Made by a program: the position numbers and the translations under genes
Notes under the pieces: model-generated
What the model saw: the letters and a program-made list of their open reading frames with translations, nothing else
What the model was told of the DNA's origin: nothing
The model's database searches: none
Source: Bradyrhizobium lablabi
GTDB lineage: Bacteria; Pseudomonadota; Alphaproteobacteria; Rhizobiales; Xanthobacteraceae
DNA length: 64,000 nucleotides
NCBI RefSeq assembly: GCF_900141755.1
Contig: NZ_LT670844.1
Span: 7,722,501-7,786,500, forward strand
Direction: 5' to 3'
Shown: positions 1-64,000 of the stretch, piece after piece
Numbering within the stretch: position 1 is the first letter of the stretch
Layout: every line of letters starts with the position of its first letter

Positions 1-133
<133 letters not shown>

Positions 134-135
<2 letters not shown>

Positions 136-166
136 AGCCTGATTCAACTGAGTTGAATCAGGCTCT
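134..166 (+). terminator. Perfect hairpin after serS
   Basis: Two 15-nt perfectly complementary arms (134-148 and 152-166) surround a 3-nt TGA loop, beginning inside the serS stop codon. There is no clear T-run, so it may act as an mRNA 3'-end stabiliser or weak terminator. Its core CCTGATTCAAC resembles the hairpin at 9440-9468 (CCTGATCCAGC), and both lie next to a GCATGATC palindrome, so it is probably half of a composite repeat. Confidence 0.6.
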
Positions 167-184
167 ATGGTTATCTCCTTGTTT

Positions 185-233
185 GAGCATGATCTTTTCG
201 GAAAACCGGTTTCCACTTTTCCGGATCATGCTC
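185..233. repeat. GCATGATC-type palindromic repeat, copy 1
   Basis: An imperfect palindrome bounded by GAGCATGATC and GATCATGCTC with an inner AAAACCGGTTTCC core. Related copies are at 9374-9420 and 61679-61725. All three lie directly 3' of a gene and beside a second hairpin. The family is familiar from Bradyrhizobium-type genomes; that statement is from memory. Confidence 0.75.
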
Positions 234-347
234 TAGAGGCTGATTTATTCAACACGCACCGCCTTCGTTGTTGCGAAGGCTGTGCGTGCAAGTATCTTCG
301 TCTCCTGCCTGCGGCGAGCGCCACATCTCGCGGAAACGAACCCTCTC

Positions 348-794
348 ATGGCCCTGCATCGCGATATTTTTTGGGTGGGCAGACAATGGGCCGTCACTGG
401 CTATGGGCTGCAGGCGGTCGACCAGAAGCTGAAGGGCAAATTCGATATTGAGGCAGCGAGGATATGGGAAGACGGCCTATTGGAAGGCCTGCGCGCCGAG
501 GCGTGGCTCAATGCCGATGATTTTGCCAAGGCACTCACTGTTGCCCGAAAGCGCTTTTCGGAACCGCCCCCAAAGGTTGCGCCGCCCGAGGAGCGTCTTT
601 TGGGCCTCATCGAAACCGTCCTGAAGGAACCGGGTTCGAAAGAATCGAACCTGAAAGAAACGAAGGCGAAGGAAGTTGGCTTGAAAGAGAATCCGGTCGA
701 GACGCAAAAACCTCCGGTTCATAAATTTGACATGCACATCGAAGGCTCGATCGCGAAATTCGTGCCGCAATGGCGCATCCGCGTGAAACGGTAA
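348..794 (+). CDS. Conserved hypothetical protein, 148 aa
   Basis: The start at 348 (MALHRDIFWVGRQWAVTG) is preferred over an upstream ATG at 282 because the protein-like composition begins here. The N-terminal 75 residues form a compact conserved-looking domain (WVGRQWAVTGYGLQAVDQ, then AWLNADDFAKALTVARKRF). The C-terminal half is low-complexity, with K/E-rich repeats such as KESNLKETKAKE, and then a short basic tail. No signal peptide or catalytic motif is visible. I recall similar Bradyrhizobium hypotheticals but no function is known to me. It stands alone between serS and the zinc-ribbon gene. Confidence 0.65.
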   Translation: MALHRDIFWVGRQWAVTGYGLQAVDQKLKGKFDIEAARIWEDGLLEGLRAEAWLNADDFAKALTVARKRFSEPPPKVAPPEERLLGLIETVLKEPGSKESNLKETKAKEVGLKENPVETQKPPVHKFDMHIEGSIAKFVPQWRIRVKR

Positions 795-1010
795 CGACAT
801 CCGCAGCCGTTTGCAGAAAATCCGGCATTTGAGATACACTGGCCGCGATCATCATTCGATCCCTTCATCTTCCCTGATTAAGTTTTTCGAAGTGAGCGAT
901 TTTGAACACGGCACGTGACGCCGAAGAGTTCATTGTTCTAGTCGGCCGTCGGCCTCTCGCTGTGTTGGTCTTGTCAACTCCGGTCACACTCCAAATTCAA
1001 GCGATACGCC

Positions 1011-1250
1011 ATGCCCGAATTTCAGCCGATATCGTCAGCGAATATTTCCGCCATCAAGCGTCCGAGCTGCCCGAGCTGCCGGCACAAGCGCATGCTGCTG
1101 TCGAGGCTTGAACCAAGATCATCCGCCTTCGGCCTCGGTACCTTCGAATGCCAGAAGTGCGGTTGCGTTCACACCGCGGTCATACCGAGCGACCCCATGA
1201 CCTCGCGCATGCGCCGCTGGCTCGCGGGTGGATTACGGCGGCCGACGTAA
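1011..1250 (+). CDS. Small zinc-ribbon protein, 79 aa
   Basis: Two CxxC pairs (CPSC near residues 19-22 and CQKC near 48-51) separated by about 25 residues make a classic four-cysteine zinc ribbon. The N-terminal PEFQPIS and C-terminal WLAGGLRRPT resemble a small conserved protein I associate with Bradyrhizobiaceae. It probably binds one zinc ion; its partner (nucleic acid or protein) is unknown. An overlapping frame (902-1111) lacks such motifs and is rejected. The start is the ATG at 1011; no strong ribosome-binding site is seen. Confidence 0.7.
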   Translation: MPEFQPISSANISAIKRPSCPSCRHKRMLLSRLEPRSSAFGLGTFECQKCGCVHTAVIPSDPMTSRMRRWLAGGLRRPT

Positions 1251-1421
1251 GGTTGTTCCCCGCCTGGAACTGCTCGCCTCGGAAAATTCGGACCGAGCAT
1301 GTTGGCCCTGCCAAGCCGGATTTATGTCGCCTACCGGACATCGCCGGATTATACTGGCGCCACGGCGGAATATGCCGGTGCGAAGAGCGTTCTGTTCTCC
1401 ACCGGACGACGGACAGACGCC

Positions 1422-2111
1422 ATGTCGTACGCACCACAATTTAAAGTAGATACCGCCTTTGATCCCCGGGTTTTTCTGGGCGGGGCCGGGCTCGGGAAAA
1501 CCGTCGAATGCTACGCGAAGAACCAGAAGGTCTACAGCCAGGGCGACATCGCCGACACCATCTTCTTTATCCAGAAGGGCAAGGTGAAGATCACGGTTTT
1601 GTCCGAGCACGGCAAGGAAGCGGTGGTCGGGATATTCGCGGAGGGGCAGTTCTTCGGCGAAGGCTGTCTGGAGGGATCGGAATTACGCACCGCCACCAGC
1701 CAGGCCATGGAAGAGTGCCTGATCACGTCGATCACCAGGTCCGAAATGCAGGCGACGCTCGCGAGGGAACCGAAATTCTCCGAATTCTTCATCGCCTATC
1801 TGTTGTCCCGCAACAGTCGGATCGAAGACGATCTGATCGACCAGCTCTTCAACTCCAGCGAAAGACGGCTCGCGCGCCTATTGCTGCTGCTTGCGAATTT
1901 CGGCGAGGAAGGCTCAGCCCAGCCGATCGCGATCACGCTCAGCCAGGAGACCTTGGCGGAAATGATCGGCACCACCCGATCGCGGGTGAGTTTTTTCATG
2001 AACAAATTCAGGAAAAAGGGATACATCGACTACAACGGCAAGATCGAGGTGCACCGCTCGCTGTTGGACGCGGTGCTGCGCGAAAAGCCGGAGATCGGCG
2101 GGGACGATTAG
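1422..2111 (+). CDS. Crp/Fnr-family transcriptional regulator, 229 aa
   Basis: The N-terminal cyclic-nucleotide-binding-fold domain spans about residues 20-140 (YSQGDIADTIFFIQKGKVKI, GQFFGEGCL). A dimerisation helix and a C-terminal winged helix-turn-helix follow (LSQETLAEMIGTTRSRVSFF, about 173-192). There is no Fnr-type cysteine cluster, so an oxygen-sensing Fe-S centre is unlikely, and the ligand cannot be told. The ATG at 1422 gives the usual family length; the frame extends upstream to 1299 but that part looks non-coding. It sits alone before surE and may govern distant genes. Confidence 0.85.
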   Translation: MSYAPQFKVDTAFDPRVFLGGAGLGKTVECYAKNQKVYSQGDIADTIFFIQKGKVKITVLSEHGKEAVVGIFAEGQFFGEGCLEGSELRTATSQAMEECLITSITRSEMQATLAREPKFSEFFIAYLLSRNSRIEDDLIDQLFNSSERRLARLLLLLANFGEEGSAQPIAITLSQETLAEMIGTTRSRVSFFMNKFRKKGYIDYNGKIEVHRSLLDAVLREKPEIGGDD

Positions 2112-2285
2112 CCCGCGAGCGTTCGAGCCTACTGCCGTTTCTGAATAATCCATTCGCCAGCCGCGCGGAAAGCGGCCCGCTGACGGGGCATATTGGCTGG
2201 ATTACCGGGTTTGCCTCAAGGGCGCTAGCGGGATAAGACGGCGCACGGACAGCGACGGAACCGGCCGCAAAGGGCATCTGAACGC

Positions 2286-3053
2286 ATGCGAATTCTCTGC
2301 ACCAATGACGACGGCATCCATGCCCCTGGCCTGAAGATCGTCGAGGAAATCGCCCGCGCTTTGTCCGACGACGTCTGGGTGGTGGCGCCGGAGCTCGATC
2401 AGTCCGGCGTCTCGCATTCGCTGTCGCTCAATGATCCGCTTCGCCTGCGCGAGGTCGGCCCGCGTCATTTCGCGGTCCGCGGCACGCCGACCGACTGCGT
2501 CATCATGGGCGCGCGCCATATCCTCGGCGAGACCATGCCGGACCTCGTGCTGTCGGGCGTCAACAAGGGCCGCAATGTCGCCGAGGACGTCGTTTATTCC
2601 GGCACCATCGCCGGCGCCTTGGAAGGCACCATTTTGGGAATTCCGTCGTTTGCGCTGTCGCAGGAATTTTCCATGGAGACCCGCCACGCGCCGTTGTGGG
2701 AGACCGCGCTGAAATTCGGCCCGGAAATCCTGCGCAGGGTGATCGACGCCGGCGTGCCGAAAAACACCGTGATCAATGTCAACTTTCCCGCCTGCGCGCC
2801 GGACGACGTCGCGGGCGTGCGGGTGACGCGGCAGGGCAAGCGCAATCTCGGTTTTCTGAAAGTCGACCAGCGCCGCGATGGCCGCGGCAATCCTTATTTC
2901 TGGATCGGATTCGAGCGCCTCGCGCAGGTCGACGTGCCGGCCGAAGGCACTGATTTGGCGGCGCTCGCCGCGCGCTATGTCTCGGTGACGCCGCTCCGGC
3001 TCGACCGCACCGACGACGAATTCGCGCAGGCGCTGACGGCGACGCTGAAATAG
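2286..3053 (+). CDS. surE: 5'/3'-nucleotidase SurE, 255 aa
   Basis: SurE is a metal-dependent nucleoside-5'/3'-monophosphate phosphatase (survival protein) of the cytoplasm. The metal-site residues are all present: D8 and D9 in [12 protein letters not shown]40 in DQSG, N93 in SGVNKGRN. The glycine-rich [11 protein letters not shown] segment follows. Length is normal. An AAGGG motif lies about 10 nt before the ATG. surE is followed by pcm and an nlpD-like gene, the classical stationary-phase survival cluster, although a minus-strand response regulator and a repeat separate surE from pcm here. Confidence 0.95.
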
Positions 3054-3086
3054 GGAGCGGGCAGGGCGCTGCGTCATATTTTGGCT

Positions 3087-3187
3087 GTCATACCCGCGAA
3101 AGCGGGTATCCAGTACGCCGCGGCCTATCGGCTCAATCACCAGCGCCTCTGGAATACTGGATCGCCCGGTCAAGCCGGGCGATGACG
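3087..3187. repeat. CGTCAT-family palindromic repeat, copy 1
   Basis: A mosaic repeat of the TCATACCCGCGAAAGCGGGTATCCAGTA type, ending in a second stem with ATCGCCCGGTCAAGCCGGGCGAT and GATGACG. It is two hairpins joined by a spacer with TACTGGATC/CCAGTA inverted motifs. Relatives are at 6018-6154, 11761-11860, 48341-48478, 60921-61002 and 27785-27868. Confidence 0.75.
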
Positions 3188-3209
3188 GCTCTGTTGCCTG
3201 GGCACAGCC

Positions 3210-3587
3210 CTAAACGGTGGCGCTCTTCAGCGCAGTATCGATCATCCGCGCCAAGGTCTCGATCTGGAAGGGCTTTTGCAGCGCCGGGCGGTCGCGGTAT
3301 TCCTCGGGCAGACCCGACGAGCCATAGCCGGTGGCAAAGATGAACGGGCGGTTGCGCGCCGTGATCAATTCGGCGACCGGCGAGATCACCTTGCCGTTGA
3401 CGTTGACGTCGAGAATGGCGAGGTCGAACTCGGCGGTTTGCGCAAGCCGGATCGCCTCGTTGATCTCGCCGGCTTCGGCCACGACGCGGTAGCCGAGCTC
3501 TTCCAGCATGTCGGCGACCATCATCCTGATCATGACCTCGTCTTCAACGAGGAAGACAGAACCGCCCGGCGGCCGCGTCGCATTCAT
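3210..3587 (-). CDS. Single-domain response regulator, 125 aa
   Basis: A CheY-like receiver with no output domain. Acidic pocket E15-D16 (LVEDE), phosphoacceptor D60 (LAILDVNVNG), T86 (FATGY) and K105 (LQKPF) are all present, so it should be phosphorylated by a histidine kinase. No kinase gene is adjacent. The start at 3587 (MNATRPPGGS) has AAGGA 8 nt upstream and gives a normal receiver length. It is convergent with surE and divergent from pcm. Stand-alone receivers of this kind are common in rhizobia; target unknown. Confidence 0.85.
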   Translation of the reverse strand: MNATRPPGGSVFLVEDEVMIRMMVADMLEELGYRVVAEAGEINEAIRLAQTAEFDLAILDVNVNGKVISPVAELITARNRPFIFATGYGSSGLPEEYRDRPALQKPFQIETLARMIDTALKSATV

Positions 3588-3870
3588 CAAAGGAATCCTT
3601 GCCCGTCCCAAGATCAGGTTCGCAAATAACGCCATCTGGTGCAATGTCTACGTGACGAACGCGACCCCCCATGATCGTTGTCAACGCGCGGTTTTCGGAC
3701 GGTCGCTCCGCCAACATCCGCCGTGCCTCAACGCCAGGATGCAGTACGGTGTTCCCTAGCGGGAACAGGGATTTGAGGGGAAAGTTTTCCTTAAACCGGA
3801 CCGCGCATATTGCCTCAAACTGGTCGGCAGCGGCGCTAGACTGCTGGGCTACACCCTTAGAGAACAGAAA

Positions 3871-4521
3871 ATGCCCGCTGCCCAAAATCCGCCGGAAAAG
3901 ATGATGTTTCAGCTTTCCCTCCGGCGGCGTGGGATCAGCGATCTGGCGGTGCTTCGCGCGATGGAGGAAGTCCCGCGGGACCTTTTCGTGGCAGCGGCCG
4001 ATCGCGCCGATGCCTATCGCGACAGTGCGCTCGGCATCGCCTGTGGGCAAACAATCAGCCAGCCCTTCGTGGTCGCCTACATGACCGAGCAGCTTCAGTT
4101 GCAAAAGCAGCACCGGGTGCTGGAGATCGGCACCGGCTCGGGATATCAGGCGGCGATCCTGTCGCGGCTTTGCCGTCACGTGCTGACGATCGAGCGTTAC
4201 CGGACGCTCGCCGACAGCGCCCGGTCGCGGCTCGAAGAGCTGCGCTACGACAATATCGAGGTGCTGCTGGGGGACGGTTTTGACGTCCCCCCGGGCGCGG
4301 GCCAATTCGACCGCATCATTGTCACCGCTGCGATGGAGCAAATCCCGCAAAGCCTGACGGCGCGGCTCGAGCCCGGCGGTATCCTGATCGCGCCGGTCGG
4401 GCCGCACCGGGGCATCCAGACCCTGGTCCGTGTCACCAGGACGGACACCGGTCTCGAGCGCAAGGAGCTCGTGGACGTCCGCTTCGTGCCGGCGCTGCCG
4501 GGCGTTGCCCGCGAACTGTAA
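3871..4521 (+). CDS. pcm: Protein-L-isoaspartate O-methyltransferase, 216 aa
   Basis: This enzyme repairs isoaspartyl damage in proteins using S-adenosylmethionine. Visible signatures are the [15 protein letters not shown] segment (the TVSQP-like substrate loop, about residues 59-73), SAM motif [12 protein letters not shown] (83-93) and [12 protein letters not shown]. Length and order fit the Pcm family. It precedes the NlpD-like gene at 4630, a pairing conserved in many proteobacteria, with about 110 nt between them. Confidence 0.93.
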
Positions 4522-4629
4522 ATTTACGGATCGGCTGTTCCGCCAACGTCTTATTGGCAGGATTAAGCGGTTGTTTACTCCCGACGTGTTTACTCAAAAC
4601 AATATTTTGTTGCGTATGAGTGAGTAACC

Positions 4630-5973
4630 ATGTCCCTCGTCGAGTTGCTTTGCTCGCGCCGCGTGCCGCACGTCGCGGTGCTGGCGCTGATCTCGATCGG
4701 CTTTGCCGGCTGCAGCGCCGACATGTCGACCCGCCTCTCGCAAGCGCAAAATCCCTTTTCCAATCCGTATGAATCGCAACCGGAAGCCACCGGCACCGTG
4801 CCGGCGCCCGCGGTCGAGCGCCGCGAGCTTCCACAATATGCCCGTCCGCAATCGCAATACCAGTCGCAGCCGTTGCCGCCACAGGTCGTGGCTCCGCGGT
4901 CCTATCCGACGGCAAATGGCGGTGTGTCCGGAGGCGGGCGGGGGCTTGCCTCCTACGCTGCGCCCGGCCAGCCGATCGAGACCACCGGCAGCGTTGCGCC
5001 GCGCTCGGTCGCGGCGACCCGCGCGCAGGGTACCACGATCATTGTCGGCACCAGCGACACCGTCGATATCCTGGCGCGCCGTTATAATGTCACTCCCGCC
5101 GCCATCCTGCAGGCCAACGGCTATAAAGGCCCGCGCGCGCTGTCGCCGGGCCAGCAGCTGATCATTCCGCATCCCGCCGCCACGGTGGCCGCAGCGCCAG
5201 CCCTGGCCGCGCCGGCGAGCAAGCCGGTCGCGGTCGCAGCAGTGCCATCGGTTCACGTCGTCAATCACGGCGACACACTGCTCAGCATCGCGCGCCGCAA
5301 TCATGTGTCGGTTGCGGAACTGGCCAAAGCCAACAACATCAATCCCCACGCAAAACTCAAGCTCGGCATGAAGCTTACCGTGCCGGCTGCGAAGACCGCC
5401 GCCGTCGCTCCAGCGGCGCCCGCGGCAGTTGCCACCGCCCAACCCGCCGCGGCTTTGGCGCCGCCTGCGACAAAATTGGCCGCAGCGATCCCCGCCGGTC
5501 CGCAGCAAACCGCGCGGCTGGCCCAGGCCACCACCAAGATCGAGGACATCCCGGCGGAGGCGCCGGTCAAGGCCGCTGAAGCAACCGGCGCGTTGCCGAC
5601 GTTCCGTTGGCCGGTGCGCGGCAAGGTGATCACGAGCTACGGCGCCAAGACCAACGGCAAAGCCAATGACGGCATCAATCTCGCGGTGCCCGAAGGCACG
5701 CCGGTAAAGGCGGCGGAGGACGGCGTCGTCGCCTATTCCGGAAACGAGCTCAAAGGCTATGGCAACCTGGTTCTGGTTCGGCACTCCAACGGTTACGTCA
5801 CCGCATATGCCCATGCGAGTGAACTGCTGGTGAAGCGCGGCGACACCATCAAGCGCGGTCAGATCATTGCCAAATCGGGTCAGTCGGGCGAGGTGGGGTC
5901 GCCGCAGCTCCACTTCGAGATCCGCAAAGGATCTACCCCGGTTGACCCGCTTCAATTCTTGAATGGCGCGTGA
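4630..5973 (+). CDS. nlpD: NlpD/EnvC-like lipoprotein with LysM and degenerate M23 domain, 447 aa
   Basis: The N-terminus carries a lipobox ending in C28 (GFAGC), so it is probably a lipoprotein. Two LysM domains lie at about 135-180 and 205-250, separated by Ala/Pro-rich linkers. A LytM/M23 domain occupies the last 120 residues. The zinc ligands of active M23 enzymes are missing: the usual HxGxD is NDGINL and the final HxH is QLHFE. It therefore probably acts as a non-catalytic activator of cell-wall amidases, as E. coli NlpD and EnvC do. It follows pcm in the survival cluster. Confidence 0.88.
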   Translation: MSLVELLCSRRVPHVAVLALISIGFAGCSADMSTRLSQAQNPFSNPYESQPEATGTVPAPAVERRELPQYARPQSQYQSQPLPPQVVAPRSYPTANGGVSGGGRGLASYAAPGQPIETTGSVAPRSVAATRAQGTTIIVGTSDTVDILARRYNVTPAAILQANGYKGPRALSPGQQLIIPHPAATVAAAPALAAPASKPVAVAAVPSVHVVNHGDTLLSIARRNHVSVAELAKANNINPHAKLKLGMKLTVPAAKTAAVAPAAPAAVATAQPAAALAPPATKLAAAIPAGPQQTARLAQATTKIEDIPAEAPVKAAEATGALPTFRWPVRGKVITSYGAKTNGKANDGINLAVPEGTPVKAAEDGVVAYSGNELKGYGNLVLVRHSNGYVTAYAHASELLVKRGDTIKRGQIIAKSGQSGEVGSPQLHFEIRKGSTPVDPLQFLNGA

Positions 5974-6017
5974 GGCGGCGCGCCGCTGAGGCTAACGTTC
6001 CATCCACATACACAACT

Positions 6018-6154
6018 GTCTTCGCCCGGCATAGCCGTCCGAAGGACGGCGTCGCTTCCGCTCGCCTATGACCGCGCGATCCAGTATTCCAGAGGCGGCA
6101 GTGATTAATCGAGAAGCCGCGGCGTACTGGATCCCCGCTTTTCGCGGGGATGAC
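6018..6154. repeat. CGTCAT-family palindromic repeat, copy 2 (long form)
   Basis: Long version with an inner stem GCCGTCCGAAGGACGGC, then GATCCAGTATTCCAGAG, then GTACTGGATCCCCGC..GCGGGGATGAC. Nearly the same arrangement occurs at 48341-48478. It lies between the convergent nlpD-like and ATPase genes. Confidence 0.75.
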
Positions 6155-6190
6155 TGCCTACTGCGCCGTGCGCTCTGTGTTTTTTCTCCA

Positions 6191-7144
6191 CTACGTCCCG
6201 CTCAGCCGCACGCCCAGCCGTCCCGCCAGTTCCTGCGTGAACTGCCAGGCGACGCGCCCCGAGCGCGAGCCGCGCGTGGTCGACCATTCCAGCGCCTCGC
6301 GCTCGAGTTCGTCTTCGGCGAGCTTGATGCCGAAATGATCGCAATAGCCTTTCACCATGGCGAGGTATTCGTCCTGGCTGCAGCGGTGAAAGCCGAGCCA
6401 CAATCCAAAGCGGTCCGAGAGCGAGACTTTCTCCTCGACCGCTTCGCCGGGATTGATCGCGGTCGAGCGCTCGTTCTCGATCATGTCGCGCGCCAACAGA
6501 TGCCGGCGGTTGGAAGTGGCGTACAAGATCACATTGTCGGGCCGGCCCTCGATGCCGCCCTCCAGCACCGCTTTCAGCGATTTATACGAGGCGTCGTTGC
6601 CATCGAACGACAGGTCGTCGCAGAACACGATGAAACGGAAATCGGAATTGCGGAGCTGGTCCATCAGCGCCGGCAGGCTCTCGATATCCTCGCGATGGAT
6701 CTCGATCAGTTTTAGGCGATCCGCCGGCTTGCGCTTGAGGTTGATGTCGGCGTGGGCTGCCTTGACCAGCGAGGATTTTCCCATGCCGCGTGCTCCCCAC
6801 AACAGCGCGTTGTTGGCGGGGAGCCCATTGGCAAAACGCTCGGTGTTCTCGATCAGGATGTCGCGCATCCGGTCGATGCCCCTGAGCAGGCCGAGGTCGA
6901 CGCGGCTGACGCGCGGCACCGGCGCGAGCCGTCCGTTGGGGTGCCAGACGAAGGCGTCGGCGCTGTCGAACGAAGAGGCGGAGTGGGAGGCCTGCGATGC
7001 CGCGGACAAATGTGCCGCGATCGCCTCGAGCGCGCCGGCTATCCTTTCCGTCGTGTCATGTTGAAGCGGCGCCAGACGTTTTGTCGCGGCCGGCGCTGAT
7101 TTTCGCGCGGCGCGAGGTCTTGTTTTTCGAGGCTTTTTCGACAT
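6191..7144 (-). CDS. DUF815-family AAA ATPase, 317 aa
   Basis: Walker A is LLWGARGMGKSSLVKA (about residues 140-155) and Walker B is FRFIVFCDDLSF. The region VILYATSNRRHLLARDM is a sensor-like Asn/Arg stretch. The first 60 residues are basic, Ala/Lys/Arg-rich and probably disordered. This pattern matches the uncharacterised DUF815 ATPases, whose biochemical role is unknown. The chosen start at 7144 (MSKKPRKTRPRA) fits the family better than the frame opening at 7204. It is divergent from yajC. Confidence 0.85.
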   Translation of the reverse strand: MSKKPRKTRPRAARKSAPAATKRLAPLQHDTTERIAGALEAIAAHLSAASQASHSASSFDSADAFVWHPNGRLAPVPRVSRVDLGLLRGIDRMRDILIENTERFANGLPANNALLWGARGMGKSSLVKAAHADINLKRKPADRLKLIEIHREDIESLPALMDQLRNSDFRFIVFCDDLSFDGNDASYKSLKAVLEGGIEGRPDNVILYATSNRRHLLARDMIENERSTAINPGEAVEEKVSLSDRFGLWLGFHRCSQDEYLAMVKGYCDHFGIKLAEDELEREALEWSTTRGSRSGRVAWQFTQELAGRLGVRLSGT

Positions 7145-7351
7145 CTCTGGGGTTCCTGGCCACGCAGCCATATCGGGCCTTTGGGGTGGCCGCAAGCCAC
7201 TCAAATGAATGCCAAATCAGGGCTCTGGCGGCGTTGCAATTGGGACCGCGGCCGCTATAGTCCGCGCGAATTTGCCTTGATCCGGCCTTGACGCAGAGGC
7301 GTCGCCGGCTCACTTCCGTTTCACAACCCGCGTTTCACGAGGATTGTCCAA

Positions 7352-7717
7352 ATGCTGATCACACCTGCGTTTGCCCAGGCTGCGGGCGGCGGCGATACCA
7401 ACAGCATGTTGATGTCGCTTCTGCCGTTCGCGCTGATCTTCGTGATCATGTATTTCCTGATTCTGCGGCCGCAGCAGAAGAAGGTGAAGGACCACGCCGA
7501 GCTCGTCAAAAACATCCGCCGCGGCGACACCGTGGTGACCTCGGGCGGTCTGGTCGGCAAGGTGACAAAGGTAGTCGACGACGACCAGATCGAATTCGAA
7601 ATCTCCGATGGTGTCCGCGTGCGGCAGATGCGGCAGATGATTTCCGGCGTGCGCGCCAAGGGCGAGCCGGCCAAGGACAAGACCGACACCGCCAAGGAAG
7701 ATAGCTCGGCGAGTTAG
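7352..7717 (+). CDS. yajC: Preprotein translocase subunit YajC, 121 aa
   Basis: YajC is the small inner-membrane partner of SecDF. One transmembrane segment (about 20-40, LLPFALIFVIMYFLIL) is followed by the family motif RPQQKKVKDHAELV and the soluble KNIRRGDTVVTSGGLVGKV domain. A GAGGATT ribosome-binding site lies before the ATG. It begins the yajC-secD-secF series. The C-terminus is a charged, probably disordered tail. Confidence 0.95.
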   Translation: MLITPAFAQAAGGGDTNSMLMSLLPFALIFVIMYFLILRPQQKKVKDHAELVKNIRRGDTVVTSGGLVGKVTKVVDDDQIEFEISDGVRVRQMRQMISGVRAKGEPAKDKTDTAKEDSSAS

Positions 7718-7775
7718 CGCGTTTTTCCAGCCGGCGCATATTCCAGAATTTGCCAGAATCTGACAGGTCAGCTCG

Positions 7776-9374
7776 ATGTTGTATTTCACGCGGTGGAAGG
7801 CGCTGGCGATCATCCTGACGGCGCTGGTGGTGTGCCTGTGCGCCGTTCCGAATTTCTTCCCCGAGGCGAGGGTCAAGGCATGGCCGGCGTGGGCGCAGCG
7901 GCGGCTGGTGCTCGGCCTCGATCTGCAGGGCGGCTCTTATTTGCTGCTGGAGGTCGATTCCAACTACGTCAAGAAGGAGAAGCTCGACCAGATTCGCGAT
8001 GACGTGCGCCGGACCCTGCGCGACGCCAAGATCGGCTATACCGGCCTTGCGTCGCGTCCCGACAGCGTCGAGGTTCGCGTCAAGGACACCGACCTGCCGA
8101 CGGCGCTGCCAAAATTGCGCGAGCTGTCGCAGCCGCTCGGCGGATTGCTCGGTTCCAGCGGCCAGCGCAGCCTCGAAGTCAGCGATGCCGGCGGCGGCCT
8201 GATCCGCCTGGCGGTGACGCCGGCGTCCATCACCGAGCGGATACGCCAGACCATCGAACAGTCGATCCAGATCGTCGAGCGGCGCATCAACCAGCTCGGC
8301 ACCGTCGAACCGGTGATCCAGCGGCAGGGCACCGATCGCATTCTGGTGCAGGTGCCGGGCTTGCAGGACCCGAGCGAGCTGAAACGCATCCTGGGCCAGA
8401 CCGCCAAGATGGAATTCCGCATGGTCGACACCTCGGTGTCGCCGGAACAGGCCACGCAGGGCAGGGTGCCGCCGGATTCCGAAATCCTGATGAGTTCGAG
8501 TTCGCCGAAAATACCCTATGTCATCAAGAAGCAGGTTCTGGTCTCCGGCGGCGATTTGACCGACGCACAGCCGGGCTTCGATCCGCAGACCAGCGAACCC
8601 GTCGTCAACTTCCGTTTCAACACCTCGGGCGCCCGCAAATTTTCCCAGGCAACATCGGAAAATGTCGGCCTGCCGTTTGCCATCGTACTCGACAATGAGG
8701 TGATTTCGGCGCCCGTCATCCGCCAGCCGATCACCGGCGGTTCCGGCCAGATTTCCGGCAACTTCACGGTCCAGTCGGCCAACGAGCTTGCGTTGTTGCT
8801 GCGCGCCGGTGCACTGCCGGCGCCGCTGACCGTGATCGAGGAGCGCACCGTCGGCCCCGGTCTGGGGCAGGATTCGATCGAGAAGGGTGAGCTCGCGGCC
8901 TATGTCGGCTCGATCATGGTGATCGTGTTCATGCTCGTGACCTACCGGCTGTTCGGCGTGTTCGCCAACATCGCGGTCGCCATCAACGTCGCCATGATCT
9001 TCGGCGTATTGTCGCTCTTGAATGCAACGCTGACCTTGCCGGGCATCGCCGGCATCGTGCTGACGGTCGGCATCGCGGTGGATTCCAACGTCCTGATCTA
9101 CGAGCGCATCCGCGAGGAATTGCGCGGCGGGCGCACCGCGATTTCGGCGATCGACGCCGGCTTCAAGCGCGCGCTGTCGACCATCCTCGATTCCAACATC
9201 ACCACCTTCATTGCCGCCGCGGTGCTGTTCTATATCGGCACCGGCCCGGTGCGCGGCTTCGCCGTGACGCTCGGCATCGGCATCATCACCACGGTTTTCA
9301 CCGCCTTCACGCTGACCCGCCTGATCGTGGCGACCTGGGTGCGGTGGAAGCGGCCGCAAACCGTGCCGATTTAG
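7776..9374 (+). CDS. secD: Protein translocase subunit SecD, 532 aa
   Basis: SecD uses the proton-motive force to pull exported proteins across the inner membrane. There is an N-terminal membrane helix, the motif LGLDLQGGSYLLLEVD (about 45-60), a large periplasmic region (RINQLGTVEPVIQRQG; GGSGQISGNF), and five C-terminal membrane helices with GIAVDSNVLIYERIREEL, typical of the RND/SecDF superfamily. Length is normal. The TAG stop overlaps the start of a palindromic repeat that separates it from secF. Confidence 0.96.
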   Translation: MLYFTRWKALAIILTALVVCLCAVPNFFPEARVKAWPAWAQRRLVLGLDLQGGSYLLLEVDSNYVKKEKLDQIRDDVRRTLRDAKIGYTGLASRPDSVEVRVKDTDLPTALPKLRELSQPLGGLLGSSGQRSLEVSDAGGGLIRLAVTPASITERIRQTIEQSIQIVERRINQLGTVEPVIQRQGTDRILVQVPGLQDPSELKRILGQTAKMEFRMVDTSVSPEQATQGRVPPDSEILMSSSSPKIPYVIKKQVLVSGGDLTDAQPGFDPQTSEPVVNFRFNTSGARKFSQATSENVGLPFAIVLDNEVISAPVIRQPITGGSGQISGNFTVQSANELALLLRAGALPAPLTVIEERTVGPGLGQDSIEKGELAAYVGSIMVIVFMLVTYRLFGVFANIAVAINVAMIFGVLSLLNATLTLPGIAGIVLTVGIAVDSNVLIYERIREELRGGRTAISAIDAGFKRALSTILDSNITTFIAAAVLFYIGTGPVRGFAVTLGIGIITTVFTAFTLTRLIVATWVRWKRPQTVPI

Positions 9375-9420
9375 GCATGATCCCGAAAAGTGGCCACCGG
9401 TTTTCGGAGGAGATCATGCC
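9374..9420. repeat. GCATGATC-type palindromic repeat, copy 2
   Basis: GGCATGATC...GATCATGCC with an ACCGGTTTTC core, starting at the last base of the secD stop codon. Together with the hairpin at 9440-9468 it forms the same two-part arrangement as at 134-233, here in the opposite order. Confidence 0.75.
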
Positions 9421-9439
9421 TTCACACAATAAAGCGACG

Positions 9440-9468
9440 AACCTGATCCAGCCCTGCTGGATCAGGTT
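9440..9468 (+). terminator. Hairpin between secD and secF
   Basis: Perfect 13-nt arms (9440-9452, 9456-9468) around a CCT loop; the core CCTGATCCAGC resembles the hairpin after serS. There is no T-run, so full termination is unlikely in the middle of secDF; attenuation or mRNA stabilisation is possible. Confidence 0.5.
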
Positions 9469-9489
9469 GTAGGGAATCCGGAGTCTGTA

Positions 9490-10494
9490 GTGACACATTT
9501 GGTTCTCATCTCGCTGGGCGTTCTGATTGCCGTGCTGACGGTCGTCAGCTGCTTCGGCTGGCTGCCGTCGCTGCGCATCGTGCCCGACGACACGCATTTC
9601 GATTTCACCCGCTTCCGCCGCATCAGTTTTCCGATTTCGGCGCTGCTCTCGATCCTTGCGATCACGCTGTTCTTCACCCATGGGCTGAATTTCGGCATCG
9701 ATTTCAAGGGCGGCACGCTGATGGAAGTCCGTGCCAAATCCGGCACCGCCGACATCGCCTCGATGCGCGCCACCCTCGGCCGCCTCGGGCTCGGCGACGT
9801 GCAGTTGCAGCAGTTCGGCGGGCCGGACGAAGTGCTGATCAGGGTCGCCGAACAGCCCGGCGGTGATGCGGCGCAGCAGGAGGCGGTTCAGAAGGTGCGC
9901 GGCGCGCTGGGCGATAGCGTCGAGTACCGCCGCGTCGAGGTCGTAGGCCCCCGGGTATCAGGTGAATTGCTGGCCTACGGCATGCTCGGCTTGATGCTCG
10001 CGATCGTCGCCATCCTGATCTATCTCTGGTTCCGGTTCGAATGGCAGTTCGCGCTCGGCGCCATGATCGCCAACGTCCACGATATCGTGCTGACTATCGG
10101 CTTCATGTCGATCTCGCAGGTCGATTTCGACCTCACCAGCATCGCGGCCTTGCTGACGATCCTCGGCTATTCGCTCAACGACACGGTCGTGATCTATGAC
10201 CGCATCAGGGAAATGTTGCGGCGTTACAAGAAAATGCCGATGCCGCAATTGCTCAACGAATCCATCAATTCGACGCTGTCGCGGTCGATCATCACCCACG
10301 TCACCGTGACGCTGGCGCTGTTCGCGCTGTTGTTGTTCGGCGGCAACGCCATCCACAGCTTCACCGCGGTGATGATGTTCGGTGTGGTGCTGGTCGGCAC
10401 CTACACCTCGATCTTCATCGCAGCGCCGATCCTGATCTATCTCGGCGTCGGCACCGAGCGGCTCGACGCGCCGGACAAGCCAGCGAAAAAATAA
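9490..10494 (+). CDS. secF: Protein translocase subunit SecF, 334 aa
   Basis: SecF pairs with SecD in proton-driven protein export. It has six membrane helices, the motif LNFGIDFKGGTLMEV near residues 60-75, and SLNDTVVIYDRIREMLRRY near 235-250, the SecF counterpart of the RND core. The start used, GTG at 9490, is preceded by GGAGTCTG. It ends one base before the downstream Mth938-like gene, so the two are probably co-transcribed. Confidence 0.95.
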   Translation: MTHLVLISLGVLIAVLTVVSCFGWLPSLRIVPDDTHFDFTRFRRISFPISALLSILAITLFFTHGLNFGIDFKGGTLMEVRAKSGTADIASMRATLGRLGLGDVQLQQFGGPDEVLIRVAEQPGGDAAQQEAVQKVRGALGDSVEYRRVEVVGPRVSGELLAYGMLGLMLAIVAILIYLWFRFEWQFALGAMIANVHDIVLTIGFMSISQVDFDLTSIAALLTILGYSLNDTVVIYDRIREMLRRYKKMPMPQLLNESINSTLSRSIITHVTVTLALFALLLFGGNAIHSFTAVMMFGVVLVGTYTSIFIAAPILIYLGVGTERLDAPDKPAKK

Positions 10495-10495
10495 C

Positions 10496-10879
10496 ATGCC
10501 GAGCCACTCGGACGCTCCCCATCTTCCGAGGTCGGCGCCGATCGAGGCCTACGGCAAGGGCGGTTTTGCGTTTGCCGAGATGTCGCATCGCGGCTCGCTG
10601 TTGTGCCTGCCGGATGCGATTTGGGCCTGGCCGGTGACGAGGCCGGAGGAGATCGACCGAGCCTCGCTCGACCGCGTATTCGCCTCGGCCAACGGCATCG
10701 ATACGCTGATCATCGGTACCGGCACCGGCGTCTGGCTGCCGCCGCCAGAGCTTCGCGAGGCCTTGCGGGCGGTCGGCGTGGTGCTGGACGTCATGCAGAC
10801 GGGTCCGGCGACCCGCACCTACAACATCATGATCGGTGAGCGACGGCGCGTCGCGGCCGCGCTGATCGCGGTGCCATGA
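10496..10879 (+). CDS. Mth938-like domain protein (DUF498), 127 aa
   Basis: The fold is recognised from GTGTGVWLPPPELREALRAVGVVLDVMQTGPATRTYNIM (shown in part), typical of Mth938/NDUFAF3-like proteins. In mitochondria the relative NDUFAF3 helps complex I assembly; the bacterial role is not established. In alphaproteobacteria this gene commonly follows secF, as here. Its stop overlaps the ATG of the next gene (ATGA at 10876-10879), which is homologous to another complex I assembly factor, NDUFAF6. The pairing is suggestive. Confidence 0.85.
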   Translation: MPSHSDAPHLPRSAPIEAYGKGGFAFAEMSHRGSLLCLPDAIWAWPVTRPEEIDRASLDRVFASANGIDTLIIGTGTGVWLPPPELREALRAVGVVLDVMQTGPATRTYNIMIGERRRVAAALIAVP

Positions 10880-11736
10880 GCAGCGCCGAGGGACTTAAAG
10901 GTTCCGCCGATTTCTGCACTCAACTGTTGCGGACCCACGATTTTGCCCGCTACGCCGCCACATTGTTCGTGCCGGCCGAGCAGCGACGGACGCTGATCGC
11001 GCTCTATGCTTTCAACGTCGAGATTTCGCGGGTGCGCGAGCAGGTGAGCCAGCCGCTGCCCGGCGAAATCCGCCTGCAATGGTGGACCGACATGCTGGCG
11101 GGAGCAGGCCATGGCGGGATCGAGGGCAACCCGGTCGCGGCCGAATTGCTGCTCGCGATCAGGACCTTCCGTTTGCCGGTCGAGCGGCTGTCGCGGCTGA
11201 TCGACGAGCACCTGTTCGATCTCTACAACGATCCGATGCCCACTAAGGCTGCGCTGGAAGGCTATATCGACGAGACGTCGTCGGCGCTGTTTTCTCTGGC
11301 TGCAGCCATCGCCGGGCAGCAATCCCCTGAGATCGAGCACCTCGCGCGCCATGCGGGCCTCGCCCAGGGCATCGCGCAGGTGATGGCGGCATTGCCGCTG
11401 GATGCGTCGCGACGTCACCTGTTCGTACCGCTGCAGCTGCTGGAGCAACACGGCAGCGGCATGGAAGAGGTTTTTGCGGGCAAGGAAACCCCAAAGCTGC
11501 GCGCGGCGCTGGATCAGCTGCTCGGCGAAGCGCGGGAGCATCTGAAGACGGCGCTCGTGCTGCTTGCGGAGGTGCCGCCGCAGGTGCGGTCGGTATTCTT
11601 GCCGTTGGCGCTGACCGCCCGCGATCTCGAGCACATGTCGCGCGCGGACAATGATCCCTTTGTGCCACGTGTCACCTCGCGGTTTCGAACGCTGTGGACG
11701 CTGTGGCGGGCGTCACGGTCATATGTTTTTTCGTAG
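10876..11736 (+). CDS. Squalene/phytoene synthase-family protein (NDUFAF6-like), 286 aa
   Basis: A trans-isoprenyl-diphosphate-synthase fold is suggested by LIALYAFNVEISRVRE, IRLQWWTDML, YIDETSSALFSLA and HAGLAQGIAQVM. The double aspartate-rich motifs of true phytoene synthases are weak, and no other carotenoid or hopanoid genes are near. It is translationally coupled (ATGA) to the Mth938-like gene and downstream of secF. That context supports an NDUFAF6-like assembly role rather than isoprenoid synthesis; this is inference. Length is near the family norm. Confidence 0.8.
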   Translation: MSSAEGLKGSADFCTQLLRTHDFARYAATLFVPAEQRRTLIALYAFNVEISRVREQVSQPLPGEIRLQWWTDMLAGAGHGGIEGNPVAAELLLAIRTFRLPVERLSRLIDEHLFDLYNDPMPTKAALEGYIDETSSALFSLAAAIAGQQSPEIEHLARHAGLAQGIAQVMAALPLDASRRHLFVPLQLLEQHGSGMEEVFAGKETPKLRAALDQLLGEAREHLKTALVLLAEVPPQVRSVFLPLALTARDLEHMSRADNDPFVPRVTSRFRTLWTLWRASRSYVFS

Positions 11737-11760
11737 CACAGTGGCCGGTTCACAACAGGT

Positions 11761-11860
11761 CGTCATACCCGCGAAAGCGGGTATCCAGTACGCCGAGCCC
11801 TCTCGATTCTATCGCTGACGTCACGGAGTACTGGATCACCCGCCTTCGCGGGTGATGACG
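11761..11860. repeat. CGTCAT-family palindromic repeat, copy 3
   Basis: CGTCATACCCGCGAAAGCGGGTATCCAGTAC on the left and GTACTGGATCACCCGCCTTCGCGGGTGATGACG on the right (given as parts). It runs into the 3' end of the kinase gene: the last codons and the stop of that gene (11836-11860) lie inside the repeat. Confidence 0.75.
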
Positions 11861-12966
11861 TCGGTGGACGGGGATGACGCCAAATCGGCCACTTCGAAAT
11901 TGAAGCGGTCGCGCAAATTCTTGCGCTGCTCCAGAATGGCTTTCAGGAACGCGCGGTCGGTGTCGCTTTTCATCATCGGCTCGATCAGATCGAGCTGGTT
12001 CATGGCGACAAGTTGCAGGATCTCGGTGCGGGGTTTGCCGGCATCGTCGCGCGGCAAGGCCTGCACCACCTGGATATGCTCCGGCGGTTTTGGACCTTTT
12101 GCAGCCGCAAGCTCGCTGCGCAGTTGGGCCTCGAGCGCGCTCTGGTCGGCCTCGACGAAGGCATAAAGTCCGACGCCGGTGCGGCGGTCGGCGAAAGCGA
12201 CGATGGCGGTATCGCGCACGGCAGGGTTTTTGCGGATCAGATCCACCAGGACAGGCGCGTCGTTGACAAGCCGCCGCCCGCCGCCTTCGCGATCGGTGAA
12301 ATTGAACAGCCCACGAGTGATGCCGCGATAGACTTTCTTGCCGGTCTTGAGCCATAGGCTGGCGACAAAGGATTTGCGCGCCAGAATCTTGCGTTCCATC
12401 GGCGTCAGCGCCTCCGGCGCATAGCTGCGCTTGTGTTTCAAGAGATGCCGGAGATCCTCATAAGCTGCGATCCGGAACAGCCGACTGCGGTTGGCAAAGC
12501 AGTGTGCGAGCTGGAAGTCGGTCAGATAGGCGCGGCCGTCGCTGCCGCGCAGCCAGTTTTGCTCCTTGGCAAGATCGTTGTGGCAGATTCCGGCGCGATG
12601 CAGCCGGCGCAGCGAAAGCTTGGCGGAACGGAAATAGGCGACGTCGCCAAAGGGCTTTGCCAGGTGCAGCGCCACCCCGTCGATGAAACCGCGTACCAGC
12701 GCCTGGCGCCCGGCCCACAAAAGTTCCGGCCCGACATGGAGGCCGCTCGCCTTGGCCAGCGCACGCCGCTCGCGGGCGAACAGATGGCGCGCCGGGAGAT
12801 AGGACCACCACGGCACCTGGTCGAGCCGGCGCAATACCGCATCGACCTCGCCGCCATCGCCGCGAAAGCGACCGCGCTCAACGGTCGAAAACACGTCGCG
12901 CTTCAGCAGGACGCCTTCGGTCCACCGCGCCGACAGCGCTGCTGCGTCGTCTCTGGGCAGATTCAT
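11836..12966 (-). CDS. RIO/lipopolysaccharide-kinase-like protein fused to an acyl-CoA-synthetase-type C-terminal domain, 376 aa
   Basis: Residues 1-165 look like a small protein-kinase fold: the catalytic loop is HNDLAKEQN (D131, N137) and the metal motif is DFQ (D150) in place of DFG. There is no clear glycine loop. Residues about 250-325 resemble the C-terminal lid of AMP-forming acyl-CoA synthetases: VRDTAIVAFADRRTG, then LPRDDAGKPRTEIL with K311 at the catalytic-lysine position. The last nine residues are encoded by a dispersed repeat. It lies 7 nt downstream of trmFO and is probably co-transcribed. Function unknown. Confidence 0.75.
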   Translation of the reverse strand: MNLPRDDAAALSARWTEGVLLKRDVFSTVERGRFRGDGGEVDAVLRRLDQVPWWSYLPARHLFARERRALAKASGLHVGPELLWAGRQALVRGFIDGVALHLAKPFGDVAYFRSAKLSLRRLHRAGICHNDLAKEQNWLRGSDGRAYLTDFQLAHCFANRSRLFRIAAYEDLRHLLKHKRSYAPEALTPMERKILARKSFVASLWLKTGKKVYRGITRGLFNFTDREGGGRRLVNDAPVLVDLIRKNPAVRDTAIVAFADRRTGVGLYAFVEADQSALEAQLRSELAAAKGPKPPEHIQVVQALPRDDAGKPRTEILQLVAMNQLDLIEPMMKSDTDRAFLKAILEQRKNLRDRFNFEVADLASSPSTDVITREGG

Positions 12967-12973
12967 AAAATGC

Positions 12974-14407
12974 TCACGCCGCCGCTGCGATATGCAGATT
13001 GTCGGCGATCCAGCGATCGAGATCGGCTAACGCCCGCGCGCTCATCGCCTGCTTCTTTGCAACGCTCTTTTCGTTGCCGCGCAGGCGGCTGCCATCGGGA
13101 TTTCGCGTCGGTGGACTGGCGAGCGGCGGGAACAGCCCGAAATTGATGTTCATGGGCTGGAAGGAGCGGGGGCCGGCATCGATGGTCTCGATATGCCCGC
13201 CGGTGATGTGGCCGAGCAGCGATCCCAGCGCCGATGTCGCTGGCGGTGGCGGAAGCCCTGTCGCGCGCGCGTCGGCTGCGGCATAGAGGCCGGCGATCAG
13301 CCCGATGCTTGCGGATTCCACATAGCCTTCGCAGCCGGTCATTTGCCCGGCGAAGCGCAGCCGTGGCTCCGCGCGCAAGCGGAGTTGGCCGTCCAAGAGT
13401 TTTGGCGAATTCAGGAACGTGTTGCGATGCAAGCCCCCGAGCCGGGCGAAGTCGGCGTTTTCGAGCCCGGGAATGGTGCGGAAGACGCGCTGCTGCTCGC
13501 CGTATTTCAGCTTGGTCTGGAAGCCGACCATGTTGTAGAGCGTGCCGAGCTTGTTGTCCTGGCGCAGCTGCACGATGGCATAGGCCTTCACGGTCGGATT
13601 GTGCGGATTGGTGAGCCCGACCGGTTTCATCGGCCCGTGCCGCAGCGTCTCGCGGCCCCGTTCGGCCATCACCTCGATCGGCAGGCAGCCGTCGAAATAG
13701 GGTGTGTTGGTCTCCCACTCCTTGAAGTCGGTCTTCTCACCCGCGATCAGCGCATCGACGAAGCCGTCGTATTGCTCTTTGATCAGCGGGCAATTGATGT
13801 AGTCGGCGCCGGTGCCGCCGGGGCCGACCTTGTCGTAGCGCGACTGGAACCAGGCCGCCGACATATCGATGGAATCCCGGTGCACGATGGGCGCGATCGC
13901 ATCGAAGAAGGCGAGCGCATTCTCGCCGGAGCGTTCGCGGATGGCGTCCGCAAGCGGCGCCGACGTCAGAGGTCCGGTCGCGACGATGACGTTGCGCCAG
14001 TCTGCCGGCGGCAAGCCCGTGACTTCGGCCCGGTCGATCTGGATCAAGGGATGGTCGTGCAAAGCCTTGGTCACGGCAGCCGAAAATCCGTCGCGGTCGA
14101 CGGCCAGCGCCCCGCCGGCCGGCACCTGATTGGCATCGGCGGCGCGCATGATCAGCGAGCCCAGCCGACGCATTTCCGCATGCAGCAGCCCGACCGCGTT
14201 GTTGGCGGCGTCATCGGAGCGAAACGAATTTGAACAGACGAGTTCGGCAAGCCCATCGGTGCGATGGGCTTCGGTCATCCGAACCGGGCGCATCTCGTGC
14301 ACGACAACGGGAATGCCCGATTCGGCGATCTGCCAGGCGGCTTCGGAGCCGGCGAGGCCCGCGCCAACGACATGCACGGCTTCAGAGGGGAGTTTGGGGC
14401 CTGTCAT
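12974..14407 (-). CDS. trmFO: Methylenetetrahydrofolate-tRNA-(uracil-5-)-methyltransferase TrmFO, 477 aa
   Basis: This folate- and FAD-dependent enzyme makes ribothymidine at position 54 of tRNA. The FAD-binding N-terminus is [19 protein letters not shown]. The conserved [11 protein letters not shown] carries the catalytic-site cysteine, and [16 protein letters not shown] is a family hallmark. The ATG at 14407 ([11 protein letters not shown]) gives the family length; an upstream in-frame ATG at 14491 would add an atypical N-terminus. It is followed closely by the kinase fusion gene. Confidence 0.94.
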
Positions 14408-14489
14408 GGGGCGGAGAGGTAGCGCGTTTCTGCCCGCAGTGGAATGCGCAACCGCAAACCTTAAGGCGTCCGGTGACGGCAGAAACGAC

Positions 14490-14513
14490 AACGCCCGCGG
14501 TGAGGCGGGCGTT
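14490..14513 (-). terminator. Terminator of the DUF1127 gene
   Basis: Stem AACGCCCGC (14490-14498) pairs with GCGGGCGTT (14505-14513) with a short loop. Read on the minus strand it is followed by GTCGTTTCT. It lies between the DUF1127 gene and trmFO, both on the minus strand. Confidence 0.6.
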
Positions 14514-14540
14514 ATCCGTTTGTCAGTCGGCTAAAACGGA

Positions 14541-14693
14541 TCAGCCGTTATAGGTGCCAGCCGCAACGCGCGGAATGTCCGAACGGTCAAGGCCAATATC
14601 GGCCAATTCGCGATCGCTAAGCTGGGACAGTTCGCTGACATTGCGCTGATAGTCCCGGAACGCCTGGATCATGCGGATGAGCGAGAGCAACAT
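14541..14693 (-). CDS. DUF1127 small protein, 50 aa
   Basis: Translated by hand: MLLSLIRMIQAFRDYQRN followed by ELSQLSDRELADIGLDRSDI, ending in a short tail. The LxxLxDRELxDIGLxRxDI segment is the DUF1127 hallmark. These tiny arginine-rich proteins are common in alphaproteobacteria. Some have been linked to RNA turnover and to phosphate or stress physiology; the role here is unknown. An AAGGAG ribosome-binding site lies 7 nt before the ATG and a terminator follows. A second DUF1127 gene is at 18798-18962. Confidence 0.88.
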   Translation of the reverse strand: MLLSLIRMIQAFRDYQRNVSELSQLSDRELADIGLDRSDIPRVAAGTYNG

Positions 14694-15624
14694 GGTAGTC
14701 TCCTTGTATCGACGATTCAGCCCTTGGAGGAAGCCTCATCGTTGGAATGAATATAGAGCAAGATTCCTCGTTCCAGAAGTTCAAATGCTGCGGTGCAGCT
14801 AAGTGCAGAGCGCATAGCAAAAGTAAGGAACGATTAACCTTTCGGCGCAGTTGCCCAAGACGGCGACCCGGCAGCCCAATTCGCTGCCTGGTCCGGGAAA
14901 ATTGTCCGTAAAATCACGGCATTGCCGCATCTGCGAACGGCGCGTTAAAGAGACTGAAATGGGGATCATCCGTCGGAAATTCAAGGGAAAATCCGGTCGA
15001 AACCGAGCTCTCGCAGGATGGATATTTGGGACGGCGAGGCGAGAGCTTCATGCGCGATTCGCATGCACTGATCGATAGAATGAAGTTATAATCAGTTTTT
15101 CAGGAAGACAAGCCAGAAGAATGCGATCATCGGCAGGTCAGCTGCATGGGCCGATGCAGCGGTAACCCGGCGTAGAAAGCGGGCGACTAAGCCGGCGGCG
15201 CTACACATAGCGCGGGCCATCCTTGCAGCGACGTGGCCCAACAGCGATCCGCCGGCGATCGGTCACTCCGTTCGACGAGGTTCCAGCCGACCATGCCGGA
15301 AATGAATCCGGATCATTGTCGATTGGGATGCTGCGGCGGAGACGCGTCACCAACCAACGCACTCGGTCTGCAAACCTTGCGCGCGCGAAACTCCAACGGA
15401 CGTTGGTCGTGCGACTCGTCGACGACGATGTGTGCGCTGCGGTTTCTTACCAACGTGTAATGCAAAAGCCTTGCAACGCATGAGCCTCTGCATCGCGCGC
15501 GCATCACATTTTTATCGCGCGAAATTCATTCCGAAACTTGGCGATGATCGGCGATCAATCGTTTCGCAGATTCCGGCAATGACGCCGGATCTGTTCTAAA
15601 CAAATAAGAAATGGGGAAAGTAAC
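14694..15624. other. Long intergenic stretch without a supported gene
   Basis: Over 900 nt with only short, overlapping open frames lacking ribosome-binding sites or recognisable motifs (for example 14851-15078 + and 15223-15483 +). I saw no tRNA, no strong terminator and no long repeat. It must hold the promoters of the flanking DUF1127 and secreted-protein genes and might hold a small RNA. Confidence 0.5.
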
Positions 15625-15891
15625 ATGCTCAATAAGTTACTCGGAGCAGCAACAATCGCTGCCGTTGCAATGACTGTCGTCCCAGCATCCGCCGCTACCA
15701 GAATGATAGCTGGCTGCAGTGGCGAAAACATGTCGAAGACCGAATCCGCGATCGAAGCCATGGCCGATGGCGAGGGCAAGGTGGCGGCGCAGAAAGAGAT
15801 CGCCGCGGCGCAGACCGCGATGCTCGATGGCAAGATGGGCGCATGTTCGATGCACCTCAGCAAGGCCATGCACGTCGGCATGATGAAGTAA
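15625..15891 (+). CDS. Small secreted protein, 88 aa
   Basis: A signal peptide (MLNKLLGAATIAAVAMTVVP, cleavage likely after ASA near residue 23) precedes a helical, Ala/Met/Lys-rich mature part. Two cysteines (C31 in AGCSGEN and C74 in GACSM) could form a disulfide in the periplasm. Mature helices (KTESAIEAMADGEGK; AAQKEIAAAQTAMLDGK) suggest a small helical bundle. GGGGAAAG precedes the ATG. No family is recognised; similar proteins occur in rhizobia by recollection. Confidence 0.75.
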   Translation: MLNKLLGAATIAAVAMTVVPASAATRMIAGCSGENMSKTESAIEAMADGEGKVAAQKEIAAAQTAMLDGKMGACSMHLSKAMHVGMMK

Positions 15892-15961
15892 GACTGTCAC
15901 CGGGGGCCGGTCGCGCCGAGTGGTCGGCCCCTTGAGGGGGAGTCAATATCCGAGCTATTCC

Positions 15962-16804
15962 TTAAGGCTGGCGCGCGAGCTGGCTCGCAAAATACGCAAT
16001 CGTCTTCGCGTAAACCTCGCTCTTGTTCCATTGCTGGATCACCGCGAAATTGGCGCTGCCGGCCTCCCAGCCCTTGCCGCGCTGCCAGCCATAGCTCGCA
16101 AGGTAATTCGCCGTCGAGGCCAGCACATCGGGCGCGCTGCGCAACAGGTCACGGCGGCCGTTACCGTCGAAATCGACCGCATATTTGATGTAGGACGACG
16201 GCATGAACTGGGTCTGGCCGAGCTCGCCGGCCCAGGCGCCGCGCATCTCCTGGGGCGAGAGGTCGCCGCGCTCGATGATGCGCAGCGCATCCATCAACTC
16301 GCTGCGGAAGGTGTCGGCGCGGCGGCAATCATAGGCCAGCGTCGCCAGCGAGCGGATGGTCGGAAACTTTCCGGGGTTGACGCCGAAATCGGTCTCCAGC
16401 CCCCAAATCGCCACCAGCACCTCACCCGGCACGCCGTAGGTTTGTTCGATCCGGCTCAGCACCGAACCATATTGCTTCATCATGTTGGCGCCGCGGGTAA
16501 GGCGCGGCGGCACCATGCGGCCGGAAAACTCCTCAAAAGTTTGGTTGAACACCTTCTGCGAGCGATCCCGCGACAGCACCCCCTGATCCAGCGTGACGCC
16601 GTTCAGGCCGGCCGCGATCGCGGCCTGGGAGATTCCTTTGGCGGCGGCTTCGGTTTTGAAATCGTTGAGCCAGGCGTCGAAGTTGCCGGTACCGCAGGAT
16701 GCCGCCAGTCCCGATGTCAGCGGGAGCGCCAGTGCTCCCGGTATCGCCAGCACCGCGCTCAGTGCGAGGGCTTTGAGAGGGAAACGAGGGAACATGGGAG
16801 TCAT
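15962..16804 (-). CDS. MltB-type lytic murein transglycosylase, 280 aa
   Basis: This enzyme cleaves peptidoglycan with 1,6-anhydro-muramyl products. A signal-peptide-like N-terminus (FPLKALALSAVLAIPGALAL) precedes the catalytic domain. The catalytic glutamate is in AIWGLETDFGVN, followed by ELGQTQFMPSSYIKYAVDFDGNG and YLASYGWQRGKGW, typical of the SLT_2/MltB family. There is no peptidoglycan-binding extension, so it is a short form. Start could be 16804 or the ATG at 16795; neither has a strong ribosome-binding site. Confidence 0.88.
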   Translation of the reverse strand: MTPMFPRFPLKALALSAVLAIPGALALPLTSGLAASCGTGNFDAWLNDFKTEAAAKGISQAAIAAGLNGVTLDQGVLSRDRSQKVFNQTFEEFSGRMVPPRLTRGANMMKQYGSVLSRIEQTYGVPGEVLVAIWGLETDFGVNPGKFPTIRSLATLAYDCRRADTFRSELMDALRIIERGDLSPQEMRGAWAGELGQTQFMPSSYIKYAVDFDGNGRRDLLRSAPDVLASTANYLASYGWQRGKGWEAGSANFAVIQQWNKSEVYAKTIAYFASQLARQP

Positions 16805-16986
16805 CAGGAGAGATCGATTCGCTTTCGAAGGGTGATGACCGGCACTGCATATGTCGGTGGCAACCGCGGCCAAAACATGGCTCGGACGGTTCTGGCGATC
16901 ACGAACCACTATAGCAAAACCGCCGGTCAATGATGTGACCGGCGGCTTGATGGCCATGCCTATCCTTATTGCCTGTTCCTTGCCGC

Positions 16987-17907
16987 CTATCCGTCGGATT
17001 TACGCCGCCACGGAAACAAATTGGCCGGGAAATCCGCTGCCGGGCGCCGTTCGCGCGGCGGGCGCGGCGGGAAGGGGCGCAGCGTGGGATCAGGCGCGAT
17101 CACCTTGCGATAGAGATGCCAGGTGGCATGGCCGAGCAGCGGGATGACGATGGCGAGGCCCAAAAAGGCCGGCAGCGATCCCAGAACCAGCAGCACCGCG
17201 ACGATCAATCCCCAGGCCGCCATCGGCACCCGGTTTTTCGCCACGGCGCGCAGCGACGTCACCATGGCTTCGAGCGCGCCGGCGTGACGATCGAGCATCA
17301 ACGGGAACGAGACTACGCTGACACACAGTGCCACCACGGCGAACAGGAATCCGACGCCGCATCCGACCACGATCAGCCACCACCCTTGCGGGGTCGTCAG
17401 CACCCGCTCAACGAAATCCGGCATGTCGGCCGCGGGGACGTAACCGAACGCCATCACGTAAATTTCCTGCGCGGTGGCCACCCAGGTCACGAACAGCGCC
17501 AGCAACAGCACGCCGAGGCCGAGCATGGCGCCGAACGACGGCGAGCGCACCACTTCAAGAGCATCCCAGGCCGAAGCCGGTTCGCCGGCCTCGCGGCGGC
17601 GGCTGAGTTCATACAGACCAAGCGCCGCGAACGGGCCGAGCAGGGCAAATCCGGCAGCAAGCGGAAACAACAGCGGCAGCACCGAATAGCCGAGCACCGT
17701 GCGCGCCAGCACCAGGCCGAGCACCGGATAGATCACGCAGAGGATAATGGCGTGGCTTGGCACCGCCTTGAAATCCTCCCAGCCAAGCCGCAGCGCTTCG
17801 TGCACGTCGGACAGGCCGATGGTTCGGATGACGGGCCCGGCCGCGCTGTCTTGCGCGGTCTGAACCTGTGACGTGACATTGCCTTGGTATGGAGTGGCCA
17901 TGGTCAT
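16987..17907 (-). CDS. DUF2189 integral membrane protein, 306 aa
   Basis: After a soluble N-terminus (GLSDVHEALRLGWEDFKAVP) come about six hydrophobic segments arranged in pairs, the DUF2189 pattern. The C-terminus is Pro/Arg-rich and cytoplasmic-looking. The start at 17907 has AAGGGAGAAC directly upstream; a second ATG follows two codons later. Genes of this family often accompany cytochrome oxidase loci, but none is near here. Function unknown. Confidence 0.8.
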   Translation of the reverse strand: MTMATPYQGNVTSQVQTAQDSAAGPVIRTIGLSDVHEALRLGWEDFKAVPSHAIILCVIYPVLGLVLARTVLGYSVLPLLFPLAAGFALLGPFAALGLYELSRRREAGEPASAWDALEVVRSPSFGAMLGLGVLLLALFVTWVATAQEIYVMAFGYVPAADMPDFVERVLTTPQGWWLIVVGCGVGFLFAVVALCVSVVSFPLMLDRHAGALEAMVTSLRAVAKNRVPMAAWGLIVAVLLVLGSLPAFLGLAIVIPLLGHATWHLYRKVIAPDPTLRPFPPRPPRERRPAADFPANLFPWRRKSDG

Positions 17908-18305
17908 GTTCTCCCTTGACGAGCGGCCTCTCTCCGCGCCGAGGGGCACGCTTGGGCCGTTTCTCTCGAAACGATCACGATCTGGCCAGACGCGAAGACA
18001 GGAAACCGAAAGCTGGCCTTGTCGCGAACTGAATTGGCAGCGTACTCCCAACCGCCGGCGCTGTCGCTCACGCTTCGGTGAAAAATTTTATTGCTGCGGC
18101 GCGGACCCGAACGCGTCATTCCATCGTCATTTCGCTCCGGCTAAGCTAATTCCGCCATCTTTGCGCTGCATTGGCAAGCCTACCCGAGGCGGCTAAGCTT
18201 CGGAGCAATCCGGTCCGGCGCTGCCGGCGGCTGACAAGGGTGCCGTTCAAGCCTTCACACCATCTTAGGTTTCACACCCGTCTTTGGATTCACAGGGAGC
18301 GAACG
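17908..18305. other. Divergent intergenic region
   Basis: About 400 nt between the divergent DUF2189 and DUF3597 genes. I see no gene, repeat or strong hairpin; it should carry both promoters. Confidence 0.5.
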
Positions 18306-18707
18306 ATGAGTATTTTCGGAAAAATCATGAGCGCGATCTTCGGGACCACGGCCAACGCCACGACCGCGAGCGCCGGTGCAGCCGCAGGCACGGGGTCGGC
18401 TCCCGGATCGGCCACCGCGTCTTCGTCTTCATCGGCGGCTCCTGCGCAGTCGGTCGATGTCGCGCCGATCCTGGACAAGGCCGTCGCCGCCAAAAAGGAA
18501 AAACTGGAATGGCGCACGTCGATCGTCGATCTGATGAAAGCGCTCGATATCGATTCCAGCCTCGGCGCGCGCAAGGAACTGGCGAAAGAGCTCGGCTACA
18601 CCGGCGACACCGGTGATTCCGCAACCATGAACGTCTGGCTGCACAAGCAGGTGATGGCGAAGCTCGCCGCGAACGGCGGCAAGCTTCCGGCCGACATCAA
18701 ATGGTGA
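18306..18707 (+). CDS. DUF3597 protein, 133 aa
   Basis: The N-terminal MSIFGKIMSAIFG is followed by an Ala/Ser/Thr/Gly-rich linker (residues 15-50). A C-terminal domain follows: DVAPILDKAVAAKKEKLEWR, SIVDLMKALDIDSSLGARKELAKELGY (in part), and MNVWLHKQVMAKLAANGGK. This is the DUF3597 layout (LysM-like/YgaU-related helical domain). Function unknown. A GGGAG ribosome-binding site precedes the ATG at 18306 and a good terminator follows at 18744-18774. Confidence 0.88.
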   Translation: MSIFGKIMSAIFGTTANATTASAGAAAGTGSAPGSATASSSSSAAPAQSVDVAPILDKAVAAKKEKLEWRTSIVDLMKALDIDSSLGARKELAKELGYTGDTGDSATMNVWLHKQVMAKLAANGGKLPADIKW

Positions 18708-18743
18708 CGCATCGTTTGACTTCATCCATCGCGTAAAATCAAA

Positions 18744-18774
18744 GACGCCCGCTCGCGCGGGCCTCTTTGTTTGT
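18744..18774 (+). terminator. Rho-independent terminator after DUF3597 gene
   Basis: GCCCGC (18747-18752), TCGC loop, GCGGGC (18757-18762), then CTCTTTGTTTG. It sits 40 nt after the DUF3597 stop, and the convergent DUF1127 gene ends just beyond it. Confidence 0.8.
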
Positions 18775-18797
18775 ACAAGGTTCAACGGGGCAAGCGC

Positions 18798-18962
18798 TTA
18801 CGGCCATTGCCGGCGCGCGGTGTTCCGCCAGGCCGCGGTCGTGAGTTCGCAGCGGCTGAACCCAATGTCGCGCAGCGTGCGCTCGTCGAGCCGGTTGATG
18901 CAGTTGAGTTCGGATCGATAGCGGGCGTATCGCCTGATCAGGGCGATTGAAGCGATCAACAT
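18798..18962 (-). CDS. DUF1127 small protein, 54 aa
   Basis: Hand translation gives MLIASIALIRRYARYRSEL then INRLDERTLRDIGFSRCEL and a short tail ending RRQWP. The LDERTLRDIGFSRCEL segment is the DUF1127 motif. AAGGAA lies about 9 nt before the ATG. It is the second DUF1127 gene in this window and is convergent with the DUF3597 gene. Such proteins are very basic and often stress-induced; its target is unknown. Confidence 0.85.
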   Translation of the reverse strand: MLIASIALIRRYARYRSELNCINRLDERTLRDIGFSRCELTTAAWRNTARRQWP

Positions 18963-19096
18963 GATCGTGTTTCCTTATAGATGTTTTGGGGGGAGGCACA
19001 CCGTTGTGCTGAACCGGTTGGTAGCGCCCGCCGCCCAACGGGTTCAGCGCGCCGCAACAAGATTTGCCGGGTCCGGGGGAACGGCGATGAACCTGT

Positions 19097-19375
19097 TCAC
19101 CCCACCAGATCGGCAAATTCCGGATGCTTCTGCAAATAATCCACCACAAAGCCGCAACCGGCGACGACCTTTAGTCCGTCGGTGCGGATCAATTGCAGCG
19201 CGCCTTGCACCAGTTCGGAGGCGATGCCGCGGCCGCGCAAGCTTGGCGGCGTCTCGGTGTGGGTGATGATGACGGTCGATGGCGTCAGGCGATAATTCGC
19301 AAACGCAATCGCGTCCCCGACGTCGAGTTCGAAGCGGCCCTTGGCCTTGTTGTCACGAACGCTGCCTGTCGCCAT
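19097..19375 (-). CDS. COG2388-type GNAT acetyltransferase, 92 aa
   Basis: Short GNAT-fold protein. The motif PSLRGRGIASELVQGALQLI is the acetyl-CoA-binding R/QxxGxG/A loop, and VVAGCGFVVDYLQKHPEF is the typical end. The start at 19375 (MATGSV) is taken in preference to 19396. A paralogue with the same layout and length (20439-20717) lies on the other side of the TPR gene. Substrate unknown; these mini-GNATs are found across bacteria. Confidence 0.82.
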   Translation of the reverse strand: MATGSVRDNKAKGRFELDVGDAIAFANYRLTPSTVIITHTETPPSLRGRGIASELVQGALQLIRTDGLKVVAGCGFVVDYLQKHPEFADLVG

Positions 19376-19482
19376 TTTCCGAAAAACCTTCCGCAAAACC
19401 AGTTCCGTCAGTCATTTAGCCACGTGAACCCGCGGATGCAAACCGGCGACCAAAGGCCATTGGCGCATGGAGGCATTGCAAT

Positions 19483-20442
19483 ATGCGTGTTTTGTCGATG
19501 TTGGCGGCTTCGCTATTCGGCGCAGTGTTGGCGCTCGCGCACCCGCTGCGGGTGGCCGCCCAGGGCGATCAGGTGCTGAGCGATAAAGGCTGGCAGGCCT
19601 GCATCGGCGCCGTCAGCTCAGCGGACGACAGAGTATCGGCCTGCACGGCGGTCATCGACGCCAAGGCGGCGACGGGACGCAAGCTCGCCGCCGCGTATTG
19701 CAACCGCGGCCACGGCCTTACCGAAAAGCGCGAGCTCGACGCCGCGCTCGCCGATCTGGACGAGGCGATCAAGATCGATCCGGCCTTTCCTTGCGCCTAT
19801 ACCAACCGCGGTCGCGTTTATGCCTTCAGGCACGATCTCGATCGCGCGATAGCCGATTATGATGAGGCCATCCGCGTCGATCCCTCCTTCGCGCTCGCCT
19901 ACAACAACCGCGGCGACGCCTGGCTCGGCAAGGGTGATGCCGATCGCGCGCTGGCCGATTTCAACAATGCCGTCAAACTCGATCCGAAGCTCGCCATCGC
20001 CTACGGCAACCGCGGCTATCTCTATTATCTCAGGCGTGACTTTGCGCATGCGACCCAGGATTACGGCATGCAGATAAAGCTTTCGCCTGACGTGCTGGCC
20101 TATATCAACCGCGGCAATGTCTACCGCGATTCCGAACAGCTCGACCGTGCCGCCACGGATTATGCCGAAGCGATCAAACTCGCCCCGACCGACGCGCGGG
20201 GCTGGCGCAACCGCGGCATGATCCGCCTGTTTCAGGGCGACAACAAAGGCGGTCTCGCCGATTACGACAAGGCGCTGCAATACGATCCGGATGACGCCGT
20301 TTCCTGGAATAATCGCGCCCAGGCGAAGCTGCGGCTCGGCGACAAGAAAGGGGCGATCGCGGATTTCAGGCAGGCCCTGCGGCTTCGTTCCGATTTGCGC
20401 AACGCGCGCGACGGCCTGGCGCAGCTCGGCGCCTCGCCCTAA
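19483..20442 (+). CDS. Secreted TPR-repeat protein, 319 aa
   Basis: A signal peptide (MRVLSMLAASLFGAVLALAHP) precedes about seven or eight tetratricopeptide repeats with the recurring AYxNRGxxY and ALADxxxAIKxDP pattern (for example DRAIADYDEAIRVDP). Such periplasmic helical solenoids bind partner proteins. The last bases overlap the stop of the minus-strand acetyltransferase gene (20439-20442), a tail-to-tail overlap of four nt. No catalytic domain is visible. Confidence 0.88.
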   Translation: MRVLSMLAASLFGAVLALAHPLRVAAQGDQVLSDKGWQACIGAVSSADDRVSACTAVIDAKAATGRKLAAAYCNRGHGLTEKRELDAALADLDEAIKIDPAFPCAYTNRGRVYAFRHDLDRAIADYDEAIRVDPSFALAYNNRGDAWLGKGDADRALADFNNAVKLDPKLAIAYGNRGYLYYLRRDFAHATQDYGMQIKLSPDVLAYINRGNVYRDSEQLDRAATDYAEAIKLAPTDARGWRNRGMIRLFQGDNKGGLADYDKALQYDPDDAVSWNNRAQAKLRLGDKKGAIADFRQALRLRSDLRNARDGLAQLGASP

Positions 20443-20717
20443 CTTTTCAGCAAGTCCTGATAGGCAGCATTCTTGTCGATAAAGGCCTTCACGAACGGAC
20501 ACTGCGCGATCACCTTCAGGCCATCGGCCCGCACCTGGTCGAGCGCGCCCTTGATCAGTTTAGAACCGATGCCCTTGCCGCCGAGTTCGGGCGGCACCTC
20601 CGTGTGGATGAAGGTGATGACGCCATCGGCGATTCTGTAATGGGCCGCGGCGAGATGGCCGTCGACCGTGAGTTCGTAACGGTGATGGGTCCTGTTATTG
20701 GAAACTTCGTTTTCCAT
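20439..20717 (-). CDS. COG2388-type GNAT acetyltransferase, 92 aa
   Basis: Paralogue of the protein at 19097-19375: PPELGGKGIGSKLIKGALDQV is the acetyl-CoA loop and VIAQCPFVKAFIDKNAAYQDL the C-terminal signature, with a conserved cysteine. The start used is the ATG at 20717 (MENEVSN); 20726 is also possible. Its TAG stop is interleaved with the TAA of the TPR gene. Acceptor substrate unknown. Confidence 0.85.
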   Translation of the reverse strand: MENEVSNNRTHHRYELTVDGHLAAAHYRIADGVITFIHTEVPPELGGKGIGSKLIKGALDQVRADGLKVIAQCPFVKAFIDKNAAYQDLLKS

Positions 20718-20890
20718 ACCATCCAATCCGTCGGTTCAGACTACAAGATTGCTTCGAACGGGTCTTGCACGCGCCGATAGCTTCCCCACTTTTTCAGGAG
20801 ACATACGCCCGACGCGGCCGGACAGGTCGTTTAACGGAACGTCATGCTCTCCAGCCGCTGACGTATGCCTCTTTTCAAGGGAGGTTTACA

Positions 20891-21295
20891 ATGTCGGACT
20901 TTCGTTATTTCAAAACTCATCGGACATGGGAGGATTGGGCCGGCATGCTGCTTGGCGTGCTGATCGTCCTGTCGCCATGGTTTCCCACGCAGGCAGGCCA
21001 TGAGGTTGTCGATGCCGAGCGCAGCTACGTGATCCTGAATACGTTTGCGGTCGGCATGCTGGTGTTTGGCCTTGCCCAGCTCGAATATGTCGCACTGCGG
21101 CGTTGGGAGGAGGTGGCCGCCATCCTGCTCGCTTTGTGGCTGATTTTCTCGCCCTACGTCTTCGGCTATTCCGGCGATGGGCTGCTGCGTTTCTACCACT
21201 CGACTCTTGGCGGACTCGTACTGCTGCTGGCGGCACTGCAGTTGTGGCAGGACTGGGACCTGAGCGATCAGGACATGCTCAAGCACGGGCAGTAA
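20891..21295 (+). CDS. SPW-repeat membrane protein, 134 aa
   Basis: Four hydrophobic segments with two SPW-type motifs (VLSPWF near residue 28 and IFSPYVFG near 87), the SPW family pattern. A GGGAGG ribosome-binding site precedes the ATG at 20891. It starts with WEDWAGMLLGVLIVLSPW and repeats WEEVAAILLALWLIFSPY, an internal duplication. Function unknown; probably an inner-membrane protein. Confidence 0.85.
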   Translation: MSDFRYFKTHRTWEDWAGMLLGVLIVLSPWFPTQAGHEVVDAERSYVILNTFAVGMLVFGLAQLEYVALRRWEEVAAILLALWLIFSPYVFGYSGDGLLRFYHSTLGGLVLLLAALQLWQDWDLSDQDMLKHGQ

Positions 21296-21382
21296 CGGGG
21301 TGGCGGAAGCGGCGTCGGGCAGCCGTCCGCGATTTTCCGCATGCGGTCTGAACGCTGAGGCCGGCTGCACGCACGAAGGGTG

Positions 21383-21910
21383 ATGACAATCCGGAAGCTC
21401 ACGCTGGTTATCACCGTGCTCGCAGCCGGCTGCGCCCTGGCGCAGCAGCCCGCAAAATTGCCGCCGTTCGATCACGGCAATTATCCGCCGGAGGTGCAAA
21501 AGGCGCTTCGCTATGCCGACGACGAATGCAAGCGGGACGGCGGCGGCGAAGTCACTTTCGCGCCCGATACCGTGCGCAAGCTCGATCTCACCGGCGACGG
21601 TCGCGACGATTACATCGTGTCGTTCGGCGATACCAAATGCGCCGGACAGAGCGCCTTTGCCGCCTTTTGCGGCTCGGGTGGCTGCCTCCTGAACATCTCG
21701 GTGACCTTGCCGAACGGCCGGGTGCGCAAGGTGTTCGACAATTACGTCCGCGGCTACGCGATCCGGCCGGATCCGGCCGATGGAAGCGTTCGCTCCCGCA
21801 CCATTCGTTTCGAGCTGCACGGCGCCTTCTGCGGCGGCCACGGGACGCCGTCCTGCCTCAAGGAAAAGCGCATCACGACGAGGCCGTTCGAGTTCAGGAT
21901 GCCGAAGTGA
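21383..21910 (+). CDS. Secreted hypothetical protein, 175 aa
   Basis: The N-terminus (MTIRKLTLVITVLAAGCALA) is a signal peptide, possibly a lipoprotein signal given the cysteine. The mature part has DLTGDGRDDYIVSFGD, resembling a calcium-binding FG-GAP or dockerin-like DxDxDG loop. Three further cysteines in CAGQSAFAAFCGSGGC and two later (FCGGHGTPSC) suggest disulfides. GTG at 21380 or ATG at 21383 could start it; the ATG is used. No family recognised. Confidence 0.75.
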   Translation: MTIRKLTLVITVLAAGCALAQQPAKLPPFDHGNYPPEVQKALRYADDECKRDGGGEVTFAPDTVRKLDLTGDGRDDYIVSFGDTKCAGQSAFAAFCGSGGCLLNISVTLPNGRVRKVFDNYVRGYAIRPDPADGSVRSRTIRFELHGAFCGGHGTPSCLKEKRITTRPFEFRMPK

Positions 21911-21961
21911 GTTGATGGCATCCGCTTCCAGGTCAGGCGAATCCCTCATTCAAGTCAATAC

Positions 21962-22714
21962 CTACTCAACACATTTCCAATTCTTCTGCACGTGAGGCTC
22001 ACAGGTATTGGTGTTACTCGGGCAAATGTTCACCCGGTTGAGCACGTCAGACAAGCGCGTCGGCAGTGAGTTTTGAATTTGTCGGTAGAACCGTCCGTCG
22101 GTACCTTTATTTTGGTCAACGCAGGCACATTTCAAACGGTCTGGATCAATCTTTGTGCCTGTATCAAATTGTATCCAGGAAACGTTGGTGAGATTGAAGT
22201 CGGGATAGTCTTCCAGAGAAGCGCCCCTGAAATCGGTACCTCCCAAGTAGGCGCCGCTAAAATTCGAGCCGTCAAGCGTGGCATTGCGAAGGTCGGCCTT
22301 GGCGAGATTCGTACAGGCTAAATTGCTGTGAGAGAAATTGGCGCCGGATCCCTTTAGGGCACCCAATTCCATTCTTTCCAGCGATAGCGAGTTGAGATCG
22401 ATACAGTCTGGGAAGATAATTTCGAATGTCGATTGAACGAATGTTCCGCGCCACCAAGCACTGCAATGTCGGGTCAGTGTTTCAATTGCGGCAAGCTGGC
22501 CAACATTTCCCCAATTTTTCTTATCTCCTTGTTGAGTCCAGACGATCGCAGCTCGAAGGGTTGCCCAGGCGCTTTCCTGTCGGCTGGCGGCGCGATCCTG
22601 AAAGCTTACCCAATAGCTCACGACAGTGACGGCTAAGGTAAATGTCCCAACTTTCGCAAGGTGCTTGCTGGCGTCAGAACGGATAAATTTTATGGCTCTC
22701 TGAACGGTACCCAT
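21962..22714 (-). CDS. Membrane-anchored pentapeptide-repeat protein, 250 aa
   Basis: A hydrophobic segment (HLAKVGTFTLAVTVVSYWV, about 18-37) probably anchors it. Residues about 118-165 form pentapeptide repeats of the A(D/N)LxX type: GANFSHSNLACTNLAKADL, then RNATLDGSNFSGAYLGG, then TDFRGASL, enough for two or three coils of a quadrilateral beta-helix. The C-terminal part has several cysteines. The coding sequence is visibly AT-richer than its neighbours and uses less biased codons, suggesting recent acquisition. Function unknown. Confidence 0.82.
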   Translation of the reverse strand: MGTVQRAIKFIRSDASKHLAKVGTFTLAVTVVSYWVSFQDRAASRQESAWATLRAAIVWTQQGDKKNWGNVGQLAAIETLTRHCSAWWRGTFVQSTFEIIFPDCIDLNSLSLERMELGALKGSGANFSHSNLACTNLAKADLRNATLDGSNFSGAYLGGTDFRGASLEDYPDFNLTNVSWIQFDTGTKIDPDRLKCACVDQNKGTDGRFYRQIQNSLPTRLSDVLNRVNICPSNTNTCEPHVQKNWKCVE

Positions 22715-22901
22715 ATGTTGCTCCCACAGCCTAAGATATTAGAGTGCAATTTTAAATTGCATACAAGCAGTTCTTTTGATTCCAGCGGCTTCATTCTCAT
22801 AATCTTCTTGGCTCTCTACCCTTGTCGGAGCGTGCGCGAAGACGATAAACATTGGTCAAGGCAAACCCTTTGATTGCCCTTGATTTCAAGAGGAAACCTC
22901 C

Positions 22902-23102
22902 ATGAAGCTTGTCCTGACCTTGCTCGGCGTCGTCCTGCTCGTCATTGCCGCCGTCTATTTCGTGCTTCCCGCCGATCAACTGCCCGGCTTCTTCCCCGGA
23001 CACGAGACCGGAGTTGCACGGATGCACTACAAACACGGCATCGTCGCAGGCGTGGTCGGTGTGGTGCTGTTGGCCGCGGGCGTATGGATGGGACGACGGT
23101 GA
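22902..23102 (+). CDS. Small two-helix membrane protein, 66 aa
   Basis: Two hydrophobic helices (LVLTLLGVVLLVIAAVYFVL and HGIVAGVVGVVLLAAGVWMG) flank a short Pro-rich loop (PADQLPGFFPGHE). AGAGGAAACCTCC lies just before the ATG. Its TGA touches the reading frame of the acyl-CoA synthetase gene that follows, so the two may be co-transcribed. No family recognised. Confidence 0.78.
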   Translation: MKLVLTLLGVVLLVIAAVYFVLPADQLPGFFPGHETGVARMHYKHGIVAGVVGVVLLAAGVWMGRR

Positions 23103-23125
23103 GCGAGGAGGGCGCAGCATCCGGC

Positions 23126-24739
23126 ATGGGCGGCGCGATGCGCATGTCCCGCCGGGTGATGAATCTTGCGCATTTCTTGACCCAAAATGCGCGCCGGCAC
23201 AGCGAGCGCACCGGCTTCGTCTGGGGCGACCGGTCCTGGACCTGGCGCGAGATCGACGCCGGCGTGTCGCAGCTTGCGGCGGCATTGGCCGCGCGCGGCA
23301 TCGTCAAGGGCGACCGGATCCTGGTCCATTCGAAAAATTGCGACGAGATGTTCTGGTCGATGTTTGCGGCCTTTCGTTTGGGCGCGGTTTGGGTGCCGAC
23401 CAATTTCAGGCTGATGCCGGACGAGGTCGCCTATCTCGCCACCGCCTCCGGCGCCAAGGCGTTCTTGTGTCATAGCGATTTTCCGGAGCATGCCGCCGCC
23501 GTCAAAGCCGCGAGCCCGGCGCTCGGCTTTACCTGGCGGATCGCCGACGGCTCGCTCGGCGAGAAATCCGTGAGCGAGGCGATCGCCGCGCATGCCGGCG
23601 CTCGCGTCGATAACGCCGGCGTCGAGTATGACGATCCCTGCTGGTTCTTTTTCACATCAGGCACCACCGGACGCTCCAAGGCGGCGGTATTGACCCATGG
23701 CCAGATGGCTTTTGTGGTGACGAACCATCTTGCCGACCTGATGCCCGGCACGACCGAGCACGATGCGTCGCTGGTGGTGGCTCCCTTGTCGCATGGCGCA
23801 GGCATCCATCAGCTGGTGCAGTCGGCGCGCGGCGCCAAAACGATCCTGCTGCCGTCGGAGCGTTTTGACGTCAACGAAGCCTTCCGACTGATCGAAACGC
23901 ATCGCGTCAGCAACCTCTTCACCGTGCCGACCATCCTGAAGTTGATGGTCGAAAACCCCGCCATCGATCATTACGACCATTCCTCGCTGCGCTATGTCAT
24001 CTATGCCGGAGCGCCGATGTATCGCGAGGACCAGAAGGCCGCACTGAAAAAGCTCGGCCATGTCTTGGTGCAATATTTTGGCCTCGGCGAAGTCACCGGC
24101 AATATCACCGTGCTGCCGCCGGCGCTGCATCATCCCGAGGACGGGCCACAGACGCGGATCGGCACCTGCGGTTTCGAGCGCACGGGCATGCAGGTCTCGA
24201 TCCAGGACGATCAGGGGCGCGAACTAAAGCCGTTCGAGACCGGTGAGATCTGTGTCATCGGCCCTGCCGTGTTCGCCGGCTATTTTGATAATCCCGAGGC
24301 GAATGCAAAAGCGTTTCGCGATGGCTGGTTCCGTACCGGCGATCTCGGCCACATGGACAAAGAGGGTTTTGTCTATATCACCGGCCGCGCTTCCGACATG
24401 TACATATCGGGCGGATCCAACATCTACCCGCGCGAGGTGGAAGAAAAAATCCTCACCCATCCCGCGATCGGCGAGGTCGCCGTGCTCGGCGTGCCGGATC
24501 CGGTGTGGGGCGAGGTCGGCGTCGCCGTCTGCGTGCCGCGCGAGGGCGCGAGCCCCGTGACCGAGTTGGAATTGGCAGGCTACCTCGCGACCAAAATGCC
24601 GCGCTACAAAATGCCGAAACGGTTTTTCTTCTGGGAGGCACTGCCAAAGTCTGGCTACGGCAAAATACCAAAACGGCTGGTGCGCGATGAGCTGGAGGCG
24701 CGCGGCCTGCTCGATCTCACCACCAAGCAGACGGGTTGA
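23126..24739 (+). CDS. AMP-forming acyl-CoA synthetase, 537 aa
   Basis: This enzyme activates a carboxylic acid with ATP and CoA. The P-loop FFTSGTTGRSKAAVLTH (about 175-191), the mid-motif YFGLGEVTG, the A8 hinge YITGRASDMYISGGSN and the catalytic lysine in SGYGKIPKRLVRDEL are all intact. Substrate cannot be read from sequence. The start is uncertain (23126, 23144 or 23159; homologues of this type begin near MSRRVMNLAHFLT). Its stop overlaps the ATG of the DUF296 gene (TGATG). Confidence 0.88.
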   Translation: MGGAMRMSRRVMNLAHFLTQNARRHSERTGFVWGDRSWTWREIDAGVSQLAAALAARGIVKGDRILVHSKNCDEMFWSMFAAFRLGAVWVPTNFRLMPDEVAYLATASGAKAFLCHSDFPEHAAAVKAASPALGFTWRIADGSLGEKSVSEAIAAHAGARVDNAGVEYDDPCWFFFTSGTTGRSKAAVLTHGQMAFVVTNHLADLMPGTTEHDASLVVAPLSHGAGIHQLVQSARGAKTILLPSERFDVNEAFRLIETHRVSNLFTVPTILKLMVENPAIDHYDHSSLRYVIYAGAPMYREDQKAALKKLGHVLVQYFGLGEVTGNITVLPPALHHPEDGPQTRIGTCGFERTGMQVSIQDDQGRELKPFETGEICVIGPAVFAGYFDNPEANAKAFRDGWFRTGDLGHMDKEGFVYITGRASDMYISGGSNIYPREVEEKILTHPAIGEVAVLGVPDPVWGEVGVAVCVPREGASPVTELELAGYLATKMPRYKMPKRFFFWEALPKSGYGKIPKRLVRDELEARGLLDLTTKQTG

Positions 24740-25620
24740 TGCGAATCATCGCTCAGCCCGGCCCGCCCGCGCCCGAACGCATCCAATGGGTTGCCGCGCG
24801 TGGCCGCGCGTTCTCCTTCACGCTGCAAGCCGGCCTGCCATTGCTCGAAGCCGCGCGCCGCGGTTTTGCGGCGGAAGGATTCACGAGCGGCACACTGAAC
24901 ATCAGGGGCGGGGCGCTCGGCCCGTTTGCCTATGTCATGCCGGCACTGTCAAAGACCGGCGAGAACGCGGCGTTTTATAGCGACATGTTTCGGCCCACGG
25001 GCGTCACGCGGCTGAGGATGGGAGCGATGACGCTGGGACGGCGCGACGGCGCCGCCTTTTTCCATTGCCACGCGCTGTGGACGGAGGCCGACGGGCGCCC
25101 CGGCGGCGGCCATATTTTGCCGGAGGAGACGATTGTCGCCGAACCTTTCGAGGTGGAAGCCTTCGGCCTCGATGGCGCAGTGTTCACGGCGGCGCCCGAC
25201 CCCGAGACAAATTTCAAACTGTTTGGGCCGGTGGAGAGCGCGACGACGGGAGCCAAAACGACGCACCGCGCGTTCGCGCTGCGGCTGCGGCCGAACCAGG
25301 ATTTTGCCGGCGCGCTCGAGGCGTTTTGCGGGGGGCGCGGGATTATCCGTGCAAAACTCCATGGCGGCGTCGGCAGCATCATCGGCGCGCGTTTTGTGGA
25401 TGGTCGCATTGTAAAACCGTTTGCGACGGAGATGGCGGTCCGGTCCGGCGTCATTGCTCCGGGCGCGGACGGCGCGTTGGACGCCAAGCTCGACGTTGCG
25501 CTCGTTGACTATACGGGCGGTCTCGCCGAGGGCCGGCTGATCCGCGGCGACAATCCGGTGCTGATGACGATGGAGTTGGTGCTGGAGGTGATCGAGGGGA
25601 CCGTAATTCGTGTGCAATGA
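24739..25620 (+). CDS. Protein with two DUF296 (PPC-like) domains, 293 aa
   Basis: Two related halves are seen. The first carries CHALWTEADGRPGGGHILPE, the second KLHGGVGSIIGARFVDGR with TEMAVRSGVI; both match the PCC/DUF296 trimeric fold that in other bacteria occurs as a single domain. The histidines in the first half could bind metal. It is translationally coupled to the acyl-CoA synthetase (overlap at 24739), suggesting a shared pathway for an aromatic or short acid; that is inference. Confidence 0.75.
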   Translation: MRIIAQPGPPAPERIQWVAARGRAFSFTLQAGLPLLEAARRGFAAEGFTSGTLNIRGGALGPFAYVMPALSKTGENAAFYSDMFRPTGVTRLRMGAMTLGRRDGAAFFHCHALWTEADGRPGGGHILPEETIVAEPFEVEAFGLDGAVFTAAPDPETNFKLFGPVESATTGAKTTHRAFALRLRPNQDFAGALEAFCGGRGIIRAKLHGGVGSIIGARFVDGRIVKPFATEMAVRSGVIAPGADGALDAKLDVALVDYTGGLAEGRLIRGDNPVLMTMELVLEVIEGTVIRVQ

Positions 25621-25624
25621 AGTT

Positions 25625-25705
25625 GTAGGATGGGTTGAGCCCTTCGCGAAACCCATCAATGCTTCGCACGAGATGATGGGTTTCGAAGGGCTCAACCCAT
25701 CCTAC
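25625..25705. repeat. GTAGGATGGGTTGAGC palindromic repeat, copy 1
   Basis: GTAGGATGGGTTGAGCCCTT on the left and its complement AAGGGCTCAACCCATCCTAC on the right, with an inner inverted AACCCATC/GATGGGTT. A related, longer copy is at 29096-29209. Confidence 0.8.
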
Positions 25706-25759
25706 GCAAAATTCCGTTTCACTTTTCAAACAGCCAGTCCGGCAATGACATCGGACATA

Positions 25760-26310
25760 AATCCGCAATCCCGCGACGCAATGCGCCCGAGTTGTGCGTC
25801 AATCATCCGCCCCAAAAAGAAGGGCGTGGGGAATGCCGGGCGCACGGTGCACCCGCAGCCTCGTGTGCAAAGGTGGAGTGTAGAAAGCACACGAGTAGTC
25901 ACGGTCGCACCGGAATCACCCGGCATCCCCGCACGCAATGGTCTTACGGCTTATATCGTGCTCTCCCCGGTGACCGGGCTTTCTTGCCACCGTCATCCCT
26001 GAGAAGCCTGCTTCTCAAGAACTTGACGCCAGCGTCGGGGCGCCAGGACCACACGGTTTTGCCGTACGCGACACGCCTGCGCCTAAGCCTTCGGCGGGCT
26101 TGGTACCCGTCCGCCGAAACTCCAGCGAAAGCGGAAACAGCGCCATTCGTCCGCACACTCCGTGCCGCTGAAAGCGATCACATCGCGTGCCTGACGCCGC
26201 CGCGTCCATCGCATCCCGCCCCGCGTCGATGACGATGGCCAACGCCCCTCTGTGGGACGGGATGGCAAATCATATAGCTTGATTTGCGTTTCGGAAAAAC
26301 AGAAATATCT
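25760..26310. repeat. Long dispersed repeat (about 550 bp), non-coding
   Basis: I recognise this from memory as a sequence present in many copies in Bradyrhizobium/Rhodopseudomonas-type genomes. It runs from CCCGCGACGCAATGCGCCCG, through GTGCTCTCCCCGGTGACCGG and GGCGCCAGGACCACACGG, to CATCCCGCCCCGCGTCGATGACG. Small open frames inside it (25610-26002, 25792-26232) are often annotated as hypothetical proteins, but they have no ribosome-binding sites and appear to be by-products. The edges are approximate. With the adjoining palindrome it fills the 816-nt gap between the DUF296 and higB genes. Confidence 0.6.
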
Positions 26311-26436
26311 TTGCGAATGGGGCTGGACAGAACGTTAGCATTGGTAGATGGCCTGATTTGCCCGTCGGGCAATCGGTACTCTCATGGCGCGACTATCCGC
26401 ATTGATATTCACCGTTTCCCGTAGTATGTTATTGCC

Positions 26437-26725
26437 ATGATCAGGTCGTGGCGGAATTCTGCAGCCCGCAAGGTCTGGGATGGCGAGCGGCCGAACCAGT
26501 TTCGAGGACTGGATTTCGAGGCCGCCGTCGATCTGTTACTGGCGTTGAATGTCGCCAAATCGCTCGGCGATCTCAGCCCCTTGAAAAGCGTCGGCCTGCA
26601 CAAGCTCAAAGGCGATCGACGGGGACAATGGGGCGATGACAGTGAACGACCGCTGGCGCATTTGTTTCGAATTTCGCAAGGGCGATGCGCACGAGGTCGA
26701 AATCGTTGACTACCACAGAGGTTGA
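26437..26725 (+). pseudogene. higB: higB toxin gene with a one-base frameshift
   Basis: The first 65 codons read as a RelE/HigB toxin (MIRSWRNSAARKVWDGE, VGLHKLKGDRRGQW). At 26630-26633 there is a run of four G. Read with three G, the frame continues as AMTVNDRWRICFEF then KGDAHEVEIVDYHRG and stops at 26723-26725, the normal HigB ending; as written, it shifts and ends at 26709 in an unrelated tail lacking the catalytic-surface residues. HigB cleaves mRNA on ribosomes. Either the toxin is dead or the run is a sequencing error. The antitoxin follows directly. Confidence 0.85.
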
Positions 26726-26730
26726 ACGCC

Positions 26731-27018
26731 ATGGCTCCTGTTGTACACCCCGGCCGTTTGTTGAAGCGCGAATTGGTCGCGCGAAAGCTCAGCGCCAACC
26801 GCCTGTCGCTGGATATCGGCGTTCCCTCCGGCCGTATTACCGACATCCTCAACGGCCGCCGCGCGATCACGGCCGATACCGCGGTGCGGCTCGGTCGGTA
26901 TTTTGGCAACAGCGCGCAGTTCTGGCTGGACCTGCAGGGTCAATACGACATCGGCGTGGTCGAGCGGGAGAAGGGCGCCGAGATTACCAGGCGCGTCAGG
27001 CCGGCAGATGCGGCATGA
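26731..27018 (+). CDS. higA: HigA antitoxin, 95 aa
   Basis: XRE-type helix-turn-helix protein (LLKRELVARKLSANRLSLDI, GVPSGRITDILNGRRAIT, DTAVRLGRYFGNSAQFW), the HigA family. It neutralises HigB and represses the operon. ATG at 26731 is used; a TTG at 26722 overlapping the restored higB stop is possible. The antitoxin is intact while the toxin frame is broken, the usual order of decay since loss of the antitoxin first would be harmful. Confidence 0.9.
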   Translation: MAPVVHPGRLLKRELVARKLSANRLSLDIGVPSGRITDILNGRRAITADTAVRLGRYFGNSAQFWLDLQGQYDIGVVEREKGAEITRRVRPADAA

Positions 27019-27107
27019 GCCGGCCGACCGCCAGACCTCGAACTCTTCTGATTTTCGCATTATAGCTTCTCCTGCTTCATGGAGTCAGGCGACCAGCGTT
27101 TGGGCAA

Positions 27108-27596
27108 ATGCGATATTCGATCCACGATAAAACGCTTGCGGCGAAGAAAGCCCGCATATTGATCAACGCGCTGGTCGATTGCGCAAAGGCGGGGGTCAAG
27201 TCGAGCGCCGTTACCAAGAAAATGCTTTGGGGAATCTCGCTTTACCTGGAATGCGGGAGTTTCACCAAGGAAAACTGGCAAACGTACCATCGCGCAAGCG
27301 ACGCCGCCAAGCAGGTGCGGGAGTCGGGCGACAAGGACTGGAAAAGGAACGTCACGTTCGAACATGCACGCCCGCTGGGCGTGATGTATCAGATGCTTCT
27401 GGATGAGCGGGCAACCCTGACCCTTGAAAGGGCGGCGTTCATCATTGGTGAATATCCGCCCGTCTTGATCACGACGGAAGAAGAGCTCCGAATGGCGAAA
27501 CTCGGGTTCAAAGGTGACGGCGCGCCGGAGCAGCGATACGCCGAAATTCCGATTTCCGGTTTCAGTCTGCGTTCAGACGATGCAATGTCGCGTTGA
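27108..27596 (+). CDS. Hypothetical protein, 162 aa
   Basis: I do not recognise this protein. It is lysine- and alanine-rich, mostly helical-looking, with no signal peptide, membrane segment or known motif. Recognisable stretches are KKMLWGISLYLECGSFTKEN and TFEHARPLGVMYQMLLDERA. It follows the higBA pair by 90 nt and precedes a palindromic repeat. It could belong to the accessory block; a function cannot be given. Confidence 0.6.
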   Translation: MRYSIHDKTLAAKKARILINALVDCAKAGVKSSAVTKKMLWGISLYLECGSFTKENWQTYHRASDAAKQVRESGDKDWKRNVTFEHARPLGVMYQMLLDERATLTLERAAFIIGEYPPVLITTEEELRMAKLGFKGDGAPEQRYAEIPISGFSLRSDDAMSR

Positions 27597-27643
27597 CGCT
27601 CTATCGATTGGTGCGTTTCGCCTCCATTATATATTGCGAGGTG

Positions 27644-27725
27644 CGTAGGGCGGATTAGCGTGAGCGTAATCCGCCATCGCTTTGGTTGGGGAGGCGGATT
27701 ACGCCTTCGGCTAATCCGCCCTACG
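27644..27725. repeat. CGTAGGGCGG palindromic repeat, copy 1
   Basis: CGTAGGGCGGATTAGCGTGA on the left, and GGCTAATCCGCCCTACG on the right, with inner GTAATCCGCC/GGCGGATTAC. A related copy is at 29262-29344. Confidence 0.8.
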
Positions 27726-27784
27726 CGCTGATGACGATGGAGTTGGTGCTGGAGGTGCCCTAGGGAGCTCAGAGCCTCCCTCAT

Positions 27785-27868
27785 CGTCATTGCGAGGAGC
27801 GTAGCGACGAAGCAATCCAGCTTTTTCCTTGCGGCAAGATGGATTGCTTCGCTTCGCTCGCAATGACG
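27785..27868. repeat. CGTCATTGCGAGGAGCG palindromic repeat
   Basis: CGTCATTGCGAGGAGCG...AAGCAATCCA on the left and TGGATTGCTTCG...CGCAATGACG on the right, an 84-nt hairpin element that is very common in this bacterial group (recollection). Confidence 0.8.
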
Positions 27869-27891
27869 TCAACAACGACTCCCGATCGTCG

Positions 27892-28215
27892 CTAACGCCG
27901 CTTGCGCACATGGACATTGATATCGAGATCGATTTCGCTGACGCAGGTTTGCTGGGTGCGGTGCGAGCCGCCTTCATGCCAAGGGCCGTTACGCGCGCGG
28001 GCGTCTCTGACGTTGGCTAGCCTCAAGCATCGCCATTGCGGCAGCTTGCCTGAACTCTGGCCGGCAAACTGCCAAGCCAGCACGACTTCTTCGCCGCTCT
28101 TGTTGGTGCCGATGATGTGCGGACACAGTTCGCGCACGCGACCATCGTAGCTGCACACGACCTGCTGCTCGGCGAGGATGGCGATGCGGAAGAGGGTGTA
28201 GGTGGCGCTGGGCAT
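27892..28215 (-). CDS. Conserved hypothetical protein, 107 aa
   Basis: The compact sequence LCPHIIGTNKSGEEVVLAWQ, LPQWRCLRLANV and TCVSEIDLDINVHVRK resembles a WYL-like or beta-rich conserved protein that I recall from Bradyrhizobium but cannot name. The N-terminus (YTLFRIAILAEQQVVCSYDG) is reminiscent of WYL-domain beta strands where an effector would bind; that is a weak inference. It is divergent from the ATPase gene that follows. Confidence 0.7.
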   Translation of the reverse strand: MPSATYTLFRIAILAEQQVVCSYDGRVRELCPHIIGTNKSGEEVVLAWQFAGQSSGKLPQWRCLRLANVRDARARNGPWHEGGSHRTQQTCVSEIDLDINVHVRKRR

Positions 28216-28308
28216 GGCGGGCAGGGACTGCTAGCTTGCTATCTGGGATTGCAGAGGCGTCCCTAGTATAGACATTTGACGCAATCTTGTTCCGTCGGAC
28301 CCGAGCGC

Positions 28309-29076
28309 ATGGCCTCAAGACGAAATCGAACCATCAATATGCCGGCGCCGTATCTTCGGCGCATCTGGCTCGAGCCGTCGCGCATCGCCGACCGCGCGGC
28401 CTATCCGTTCTGCCTGCCTTTCCTGCAGGATGATTTCGAACTGAGCTTCGATCGGCCGATCACCATCATCGTCGGCGAAAACGGCACCGGCAAGTCCACG
28501 CTGCTGGAAGGAATAGCCGTGCTCGCCGGATATGACGAAGCCGGCGGCGGTAAGGGGTACATGCCGGTCGATCATTCCAATGCGACCGAGGTGATGGGCG
28601 GAGAGCTTTCAGAGGCGCTGCGTGCGGGCTGGCTGCCGAAGATTACCAACGGTTGGTTCTTCCGGGCAGAGAGTTTCTTTTCGATCGCAAGATATCTCGA
28701 CGATGCGGCGCGCGATGTTGGCGCGCCCGAGCCAGACTTCCTCTCCCATTCCCATGGCGAAGGTTTTCTGCGCTTCTTCGAAGAGCGCTGCCAGCGGCAG
28801 GGCATCTTCATCTTCGACGAACCGGAATCGGCGCTGTCGCCGGCGCGCCAGATGGAATTTTTAAAACTGATGCGGCGCATGGAGCAGTCCACGATCTGCC
28901 AGATCGTCATGGCCACGCATTCCCCGATGCTGATGGCCTATCCCAATGCGCGGCTGTTGCGGCTGACAAAATATGGGCTGGACCCCGTGACCGTCGAACA
29001 GACGGATCACTACAAGGTCATGCGGGAGTTCTGCGAGGACCCGGCGGGGTTTGTGGAGGCGGTGATCGAGGAATGA
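28309..29076 (+). CDS. ABC-type AAA ATPase, orphan, 255 aa
   Basis: Walker A is IIVGENGTGKSTLLEGI. A Q-loop/signature region is LSHSHGEGFLRFFEERCQ, where SHGE replaces the ABC LSGGQ. Walker B is GIFIFDEPESALSP, followed by a switch histidine in IVMATHSPMLMA. This matches small stand-alone AAA_23-like ATPases (YjgR/OLD-like), not transporters. No partner gene is adjacent. Starts at 28309 or 28339 are possible. Function unknown. Confidence 0.8.
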   Translation: MASRRNRTINMPAPYLRRIWLEPSRIADRAAYPFCLPFLQDDFELSFDRPITIIVGENGTGKSTLLEGIAVLAGYDEAGGGKGYMPVDHSNATEVMGGELSEALRAGWLPKITNGWFFRAESFFSIARYLDDAARDVGAPEPDFLSHSHGEGFLRFFEERCQRQGIFIFDEPESALSPARQMEFLKLMRRMEQSTICQIVMATHSPMLMAYPNARLLRLTKYGLDPVTVEQTDHYKVMREFCEDPAGFVEAVIEE

Positions 29077-29095
29077 ATAGTCAAGGTTGCAGCAT

Positions 29096-29209
29096 GTAGG
29101 ATGGGTGGAGCGAAAGAGGCTGGGCATTCTTGCCCAGCCTCGAAAGCGATACCCATCAGTCTCAGTTTGCGAAGATGATGGGTTTCGCGAAGGGCTCAAC
29201 CCATCCTAC
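29096..29209. repeat. GTAGGATGGG palindromic repeat, copy 2 (with insert)
   Basis: Same outer arms as 25625-25705 (GTAGGATGGGT... and GGGCTCAACCCATCCTAC). It contains an extra stem GAGGCTGGGCATTCTTGCCC AGCCTC. Together with the next repeat it fills most of the 420-nt gap before the gene at 29497. Confidence 0.75.
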
Positions 29210-29261
29210 GGGCTCTTTTGATTTCCGCATTATGGCTTCTTCCGCTTCATGAAGTCAGGAC

Positions 29262-29344
29262 CGTAGGGCGCAATAGCGTAGCGTATTGCGCCGCATGTGT
29301 ACGAGACGAAAGAGGCGGAATACGCTCCGCTATTCCGCCCTACG
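29262..29344. repeat. CGTAGGGCG palindromic repeat, copy 2
   Basis: CGTAGGGCGCAATAGCGTAG on the left, GCTATTCCGCCCTACG on the right; the two arms match CGTAGGGCG family members but with different inner sequence, like two half-copies facing each other. Confidence 0.75.
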
Positions 29345-29496
29345 GGCTACGCCAACACCGTCGTTCACCGCGGAACACCATGGACCGAAAAAAGCCGCCT
29401 AGCCTTTAATGGTTGCTACGCGCTGAGGGAGTGAGCGCGAAGCGACGATCGGTTGCCTTGCCAGCCCGCCCTCTTTAGAGTTTCGGACATTTTCCC

Positions 29497-30327
29497 TTGG
29501 AGCACTGCGCGTCCGTGGCCCTTCTGAAGGCAAACATCTTCGTCCAGACCAGTGGCAAAAAGCGCCACATGATCGCCATTCGAGAGAATACCAAGGGCGA
29601 TGTCTATATAACGATCAGAGGCGGTCAGAATATCGAAATGGATATCACCGGCAAACCCAAGATTCTGGAGGTCCGCGTCTCCATACATCCGACCCGTGAC
29701 AGCCCAACATCCAATATGCTGAAATTACAACGGCTGGATGATACCGGTCGGGTCGTCGACAAGGTCGCTTTCACCGACGCGATCAAGAGGTTCCCGGGGC
29801 GTTTTGCGGTCGTATCAAGTTCCCGCTTTACCAGCTTGAAAAGCACCTATCACGACTTCGCTGCAAAATACGAGTCATCGGGCTACAAAAACATAGATTT
29901 CGGCAACTTCGATCCTGAGCAAAGCACCGCCACGATCGGCCTACTCGTCGGATCCCGCGGACTTCCGTTCGTTTCGCCAAATTGTGCGCGCTTGGAGACT
30001 TCTCTTTACCAGCTCGTCTTCTTCCGAAAAGACGTAAATACTCCCGCATCGAACTTCGGCAAGACCCTCTTTCATGAAACGTTCGATCCAGCCGAAATTT
30101 CAGCGGACGATTTTCGCCGCGACTTCATCCTCGCCTTTAATCAAGGCTCTTCTCCAAGACAGTGCGAATGGTGGCTCGATCACGATAGCCTCTATCTTGG
30201 TATTGATCACATCAAAACGATCCGCTCATTTTTTGAACAAGCTGGCGAGCCGACTGACTTTCTAAATGAGCCCAGGATGCAGCTGCAACGCTTGCTCAGT
30301 GAACATATGAAAACGGGACCGCTGTAG
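29497..30327 (+). CDS. Hypothetical protein, 276 aa
   Basis: I do not recognise this protein. It has no signal peptide or membrane segment. The N-terminal half looks beta-rich (GDVYITIRGGQNIEMDITG, KILEVRVSIHP) and the C-terminal half helical (IKTIRSFFEQAGEPTDF). Codon use is less GC-biased than in neighbours, which suggests transfer. Start candidates are TTG 29497, GTG 29515 and ATG 29569, none with a good ribosome-binding site. It lies between repeats and uvrA. Confidence 0.6.
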   Translation: MEHCASVALLKANIFVQTSGKKRHMIAIRENTKGDVYITIRGGQNIEMDITGKPKILEVRVSIHPTRDSPTSNMLKLQRLDDTGRVVDKVAFTDAIKRFPGRFAVVSSSRFTSLKSTYHDFAAKYESSGYKNIDFGNFDPEQSTATIGLLVGSRGLPFVSPNCARLETSLYQLVFFRKDVNTPASNFGKTLFHETFDPAEISADDFRRDFILAFNQGSSPRQCEWWLDHDSLYLGIDHIKTIRSFFEQAGEPTDFLNEPRMQLQRLLSEHMKTGPL

Positions 30328-30428
30328 GACGATGCGCATCGACGGGCCGCCGACAATCGCTACGCCGCCGCGTTTGTCAGATCACCGTCGAGATGGTAGA
30401 GGGAGACCAGCCCGGTCTCATTCCGAAA

Positions 30429-33524
<3,096 letters not shown>

Positions 33525-33611
33525 ATCGGCATTTCCACGCGCGTTGGCCGCGGCTTAGCGTTACGGCGCGTATCGCCGGGAAGGTGCGATCGGACGCCAG
33601 AGGTGCGCTCG

Positions 33612-33626
33612 GAACATAGGAAGAAC
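33612..33626 (-). promoter_or_regulatory. LexA (SOS) box upstream of uvrA
   Basis: GAAC-ATAGGAA-GAAC is an exact match to the alphaproteobacterial LexA operator GAAC-N7-GAAC (GTTC-N7-GTTC on the coding strand), 88 nt before the uvrA start. uvrA is a usual LexA target, so this is probably functional. Confidence 0.85.
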
Positions 33627-33757
33627 GCACGCGGATTTCCAGTGCCCTGTGCAAGCCATCAACGGTTTGTTGGGATCGGCGCGCGCATTGGCGGCAGCAG
33701 GCAGCAGGCAGCAGGTTCGAGCATAAACAGCGCAAACAAGAAGACCGCGCAAAACAA

Positions 33758-33782
33758 AAAGGCCGGCGCGAGGCCGGCCTTT
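33758..33782 (-). terminator. Terminator of outer-membrane gene 1
   Basis: AAAGGCCGGC (33758-33767) and GCCGGCCTTT (33773-33782) form a stem. On the minus strand the T-rich TTTTTGTTTTG follows. Nearly the same hairpin ends the neighbouring paralogue (34761-34787). Confidence 0.85.
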
Positions 33783-33810
33783 GCGTGCAGCAGAATCTGC
33801 CGACGATCAA

Positions 33811-34581
33811 TCAGTACCTCGCCACGACCGGACCGCCGAAGCGGTAGTTCACGCGAACCGTGGCCATGTCGACATCCTGCTTGATGCTGTCGACGCGCGA
33901 GCCGACGAACACGGTGGTCGGGAAGGTGATGCTCCGGTTGCCCATGAACAGGTGATCGTATTCGACCCCGACCGACCAGTTCGGCGCAAAGCCGAATTCC
34001 ACACCGGTTCCGACCGTGCCGCCCCAGCGGGTTTCGCTGGCCTGATCGAGCACAATGCCTGCTCCGGTGAGGAAGCCGGTGTACTTGTCATGGGTGACGG
34101 CGCCGCCGCCCTTCAGATACCAGAGAACGTTGTTCCAGGCGTAGCCGACCTGGCCGGTGAAAAGGCCGATCGCGTCGATCTTGGTCTGGTTGGTCAGCAA
34201 GGGCGTCAGGGCCGCCAACGAGCTCGGATTTGACCCCTTCAGATCAGCCCAGTCGCCCTGGGCTTCGAGGCCGAACACCACGGGGCCGCTCATCCAGCGG
34301 TAGCCGATCTGACCGCCGACCAGGCCGCCGGTCGCGTTGTGACAACCCTCCGCCACGGACGGTGAAACCGGAATACCCGTGACGTTGGTGAGATCCCAGC
34401 ACTTGTGGCTCCAGCCGCCGCCGCCGTTGAGACCGATGTAGAAGCCGCTCCAGTCATAGAAGGGCGCCGTGACGATCGGAGGCGCTTTGGTGTAGGGACG
34501 GGCCGCGAGGTCCGCGGCGGACGCCGGCGCAGCCAGACCTAACGCAAGCAGTCCGACGGTGCCCAGCAAAAACTTTTTCAT
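33811..34581 (-). CDS. Omp25-like outer-membrane beta-barrel protein, 256 aa
   Basis: A signal peptide ends in PASA-ADLAARPYTKAPP, the classical start of rhizobial Omp25/RopB-type barrels. FYDWSGFYIGLNGGGGW, GGQIGYRW, WGGTVGTGVEFGFAPNWSVG and the end VRVNYRFGGPVVARY, with a terminal aromatic, fit an eight-stranded barrel of the OmpA-like fold. Two cysteines (CWDL, GCHN) are conserved in the neighbour. It is a tandem paralogue of the gene at 34800-35576, each with its own terminator. Confidence 0.9.
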   Translation of the reverse strand: MKKFLLGTVGLLALGLAAPASAADLAARPYTKAPPIVTAPFYDWSGFYIGLNGGGGWSHKCWDLTNVTGIPVSPSVAEGCHNATGGLVGGQIGYRWMSGPVVFGLEAQGDWADLKGSNPSSLAALTPLLTNQTKIDAIGLFTGQVGYAWNNVLWYLKGGGAVTHDKYTGFLTGAGIVLDQASETRWGGTVGTGVEFGFAPNWSVGVEYDHLFMGNRSITFPTTVFVGSRVDSIKQDVDMATVRVNYRFGGPVVARY

Positions 34582-34760
34582 CTCACTCTCCAGACCTTTG
34601 TCCGCTCAAAGACTTGTTCGCTTCCTTGATTCCGAAGCAATTGAAAAATCCCGCAATCGCACGCGGCATGGGGATTTATATCCGATTCAAGCGCAGAGGC
34701 TGTCCCCGAAAGGCAACACTCGCCGGCGATGATTCCGCCCGCGTTAACAGCCCGCAAGCA

Positions 34761-34787
34761 AAAAGGCCGGCGCGAAGCCGGCCTTTT
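34761..34787 (-). terminator. Terminator of outer-membrane gene 2
   Basis: AAAAGGCCGGC (34761-34771), GCGAA loop, GCCGGCCTTTT (34777-34787), with T-run on the minus strand. It isolates gene 2 from gene 1 downstream. Confidence 0.85.
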
Positions 34788-34799
34788 CTTAGATCGATA

Positions 34800-35576
34800 T
34801 CAGTACTTCGCGACCACCGGGCCACCCCAGCGGTAGTTGACGCGGACCAAGCCGATATCGACGTCCTGACGGATGCGATCCGCGCCATCGAACAAGCCGC
34901 CCGGCGTGGTGAAGTTGAAATTGCGATTACCCATGAACAGGTGATCGTATTCGATGCCGACCGACCAATTCGGCGCGAAACCGTATTCGAAGCCTGCGCC
35001 AACCGTGCCGCCCCAACGCGTTTCACGTGCGGAAGAGAAGAGCGCCCCAGTGGGAACCTCGAATATGTCGTACTTGTCGGCGGTTACGGCGCCGCCGCCC
35101 TTTACGTAAAACAGCGCATTGTTCCAGGCGTAGCCGACCTGACCAGTGAGCAACCCAAACGCATCGATGCGCGAGCGGTTGCGGTCCGTCGGAAACACCG
35201 TGCTGATATTGTCGCCTCTGAAATCAGCCCAGTTGCCCTGTCCTTCCACGCCGAACACCCAGTTCGAGGCCTGCCAGCGATAACCGATCTGACCACCGAC
35301 CGTCCCGCCGGTCGCGTCATGGCAACCTTCCGGCGTAGCAACAACCGGAACGCCTGCGGGCGTTGTTATGAGATCCCAGCACTTGCGGGAGGACCCACCG
35401 CCGCCGTTGATGCCGATGTAGAAGCCGCTCCAGTCATAGATGGCGGCGACCATCGGCGGCGGCGCTTTGGTGTAGGGACGAGCCGCGAGATCCGCGGCGG
35501 AAGCCGGCGCAGCGGTTCCCACCGCAACCGCGCCCAACGAGACCAGTCCAACAGTGCGCAGGGAAAACTTTTTCAT
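34800..35576 (-). CDS. Omp25-like outer-membrane beta-barrel protein, 258 aa
   Basis: Paralogue of 33811-34581, with the same ADLAARPYTKAPP mature start, IYDWSGFYIGINGGGG, EYGFAPNWSVGIEYDHLFMG and the C-terminal VRVNYRWGGPVVAKY. The ATG at 35576 follows GGAGAG and gives a signal peptide MKKFSLRTVGLVSLGAVAVG; the frame upstream is not coding. The two differ mostly in loops (for example TTPAGVPVVATPEGC against TNVTGIPVSPSVAEGC), as expected for surface-exposed variation after duplication. Confidence 0.9.
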   Translation of the reverse strand: MKKFSLRTVGLVSLGAVAVGTAAPASAADLAARPYTKAPPPMVAAIYDWSGFYIGINGGGGSSRKCWDLITTPAGVPVVATPEGCHDATGGTVGGQIGYRWQASNWVFGVEGQGNWADFRGDNISTVFPTDRNRSRIDAFGLLTGQVGYAWNNALFYVKGGGAVTADKYDIFEVPTGALFSSARETRWGGTVGAGFEYGFAPNWSVGIEYDHLFMGNRNFNFTTPGGLFDGADRIRQDVDIGLVRVNYRWGGPVVAKY

Positions 35577-35808
35577 GCATTTCTCTCCGGCTCTTGGTTC
35601 GCTTCGCTTGTTGTGAAGCTTTTTGAAATGAGGCTGCGACCGCCGCGGCGATCTAATTCTGGGCAAACGATAGTCCGATTCAACCCGAAATGCCGTCTCC
35701 GAAATGCAACACTCGCGAGCGAAGTGGGCGAAGGGAAAGTTACTGGATGTTAATGATTTGATAGGGTTTTCCGGGAACCCGATGGAACCCGACCCCGAGA
35801 TTCGACCC

Positions 35809-35870
35809 GCGGTCGTATCGACACACCGCCTAAGATTTAGCGGTCGTATCGACACACCGCCTAAGATTTA
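35809..35870. repeat. Perfect 31-bp tandem duplication
   Basis: The unit GCGGTCGTATCGACACACCG plus CCTAAGATTTA (31 bp) occurs twice in a row (35809-35839 and 35840-35870) without a mismatch. It is directly upstream of the ssb LexA box. Confidence 0.9.
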
Positions 35871-35887
35871 ATCGCTGCATTGCGCAG

Positions 35888-35925
35888 GAACAAAACTGGA
35901 ACAATCGCGGTGGGAATGCTATATG
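35888..35925 (+). promoter_or_regulatory. LexA box and probable promoter of ssb
   Basis: GAAC-AAAACTG-GAAC at 35888-35902 is an exact GAAC-N7-GAAC LexA operator. TGGAAC at 35898-35903 and TATATG at 35920-35925, 16 nt apart, could be the -35 and -10, which would put the operator over the -35. ssb is a known SOS gene in several alphaproteobacteria. Confidence 0.75.
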
Positions 35926-36024
35926 TGGATAACCGCTGAAACCGGCGGATCTGCAAGCTCGCGCCTCGCGGCGAGCGTATAGGGTCGGGCTTGTCCCAGT
36001 AATTTTCGAGAGTGGAGAGTGGCG

Positions 36025-36504
36025 ATGGCAGGAAGCGTCAACAAGGTGATTCTGGTCGGAAATCTCGGCAAGGATCCGGAGATCCGGCGGACCCAGGATG
36101 GCCGCCCGATTGCGAATCTGAGCGTGGCGACCTCGGAAAGCTGGCGCGACAAGGCGACCGGCGAGCGCAAGGAAAAGACCGAGTGGCACCGCGTCGTGAT
36201 TTTCAACGAGGGCCTCTGCAAGGTCGCCGAGCAATATCTGAAGAAGGGCGCCAAGGTTTACATCGAGGGCCAATTGCAGACCCGCAAATGGACCGATCAG
36301 GCAGGCGTTGAGAAATACTCCACCGAAGTCGTGCTGCAGGGGTTCAATTCGAACCTGACCATGCTCGATGGCCGCAGCAGCGGCGGCGGCAGTTTTGGGG
36401 CCGACGATGCCGGCGGCGGCGATTTCGGACCGTCCACCGCCGCGCCGCGCCGCGCCGTTGCGGCCGGAGCCCGCAGCGACATGGACGACGATATTCCGTT
36501 CTGA
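36025..36504 (+). CDS. ssb: Single-stranded DNA-binding protein, 159 aa
   Basis: SSB coats single-stranded DNA in replication and repair. The OB-fold begins [18 protein letters not shown] and continues with [20 protein letters not shown] and [17 protein letters not shown] Gly/Ala linker leads to the acidic tip MDDDIPF, which recruits partner proteins. The ATG at 36025 is preceded by GTGGAGAG; a GTG two codons earlier is possible. It is divergent from the omp/uvrA block and carries its own LexA box. Confidence 0.96.
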
Positions 36505-36602
36505 GATTTTGTTCGGAGCGCAAGGCGAGGGCGCAAGCCGCGCCACCGCCCCCCTTTTGGCGGCGTGCGTCAGCCAAGATTCGGGACCGGGGGGACAGCC
36601 TC

Positions 36603-37001
36603 ATGACCCTTGCGCCGCTGCTCGACGCAGCTCCCGCGATCCCGCTTCACGCTTTTGCCGCGATGGGCGCCTTCGTGCTCGGCGTCGTCCAGCTGGCCGC
36701 GCCCAAGGGAACCTTGCCCCATCGTGCGCTCGGCTTCATCTGGGTCGGCCTGATGGCGCTGGTGGCGATCAGTTCGTTCTGGATCCATCAGATCCGCTTG
36801 CTCGGTCCCTGGAGCCCGATCCATTTGCTGTCGATCTTCACGCTGGTCATGCTTCCGCTCGGGGTATGGATGGCGCATCGCCACCGGGTCGAGCATCACC
36901 GCCAGATCATGATCTATACGTTCTCGGGCGCGCTCGTCATCGCCGGACTGTTCACACTCGTCCCCGGGCGGATCATGCATGCCGTCGTGTTCGGGCCTTG
37001 A
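36603..37001 (+). CDS. DUF2306-like membrane protein, 132 aa
   Basis: Four membrane helices. IPLHAFAAMGAFVLGVVQLA, GTLPHRALGFIWVGLMAL and HHRQIMIYTFSGALVIAGLF contain conserved histidines (H16, H40, H98-99) that could bind heme or metal, typical of the DUF2306 family. Function unknown. It lies between ssb and gyrA; no clear ribosome-binding site except GGGGACAGCC before the ATG. Confidence 0.82.
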   Translation: MTLAPLLDAAPAIPLHAFAAMGAFVLGVVQLAAPKGTLPHRALGFIWVGLMALVAISSFWIHQIRLLGPWSPIHLLSIFTLVMLPLGVWMAHRHRVEHHRQIMIYTFSGALVIAGLFTLVPGRIMHAVVFGP

Positions 37002-37184
37002 GCCGGCCGGCCCGAGAAAGCGCATGCGGGCGATCGGATTCAGGCTCCGGCCGCAAGCCCCGCGCCCCACGTAAGTCTCTGGAAAAACGAAGGGAAAAAC
37101 CGCGCGCGCCGACCTGTTAGGGGTGGTTTTGGCGGCCCTTACGCGCTATATGATTCGACAAGAAAAACTGACCGGATTCCCCCT

Positions 37185-39917
<2,733 letters not shown>

Positions 39918-39924
39918 GGCCTTT

Positions 39925-39947
39925 CGGCTCTGATTGAAGCAGAACCG
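39925..39947 (+). terminator. Possible terminator after gyrA
   Basis: CGGCTCTG and CAGAACCG pair with one mismatch around a 7-nt loop, then T-rich sequence GGCTCTAATAGTCTTTTGTTT follows within 25 nt (in part). Weak but well placed. Confidence 0.4.
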
Positions 39948-40308
39948 GGCTCTAATAGTCTTTTGTTTCAAGGAAGCCGACTTCTGGGAAATGGGTTGGC
40001 GGGCGGATAACCTTCATGGCCCTTCGGCCGTTTAGGACAGGCCGGCCTTGCAGGCTGCGTTGCGGCCTCGCGCGCTGTTGCAAGCGCGACAACTGGGTCA
40101 GAGGCCGAATGACTGCTTTTTGCCTGCCGCCGAAGCGGTAGCCGGATCCTAATGCTTCAGCCGCTGGGTTGAACCAACAGTTAGAAACCGCTGCCGTCGC
40201 TTTTCTTGAGTGCGGTTTTCAACGCACGTTCCGATTGTGCAGCCGAGGTTTGGGTTGTACCCTTCGCGTTTCCAGAACCGTTTGCAACGAACCAGCAGGG
40301 GTAGTCCC
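39948..40308. other. Left edge of the 40-45 kb island
   Basis: About 360 nt with no supported gene, tRNA or integrase site. I saw no direct repeat matching the right edge (45404-45691). The MazG operon's promoter should be here but no convincing -35/-10 pair was found. Confidence 0.45.
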
Positions 40309-41499
40309 GTGATCAATTCGCCTGCTGGCCTGAAGCTCAGCGATTACCAAACTGAGGCGCTGAAAGCAGACAAGAGCCCAGATACTTCTTTGGCCTTTCC
40401 GTTGCTGGGGTTGTTTGGTGAGGCTGGCAGCCTGCTGAGCGTGGTGAAGAAGAAGCAGCGAGATCGGGCTGCGTATCTCGGATATGCGCCCAATGTTACC
40501 GAGGAACTTGGCGACGTTCTTTGGTATTTCGCCATCGTCGCCTCTCGCGGCGGCATCGCCCTCTCAGACATCGCCAACAACCTCAATCGGGGATTCTCCG
40601 ATTGGCAGGACGGCGGCGGTCAAGAATTACTCTTCCGAGCCCTGCAATCGTCGTCGTCGTCGTCGTCCGTCATTCGTGACCAGCCGACGCCGGAGTTTGA
40701 GAATACCCTTCTGGAACTTGCGGGCGAGATCGGTGCGATCGTGTCCGACCAGCAAACCGGCAGGCTGAACGGCAACCAGGCCGCGCTTAAGGGCAGACTG
40801 GTTGCGATCATGCGCGCCCTTGTGAAGGCCGCAGACGAAGCCGGGGTTACACTGGAAGCCGCCGCGGAAGGCAATTTGAGGAAGATATTCGACCGCTGGC
40901 CGACCAATCCCAAATACCCGGACCCTTTCGACAAAGACGCGCTCAAGAACGAGCAGCTTCCGCGTGAGTTCACGATTGATATCTTCGAGCGCGAAGTACG
41001 CGGGCAGGTATATGTCTTCCAACAATGCAACGGGATCAACATCGGCGACCGTCTGACCGACAATGCCATCGAGCCTGACGACTACCGCTTCCACGATGCA
41101 TTTCACTATGCCTATGGCGCCGTGCTAACGTGGTCGCCAGTCATGAGGGCGCTTCTCCGGCTGAAGCGGAAAAGCGATCCGTTGATAGACGAAGCCGAGG
41201 ATGGCGCCCGCGCCCTTTTGATCGAGGAAGGAATCGCGTCATGGATTTTCGGCCAGGCGAAGCGACTCGATTTTTTCGCAGGGATGAAGTCCGGCGATTT
41301 GTCATTCGATATTCTCAAAACTGTTAGGCAATTTGTCGCTGGCTATGAACCCGAGCGTTGCCCACTATGGGTCTGGGAAAAAGCGATTCTCCAAGGGTTC
41401 GATGCTTTTCGGTTCCTGAAGGAGAACCGCCGCGCCCGCCTTCGCATCGACTTGGAGCAAAGGCAACTCATCGTCGGAGAATTGCCGCATGACACCTAG
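40309..41499 (+). CDS. MazG-like nucleotide pyrophosphohydrolase with C-terminal extension, 396 aa
   Basis: The N-terminal 100 residues show the all-alpha NTP-pyrophosphohydrolase pattern. LLGLFGEAGSLLSVVKKKQRD holds the first acidic pair (E38; the usual second Glu is S41) and NVTEELGDVLWYFAIVA holds ExxD (E66, D69). A Ser7 run from a TCG repeat marks the linker. Residues about 230-380 form another domain (DYRFHDAFHYAYGAVLTWSP) seen in conflict-linked MazG proteins. GTG at 40309 with AGGGG upstream is chosen; 40210 is longer but atypical. It would hydrolyse (modified) dNTPs. Overlaps the next gene by 11 nt. Confidence 0.8.
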   Translation: MINSPAGLKLSDYQTEALKADKSPDTSLAFPLLGLFGEAGSLLSVVKKKQRDRAAYLGYAPNVTEELGDVLWYFAIVASRGGIALSDIANNLNRGFSDWQDGGGQELLFRALQSSSSSSSVIRDQPTPEFENTLLELAGEIGAIVSDQQTGRLNGNQAALKGRLVAIMRALVKAADEAGVTLEAAAEGNLRKIFDRWPTNPKYPDPFDKDALKNEQLPREFTIDIFEREVRGQVYVFQQCNGINIGDRLTDNAIEPDDYRFHDAFHYAYGAVLTWSPVMRALLRLKRKSDPLIDEAEDGARALLIEEGIASWIFGQAKRLDFFAGMKSGDLSFDILKTVRQFVAGYEPERCPLWVWEKAILQGFDAFRFLKENRRARLRIDLEQRQLIVGELPHDT

Positions 41500-42217
41500 C
41501 GCTTTTGTCACAGCACTCGCAGATGTGCGCTTGCCCTCGGTGTTTAATCCATACTCGGATTGCTGTGCCATCCATGACCGTGCTGATGCCGCCAAAACGC
41601 GCAGGAAAAATCTTGAGGTGTTCCTTCAGGGCGCCTTGAGCAGCAAGGTCGAGACAATTTGGGTCGCGCGAGACCTTGGTTATCGCGGGGGCCGCCGCAC
41701 CGGCGTCCCGCTCACGGACGAAGTTCACCTGGACGGTGTTGGGCGTCTTTTTGGAGGCATCGAGCTTAAGAGGGCGACGCGAGGGCCTGTAATGGCGGAA
41801 AGAACTGCGGCAGTTGTTTGGAGAGTGCTATCGCGCATTCACAAGCCAGTCGTGTTGTGGAATGTCTTCCCGTTCCATCCCCATGAGCCAAACGATCACC
41901 TATCAAACCGCTGCCACACCTCGGCCGAGCGCCTTATTGCGCTACCGCTATTTGAAACCTTGATTGAAATGTTTCAACCGCGGCGGCTGGTTGCGATTGG
42001 GCGAGATGCGCAACTCGCCTTGAAAGATATTAAAATCCCCGTCACCACCGTGCGGCATCCAAGCTACGGCGGACAGAATGAGTTTATCGCCGGCCTCTAC
42101 GACCTTTATGGCGTCAACGAGCAGCCGGCCCCCGAACTTGATCTCCGCGACAAGGCGAAGGTCCTGCCGCGGTCTTCGCCAACGCGGCGGGCTGAGCGCA
42201 CTGTTCCAGCAGGTTGA
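41489..42217 (+). CDS. Uracil-DNA-glycosylase-like protein, 242 aa
   Basis: The UDG fold is seen in WVARDLGYRGGRRTGVPLTDE (motif 1, the water-activating/binding loop), VVLWNVFPFHPHEP (binding-pocket Asn-containing strand) and TTVRHPSYGGQNEF (the HPS motif 3). Such enzymes excise uracil or modified bases. It starts inside the MazG-like gene, indicating a shared operon. The last 100 nt run over the 3' end of the opposite-strand thymidylate-synthase-like gene; the domain itself ends near ...LYDLYG (about 42110). Confidence 0.82.
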   Translation: MTPSAFVTALADVRLPSVFNPYSDCCAIHDRADAAKTRRKNLEVFLQGALSSKVETIWVARDLGYRGGRRTGVPLTDEVHLDGVGRLFGGIELKRATRGPVMAERTAAVVWRVLSRIHKPVVLWNVFPFHPHEPNDHLSNRCHTSAERLIALPLFETLIEMFQPRRLVAIGRDAQLALKDIKIPVTTVRHPSYGGQNEFIAGLYDLYGVNEQPAPELDLRDKAKVLPRSSPTRRAERTVPAG

Positions 42218-42935
42218 CAATCTCCTGTCGTGACGCGCTGGGTTGATCGATGGTTGCGTGCGTCGAAAGCACGGTCAGCGCCCCAACCGATGTTCCCGTT
42301 TCAGCGGCGACAAAGGCCATCAGACGGCCAAGGCCGATCAGGTTCCCGAGCAGTTTTTCAACGTAGTAGTGATTGCGATACTGCGCCGTCAGCAGAAGGG
42401 TTTTGGGCGTCCCCGGAACAAGGTGAAAGCTGAGAAAGCTCAAGCACTGGCCTCCGTACGGCGACCCGGTTACATCTCGCTCGGGATCGAACAGCGACAG
42501 CTCGTGCTTGTTGAGAGACGTGTTCGACTTGTCCTGGATGCGGCCGACCATTCGGGAAAGCTGGTCCAGCGTTCCACCGCCCACCTGCGGCATGCTGGTC
42601 ATGCGCTCGAAATAATACCCCGACCAGCGGCCATTTTTCCGGACCTTCGGAAGCACGCGCTTGTGAAAAACCTCGATGAACTTGTCCGAACCATGCCGCT
42701 GGTACAGCGCTTGCGGAAAGATGGTGTTAGCGATGCATTCCACCGATTTTTCGCGCTCTTCCAGAAAGTCGTTCACGCACGAAACGATGGGGTTAGCCAG
42801 GTTTGCGCCTGTGACGGGGTCCGCAACGTCAATCAGGACGTTATGGGCTTCATGGCCGGTTTGGCCATCGACCAGCTTGAAGGCTTCAAGCCACGCAGTG
42901 GCGCAGTCAGGCTGCGACGGAATTGCCAGGTGCAC
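42114..42935 (-). CDS. Thymidylate-synthase-like protein, 273 aa
   Basis: The C-terminal half resembles ThyA: GGQCLSFLSFHLVPG (C164 at the position of the nucleophile), LLTAQYRNHYYVEKLLGNLIG (R187, phosphate-binding region) and THATID. The N-terminal half (WLEAFKLVDGQTGHEAHNVL) is divergent, and the classic folate-contact motifs are not all visible. It could methylate or hydroxymethylate a pyrimidine nucleotide. Last gene of a five-gene minus operon; overlaps the C1 peptidase gene by 29 nt and the UDG gene tail-to-tail by 104 nt. Confidence 0.72.
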   Translation of the reverse strand: MHLAIPSQPDCATAWLEAFKLVDGQTGHEAHNVLIDVADPVTGANLANPIVSCVNDFLEEREKSVECIANTIFPQALYQRHGSDKFIEVFHKRVLPKVRKNGRWSGYYFERMTSMPQVGGGTLDQLSRMVGRIQDKSNTSLNKHELSLFDPERDVTGSPYGGQCLSFLSFHLVPGTPKTLLLTAQYRNHYYVEKLLGNLIGLGRLMAFVAAETGTSVGALTVLSTHATIDQPSASRQEIVNLLEQCAQPAALAKTAAGPSPCRGDQVRGPAAR

Positions 42936-43593
42936 TGAGATCCTCCTTCAGGATTGCCAATCTAAACACGCGCGGCTTCAAGAAATTCTCCGTCAGCCAC
43001 CCGTAGCCACCGAGCCCCCACCCATCGCCCCAGCTATTGCGGACCAACACGGCACGTTGCCCGCCAACTTCACCGTGGCCGACGGCGATCACGGCGTGCC
43101 TGCGAAGATATTCAGGCTGCTCATTCTGTCCGGGATCGACGATGCCATCGGCCTTTACCCAATCGAACGAGCGCGACAAGCGCATCAGCGCGAGAACGGG
43201 CCTGTTTTGATCAAGTTCGGCGATAATCGCATCAACCGTGTCTTTTCCGGCCTCACCGGCACGCTTGAATAGCGGCGTAACGCCGGCGGGCGGCTCCCAT
43301 TGGGTCAAATCGGCGGGAAGTTGCGCAAGGTACTCCCAACCCGTTTCGTGCGGCTGTCCGTCATCGCGCAGTGCTTCGAGCATCGACGGCAGGGTCGCTC
43401 CTTCCGTCGGCTTGCGCTTCGAGCGTTGTTGCGCACGGAAGAAAATGTACTCGCAAGACAACGGGGACCACGCCCCGCGTAGCGCCGCATGTATGTCGCT
43501 CATGGCAAACGCCAGGCACGTGGGGCGCTGTCCCTGATCTCGCACCGGGCCGAACAGCCGGCGGAGGTCTATCTTGATCGTTGTAGAGGTCAT
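42907..43593 (-). CDS. Papain-like C1 family peptidase, 228 aa
   Basis: The complete papain catalytic set is readable: Q20 and C26 in DQGQRPTCLAFA, H166 in RRHAVIAVGHGE and N186 in LVRNSWGDGWGLGGYGWL. There is no signal peptide or pro-domain, so it should be cytoplasmic, which is unusual for C1 peptidases and fits a regulatory or defence role. Its start overlaps the metallopeptidase gene stop (ATGA at 43590-43593). Confidence 0.87.
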   Translation of the reverse strand: MTSTTIKIDLRRLFGPVRDQGQRPTCLAFAMSDIHAALRGAWSPLSCEYIFFRAQQRSKRKPTEGATLPSMLEALRDDGQPHETGWEYLAQLPADLTQWEPPAGVTPLFKRAGEAGKDTVDAIIAELDQNRPVLALMRLSRSFDWVKADGIVDPGQNEQPEYLRRHAVIAVGHGEVGGQRAVLVRNSWGDGWGLGGYGWLTENFLKPRVFRLAILKEDLSAPGNSVAA

Positions 43594-44618
43594 GCTGCTT
43601 CGAGGAGTCGGCGGCGTTCAGCCCGCGAGAAGCCTTGTTCTTCAGGCCCTGTGAGGTCGTAGTTCAACGTCACTCGCGAAATGGGTGAACCTGGTTGCCA
43701 AGGGCGAGCTTCATTGAGCGACAACTGGCCACGCTGACCTTCTTCAAGTTCAAGTCCAGCGGTGACGTGGCGAACGACCGGGCCGCCAACGCCTTCATGA
43801 TCCGTCGACTCCCGATCGTCGTGAATGATCACGAAGCCGCTCTCACGTAGTTGATCCATATTCCAAAGATATCCGCCGCCGCTGTGTTCATTGAGGCGCA
43901 AGACGAAGTGGTCGTTGCGGCTGCCGTCGATGCGTGTATCGGCATCGCGTTCTGTGAGAAGCCAAACGTCCCCGCGGTAGTCGCTCGGACGGTGACCTTC
44001 GAGCAAATCGATTTTCAATTGCCGCGGCGGCGATTGGCGCAACGCACGTCCAGCTTCCCCGGCAATCAAGTTGTACCGTTGAAGCGTCCACGTCGTGGCC
44101 TCGTAGCTCGCCCCGAGGCGCAACGAAAGCTGATACACAACATGAGGCTTCCGCAGGTCCGAGGCCAGCCAGCCTTGCCGGAGGCAATGCCAACCGATAA
44201 GCCAGCGCGGCATGAGGAAGCCCACGGCAAAGGCGTCAGCCTCGACCTCCTGCATGTCGGGATCGGCCGCCGTCGGCGTGGCGGTCATGGTCATGCGACG
44301 CAGGATGTTGTTTTCATCATCCAGACTGGGACGATGCCTGAGCCGGAAATGCCCGAGTTCATGCGCGGCCGTGAAGCGCTGGATGCTGAGCGGACGTTCG
44401 GTGGTGACGAGAATGCCGGGTATCGGGTCGGGAAGGTATGCGCCAAGAAGCCCATCTAGAGGACGCAGTAGCAGGGGTAGGTGGACGCCAAGCACAGCAT
44501 CGAACACATCGATGCCGCCGCCTTGCTGCTGCATCTTGGCCTGGGTACCGAACTCGACGTGCAGTCTGGCCGCCGCCATCGCCCCGTTTCGCACTGCCCC
44601 TGCGTAGTCGGTAGCCAT
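43590..44618 (-). CDS. ImmA/IrrE-family metallopeptidase, 342 aa
   Basis: The zinc motif HELGH (86-90) in RFTAAHELGHFRLRHRPS, with a downstream Glu in EVEADAFAVGFLMP (E126), is the ImmA/IrrE hallmark. ImmA-type peptidases cleave or modulate XRE repressors, and the gene directly upstream encodes such a repressor. The C-terminal 150 residues have a separate beta-rich domain (HFVLRLNEHSGGGYLWNM) of unknown role, possibly a sensor. Two nt separate it from the XRE gene. Confidence 0.88.
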   Translation of the reverse strand: MATDYAGAVRNGAMAAARLHVEFGTQAKMQQQGGGIDVFDAVLGVHLPLLLRPLDGLLGAYLPDPIPGILVTTERPLSIQRFTAAHELGHFRLRHRPSLDDENNILRRMTMTATPTAADPDMQEVEADAFAVGFLMPRWLIGWHCLRQGWLASDLRKPHVVYQLSLRLGASYEATTWTLQRYNLIAGEAGRALRQSPPRQLKIDLLEGHRPSDYRGDVWLLTERDADTRIDGSRNDHFVLRLNEHSGGGYLWNMDQLRESGFVIIHDDRESTDHEGVGGPVVRHVTAGLELEEGQRGQLSLNEARPWQPGSPISRVTLNYDLTGPEEQGFSRAERRRLLEAA

Positions 44619-44620
44619 GA

Positions 44621-44995
44621 CTACTCCTGGCCGGCCTGTGAGCGGGCGCGGAGATATTCAACGAACCGCCCGAGCTCTGCCTGGTCTTGATCGGACAATG
44701 CGGCTGCCTGCCGTGCGAGGTGCGCGACGCTGGGGGGAAGGGCGGCTGCCGCGGCATCTTCTCCCGTGAAATAGCTCACCGGCTGCTTGTATAGCTTTGC
44801 GAGGCGCGTCAGTTCCATCGCTTCGACACGGCGCTGACCGCTTTCGATATCGACCAGCGCCGTACGCGGGATCTTCAGGTAGGTAGCCACGTCCTCTTGC
44901 TTGAGGCCCAGATACTTGCGAGCCTCCCGAAGCCTTTCGCCAAGTCGCTGACGTTCGCCTTCTTCGTTGAAGGTTGAGGCGGATTGATCGGTCAT
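44621..44995 (-). CDS. XRE-family transcriptional regulator, 124 aa
   Basis: The helix-turn-helix covers residues about 15-72 (LGERLREARKYLGLKQEDVA, TYLKIPRTALVDIESGQRRV, ELTRLAKLYKQPVSYF). A C-terminal helix rich in Ala/Asp/Gln follows (HLARQAAALSDQDQAELGRF). It probably binds the palindrome in the promoter at 45375-45403 and is controlled by the ImmA peptidase encoded next to it. Its start overlaps the preceding gene's stop (ATGA). Confidence 0.9.
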   Translation of the reverse strand: MTDQSASTFNEEGERQRLGERLREARKYLGLKQEDVATYLKIPRTALVDIESGQRRVEAMELTRLAKLYKQPVSYFTGEDAAAAALPPSVAHLARQAAALSDQDQAELGRFVEYLRARSQAGQE

Positions 44996-45339
44996 TTTTT
45001 GCCTCCTTTACTTCCGTTCTTTTCCCACGCCTTCTCGATGCGAGGCATGAGGTGGTCCATCGCTTGATTCACGGAGTTGTAACCGCCGGCTCGAACGAGG
45101 TGGTCCTTCAACTCAAAACCGACGATTGGCTCGATGTCGCACAACAGGGAGACGACATCGAGCGAGTCGAGGCGGACCGATGCGGCAGCCTGGCCCGCGA
45201 CATCGGCCGGCAGATTGATGCCCTTCATCATTGCGTCGGAATTCGCCGATGCCAGCAGGGCGTCGCGCAGCTTTGCTTCGACCGCTGCTTTCGGAAACGC
45301 GGTGGTAGTTCCGGGTTTTGTAATCGTATCGACCGGCAT
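44992..45339 (-). CDS. Acyl-carrier-protein-like protein, 115 aa
   Basis: The core VRLDSLDVVSLLCDIEPIVG matches the carrier-protein motif around the phosphopantetheine serine (DSL), with a helix-2 LLCDIEPIVGFEL and a final helix NSVNQAMDHLMPRIEKAW like helix 4. N-terminal residues (AVEAKLRDALLASANSD) would be helix 1. It is first in the operon, preceded by GAGAGGG; GTG at 45342 is an alternative start. A carrier protein without any acyltransferase nearby is unusual; it may act as a regulatory subunit. The assignment is by eye. Confidence 0.65.
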   Translation of the reverse strand: MPVDTITKPGTTTAFPKAAVEAKLRDALLASANSDAMMKGINLPADVAGQAAASVRLDSLDVVSLLCDIEPIVGFELKDHLVRAGGYNSVNQAMDHLMPRIEKAWEKNGSKGGKK

Positions 45340-45374
45340 CACGCCCTCTCTGTGTTAATCAGCGACGTGAAAAG

Positions 45375-45403
45375 AGTATAATGTGTCTTTTTCAGACATT
45401 CAA
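45375..45403 (-). promoter_or_regulatory. Promoter and operator of the five-gene operon
   Basis: On the minus strand, -35 TTGAAT (45403-45398) and -10 TATACT (45380-45375) are spaced by 17 nt. The spacer and part of the -35 form a palindrome TGTCT-N5-AGACA (45384-45398). Its place suits a repressor operator, presumably for the XRE protein of the operon. The start site would be near 45368, about 29 nt before the first ATG. Confidence 0.75.
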
Positions 45404-45691
45404 CAGTTAAGATTCTCGTATTTCGCGGTTTAATGTGTTGCTACCCGCCCTGATAGTGACCTGCGGCCAGAGAAGGGACCCCTAACGATGCGATTCAAAC
45501 TGGCCACCGATACGGCAGCCCTCGCGGCATACCTGCCCATTCATGATCTTCATCGAAACCGGATTGTCGTTGCCGTCCGCTCCCACGGTTCGCCGCCGCC
45601 GGAATCGATGAGGTCCCCGGGGGGCATCCCGGGGACCTCTAACCAGAGCAATCTGGAAGCAATTGAAGGTTAAATCGGTAGGATCGGCGCT
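45404..45691. other. Right edge of the island
   Basis: No gene supported. An ORF-like stretch at 45488-45673 runs through the hairpin at 45610-45639 and has no good start signal. No direct repeat to the left edge was noticed. Confidence 0.45.
45610..45639 (-). terminator. Hairpin downstream of the 87-aa secreted protein gene
   Basis: GAGGTCCCCGGG (45610-45621) and CCCGGGGACCTC (45628-45639) form a strong 12-bp stem with a 6-nt loop. No T-run; terminator-like or a repeat half. Confidence 0.55.
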
Positions 45692-45955
45692 CTACGGCGT
45701 GCGGTCGGCGGTAACCAGCCGGGCTTCCCGGATCATGGTCTTGGTCTTGGAGCCGGCGACGCGCAGGCAGGAAGCCTCGAAGTTCGGCCAGGCCTTCTGC
45801 GAGCAGTTCGGGCCCATGGTGTTGATGTCGAGCCGGTCGGCCTTGGCGAGGGCCTGCGGCGTGGAGGCTTCGACCTGGGGGGCAAAGCCGGGAAGAACGG
45901 TCAACGCGGCAGCGACAAGCGCAGCAATAGCGATAGCTGAAAAAGCCTTGATCAT
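45692..45955 (-). CDS. Small secreted protein, 87 aa
   Basis: A signal peptide (MIKAFSAIAIAALVAAALTV, then PGFAPQVEA) precedes a short mature domain, DINTMGPNCSQKAWPNFEAS, CLRV, and a basic tail. The pattern CSQxAWPxFExxCL is one I associate with many small rhizobial periplasmic proteins, with a likely disulfide between the two cysteines. AGGGGA lies upstream of the ATG at 45955. Function unknown. In relatives such a gene often lies between gyrA and coaD; I infer this from memory. Confidence 0.75.
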   Translation of the reverse strand: MIKAFSAIAIAALVAAALTVLPGFAPQVEASTPQALAKADRLDINTMGPNCSQKAWPNFEASCLRVAGSKTKTMIREARLVTADRTP

Positions 45956-46239
45956 GGCGGTCCCCTGTCTTTGGGCCTTGGCGGCCCCGTCGTTTCGTTG
46001 GTTAACTGATACAAAGCGACCGTTTCCGGATGTCTTCGCGGGGTCAGAAAACGGTTTCATGCCCCTGGAGTTTTGTTTCGTCGCTGCGGTGGGACGAAAC
46101 ATGGCCCGGTTGCCAAGAAGACGCTGGGAACCGCGAACGGGTTCGGAGGCTTGCGAAATAATAAAAATCGAGCTTTCGCGGGCCCCACCGGGAACCGGCC
46201 CGGCTTGCCCGGCCGCCCGGGGCGGGGTAGACGGGGCTT

Positions 46240-46737
46240 ATGCCCCGTATCGCGCTTTATCCCGGCTCCTTCGACCCCGTCACCAATGGCCATTTGGACG
46301 TGGTCCGGCACGCCGTCGTGCTGTGTGACCGGCTGATTGTCGCCGTCGGCCTGAACTCGACCAAGCAGCCGCTGTTTTCGACCGACGAGCGCCTGGACAT
46401 GGTCAAGGCCGTGTTTGCGCCGGTCGCCGCCAAAGCCGGCTGCGCCTTCGATTGCACGACCTATGACAATCTCACCGTTGCTGCGGCGCAAAAACACGGC
46501 GCGACCATCATGATCCGCGGTTTGCGCGACGGCACCGACCTTGATTTCGAAATGCAGATCGCCGGCATGAACGAGACCATGGCGCCTGACGTGCATACGG
46601 TGTTCGTTCCGGCATCGCCCGCCGTCCGCCCGATCACCGCCACACTGGTGCGCCAAATCGCCGGCATGGGTGGCGACGTATCGCCGTTCGTGCCGCCTTT
46701 GGTCGCGGCCGGCCTTAAGACCAAATTCGGCGGCTAA
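46240..46737 (+). CDS. coaD: Phosphopantetheine adenylyltransferase, 165 aa
   Basis: CoaD makes dephospho-CoA from phosphopantetheine and ATP. The nucleotidyltransferase motif [19 protein letters not shown] and the substrate-binding strand [17 protein letters not shown] are intact; the C-terminal [19 protein letters not shown] matches the alphaproteobacterial form. Length is normal. It begins the coaD-ppi-ppi-queA group. Confidence 0.95.
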
Positions 46738-46841
46738 CTAAAGACTTCAGCGCGTCTTCCGCGAAAGCTAGAACCCGTCTTGCGACAGGACTACGCGCCG
46801 ACCCAAAGACCCTCATCTTTCTCACCTGATCCGGAGTTTTC

Positions 46842-47405
46842 ATGATCCGAGCTCTCGCCTTTATCGTCGCGCTGATTTGCGCGGCCCCCGCGCTTGCGCA
46901 GCCGCTGCCCGCAGGTCTCGACAAGCAGAACGCGATCGTCATCGATACGACCAAGGGGCGGATCGTCATCAAGCTGCGGACCGACATCGCGCCCCAGCAT
47001 GCCGAGCGCATCAAGCAACTGGCGCGCGAGGGCTTTTACAACAACGTGCCGTTCCACCGCGTCATGGACGGCTTCATGGCGCAGACCGGCGACGGCAAGA
47101 ATTTCGACGGAACGGGCGGATCGAAATACCCGAACCTGAAGCAGGAATTCTCCAATGTTCATTTCAAGCGCGGCATTGTCGGCATGGCGCGGCGCGGCGA
47201 CAGCGTCGATTCCGCCAATTCGCAGTTCTTCATCATGTTCGCCGATGGCGCGAGCCTCGATGGCCAATACACCGTGATCGGCGAAGTGGTGTCGGGAATG
47301 GACGTGGTCGACAAATTGAAGAAGGCGCCTCCGGGCTCTGCCGGCGGCGCCGTGACCGATCCGGACAAGATGGTGAAGGTACAAGTCGCCTCCGACATCA
47401 AGTGA
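46842..47405 (+). CDS. Periplasmic cyclophilin-type peptidyl-prolyl isomerase, 187 aa
   Basis: A signal peptide (MIRALAFIVALICAAPALA) is followed by the cyclophilin domain: NNVPFHRVMDGFMAQTGDG (substrate-site Arg and Gln), RGIVGMARRGDSVDSANSQFFIMF and YTVIGEVVSGMDVVD. It catalyses proline isomerisation of exported proteins. GGAG precedes the ATG. A cytoplasmic paralogue without a signal peptide is two genes downstream. Confidence 0.92.
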   Translation: MIRALAFIVALICAAPALAQPLPAGLDKQNAIVIDTTKGRIVIKLRTDIAPQHAERIKQLAREGFYNNVPFHRVMDGFMAQTGDGKNFDGTGGSKYPNLKQEFSNVHFKRGIVGMARRGDSVDSANSQFFIMFADGASLDGQYTVIGEVVSGMDVVDKLKKAPPGSAGGAVTDPDKMVKVQVASDIK

Positions 47406-47414
47406 GGGGCTGTG

Positions 47415-47843
47415 ATGCGGCGGCGCAATCAATTGCTCTGGATGGCCTCGGCGCTGCTGCTGCCGGCCTCCGCCTGCGCGCAGGGGGCGCCGGCGCAGGT
47501 CAATACCATCCAGGATGTGTTCACCAAACTGGGGACCTGCTGGAAACCGCCGCCGCCGTCCCGCGCCAACCCCGATATCGACATCACGGTGATCGTCAGT
47601 TTCAAGCGCAGCGGAGAGATTCTCGGCCATCCGAAGATCACCTATGAATCGGAAAAGGCGACCGATAACGACCGGGTAGAATACCGGATCGCCGTGATGG
47701 AGGCGTTGCAACGCTGCACGCCGATGCCATTTACCGAGAGTATGGCCGGCGCGGTTGCCGGCCGGCCATTCGCGGTGCGATTTTACAATCACAAACCCCA
47801 ACCCGCGGAGAAGAAAGCATGGCTGACACCGAAAATACTTTGA
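47415..47843 (+). CDS. Secreted TonB-C-like hypothetical protein, 142 aa
   Basis: A signal peptide (MRRRNQLLWMASALLLPASA) leads to a small domain: IQDVFTKLGTCWKPPPPSR, DIDITVIVSFKRSGEILGHP and VMEALQRCTPMPF. The conserved CWKPP and RC..MPF elements and the GxIxGxP strand resemble TonB C-terminal-like domains of periplasmic proteins. It overlaps the next cyclophilin gene by 25 nt. GTG at 47412 or ATG at 47415 may start it. Confidence 0.8.
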   Translation: MRRRNQLLWMASALLLPASACAQGAPAQVNTIQDVFTKLGTCWKPPPPSRANPDIDITVIVSFKRSGEILGHPKITYESEKATDNDRVEYRIAVMEALQRCTPMPFTESMAGAVAGRPFAVRFYNHKPQPAEKKAWLTPKIL

Positions 47844-48286
47844 TCCTCGAAACCACGCAGGGTCCGGTCACGATCGAGATGCGGCCCGATCTTGCCCCCG
47901 GTCACGTCGCGCGGATCAAGGAACTGGTGCGCGAAGGATTTTACGACGGCATCGTGTTCCACCGCGTGATCGACGGCTTCATGGCGCAGACCGGCTGCCC
48001 GCAGGGCACCGGAACCGGCGGCTCCGGAAAAAAACTCAAGGCCGAATTCAACAACGAACCGCATGTGCGCGGCACCACCTCGATGGCGCGCGCGGCCAGC
48101 CCGGATTCCGGCGACAGCCAGTTCTTCATCTGCTTCGACGACGCCTCCTTCCTCAACAAGCAGTACACGGTCTGGGGCAAGGTGGTTTCGGGCATGGAGA
48201 ACGTCGACAAGATCAAGCGCGGCGAGCCGGTGAAAGACCCGGACAAGATCGTCAAGGCGCGGATGGCGCTGGACGACGCGGCGTGA
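47819..48286 (+). CDS. Cytoplasmic cyclophilin-type peptidyl-prolyl isomerase, 155 aa
   Basis: Cyclophilin domain without signal peptide: DGIVFHRVIDGFMAQTGCPQ, RGTTSMARAASPDSGDSQFF, and YTVWGKVVSGMENVDKI. It resembles PpiB-type enzymes. The start lies within the previous gene, showing translational coupling. Together with 46842-47405 it forms a secreted/cytoplasmic isomerase pair, a conserved arrangement before queA. Confidence 0.93.
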   Translation: MADTENTLILETTQGPVTIEMRPDLAPGHVARIKELVREGFYDGIVFHRVIDGFMAQTGCPQGTGTGGSGKKLKAEFNNEPHVRGTTSMARAASPDSGDSQFFICFDDASFLNKQYTVWGKVVSGMENVDKIKRGEPVKDPDKIVKARMALDDAA

Positions 48287-48340
48287 ATGGTCATGCCCGG
48301 CAATCACGGGCCGAGACGCACTGCGCACCTTACACACAAC

Positions 48341-48478
48341 CGTCATCGCCCGGCATAGCCGTCCGAAGGACGGCGTCGCTTCCGCTCGCCTATGACCGGG
48401 CGATCCAGTATTCCAGAGCAATTGCGATAGAGCCGTGAAGCCGCGGCGTACTGGATCCCCGCTTTCGCGGGGATGACG
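48341..48478. repeat. CGTCAT-family palindromic repeat, copy 4 (long form)
   Basis: Same structure as 6018-6154: CGTCATCGCCCGGCATAGCC, inner GTCCGAAGGAC stem, GATCCAGTATTCCAGAG, GTACTGGATCCCCGCTTTCG, and GATGACG. It occupies most of the gap between the second cyclophilin gene and queA. Confidence 0.78.
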
Positions 48479-48523
48479 AGTATTGATGCGGAGCCGGTCA
48501 AGCCCGGCAATGACAGTGTTATC

Positions 48524-49627
48524 ATGCGCACCGACCTCTTCGACTTCGAGCTTCCTGCCTCAAGCATCGCGCTGCGCCCGGCGAGCCCGCGCGATTCCGC
48601 GCAGATGCTGACCGTGCAGCCGGACGGCGCCTTGGCCGACCGCGTCGTCGCCGATCTGCCGCTGATGCTTCGGCCCGGGGACCAGCTCGTCGTCAACGAC
48701 ACCAAGGTGATCGCGGCCCAGCTCAAAGGCCGCCGTATTGGGCGTGAAACCGAGCCGAAGATCGACGCAACATTGATAAAACGCCTCGACGGCTCCCGCT
48801 GGCAAGCACTGGCAAAACCGGCGAAAAAACTGTCGCCAGGCGATGTGATCCGCTTCGGCAATGAGGGCAAGGTGTGCCTGCTCGGCCATCTCGATGCGCA
48901 AGTCGAGCACAAGGGTGACGACGGCGAAGTCACGCTGTCGTTTTCATTTCACGGGCCGACGCTCGATTCTGCCATTGCCGATCTCGGCAGCCCGCCGCTG
49001 CCGCCTTACATCGCCTCCAAGCGTGCGCCCGATGAGCGCGATGAAGCGGACTACCAGACTATGTTCGCGGCCAATGAGGGCGCGGTCGCAGCACCTACCG
49101 CCGGATTGCATTTTACGGAGGCGCTGGAGGCGGCGTTGCGCGCGCGCGGGATCGGCATTCACCGGATCACGCTGCATGTCGGCGCAGGGACCTTCCTGCC
49201 GGTCAAGGCGGAGGATACGGCCGGGCACAAGATGCATTCCGAATGGGGCACGATCTCCCGCGAGACGGCCGATGCGCTGAATGCGGCCCGCGCCGCCGGC
49301 GGCCGCATCGTCGCCGTCGGCACCACCTCGCTGCGGCTGTTGGAGAGCGCCGCCGCCGAGGACGGCACCATCGGACCGTTTGCGGATGAAACCGCGATCT
49401 TCATCACGCCGGGCTACCGCTTTCGCGCGGTCGATATTTTGATGACCAATTTTCACCTGCCGCGTTCGACGCTGTTCATGCTGGTGTCGGCGTTTTCGGG
49501 GCTCGACACCATGAAACGCGCGTACGCCCACGCGATCGCTGGTGGATACCGGTTCTATTCCTATGGCGACGCCTGCCTGCTGTTTCGTGCACCTGACAAG
49601 CTAGGGCGCGAACTCATTCCAGCGTAG
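48524..49627 (+). CDS. queA: S-adenosylmethionine:tRNA ribosyltransferase-isomerase, 367 aa
   Basis: QueA adds the epoxycyclopentanediol part during queuosine synthesis on tRNA, after Tgt. The N-terminal [37 protein letters not shown] and [20 protein letters not shown] are typical, as is [17 protein letters not shown] near the end. The ATG at 48524 is preferred over the longer frame from 48473, which begins in repeat sequence. Its usual neighbour tgt is 4.5 kb downstream here because of an inserted block. Confidence 0.95.
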
Positions 49628-49909
49628 CCAAATTCGGATTGACATGCGGACGGACATTGAAGAGGTCAGCTTATCGGGCAAGACCGGAAGTGACCGGCGC
49701 GCTGTCAAAGCGACGCGATTGACCCGCAACGGACAGGTTGGGGATGGGCAGAGCACCGCTGCTCTGTCCACCTACTTCAGACATTAACTTGTTCCGCAAT
49801 TTGGTCTGCCGCACCAAAGTCCGCTTCGTGCCCATAAGCGGCCGTTTCGGCGATATCGCCAGTCCCGCAAATACGAAGAGTCCAAGCTGTGAGGCGTAAA
49901 CTGCTAAAA
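49628..49909. other. Degenerate region after queA
   Basis: No gene supported. Short minus-strand frames give peptides resembling decayed dispersed repeats known to me from Bradyrhizobium intergenic DNA (fragments with GTKRT-like and AGQSRRFDSAPV). Low confidence; a repeat search would settle it. Confidence 0.3.
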
Positions 49910-50065
49910 TCAATCGCGTTCGAAGATCTTGGCGCCAGGGTAGACGCGCCGGGCGTACGCCACGACCAACTCCCGGTCCTGAGTCTCCAGGAACGGAGTT
50001 CGGATCTGACACGACCCGACGATGAGGTGCCACAGGCCATTAAGCCTCTGAATGATGATGTTCAT
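49910..50065 (-). CDS. Small conserved-looking protein, 51 aa
   Basis: Hand-trimmed from a longer frame: MNIIIQRLNGLWHLIVGS then QIRTPFLETQDRELVVAYA and RRVYPGAKIFERD. GAGGA lies 8 nt before the ATG at 50065. The pattern (QRLNGLWHLxVG, then Y/R-rich helix) looks like a small single-domain protein. I have a vague memory of similar proteins in rhizobia but no name. Confidence 0.55.
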   Translation of the reverse strand: MNIIIQRLNGLWHLIVGSCQIRTPFLETQDRELVVAYARRVYPGAKIFERD

Positions 50066-50459
50066 TTGAGTGTTCCTCGAAGAACCTGCCGCTGTGGAAC
50101 GACGATTGCTATCGTTAGTCGCGCTTCCGGAGAGAGAGAAGTTGTGAGCTGCTTGTGTGTCCGTTTGGAGTTGCCACGAGTATAAAACCTCTCGCCGTCG
50201 CTCAATTGTACGAGCGTAAGCACAGGGCATGAGAAGGGATGAAAGAGGTATACATAGGTATGCTGATGTCCGTCCCGGAGGTGCAGCGGAAGTGCGTTGC
50301 CGGAGGCCGGACGACCGCTCATGGCCCTGACCAGAATAACGCTGAGCCCGTCGAACACGTCGGCTCCCGAGAGCAAATCGGACCTGGATTGAGTCAACCG
50401 GGAACAGCCGCTCGTTATCGGGCTGTTAACGCGACGCTTCCGCGAATGCCCCTTGTCAT
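50066..50459. other. Intergenic region with no supported gene
   Basis: Frames exist on both strands (for example 50239-50655 +) but they lack start signals and domain-like composition. I see no tRNA, repeat or terminator. Confidence 0.4.
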
Positions 50460-50822
50460 TTACCCGAACAGCCAGGACCTGGGATTGGCGATCGGCTTGT
50501 ACTCGTTGACCGATATGATGCCCTTGATGATGCGGATCAGCGACCACAGGAGCCACCAAGCAAGAACCGGGATGCCGATGAGCACCATGCACAGCGGAAT
50601 GCCGATCGCGAGGTACAGCAATCCGATCCAGAAGGTCCTGATCTGGAACTGGTAATGCGACCGCAGCACCGGGTCGGTATCGTGGACCTTCACGTGCGCG
50701 ATGATGACGCCAATCAGCGCCGAAATCCCGGTGAAATAGCCCACGCAGTAAAGCACGTAGACAATGACAGCGAGAGCATTGTCCGAGACGATGGGTCGCG
50801 GGGTTTCGGAAGTAAGTGTCAT
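50460..50822 (-). CDS. DUF4870-like membrane protein, 120 aa
   Basis: Three hydrophobic segments: NALAVIVYVLYCVGYFTGI, FWIGLLYLAIGIPLCMVLIG and a last amphipathic WWLLWSLIRIIKGIISV, followed by NEYKPIANPRSW. The order and the LIRIIKG...N.Y.PI motif match DUF4870/YidD-like membrane proteins. The ATG at 50822 has GGAGG upstream. Function unknown. Confidence 0.8.
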   Translation of the reverse strand: MTLTSETPRPIVSDNALAVIVYVLYCVGYFTGISALIGVIIAHVKVHDTDPVLRSHYQFQIRTFWIGLLYLAIGIPLCMVLIGIPVLAWWLLWSLIRIIKGIISVNEYKPIANPRSWLFG

Positions 50823-51086
50823 GGCCGCCTCCGTTGCGACGAGGATCGTCGGGCTCTGCGAACGCCCGTTGGTCGCTCCTGCCATATCCCCGGTTCAAGA
50901 AGTCGTCGCGCAAAGAAGGATCATACGCCTTTTCCGAAAACTCCCTTTCTCCACGGGCATAATCGACGGCAAGCCTTGAGCCGGGCGCGAGCGCCCGGCC
51001 CAAAGTGTACGCGAAGTCATCAAGACCGCATCGAAGATGGCCCGCTTTGAGGGGGCGGCCCCCTTGGCGGGGCGTTGCACATGGCG

Positions 51087-51626
51087 TTACCAGCTAGCGC
51101 CCAGACCGCAGCCCTCGAACGGCTTTCGCCAGTTCGCCGCATCGATCGGCGGCAGCTGGTAGCTGTCTTTTCCGGCCGATATTGTCAGGGGCTCGCCCGA
51201 CCCGAGCAGCGCATAGAGCCGCGCTCTGAGCGCAAGCCATTTTTTCCCGTACACTTGCGGATCCCGTTTGGCGTAGCCGAGATAGGTCTGCGAGAATTCG
51301 GTGGCGAAGTTCATCGGTACTGGCTCCTCGACCTCGATCGGTTCTACGAATTCGCCGTCAAATGTCATCTTGCTTTTCGCGTTCGCGATCGTGACGCGCG
51401 CCTTGCCTTCTTTCTTCGCGATTCCGGGATATTTGAGTTGCAGCACGAAGAAGCGGCCGCATCCGAGATAGAATGTCACCTTGTCCGCTTCCGAATAGGT
51501 CAGTACGTGGCCGTCATTGGGCATGACCTGATATTTCCAGCCGTCCGCGGCGAAGGCCGACCAAAGCCCGAGCCAGCCGATGGCGATCACGGCCGAGAGG
51601 AGATTTATGGGTGAACTGTATTTCAT
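51087..51626 (-). CDS. Secreted hypothetical protein, 179 aa
   Basis: A signal peptide (INLLSAVIAIGWLGLWSAFA) precedes a mature domain with DGWKYQVMPNDGHVLTYSEA, YLGCGRFFVLQLKYPGIAKK and a C-terminal cysteine (FEGCGLG). It resembles small periplasmic proteins that act with membrane-bound sensors, but no family can be named. It ends in a single Cys pair (C56, C174) that could form a disulfide. Confidence 0.7.
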   Translation of the reverse strand: MKYSSPINLLSAVIAIGWLGLWSAFAADGWKYQVMPNDGHVLTYSEADKVTFYLGCGRFFVLQLKYPGIAKKEGKARVTIANAKSKMTFDGEFVEPIEVEEPVPMNFATEFSQTYLGYAKRDPQVYGKKWLALRARLYALLGSGEPLTISAGKDSYQLPPIDAANWRKPFEGCGLGASW

Positions 51627-51663
51627 GCGGCCTAACCTTCATAGGCCCCGAAGGTGCAATCGA

Positions 51664-51861
51664 TCACCATGTGAAGGTGCAACTGATCACCGTTGGAAAA
51701 CCAGTCTTACAATGATGGTAATCCAAGCCCCGTGCGAGTGCGAACGCCATCGCGAGCACAACGACCGTGGCGAAAACCAAACTGCCGACGAGCAAAACAC
51801 CTTGAGTTCGACGATTCACCGCCGGATTCCCATCTCTATGCCTGCGCGGCTGACTATGCAC
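51664..51861 (-). CDS. Possible small membrane protein, 65 aa
   Basis: One hydrophobic helix (GVLLVGSLVFATVVVLAMAF) follows a basic N-terminus (HSQPRRHRDGNPAVNRRT), a signal-anchor arrangement. The start is a GTG at 51861 with a weak AGGG. Its short C-terminus contains two cysteines. It may be real or chance. Confidence 0.35.
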   Translation of the reverse strand: MHSQPRRHRDGNPAVNRRTQGVLLVGSLVFATVVVLAMAFALARGLDYHHCKTGFPTVISCTFTW

Positions 51862-52213
51862 CTTTAGAGCCCTGGGCTCAGGTGCTCATCATAAGCTTAG
51901 TAACATTGGTCCTGTAATAGCGTGTCCTCACAAAACATGGGTGCAGCGGAACCTGGTTTCGGGAGGTGCGGCTTAAAAGCGTTGGCGTTGGTTGTTGCCA
52001 TGGCGCTCATCGCAACGAGAGTGACGAGAGTGGCGGCAGACAATCTTGATTTCATTGGACTCTCCATTCCCTGGTTGGCGAAACGAGAATGGCTCGCTTT
52101 GGAGTTCGACGACGCCAGAGCGAAACCGGTTCGAGAGAGCCGTTGAAAATTAGTTCAGACCCGCTAGCACCCGCCATCGTGAACCGAACGGGGCCCCCAA
52201 CGGACAAATACCC
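51862..52213. other. Intergenic region, no firm gene
   Basis: A plus-strand frame at 51922-52146 encodes a signal-like N-terminus (LKALALVVAMALIATRV) but has no homologue I know and poor start context. Nothing else is seen. Confidence 0.4.
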
Positions 52214-52765
52214 ATGAATTGCAAAGCCGCCCTGCTGCTTTTTTCCTGCTCATTCATTTTCGGTTCATTGATTGCCGACAGCGGTGCGGCCAGTTCCGAC
52301 GTAGAGGATGCGGTACTTTCGCTCAAGGCAGCTTTTGCAAAGCCAATTCCGCCCGAGGTATTTGGAAAGGGTGATCGCACTACCCGCCGTTCCACTGTCT
52401 TGAGTTTTATGGGTGATTCAAGGAATTTTGCCTATTCCGCGAAATCCACGTCCAGGACGTATTCGAAGGCGACCGGTTCGGAAACGACTTCACCCGTTGT
52501 CATCGTGAGAACCTCACAAGCCCTGTTTTCGGATTTGAAAGCGGTATCAAGAGAAAAATCGGAGTTTATGGGCAAGGCTGTAGGCCTTGACACGCTGACG
52601 ATCCTTTGCAGTCCGGACAACGAGTGTTTCAAGAGCACAGGACCGGACGTCGTGATGGGTAGCGGTGGGCTCCACGGCGCTCAGCCAATCCAGTTCGCTG
52701 ATCCGGAAGCTGCGGCGGAAGCGAAGCGTGCTATCGAAATATTGATTCAAGCCAATCGCAGGTAG
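52214..52765 (+). CDS. Secreted hypothetical protein, 183 aa
   Basis: A signal peptide (MNCKAALLLFSCSFIFGSLI) is followed by an alpha/beta-looking mature part with ILCSPDNECFKSTGPDVVMG, where two cysteines close together suggest a disulfide, and a C-terminal helix (DPEAAAEAKRAIEILIQANR). Codon use is less GC-biased than in the core genes. No family recognised; convergent with asd. Confidence 0.65.
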   Translation: MNCKAALLLFSCSFIFGSLIADSGAASSDVEDAVLSLKAAFAKPIPPEVFGKGDRTTRRSTVLSFMGDSRNFAYSAKSTSRTYSKATGSETTSPVVIVRTSQALFSDLKAVSREKSEFMGKAVGLDTLTILCSPDNECFKSTGPDVVMGSGGLHGAQPIQFADPEAAAEAKRAIEILIQANRR

Positions 52766-52778
52766 TCACAGGGCCGTG

Positions 52779-52844
52779 GATTCCATGGGGTTCGAGTGTG
52801 CCCAAACCTACCGGAAGGGGCACGTTCACCCGCCCCATGGAATC
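52779..52844. repeat. Nested hairpin at the 3' end of asd
   Basis: Outer arms GATTCCATGGGG (52779-52790) and CCCCATGGAATC (52833-52844) are perfect. An inner stem GTGCCC/GGGCAC (52798-52803, 52818-52823) nests within. It lies between two convergent genes and could terminate either transcript. Confidence 0.65.
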
Positions 52845-52866
52845 TACAATCCGGGAAATCCCAGAC

Positions 52867-53892
52867 TCACGCCATTGCGCGCTGCGGCAGTAGTTCCGCG
52901 ATCTGGATGGCGTTCAGCGCGGCGCCCTTCAGGAGCTGGTCGGCGGAGACGAACATCGCGATCGAATGGCCGCTGGGATCGCTGAGGTCCTTGCGGATGC
53001 GGCCGACCAGAACGTCGTCCTGGCCTGACGCATCGATCGGCATCGGGAAGTAGTTCCTGACCCGATCGTCCACGAGTCTGACGCCTGGCGCATTGGTCAG
53101 GATCGCGCGCACCTCGCCTTCCGAAATCGGCCTCTCGCATTCGAAGGTGATTGCCGCGCAATGCACGCGCAACACCGGCACGCGCACGCAGGTCACGCCG
53201 ACCGCAATCCTGTCATCTTCGAAGATCTTCCGGGTCTCCTGGATGACCTTGGTTTCCTCCTCGTTATAGCCAGTCGTCGGATCGATCGGGGTATTGTGGC
53301 TGAACAGGTTGAAGGCGTAAGGGTGCGGCATCACGTTGGGCGGATAGGCCTGCCCGTTGAGGCTGGCGCGGGTCGATTCAATGAGTTCTTGCATCGCCGC
53401 CGCGCCGGCACCGCTGGCTGACTGATAGGTCGACAGGATCACGCGCTTGATGCGGTTACGCCTGTGGATCGGCCATAACGCCATCAGGGCGGTAATCGCG
53501 GTGCAATTCGGAACGGCAATGATGCCCTTGTGCTCGGCGATGCGGCCAGCGTTGATCTCCGGGATCACCAGCGGCACGTTCGGATCCATGCGGAAGGCCG
53601 ACGAATTGTCGACGACGACGGCGCCGGCCTTTACCGCGATGGGAGAAAATCTCCTCGAAACGCCGCCGCCCGCCGAGAACAGCGCGATATCGACACCTTC
53701 GAATGAATTCTCGGAGAGCTCTTCGATCAGGACTTTCCGCCCGCGAAAATCCAGCGTCTTGCCCGCCGAACGCGCACTCGCCAGCGCTTTGAGCTTGCCG
53801 ACCGGAAACGCGCGCTTGTCCATGGTGGCGATGAATTCGGCACCGACCGCGCCGGTCACGCCGGCTATGGCAACAACGGGATCGTTCTTCAC
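52867..53892 (-). CDS. asd: Aspartate-semialdehyde dehydrogenase, 341 aa
   Basis: Asd makes aspartate semialdehyde for lysine, threonine and methionine. The NADP-binding N-terminus is VAIAGVTGAVGAEFIATMDK; the active cysteine is in IIAVPNCTAITALMA; ECERPISEGEV and VGRIRKDLSDPSGHSIAMF follow. The start is a GTG at 53892 with GGAG upstream. It is preceded by a threonine-rich leader ORF (53972-54043) and a terminator (53919-53946), so it is probably controlled by transcription attenuation. Confidence 0.95.
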   Translation of the reverse strand: MKNDPVVAIAGVTGAVGAEFIATMDKRAFPVGKLKALASARSAGKTLDFRGRKVLIEELSENSFEGVDIALFSAGGGVSRRFSPIAVKAGAVVVDNSSAFRMDPNVPLVIPEINAGRIAEHKGIIAVPNCTAITALMALWPIHRRNRIKRVILSTYQSASGAGAAAMQELIESTRASLNGQAYPPNVMPHPYAFNLFSHNTPIDPTTGYNEEETKVIQETRKIFEDDRIAVGVTCVRVPVLRVHCAAITFECERPISEGEVRAILTNAPGVRLVDDRVRNYFPMPIDASGQDDVLVGRIRKDLSDPSGHSIAMFVSADQLLKGAALNAIQIAELLPQRAMA

Positions 53893-53918
53893 TTCTGCTC
53901 TCCATCAGGCAATAAAAA

Positions 53919-53946
53919 AAGCCCCGGACCTTTTCAGGCGGGGCTT
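53919..53946 (-). terminator. Attenuator-type terminator upstream of asd
   Basis: On the minus strand AAGCCCCG (53946-53939) pairs with CGGGGCTT (53926-53919), followed by seven T (53920-53914 as A on plus). It stands between the threonine-rich leader ORF and asd. The 5' arm region CGAAGCCCC (53948-53940) can alternatively pair with GGGGCCTCG inside the leader ORF (53998-53990), 8 of 9 bases, a possible antiterminator. Confidence 0.82.
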
Positions 53947-53971
53947 CGGTTCAGATGATGCGATCGTCCGG

Positions 53972-54043
53972 CTACGCGCGCACGCCTCCCGAGGCCCCAG
54001 CGGGCTCCGCGGTTTTGGTGGTGCGTTTGGTGGTCGTGATCAT
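53972..54043 (-). CDS. Threonine-rich leader peptide for asd, 23 aa
   Basis: The hand-read peptide is MITTTKRTTKTAEPAGASGG followed by VRA, with Thr at 3, 4, 5, 8, 9 and 11: ACG once and ACC five times. Such clusters make the ribosome stall when charged tRNA-Thr is scarce. No Shine-Dalgarno is seen; the predicted promoter places the start site 3-4 nt before the ATG, so translation may be leaderless, as described for trpL in Sinorhizobium. It is followed by the attenuator and then asd. Too short for routine gene finders. Confidence 0.78.
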   Translation of the reverse strand: MITTTKRTTKTAEPAGASGGVRA

Positions 54044-54052
54044 GGGCCGGAG

Positions 54053-54081
54053 CTTATGGGGGAGAGTTTGGTCGACGTCAA
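54053..54081 (-). promoter_or_regulatory. Predicted promoter of the asd leader
   Basis: On the minus strand TTGACG (54081-54076) and CATAAG (54058-54053) are 17 nt apart. The expected start site is about 54046-54047, just upstream of the leader ATG at 54043. Confidence 0.6.
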
Positions 54082-54151
54082 CGGCTTTTGGATAAGAAAT
54101 CGGCGTCAACAAGGTTGAACTGGGCACCGTTGTTACGCGATAAGCTGACGC

Positions 54152-55285
54152 ATGAGCCTTCCCAATCACTTCGATCTCATCGCGACCGACGGCACCGCGC
54201 GGACCGGAAAGCTGACGACGCCGCATGGCGAGGTGCGGACGCCCGCCTTCATGCCGGTTGGCACGGCTGGCGCCATGAAGGGCGTGCATTGGCGCGAGGT
54301 GCGCGATGCCGGCGCCGATATCGTGCTCGGCAATACCTATCATTTGATGCTGCGGCCGGGCGCCGAGCGCATCGCCGAACTCGGCGGCTTGCAGAATTTT
54401 ACCGGCTGGCGGGGCCCGATGCTGACCGATTCCGGCGGCTTCCAGGTGATGTCGCTGGCGCAGTTGCGCAAGCTAAGCGAGCGCGCGGTGACGTTCCGCT
54501 CGCATATCGACGGCATGAAGGTCGAGCTGTCGCCCGAACGCTCGATCGAGGTGCAGCGGCTCCTCGGCTCCGACATCGCCATGCAGCTCGACGAGTGTGT
54601 AAGGTTACCGTCGGAGCGGGCCGATATCGAACGCGCGATGCAGCTGTCATCGCGGTGGGGGGAGCGCTCAAGGCGCGCATTCGAGAGCGCACCTGCCGGA
54701 TACATGCTGTTCGGCATCGCGCAGGGCGGCGACGTGCCTGAACTGCGCCAGACCAGCGCGCGGGGCCTGGTCGAGATCGGCTTTCACGGCTACGCCATCG
54801 GCGGGCTCGCGGTCGGCGAGCCGCAAGCGGTGATGCTCGCGATGATCGAAGAGGTCGCCCCGATCCTTCCCAAGGACCGCCCGCGCTATCTGATGGGCGT
54901 CGGCACGCCCGAGGATATTCTGGAGGCGGTCGCGCGCGGTATCGACATGTTCGACTGCGTGATGCCGACGCGCAACGGACGGCACGGCGTGGCGTTCACC
55001 CGTTTCGGCCAGATCAACCTGCGCAACGCCCGCCACGCCGACGATCCCCGGCCGCTGGATGAGGAAAGCCCGTGGCCGGCCACGCGCTCTTGCGCGCGGG
55101 CCTATCTGCACCATCTCGTGAAATCGGGCGAGACGCTGGGGGCGATGCTGCTGTCGGAAATCAATATCGCCTATTACCAGCGCCTGATGCAGGACATCCG
55201 CGACGCCGTCTCGAACGGCACGTTCGAGAGCTTTCGCGAACGCACGCGCGCGGAATGGGCGAGGGGCGATATCGCCCCGCGCTGA
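54152..55285 (+). CDS. tgt: Queuine tRNA-ribosyltransferase (Tgt), 377 aa
   Basis: Tgt exchanges guanine 34 for preQ1 in tRNA. Catalytic Asp93 ([10 protein letters not shown]) and nucleophile Asp268 ([13 protein letters not shown]) are present, as are the GGLAVGE and RAYLHHL motifs. The zinc site is not: where family members have ECxCxxC, this protein has EESPWPATR (S306, W308, T311), and the fourth ligand, normally His in TWHN, is Ile337 in SEINIAYYQ. It therefore looks zinc-free. QueA, the next pathway enzyme, is encoded 4.5 kb upstream. Confidence 0.94.
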
Positions 55286-55369
55286 CCGCACGACGATCCC
55301 GATCGATGCGGACGAAACCCTCAACCAATTGCAGCCGACGAGTGTTCTTCTTTCTCCTGCATCGGCTCC

Positions 55370-56191
55370 TTACAGCTCCTGCAGGCAGTTGAGCTCGGCG
55401 TTGAACACGGTTCCTGGCACGCTCACTCGCTCATCGCAATAGAGCGCACTGAGTTCGTCGACGTGAGCATCAGGCTCGAGGCTAACAATTGCCAGCCGAT
55501 CGAAAAAGGCGAGATCCAGCTCGCTGTCTTGCCGGCGCATTGCGCCCCAAACGTCCCACGGCAGCATCTCACGGTTGTTCAACGCGGCGACGTCGCGGAC
55601 GAGGTTGCCCGCAATGAACCAAAGTCCGTGCATGTCGAGGATGCCGAAGGCACTCGGATCGGTCCTTCCGCAACGGCAGAGCGACCAGGCATCGCCCGCG
55701 ACCACGAACTGATCCCGCGGGACGTCTGCTGTATCGAACCCGATCCTGAAGAGTTCGCGTTGGCGATTGTCGATCTGTGAATCGAACAATACCCAACATT
55801 TCTTTCCTTCGTTCCAGTATTCAGTTACCCAATGGTCGAGGTATTTACCCTTTTCGAAATAGGCGCCGAAGCCGCAGCGGGCGCGCGCCGGAATGCCCTG
55901 CGTGCGTAACATCGCCACGTGAAGAAGCGTGAAGTGCCTGCAGACACCGACTTGCCGCTCGTTGGTAGCTCGCGCTGCAGAAAGCGGCCGGCCGTCGCGC
56001 GTTACGATGTCACCCAAAATCTTCTCGACATCGCGAACATGCGACTGAGCTTGCTGGTCGCGGCTTAGCGTCACGCCGTAGGCAGGGGCAACGTGCTGAT
56101 GGATCAGCAGACCCTGCACAGTCTCCGCGAGCGCGCCGGTGTCGCGCGGCAAGCCGTCGAATAGAGCGGCGTGGCGCCCGGGATCGCTCAT
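55370..56191 (-). CDS. Transglutaminase-like domain protein, 273 aa
   Basis: A papain-like transglutaminase fold with the triad C84 (VGVCRHFTLL), H120 (LDHWVTEYW) and D137 (VLFDSQID). Such bacterial proteins may be peptidases or transamidases; substrate unknown. The start at 56191 is preceded by AGGAG; the frame upstream to 56395 is not convincing. The C-terminal half (FIAGNLVRDVAALNNREML, PWDVWGAMRRQDSELD) is a further family-specific region. No signal peptide, so cytoplasmic. Confidence 0.85.
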   Translation of the reverse strand: MSDPGRHAALFDGLPRDTGALAETVQGLLIHQHVAPAYGVTLSRDQQAQSHVRDVEKILGDIVTRDGRPLSAARATNERQVGVCRHFTLLHVAMLRTQGIPARARCGFGAYFEKGKYLDHWVTEYWNEGKKCWVLFDSQIDNRQRELFRIGFDTADVPRDQFVVAGDAWSLCRCGRTDPSAFGILDMHGLWFIAGNLVRDVAALNNREMLPWDVWGAMRRQDSELDLAFFDRLAIVSLEPDAHVDELSALYCDERVSVPGTVFNAELNCLQEL

Positions 56192-56462
56192 GGCAATCGG
56201 TCTCCTGTACCGATCGAAGTTCATCCGAAGAGTCTCTCGCAAACCACCGTCCGGAGCTTCCCATTGCAGACAAGCTGCTCCACCACGGGCCAGCTTATCG
56301 CAAATTGAGCTTCCCCCCATCACCCAGATGAGAAAGCGAGGGTCGGCTTGTGGGCACTTTTCAGACCTGAGGTGATGTCTGATCTGAGTCCGCAATGCGC
56401 ACCAAAGCGGACGTCCAACGACGCCTACGGATTAGTGAAGTTCGGGGCCTATCGTCAGAAGC

Positions 56463-56678
56463 TCAGTTGCAGGCAAACCGCCGCAGCGCATGTTTGGTTA
56501 CGAAACCGTAACCACAGGTATCGCAGGTCCAGAGATAGCTGATGACGTTGTCGGAAACGTAAGCGGATGCTTCCGCGGCCACCATGGAATCTGCGCACAC
56601 CGGGCAGGTCGGCATATCGCATCCGCGCGGGTCGGGATGACGCGTCTCGGTCGACAGAACTGCAGCGACAGCTGACAT
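56463..56678 (-). CDS. Small zinc-ribbon protein, 71 aa
   Basis: Two CxxC pairs (CPVC at about 25-28 and CDTC at about 52-55) indicate one structural zinc. The line SAYVSDNVISYLWTCDTCGY and the C-terminal ALRRFACN look conserved; I recall close relatives across Bradyrhizobium. GGGAGG lies before the ATG at 56678; an internal ATG at residue 22 (MPTCPVC) is also possible. Function unknown. Confidence 0.8.
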   Translation of the reverse strand: MSAVAAVLSTETRHPDPRGCDMPTCPVCADSMVAAEASAYVSDNVISYLWTCDTCGYGFVTKHALRRFACN

Positions 56679-56906
56679 CGTGACCTCCCTGCTTGCGATC
56701 TGAACCAGCAGCCTAACATAAACCGATTTGTTTGACGATGTCGCAACACAAATACGTTGGTTTTACGTTATTTGGCCGCGTTAAGGCTTTTGCATTGCAG
56801 CGAATTCCTTGGTTTCGCGTTTCTTACTTGCACATCGGCGTGAGCTGTCCCTAATGAAGAAGACCCGCTAATTTCGGCCACATCGCAGCCCACACAGGAG
56901 TTCATT

Positions 56907-57881
56907 ATGGATGCGCCAGCTACGAGTGCAGTGCACCGTCCCGGCCGCGGCAGGGTCTTCGACTCGATCGTGGATGCCGTCGGCGACACGCCGATCGTCC
57001 GCCTCCGCAAATTGCCGCAGGCGCACGGCGCGCACGCGACCATCCTCGCCAAGCTCGAATATTTCGCGCCGGCCGCGAGCGTGAAGGACCGCATCGGGGC
57101 TGCGATGGTGATCGCGATGGAGAAGGCCGGACAGATCAACGCCGATACCGTGCTGATCGAGCCGACCTCGGGAAACACCGGAATTGCGCTCGCGTTCGTG
57201 GCGGCGTCCCGCGGTTATCGCTTAAAACTCGTGATGCCGGAATCGATGTCGATCGAGCGGCGCAAGATGCTGGCATTTCTCGGCGCCGAAATCATCCTGA
57301 CGCCGGCCGCCCAGGGCATGAAGGGCGCGATCGCGACCGCCGAAGAGCTGGTGCGCACGACGCCCAATTCGGTGATGCCGCAGCAGTTCAAGAATCTCGC
57401 CAATCCCGAAATCCACCGCCGCACCACCGCGGAGGAAATCTGGAACGATACCGGCGGCAACATCGACTACTTCGTCGCGGGCGTCGGCACCGGCGGCACC
57501 ATCACCGGCGTCGGGCAGGTGCTCAAACCGCGAAAACCCTCACTGCGCGTCGTCGCCGTGGAACCGGAGGAAAGCCCGGTGCTGTCAGGCGGCCAGCATT
57601 CCCCGCACAAGATCCAGGGTATTGGCGCCGGCTTCATTCCGGACATCCTGGACCGCTCCGTGATCGACGAGATCGTCAAGATCAACAGCGGAACCGCGAT
57701 CGAGACCACGCGCGCGCTGGCGCGCAACGAAGGCATTCCCGGCGGCATTTCCTCAGGTGCCGCGATCGCGGCCGCGCTGCAAATCGGCAAACGCCCGGAA
57801 GCCGCCGGCAAGACCATTTTGGCGATCGTGCCCTCGTTTGCCGAGCGCTATCTGTCGACTGCGCTGTTTGAAGGAATCTAG
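56907..57881 (+). CDS. cysK: Cysteine synthase A, 324 aa
   Basis: CysK makes cysteine from O-acetylserine and sulfide with PLP. The PLP lysine lies in [12 protein letters not shown], the substrate loop is [13 protein letters not shown] and the phosphate-binding loop [10 protein letters not shown]. Family length is normal. A short BrnA-type gene follows two nt after its stop, so they may be co-transcribed. Confidence 0.95.
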
Positions 57882-57883
57882 CC

Positions 57884-58123
57884 GTGCCCGACCAGCCGAG
57901 ACGCCCGAGAACCCTCAACGATGCCCGCACCGAAGCCGAGGCCGCGTTCAAGCGGACCACCGCCAAGGTGCCGGAGGCGCCGCCGAAGCCAACCGCGCTT
58001 CCCGGCGTCAAGGAACTGGTTTCGCTGCGGATCGATCAGGACGTGCTCGAATACTTCCAGGAGGGCGGGCCGGGTTGGCAGGACCGCATCAACGAGGCGC
58101 TGAGAAAGGCCGCGGGGAAATAG
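57884..58123 (+). CDS. Orphan BrnA-type antitoxin, 79 aa
   Basis: The C-terminal VSLRIDQDVLEYFQEGGPGW then QDRINEALRKAAGK is the ribbon-helix-helix/BrnA-family signature (DUF4415). BrnA normally represses and neutralises the toxin BrnT, but no BrnT gene is present upstream or downstream here. The GTG start at 57884 is two nt after cysK. It might serve as a regulator or anti-addiction antitoxin. Confidence 0.8.
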   Translation: MPDQPRRPRTLNDARTEAEAAFKRTTAKVPEAPPKPTALPGVKELVSLRIDQDVLEYFQEGGPGWQDRINEALRKAAGK

Positions 58124-58161
58124 ACCCGTCGCGGCCGAGACAGAGAAAAGGCCGCAACAGA

Positions 58162-58192
58162 AAAAAAGCCCGGGATCAACCCGGGCTTTTTT
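58162..58192. terminator. Bidirectional terminator
   Basis: AAAAAAGCCCGGG (58162-58174) and CCCGGGCTTTTTT (58180-58192) with an ATCAA loop form a strong symmetric terminator between the cysK-brnA operon and the convergent caspase-like gene. Confidence 0.92.
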
Positions 58193-58224
58193 CGTCGGAG
58201 CGCAAAACAGGCGGGTCGGGTCGA

Positions 58225-59676
58225 TCAGTGCCGGAACATGCCGCCCATCATGCCGCCCATCACGCCGCCGATGAAGCCGCCGGGATTGCCACCGCCACCG
58301 CCACCGCCGCCGCCGCCGCCACCACTGCGACGGCCGCCGCCACCGCCGCCTCCGCTGCTGTGGCGGCGGGTCGCGCGATCGTCCGAGGAATCATCGCTCG
58401 AACTAGTTGATGTCGTTGCGACGATTTCGCTGAGCAGCGCCTTGTGCTGGAACTTGTTGAGGAAGCCGCTGGTGGGATAACCGCGGGCGGCTTGCCAGCG
58501 CCTGATCACGGAGCGGGTATCGTCATCGAACTTGCCCGTCACCTTGGTGTCGAAGCCGAGTCCGTTCAGCCGGCGCTGCACGTCGCGGCGCTGGCCCTTG
58601 TCGAGGCTGATCTGGTCTTCCGTGACCTGGTTGGCCTCCGCGGTGAAGGTCGCGGGATCGATGCCGGTGGTCAGGTTGCGCGTGGTGGTCGACGGGCCGT
58701 TCTCCAGCGAGGCGATCCGGGCCAGCGCCAGCGATTTGAACTGGCCGTTGGGATAGGCGGAAAGATAAGCGTTGAGTTCTTCCGGCTTGTTGGATTCCTT
58801 GACCGAGCGCCAAAACTCGAGTTCGACGTCGGTACCACCAGACGTTGAGGCGAGGGCCGGCGTCGAAGGCGTCGGCGCGGCAGCGGCCGCGCCGGGCGCA
58901 GGGGCCGCAACCGGGTTCAGATACACCGCGCCGATCAGGTTGGTGTGGCCCCAGGGCAATTGACCCTTGTTGGTCTCTTCATTGACCTGGGCGCGGACCT
59001 CGGTCATCGCCTGCTGGATCTCGACGCCGGGCTGGGTGACGTGGGCGATCAGCGCGCGGGTGAACGGGCTGTTGGTGCCTTCCTGGCCATCGAGCGCGGT
59101 TTGCCCCGGACCGGTCGCGAATGCGATCAGCGTGCCTTCGCCGGATTGCATTTCGGCAAGCCCCGACTGCACCGATACGCTGCGGGTGGTGGCGTTCGAT
59201 TTGATCTTGGCGGCAAACGGATTGTCGCGGCAGGCATCGAGGAACACCAGCTTGACCTTGGCGTCGCTCATGGTCTGGTCGAGCGTGAGGTCGATATTGA
59301 TCGCCGCGCCGAGCTTGACGTCCATTTCCGATTTGATGTCGGCATCGATCGGCAGCAGATAATTGATGCCGTTAACGGCGATGCCGTGCCCGGCATAGAA
59401 AAATACCGCGACGTCGGCGCCTTGAGTCTTCTTGCCGAAGTCGAGCAGCTTTTCCGTCATCTTGTCGCGGGTAAGATTGGTGCCTTCGACGACCTCGAAG
59501 CCGACATTGCGAAGGGCGGCTGCCATCGCCTTGGCATCGATCGGCGGGTTCGGAAGTGGCGCGACATTCTTGTAGGCGCCGTTGCCGACCACAAAGGCGA
59601 CGCGTCGGTCGGCCTTGGCGGCTTGCGCCGTGAACAACATGCAGATCAGGGAAAGTATGACGGTGAGATAGCGCAT
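58225..59676 (-). CDS. Caspase-like (C14) secreted peptidase with glycine-rich tail, 483 aa
   Basis: A signal peptide (MRYLTVILSLICMLFTAQAA) is followed by a caspase-fold domain with the dyad H97 (FYAGHGIAVNG) and C149 (VFLDACRDNPF), as in bacterial metacaspase-like proteins. Middle regions include an Ala/Pro linker and a peptidoglycan-binding-like helix set (DVQRRLNGLGFDTKVTGKFD, TRSVIRRWQAARGYPTSGFL) at about 405-455. The end is a Gly-run with GGFIGGVMGGMMGGM. The start at 59676 gives the signal peptide. Substrate unknown. Confidence 0.86.
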   Translation of the reverse strand: MRYLTVILSLICMLFTAQAAKADRRVAFVVGNGAYKNVAPLPNPPIDAKAMAAALRNVGFEVVEGTNLTRDKMTEKLLDFGKKTQGADVAVFFYAGHGIAVNGINYLLPIDADIKSEMDVKLGAAINIDLTLDQTMSDAKVKLVFLDACRDNPFAAKIKSNATTRSVSVQSGLAEMQSGEGTLIAFATGPGQTALDGQEGTNSPFTRALIAHVTQPGVEIQQAMTEVRAQVNEETNKGQLPWGHTNLIGAVYLNPVAAPAPGAAAAAPTPSTPALASTSGGTDVELEFWRSVKESNKPEELNAYLSAYPNGQFKSLALARIASLENGPSTTTRNLTTGIDPATFTAEANQVTEDQISLDKGQRRDVQRRLNGLGFDTKVTGKFDDDTRSVIRRWQAARGYPTSGFLNKFQHKALLSEIVATTSTSSSDDSSDDRATRRHSSGGGGGGGRRSGGGGGGGGGGGGNPGGFIGGVMGGMMGGMFRH

Positions 59677-59892
59677 CTGAAATCCCCAGGTCGAAACGAA
59701 ACGTAGAATCGAATATTTTAGGGCGCTAACGCGTTTGCAGCAGACTACACGAAAAAACCACACTTCGCGCCACAAAAAATCAGGCATGCCCAAATCTTGA
59801 TGACGATCATCCGTGGAACTCACGGTATTTAATCGCTGCGTTGGCCTGCGTGATTTAGATCACATCGTTTTGGCGGCGGATAATGGGATCGC

Positions 59893-60771
59893 TCAGGCTG
59901 AAACGCGCGCGGGCGCGGGATCGGCGGCTTTCAAATTCAGCAGATTACCGGTGAGGATCAAGGCCGCGCCGAGCAAGGTGAAGAGGTCGAGGCGCTCCGA
60001 ATAAATCAGCCAGCCCGCGGTCGCCGTCAGCGGAACGCGCAAAAAGTCCATCGGCAGCACCACGGTGGCATCGGCATACAGCATCGCGCGCGCCATGCAG
60101 TAATGCGAAAACGTCCCGCAGAAAGCGATCACCACGATGAAGCCCCAGGCATAGGCGCTCGGCCATTGCCAGACATACAGCGCGGGCAAAAATCCGGCCG
60201 CGGCCTGGATCAGCAGCATCCAGAAGATAATCGAAAGCGTGCTTTCGGTACGGGTCAAGGACTTCATCATGGCGATCGAGATGCCGAAGGCGACAGCGGC
60301 GGCGAGCGCTATCAACTGTCCGGGATTGATCTCAGAGGTCCCGGGGCGGACGATGATGATGACCCCGACCAGGCCGAGCACGATCGCCGTGGTTTTCCAG
60401 ACCGTCATACGCTCGCCGAGAAAGGTTGCGGCAAGGATCGCGGTCCAGATCGGCATGGTGAATTCGATCGACACCACCTGGCCGAGCGGAATCAGCGTCA
60501 GCGCGAAGAACCAGCCGATCTGCCCGGCATAGTGAACGAGATTGCGCCCGATATGCTGCAGCGGCCGCGATGTCCACATGGCCGCAAGCCCGCCATTGAC
60601 GTGGATCAACGGCGACAGCATCAGAAGGCCGAGGATCGAGCGGGCCTCCATGACCTCGAATACGTTGAGTTCACGCGTCGTCTCGCGCCCGGCGACCGCG
60701 ATCATCAGCATCAGCGCCAGCCAGCCCGCCATCCACAGCGCCGCCATCGGTTTGGAAGGTGTTCGGTCCAT
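59893..60771 (-). CDS. EamA/DMT-family transporter, 292 aa
   Basis: About ten hydrophobic segments in two EamA repeats. Recognisable pieces are WFFALTLIPLGQVVSIEFTMPIWTA (in part), LGERMTVWKTTAIVLGLVGV, TFSHYCMARAMLYADATVV and ATAGWLIYSERLDLFTLLGA. Drug/metabolite exporters of this kind are inner-membrane proteins; substrate unknown. The start at 60771 (MDRTPSKPMAA) precedes the first helix; a frame to 60900 is less likely. Confidence 0.85.
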   Translation of the reverse strand: MDRTPSKPMAALWMAGWLALMLMIAVAGRETTRELNVFEVMEARSILGLLMLSPLIHVNGGLAAMWTSRPLQHIGRNLVHYAGQIGWFFALTLIPLGQVVSIEFTMPIWTAILAATFLGERMTVWKTTAIVLGLVGVIIIVRPGTSEINPGQLIALAAAVAFGISIAMMKSLTRTESTLSIIFWMLLIQAAAGFLPALYVWQWPSAYAWGFIVVIAFCGTFSHYCMARAMLYADATVVLPMDFLRVPLTATAGWLIYSERLDLFTLLGAALILTGNLLNLKAADPAPARVSA

Positions 60772-60920
60772 CAGCGGGAAGTGTTTTGGGCGCGGCAGGC
60801 GCGGGAGGTTTTCTGGGGGAAACGGCAGGCCGGTATCGGCGACCTCGCCCTGATTTGCAACGCGCAAATATGCTGACGCAGTGATGCGCGCGGCCTGCAA
60901 ACGGTGCTATGGGATTTGCC

Positions 60921-61002
60921 CGTCATTCCGGGGCGCGTCGAAGACGCGAACCCGGAATCTCGAGATTCCGGGTCTGGTCCTTCGGACCATCCCGGAATGA
61001 CG
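60921..61002. repeat. CGTCATTCCGGGGCGCG palindromic repeat
   Basis: CGTCATTCCGGGGCGCGTCG on the left, ATCCCGGAATGACG on the right, with inner AACCCGGAATCTCGAGATTCCGGGT. It sits between divergent genes and ends about 26 nt before the RidA start, so the RidA promoter may overlap it. Confidence 0.8.
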
Positions 61003-61028
61003 ATCCCAAAATTCTGGAGGACCTGCTT

Positions 61029-61427
61029 ATGCGTATCCTGCAACCCGCCGAGTGGACAAAACCGCGCGGCTTTTCGCACGGCGTCGAGGTCGAGGGTCCC
61101 GGCCGCTGGATCGTGCTGGCCGGCCAGACCGGCGGTGACGAGAAGGGCGAATATCAGTCCGATATGGCCGCGCAGGTCGGCACCGCGTTGCGGCGGATCA
61201 TCAAGCTGCTTGGCGAAGCCGGCGCCGGTCCCGAGCACATTGTTCGCCTGACCTGGTATCTGACGAGCCGCAGCGAATATGAGGCCGCGGGCGCCGGCAT
61301 CGGTGCGGCCTGGCGCGAGACGCTGGGGCGAAACTTTCCGCCCTCGACCTTGCTCTACATCTCCGGCCTGGTCGATGAGCGCGCCAAGGTCGAGATCGAA
61401 GTCACCGCGTTTGTGCCGGCCGCATAG
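61029..61427 (+). CDS. RidA-family protein, 132 aa
   Basis: RidA proteins hydrolyse reactive enamine/imine intermediates. The sequence GRWIVLAGQTGGDEKGEYQ and VRLTWYLTSRSEYEAAGAGI, with STLLYISGLVDERAKVEIEV, fits the trimeric YjgF/YER057c family. The key Arg is in VRLTW/STLL context but the exact active arginine could not be confirmed. A CTGGAGGACC motif precedes the ATG. An unknown 67-aa gene follows 11 nt downstream. Confidence 0.88.
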   Translation: MRILQPAEWTKPRGFSHGVEVEGPGRWIVLAGQTGGDEKGEYQSDMAAQVGTALRRIIKLLGEAGAGPEHIVRLTWYLTSRSEYEAAGAGIGAAWRETLGRNFPPSTLLYISGLVDERAKVEIEVTAFVPAA

Positions 61428-61438
61428 GAATTCGCGAC

Positions 61439-61642
61439 ATGACCACCAAGCGATCGACATCGGCGGATTTCGTCACGGCCTTTGCCACCGGCTGGCCCGA
61501 GCAACAGCCCGATATCATGGTGCTGTCGCTGACCACGCAAAAAGGCGTTCATGATTTTGCGCTCAACAAGGAGCAGGCGCTGTTGATCGCCAAGACCATG
61601 AAGGAAACGGCCGCCCGGCTGGCGAAGCCCAAAACGAGCTAG
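61439..61642 (+). CDS. Small hypothetical protein, 67 aa
   Basis: Short soluble protein (MTTKRSTSADFVTAFATGW, DIMVLSLTTQKGVHDFALNK, AKTMKETAARLAK). Close spacing to the RidA gene suggests an operon. No motif known; similar downstream proteins occur in related genomes by memory. Confidence 0.6.
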   Translation: MTTKRSTSADFVTAFATGWPEQQPDIMVLSLTTQKGVHDFALNKEQALLIAKTMKETAARLAKPKTS

Positions 61643-61678
61643 GGCCGGCCGGCCAGCCGGTACTGTCAACCCAGCTAA

Positions 61679-61725
61679 AGCATGATCCGGAAAAGTGGGT
61701 ACCGGTTTTCCGAAAAGATCATGCT
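61679..61725. repeat. GCATGATC-type palindromic repeat, copy 3
   Basis: AGCATGATCCGGAAAAGTGG ... CGAAAAGATCATGCT. It is followed at 61738-61778 by a second hairpin, TAGAGCGGGATGAC against GTCATCACGCTCTA (one mismatch), as in the other two copies. Confidence 0.78.
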
Positions 61726-61737
61726 CAGACAAACAGA

Positions 61738-61778
61738 TAGAGCGGGATGACGATTCGGAGAAAAGTCATCACGCTCTA
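61738..61778 (-). terminator. Hairpin at the 3' end of the 160-aa secreted protein gene
   Basis: TAGAGCGGGATGAC (61738-61751) and GTCATCACGCTCTA (61765-61778) form a stem with one mismatch. It overlaps the stop codon at 61776-61778 of the minus-strand gene and is the second half of composite repeat copy 3. Confidence 0.6.
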
Positions 61779-62258
61779 CGAGCGCGACAACGTGATATTG
61801 GCGCCTCTGAACTGGCTCTCGGCTCTGATGATGACCGACTGCCGGTTGCCGTGCGTCGTCAATGAAATGTTCGAGTTAAATCCGGGTGCGCTGGCGATCA
61901 CCTGGAAATTGCCGTTGGCACCGCGTCCTTCGAGGTTACCGTTAACGCCGCGGCTGCTTTCGCTCCACGTTCCCGAAAGGGCGCCGCGGTCGGCAACCAC
62001 ATTGGCTCTGAGGTCGAATTTGTAGCTGTCGCTGGCGCAGGTCAGGGTCAGATTGAGGCCGGACCCACCGGCGCCGACGGCATAGCCGGCGCGGCAGCGG
62101 ATTCGCTCGCTCGAGCCGTCGTCGAGCGTCACGCTTCCACCGCCCGACCAGTTGCCGGCCATGCCGGCGAACGGGCCCGCCTGCGCATAGCTGGCGGTGC
62201 TGGATACGCTGGCCGCGACCAGCGCGACCATTGCAAATATCAATCGCCTGATGACCAC
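61776..62258 (-). CDS. Secreted hypothetical protein, 160 aa
   Basis: A signal peptide (MVALVAASVSSTASYAQA) precedes a mature beta-rich domain with GNWSGGGSVTLDDGSSERIR, LTLTCASDSYKFDLRANVV and FNSNISLTTHGNRQSVII. The repeating strand pattern suggests an eight-stranded lipocalin-like or beta-barrel fold. Its neighbour (62290-62649) has a similar WxVTV...G.I start and the pair look related in style. Start uncertain: GTG 62258 or ATG 62231. Confidence 0.65.
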   Translation of the reverse strand: MVIRRLIFAMVALVAASVSSTASYAQAGPFAGMAGNWSGGGSVTLDDGSSERIRCRAGYAVGAGGSGLNLTLTCASDSYKFDLRANVVADRGALSGTWSESSRGVNGNLEGRGANGNFQVIASAPGFNSNISLTTHGNRQSVIIRAESQFRGANITLSRS

Positions 62259-62289
62259 GAGGGCAGGCGCCGCTCGGCTTGCTTTATTG

Positions 62290-62649
62290 TTATTGGCGGG
62301 ACGCTTCCCACCGGCCGCTGCACGGGATGCCCGCAGATGCCCCATTCCATTTCCCCGATCCGGTGTTGCCGCTGAGTTGACCATTGGCATATGCACCACG
62401 AATTGTAACACGGACAAGACCTTCGTGCCCGATGCTGCCGGTCACATCCGCGCCAGGTGCGGAGATTTTACCATCCGTGACCGTGAGCGTCGAACTCGTC
62501 GAGGGTTCGCAATTGCCGCTCTTGGTCACGACGGTGACATGCCAGAGCCCGTCGTAAGGGGTCTGGGCGATGGCGGGAACGGCGGTGAGGGCGGCGGCGG
62601 AAGCGAATGCGGAAGCAAGAAATACCTTACCAATGCGGTTTTGACGCAT
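62290..62649 (-). CDS. Secreted hypothetical protein, 119 aa
   Basis: A signal peptide (MRQNRIGKVFLASAFASAAA, then VPAIAQ) precedes a small domain, PYDGLWHVTVVTKSGNCEPS, TVTDGKISAPGADVTGSIGH, and PCSGRWEASRQ. Two cysteines (CEPS, PCSG) could form a disulfide. It lies directly upstream of 61776-62258 on the same strand and may be co-transcribed. Function unknown; I recall similar small periplasmic proteins in rhizobia. Confidence 0.75.
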   Translation of the reverse strand: MRQNRIGKVFLASAFASAAALTAVPAIAQTPYDGLWHVTVVTKSGNCEPSTSSTLTVTDGKISAPGADVTGSIGHEGLVRVTIRGAYANGQLSGNTGSGKWNGASAGIPCSGRWEASRQ

Positions 62650-62872
62650 GAATCAAATCCCTGTTTTTTTGTGTGATGGCGCGGCTTATTCGGTCACATT
62701 GTGTTCAAAGTTTGCTGCGCTGCGCCAACTCCGATTGTTCCCATCGAATCAAATATTTGATCTGTGAATTAGTTCCCGGCCCGGAACAGAAAGCCAGGGG
62801 TTTGCGCGCACAAAAATGCGGCACGAGCAACTTAGGGTATGATGCTACCCTGGGAGGCTTCGGAAGAAAACT

Positions 62873-63463
62873 CTACTTCGGAAGGCTCGGCGCCAGCGTG
62901 GCGAATTGCTCATCCTGGGGTTTTGCCAGCAGGCTATGGTGGGCCTTGGCATAGTCGATGACTTCGCCCAGGAGTTTTTGGCCGAGCGGCGCCAGCGCGC
63001 GCTCCCACAGCTCGCGCGCGGTTTCGCCCTTTTTCACAAAACACCATTCCTGGGCGGCGATCGCGCCGGCGTCCATGCGGTCGGCGAGATGGTAGACGGT
63101 GCCGCCGGCGATCGGATCGCCCTCCTTGATGGTCCATTCCACCGCCGCGATGCCGCGGTGCCGCGGCAGCAGCGAGGGGTGATAGCCGATTCCGCCCAAT
63201 TTCGCCGCCGCCAGCGCTTCCTGGCTGATGCGGGCGTGGCTATGCGCGGTGACGATCAGGTCGGTGCCCTCGGCGATTTCGGAAGCCGTCACGAGCTTGG
63301 GGCTTTCCTGCACCTTGACCTCGACACCGGCGGCGATTGCCGCGGCGGCGAGCCGGTCGTCGGCATCGGCGACGACCACCCTGGCGATCTCGACATCGTG
63401 TTGGCGCAGCATATTGAAGGTCGTCACGCCAAAATGGCGCGAGCCGACGAGCGTAATCCGCAT
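62873..63463 (-). CDS. Formyltransferase-family protein, 196 aa
   Basis: The N-terminal half of methionyl-tRNA/sugar formyltransferases: MRITLVGSRHFGVTTF, LGGIGYHPSLLPRHRG (N-less but HPSLLP present) and GGTVYHLADRMDAGAIAAQE. The usual catalytic Asn-His-Asp set is partly readable (H in YHPS, D in RMDAG). It lacks the C-terminal domain of Fmt, so it may act on a small amine or nucleotide sugar rather than tRNA. Start at 63463; no clear operon partner. Confidence 0.82.
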   Translation of the reverse strand: MRITLVGSRHFGVTTFNMLRQHDVEIARVVVADADDRLAAAAIAAGVEVKVQESPKLVTASEIAEGTDLIVTAHSHARISQEALAAAKLGGIGYHPSLLPRHRGIAAVEWTIKEGDPIAGGTVYHLADRMDAGAIAAQEWCFVKKGETARELWERALAPLGQKLLGEVIDYAKAHHSLLAKPQDEQFATLAPSLPK

Positions 63464-63545
63464 GGTGATTTTTCCATCAGGCGAGGTGTCTGTTCCCCGT
63501 CGATAACACGTCGCCCGCCGCGGGGGCCACGGGTTATCAACGACA

Positions 63546-63569
63546 AAAGACCGCCCGGAGGCGGCCTTT
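63546..63569 (-). terminator. Hairpin between formyltransferase gene and the remnant
   Basis: AAAGACCGCC (63546-63555) and GGCGGCCTTT (63560-63569) form a stem with one mismatch; on the minus strand TTTTG follows. It would end transcripts coming from the partial gene at 63770. Confidence 0.6.
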
Positions 63570-63597
63570 CCCCAATCCCTCGTCCGTTTTCCGGCTC

Positions 63598-63730
63598 TAG
63601 GGACAGGCGTCCCAAAAACCCTGGGTCTTGGTCATGTCGGTGTAATACCAGCAGTAACCGGCGACGGGCGGCGTGCCATAGCGAATTTCTGGCAAAGGCC
63701 CCACCCGCAAGCTACGCCATACACATGCGG
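63598..63730 (-). pseudogene. Remnant of a small secreted protein gene
   Basis: Hand translation on the minus strand, ending at TAG 63598-63600, gives LRVGPLPEIRYGTPPVAGYC then WYYTDMTKTQGFWDACP. This looks like the C-terminus of a cysteine-containing secreted protein, but upstream there is no signal peptide and no start, and the frame runs into the end of the next gene. Probably truncated or degraded. The left limit is approximate. Confidence 0.5.
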
Positions 63731-63769
63731 GATCGGGGATTGGCGGTGTCCGGTCGGCGCGAAAGCGCC

Positions 63770-64000
63770 TCAGCCGAGCCGGCGGCGGACTTCGTCGCGC
63801 ATCTTTTCGCGGAATTCCTCGCGACGCGCCGGTCTCTCACGCTCGGGGATATTGTGGCGGTCGAAGACGTTGAAATTGTCCAGGATCGGGTGACGGTCGC
63901 TGGCCATCGCCAGGATGCGAAGCAATTCGCCGGCCGGCCCGCTCGGGCCGGAGATTTCCCAGCGCCGGATGGTGTCGGCGCCGCCGCCCTCGAGCCCGCA
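63770..64000 (-). CDS. Partial protein, C-terminal 76 aa (helix-turn-helix-like)
   Basis: The window ends inside this gene, which is read from its C-terminus: TIRRWEISGPSGPAGELLRI, then LAMASDRHPILDNFNVFDRH, then RARREEFREKMRDEVRRRLG-like tail, ending TGA at 63770. TIRRWE resembles the recognition part of a helix-turn-helix, and HPILDNFNVFDRHNIPERE a conserved tail I recall from Bradyrhizobium regulators. N-terminus missing, so the class is uncertain. Confidence 0.6.
   Translation of the reverse strand, partial: CGLEGGGADTIRRWEISGPSGPAGELLRILAMASDRHPILDNFNVFDRHNIPERERPARREEFREKMRDEVRRRLG

Follow-up and report, generated by a model that had tools for sequence, protein, structure and literature searches.

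What kind of system is encoded by the seven closely packed genes that separate gyrA from coaD in Bradyrhizobium lablabi? The window, the whole stretch of DNA analysed here, covers 64,000 nt of this genome (NZ_LT670844.1, assembly GCF_900141755.1, positions 7,722,501-7,786,500 of the forward strand), and a sequence-only reading had described in it a compact island at 40309..45403. All seven genes are intact and the identities given to them hold. The features, in window coordinates, are as follows.

39920..45590 (boundaries approximate, about 5.7 kb), no strand: inserted segment between gyrA and a small ORF upstream of coaD
40309..41499, plus strand: MazG-type NTP pyrophosphohydrolase with a MazG_C domain (PF18722, 4e-78; PF03819, 2e-6)
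41489..42217, plus strand: UDG-superfamily protein with HPS motif H190-P191-S192 (PF03167, 1e-4, below cut-off)
42114..42935, minus strand: thymidylate-synthase (TS)-superfamily nucleotide enzyme, nucleophile Cys164 (from the fold, the invariant C164 and hhalign)
42907..43593, minus strand: papain-like C1 protease without prodomain (PF00112, 4e-11; triad C26/H166/N186)
43590..44618, minus strand: ImmA/IrrE metallopeptidase ending in a chagasin (I42) domain, a papain inhibitor
43650..43979, minus strand: the chagasin domain itself (ImmA residues 214-323), which retains the GVGG and RPW loops
44621..44995, minus strand: XRE-family repressor (HTH_31, 2e-10; RmrA and CapH models, 4e-13 and 2e-11)
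44992..45342, minus strand: acyl-carrier-like protein with a DSL motif that holds the phosphopantetheine serine, Ser60 (PDB ACP profile, 1.7e-6)
45380..45400, no strand: palindromic operator AATGTGTCTTTTTCAGACATT, which agrees with the consensus at 13 of 16 positions and lies next to a -10-like TATACT

The chagasin domain, the palindrome, the insertion boundaries and the HMUDK_hel variants described below are additions to the sequence-only reading.

In 4 of 20 relatives checked, drawn from 59 genomes with a coaD match, the gyrA-coaD site is short. Window positions flanking the island map to neighbouring positions in three relatives (39910 to 755 and 45592 to 860 in L124; 39910 to 864 and 45603 to 907 in L119; 39920 to 2581 and 45687 to 2525 in L132). 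The island is an insert at a variable chromosomal site. Long flanking repeats were searched for around the insert and none was found, a tRNA search gave no lead, and inspection by eye recognised no integrase among the window ORFs.

The proposal that the seven genes form one set had been tied to their co-occurrence elsewhere, and here it is strongly borne out: all seven are present in 78 of 80 genome loci found via the TS-like protein, with the core order kept in 77 of the 80, these loci being the best 80 of 121 found by TS similarity, so that UDG/C1 types are over-represented among them. Conservation of the set in those 78 loci rules out an assortment of scattered housekeeping genes. The set also occurs on plasmids of alpha- and betaproteobacteria; with the window and plasmid loci counted in, the 87 complete loci form 36 TS-like groups at 80% identity and 44 groups at 90% TS identity. 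Gene distances correlate over 44 representatives (ImmA-TS, r 0.94; TS-MazG, r 0.90), and those of the UDG follow the other genes less closely (r 0.46-0.64), a point against the explanation favoured below. The TS-like gene is patchy: of 385 genomes of the class, 9 have it, with the own genome and some weak or partial matches included. Further counts below come from a table of 109 loci, several of them short stretches, from which three were excluded: L001, L008 (which is the window's own copy) and the window itself. In one locus, L045, the UDG and MazG matches map in the other order.

The TS-like protein has the TS-superfamily fold and the nucleophilic cysteine (C164, invariant in 17 of 17 sequences), and hhalign against two ThyA-type sequences matched Cys164, Arg187 and Asn198 to ThyA C146, R166 and N177; Arg187 is kept in UDG-type but not in all HMUDK-type proteins. 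In place of the classical ThyA residues D169, H207 and Y209 it has Y190, T228 and D230. The ThyA family model PF00303 does not match the protein, and TIGR03283 reaches 31.5 bits with a cut-off of 174.55. Judged by these residues and scores, the protein is not an ordinary ThyA. The genome has an ordinary thyA, which rules out replacement of the cell's thymidylate synthase.

On the opposite strand, the gene for the MazG-type protein has a GTG start, with an in-frame GTG at 40210 also possible. The neighbouring UDG-like protein scores 22.8 bits against the Pfam UDG model (cut-off 24.3) and keeps the HPS motif; in an alignment of 12 sequences H190, P191, G194 and G195 are invariant and S192 is present in at least 90%, and the PDB profile of TM0511 matches part of the protein (0.005). 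The 109 loci carry the UDG in 91 cases, HMUDK_hel (PF18723, the "5-hmdU DNA kinase" domain) in 15, neither in 3 and both in none. HMUDK_hel is seen only in variants: HMUDK was not found by profile in window positions 34001-50000, and the HMUDK_hel profile gave chance matches only against solved structures. Either UDG or HMUDK adjoins MazG_C in all 11 loci pulled, out of 14 places found; against a strict pairing, L036 and L111 carry MazG_C with neither partner found, and L033 carries the UDG without MazG_C. A survey of base-modification gene neighbourhoods, Iyer et al. 2013, reportedly may already note HMUDK-type neighbours, and for this reason we make no claim to priority for the HMUDK-type variant.

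These results bear on an explanation in which the UDG-like protein would be the effector, removing modified or uracil-like bases from phage DNA, with the other genes making, sparing or regulating a self mark. Its model is Brig1, a UDG-superfamily glycosylase that alone protects against T4 (PMC11078745). The likeness lies in a UDG-superfamily protein in a defence-like context, and UDG-like genes also occur outside the TS operon, as indicated by the larger number of plasmid records matched by UDG-like (45) than by TS (24). Brig1, however, works alone, whereas the island's UDG is one of seven genes, and its replacement by HMUDK_hel in the 15 loci indicates that it is not essential to the system. 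We consider this explanation improbable. The role in sensing or removing modified pyrimidines that was suggested from the sequence is one option among several, and making a modified pyrimidine fits equally.

The carrier-like protein has an invariant S60 (15 of 15 sequences; DSx in 13 and NSK in 2), and the island holds no adenylation or acyl-loading enzyme. A holo-ACP synthase or PPTase lies near the island in 10 of the scanned loci and a dCTP deaminase in 6. A metabolic or secondary-metabolite cluster using a carrier protein to make a nucleoside-derived compound, with no role in conflict, is a reading to which we give very little credence; MilA, which acts in mildiomycin synthesis, is a parallel. 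Against this, the recurring neighbours, in the part of their clusters that is annotated, include no recognised gene for a transporter, an adenylation enzyme or a ligase, and it would be unusual for such a cluster to be under XRE/ImmA control and to hold both a protease and its inhibitor. The most widely shared flanking family, found at 14 of 54 loci, is a gene of 74 aa; it has no Pfam match and was not found in window positions 39001-46500.

How might the island be switched? All 44 of 44 representatives have, upstream of the carrier gene, a match in at least 12 of 16 positions to a palindromic consensus, AATGTCNGANNNTCNGACATT, which was derived from the loci on which it was counted and has 14 matches elsewhere in 671 kb. 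This conservation marks the palindrome as an operator, through which XRE may repress the operon. The ImmA protein has the HExxH zinc site (H86, E87 and H90 invariant in 11 of 11), and fold comparison places this half closest to CapP and PprI.

The C-terminal domain of the ImmA protein has the Ig-like chagasin fold, matching the amoebiasin-2 PDB profile at 1e-10 and PF09394 at 7e-6 (26.7 bits, just under the cut-off of 27.2), a model carried by 106 of 120 listed relatives. Of the loop motifs given in PMC2607524, GXGG and RPW/F are present (GVGG, RPW), and NPTTG is replaced by HSGGG within a surrounding G-Y-x-W that is kept. The domain shares the fold and two of three loop motifs with chagasin/ICP inhibitors, but differs from them in that it forms part of a metallopeptidase and that the gene for its likely target lies next to its own. 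That target has a triad (C26, H166, N186) invariant in 11 of 11 and is encoded as the mature domain only, its alignment with mature cathepsin K beginning at about residue 11. All 97 loci with C1 have the chagasin domain, as do 0 of 12 without it (n = 109), a linkage that amounts to one event on the TS tree and is thus weaker than the counts suggest. Taken together, the domain is likely a built-in inhibitor of the adjoining papain-like protease. Its fusion to ImmA means that one protein would both switch the operon and lock its protease. The CapH/CapP pair of CBASS and PprI/DdrO differ in that the island's ImmA carries chagasin and its operon adds a TS-like enzyme, a carrier protein and a papain protease. 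The CD-NTase cyclase expected of CBASS was not found, no cyclase model being among the PADLOC matches of the seven proteins.

Does the context point to defence? ORFs flanking the island (132 ORFs of 35 loci) match 63 PADLOC families versus 13 for 132 control ORFs from 20 chromosomal stretches in eight genomes of the window's genus, a comparison that counts families with overlapping models rather than proteins and whose control is chromosomal and from one genus. Elsewhere the UDG-MazG_C pair adjoins Nmad2, TIR/Thoeris and SLOG genes; the island is like these Thoeris-like loci in that pair and differs in effector and regulator, having no TIR or SLOG. The sequence-only reading knew of no named system with this set. 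In PADLOC-DB 2023 no system-specific model matches any of the seven proteins; its generic hits (capP, capH, RmrA, control proteins, HTH_VI, PDC-M69B) fall on ImmA and XRE, and the other five proteins have no match. Literature searches on the set or its parts showed no description of the set among the matches listed. A possible conflict role such as phage defence, as earlier proposed, draws contextual support from patchiness, plasmids, the variable site and the flanking PADLOC families.

Phage thymidine hypermodification offers another comparison. The island shares with the 5-hmdU pathways a TS-superfamily enzyme and, in variants, HMUDK_hel; it differs in having a UDG in the window where variants have HMUDK_hel, and in adding the carrier protein, XRE/ImmA and protease. 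Base modifications that shield DNA are most used in phages. A mobile element might likewise place an unusual pyrimidine in its own DNA, shielding it from host nucleases, with the UDG correcting wrong bases and the protease removing a host factor. Such anti-restriction or self-marking would suit the phage-like parts (TS-like enzyme, HMUDK_hel and Nmad2 relatives), the plasmid location and the ArdC anti-restriction genes in 3 of the 132 flanking ORFs; it would also fit L036, a prophage copy in which the set lacks C1 (XRE-ImmA-TS-MazG) and is flanked by terminase and portal genes. The window copy, however, sits in the chromosome as an insert, and inspection by eye recognised no transfer genes in it; the UDG-MazG_C pair elsewhere accompanies TIR, Thoeris and SLOG genes; and among 50,697 phage records none is matched by the TS or the UDG of the window. 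We regard self-marking as unlikely. The same absence from these records rules out an origin as a phage gene set. The MazG query matched 16 phage records, of which the 12 listed match its N-terminal fifth only, and a scan with the UDG/C1-type alignment found no viral contig.

What the island does as a whole we infer from its parts. The reading to which we give an even chance is a mobile, inducible, XRE/ImmA-switched nucleotide-modification system, most likely directed against invaders, with a chagasin-locked protease arm. XRE would repress the carrier-XRE-ImmA-C1-TS operon through the upstream palindrome until ImmA, activated like CapP and PprI by a damage or infection signal, cleaves it. The chagasin domain on ImmA, as its loops and genetic linkage suggest, would keep the prodomain-less protease inactive. 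The TS-like enzyme may alter C5 of a pyrimidine mononucleotide, with MazG clearing competing nucleoside triphosphates and the phosphopantetheine carrier bringing an acyl or aminoacyl group; the UDG-like protein, or the HMUDK_hel protein in variants, would then act on the resulting base in DNA. Finally, and this is the weakest step, release of the protease on infection, or base excision in foreign DNA, might stop the invader or the cell.

More tentatively, the island may represent a mobile prokaryotic immune system of a new class, in which a pathway dedicated to pyrimidine modification, with an acyl carrier protein of its own, is joined to a cytoplasmic papain protease shut by chagasin on an ImmA switch, the lock being released by an infection or DNA-damage signal. 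The cassette is directly testable, being no larger than about 5 kb and apparently self-contained. If this reading is true, bacteria and plasmids would possess a defence that is inducible and has a nucleotide chemistry of its own, a carrier protein would have a role other than in lipid or peptide synthesis, and control of a papain protease would fall to a chagasin inhibitor that is part of a metallopeptidase sensing damage. The MazG_C, HMUDK_hel and Nmad2 proteins would then have a function outside phages, and the system could reveal a new DNA base.

A single genome scan yielded 121 loci with the thymidylate-synthase-like (TS-like) gene, of which the best 80 were retained, and the view taken in the sequence-only reading, that the seven genes between gyrA and coaD form one compact island, was borne out when the same set was sought in other genomes: MazG, the UDG-like protein, the carrier-like protein, XRE, ImmA-chagasin, the C1 papain-like protease and the TS-like protein all co-occur in 78 of these best 80 of 121 loci. 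The core order is kept in 77 of the same 80, exactly in 71 and with an additional XRE match close by in 6. Individual loci depart from this arrangement: the MazG and UDG matches of L045 are in reversed order, L054 is truncated by the end of its contig, L078 is apparently fragmented, L033 is without the MazG_C domain, and L111 has no UDG in the gene-content table. Copies with identical gene order were found on plasmids of Sphingobium, Sinorhizobium, Bradyrhizobium, Acuticoccus and Burkholderia, while the plasmid copy in Haloarcula is a five-gene version that lacks UDG and MazG, with a gene for HMUDK_hel (PF18723) close by. Pairwise gene distances among 44 representatives correlate (0.94 for ImmA-TS, 0.90 for ImmA-MazG), the weakest correlations with the other genes being those of UDG (0.46-0.64). 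The gene set is established as a unit, together with its domain architecture and conserved catalytic residues. The TS-like gene is present in 14 of 197 relatives and, within the class, in 9 of 385 genomes; both figures include the genome of the island itself and some matches that are weak or partial. No paper describing the set was among those listed by literature searches for it or for its components; an HMUDK-type neighbourhood was reportedly perhaps noted already by Iyer et al. 2013.

The island is established as an insertion. Near gyrA, alignment of the window with relatives ends at ~39,920 and resumes at ~45,590, and in L124, a stretch from another genome, the two breakpoints match only 105 bp apart. 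We measured the gyrA-coaD gap in 20 relatives, chosen from 59 having coaD, and found 604-742 bp in 4 and 2.6-9.7 kb in the other 16, with none of the island genes detected by profile search in any of the 20 stretches. Across the genus, this interval forms a variable hotspot of 0.6 to 9.7 kb (window 39918-46239; L148-L167 in the relatives, which hold other cargo there). No long flanking repeat was found around the insert, and no integrase was recognised by eye in the insert region.

An operator lies upstream of the carrier gene. The palindrome AATGTCNGANNNTCNGACATT matches at 12 or more of its 16 positions 5' of this gene in all 44 representatives and at no site upstream of MazG in the same set. 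As its consensus was derived from the loci on which it was counted, the evidence is the contrast with the remaining DNA, where 14 matches occur in 671 kb. In the window, the site is placed as follows.

45380-45400: operator palindrome, adjoining a -10-like TATACT.

The base enzyme is exchanged between loci. In a table of 109 loci, 91 have the UDG-like gene, 15 have HMUDK_hel, 3 have neither and none has both, so that the two genes are mutually exclusive in this sample, and the TS tree requires at least two switches between them. Restriction by base excision, in which the UDG-like enzyme would be the effector, seems improbable to us. Either UDG or HMUDK adjoins MazG_C in 11 of 11 loci (11 pulled of 14 MazG_C places); counter-cases are L036, a prophage locus, and L111, both of which have MazG_C with neither base enzyme found. 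MazG_C was missing from all 14 control genomes. The UDG-MazG_C pair also has a second, Thoeris-like setting at four loci where the TS operon was not found: it is accompanied by Nmad2 and a ThsB-type TIR in L202, by Nmad2, TIR and SLOG genes in L203, by adjoining TIR genes in L027, and by TIR and SIR2 genes in L028. Since MazG_C pairs with UDG or HMUDK and recurs in these TIR, Nmad2 and SLOG settings, its pairing with a base enzyme resembles a portable module that serves several conflict-like contexts. Separately, a 74-aa gene, ribbon-helix-helix-like by eye, adjoins MazG in 14 of 54 loci (e.g. L109:10635-10856); it was not found in the searched part of the window.

The TS and UDG proteins of the window have no matches among 50,697 phage records, and the scan with UDG/C1-type alignment returned no viral contigs. 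Two viral contigs carry sets without C1: L035, where HMUDK is present, and L036, which has no UDG or HMUDK. The latter is the following.

L036:6570-9514: prophage-borne XRE-ImmA-TS-MazG set, flanked by the terminase and portal genes; C1, chagasin, UDG and HMUDK not found.

An anti-restriction role, which the prophage copy L036 and the ArdC genes described below bring into consideration, is in our view possible and rather unlikely.

The flanks of the island at other loci contain conjugation, partition, ArdC, Fic, AbiJ, Mrr, GajA-like, AbiLi-like and caspase-like genes alongside ordinary enzymes. PADLOC matched 63 families in 132 flanking ORFs (35 loci) against 13 in 132 control ORFs (20 chromosomal stretches from eight genomes), an excess that is suggestive only, since families with overlapping models were counted and all control ORFs are chromosomal ORFs of a single genus; at that strength it points to a conflict context. 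Two Rhizobiaceae plasmids have caspase-family genes upstream of the island (L003:2317-4239 and L031:444-1637). At 7 of 54 loci (L003, L032, L042, L044, L068, L107 and L115) a large gene (~776 aa in L044) recurs next to the island; in L003 and L032 its annotation is metallophosphoesterase. Synthesis of a metabolite is a reading that we hold to be very unlikely.

In a defence role, XRE would act as a repressor and be cleaved by ImmA, chagasin would inhibit the C1 protease, the TS-like enzyme may carry out a C5 modification, and the carrier may deliver an acyl group, with a putative antiviral effect of the whole. We give about an even chance to the island being a defence system with a nucleotide-modification core.
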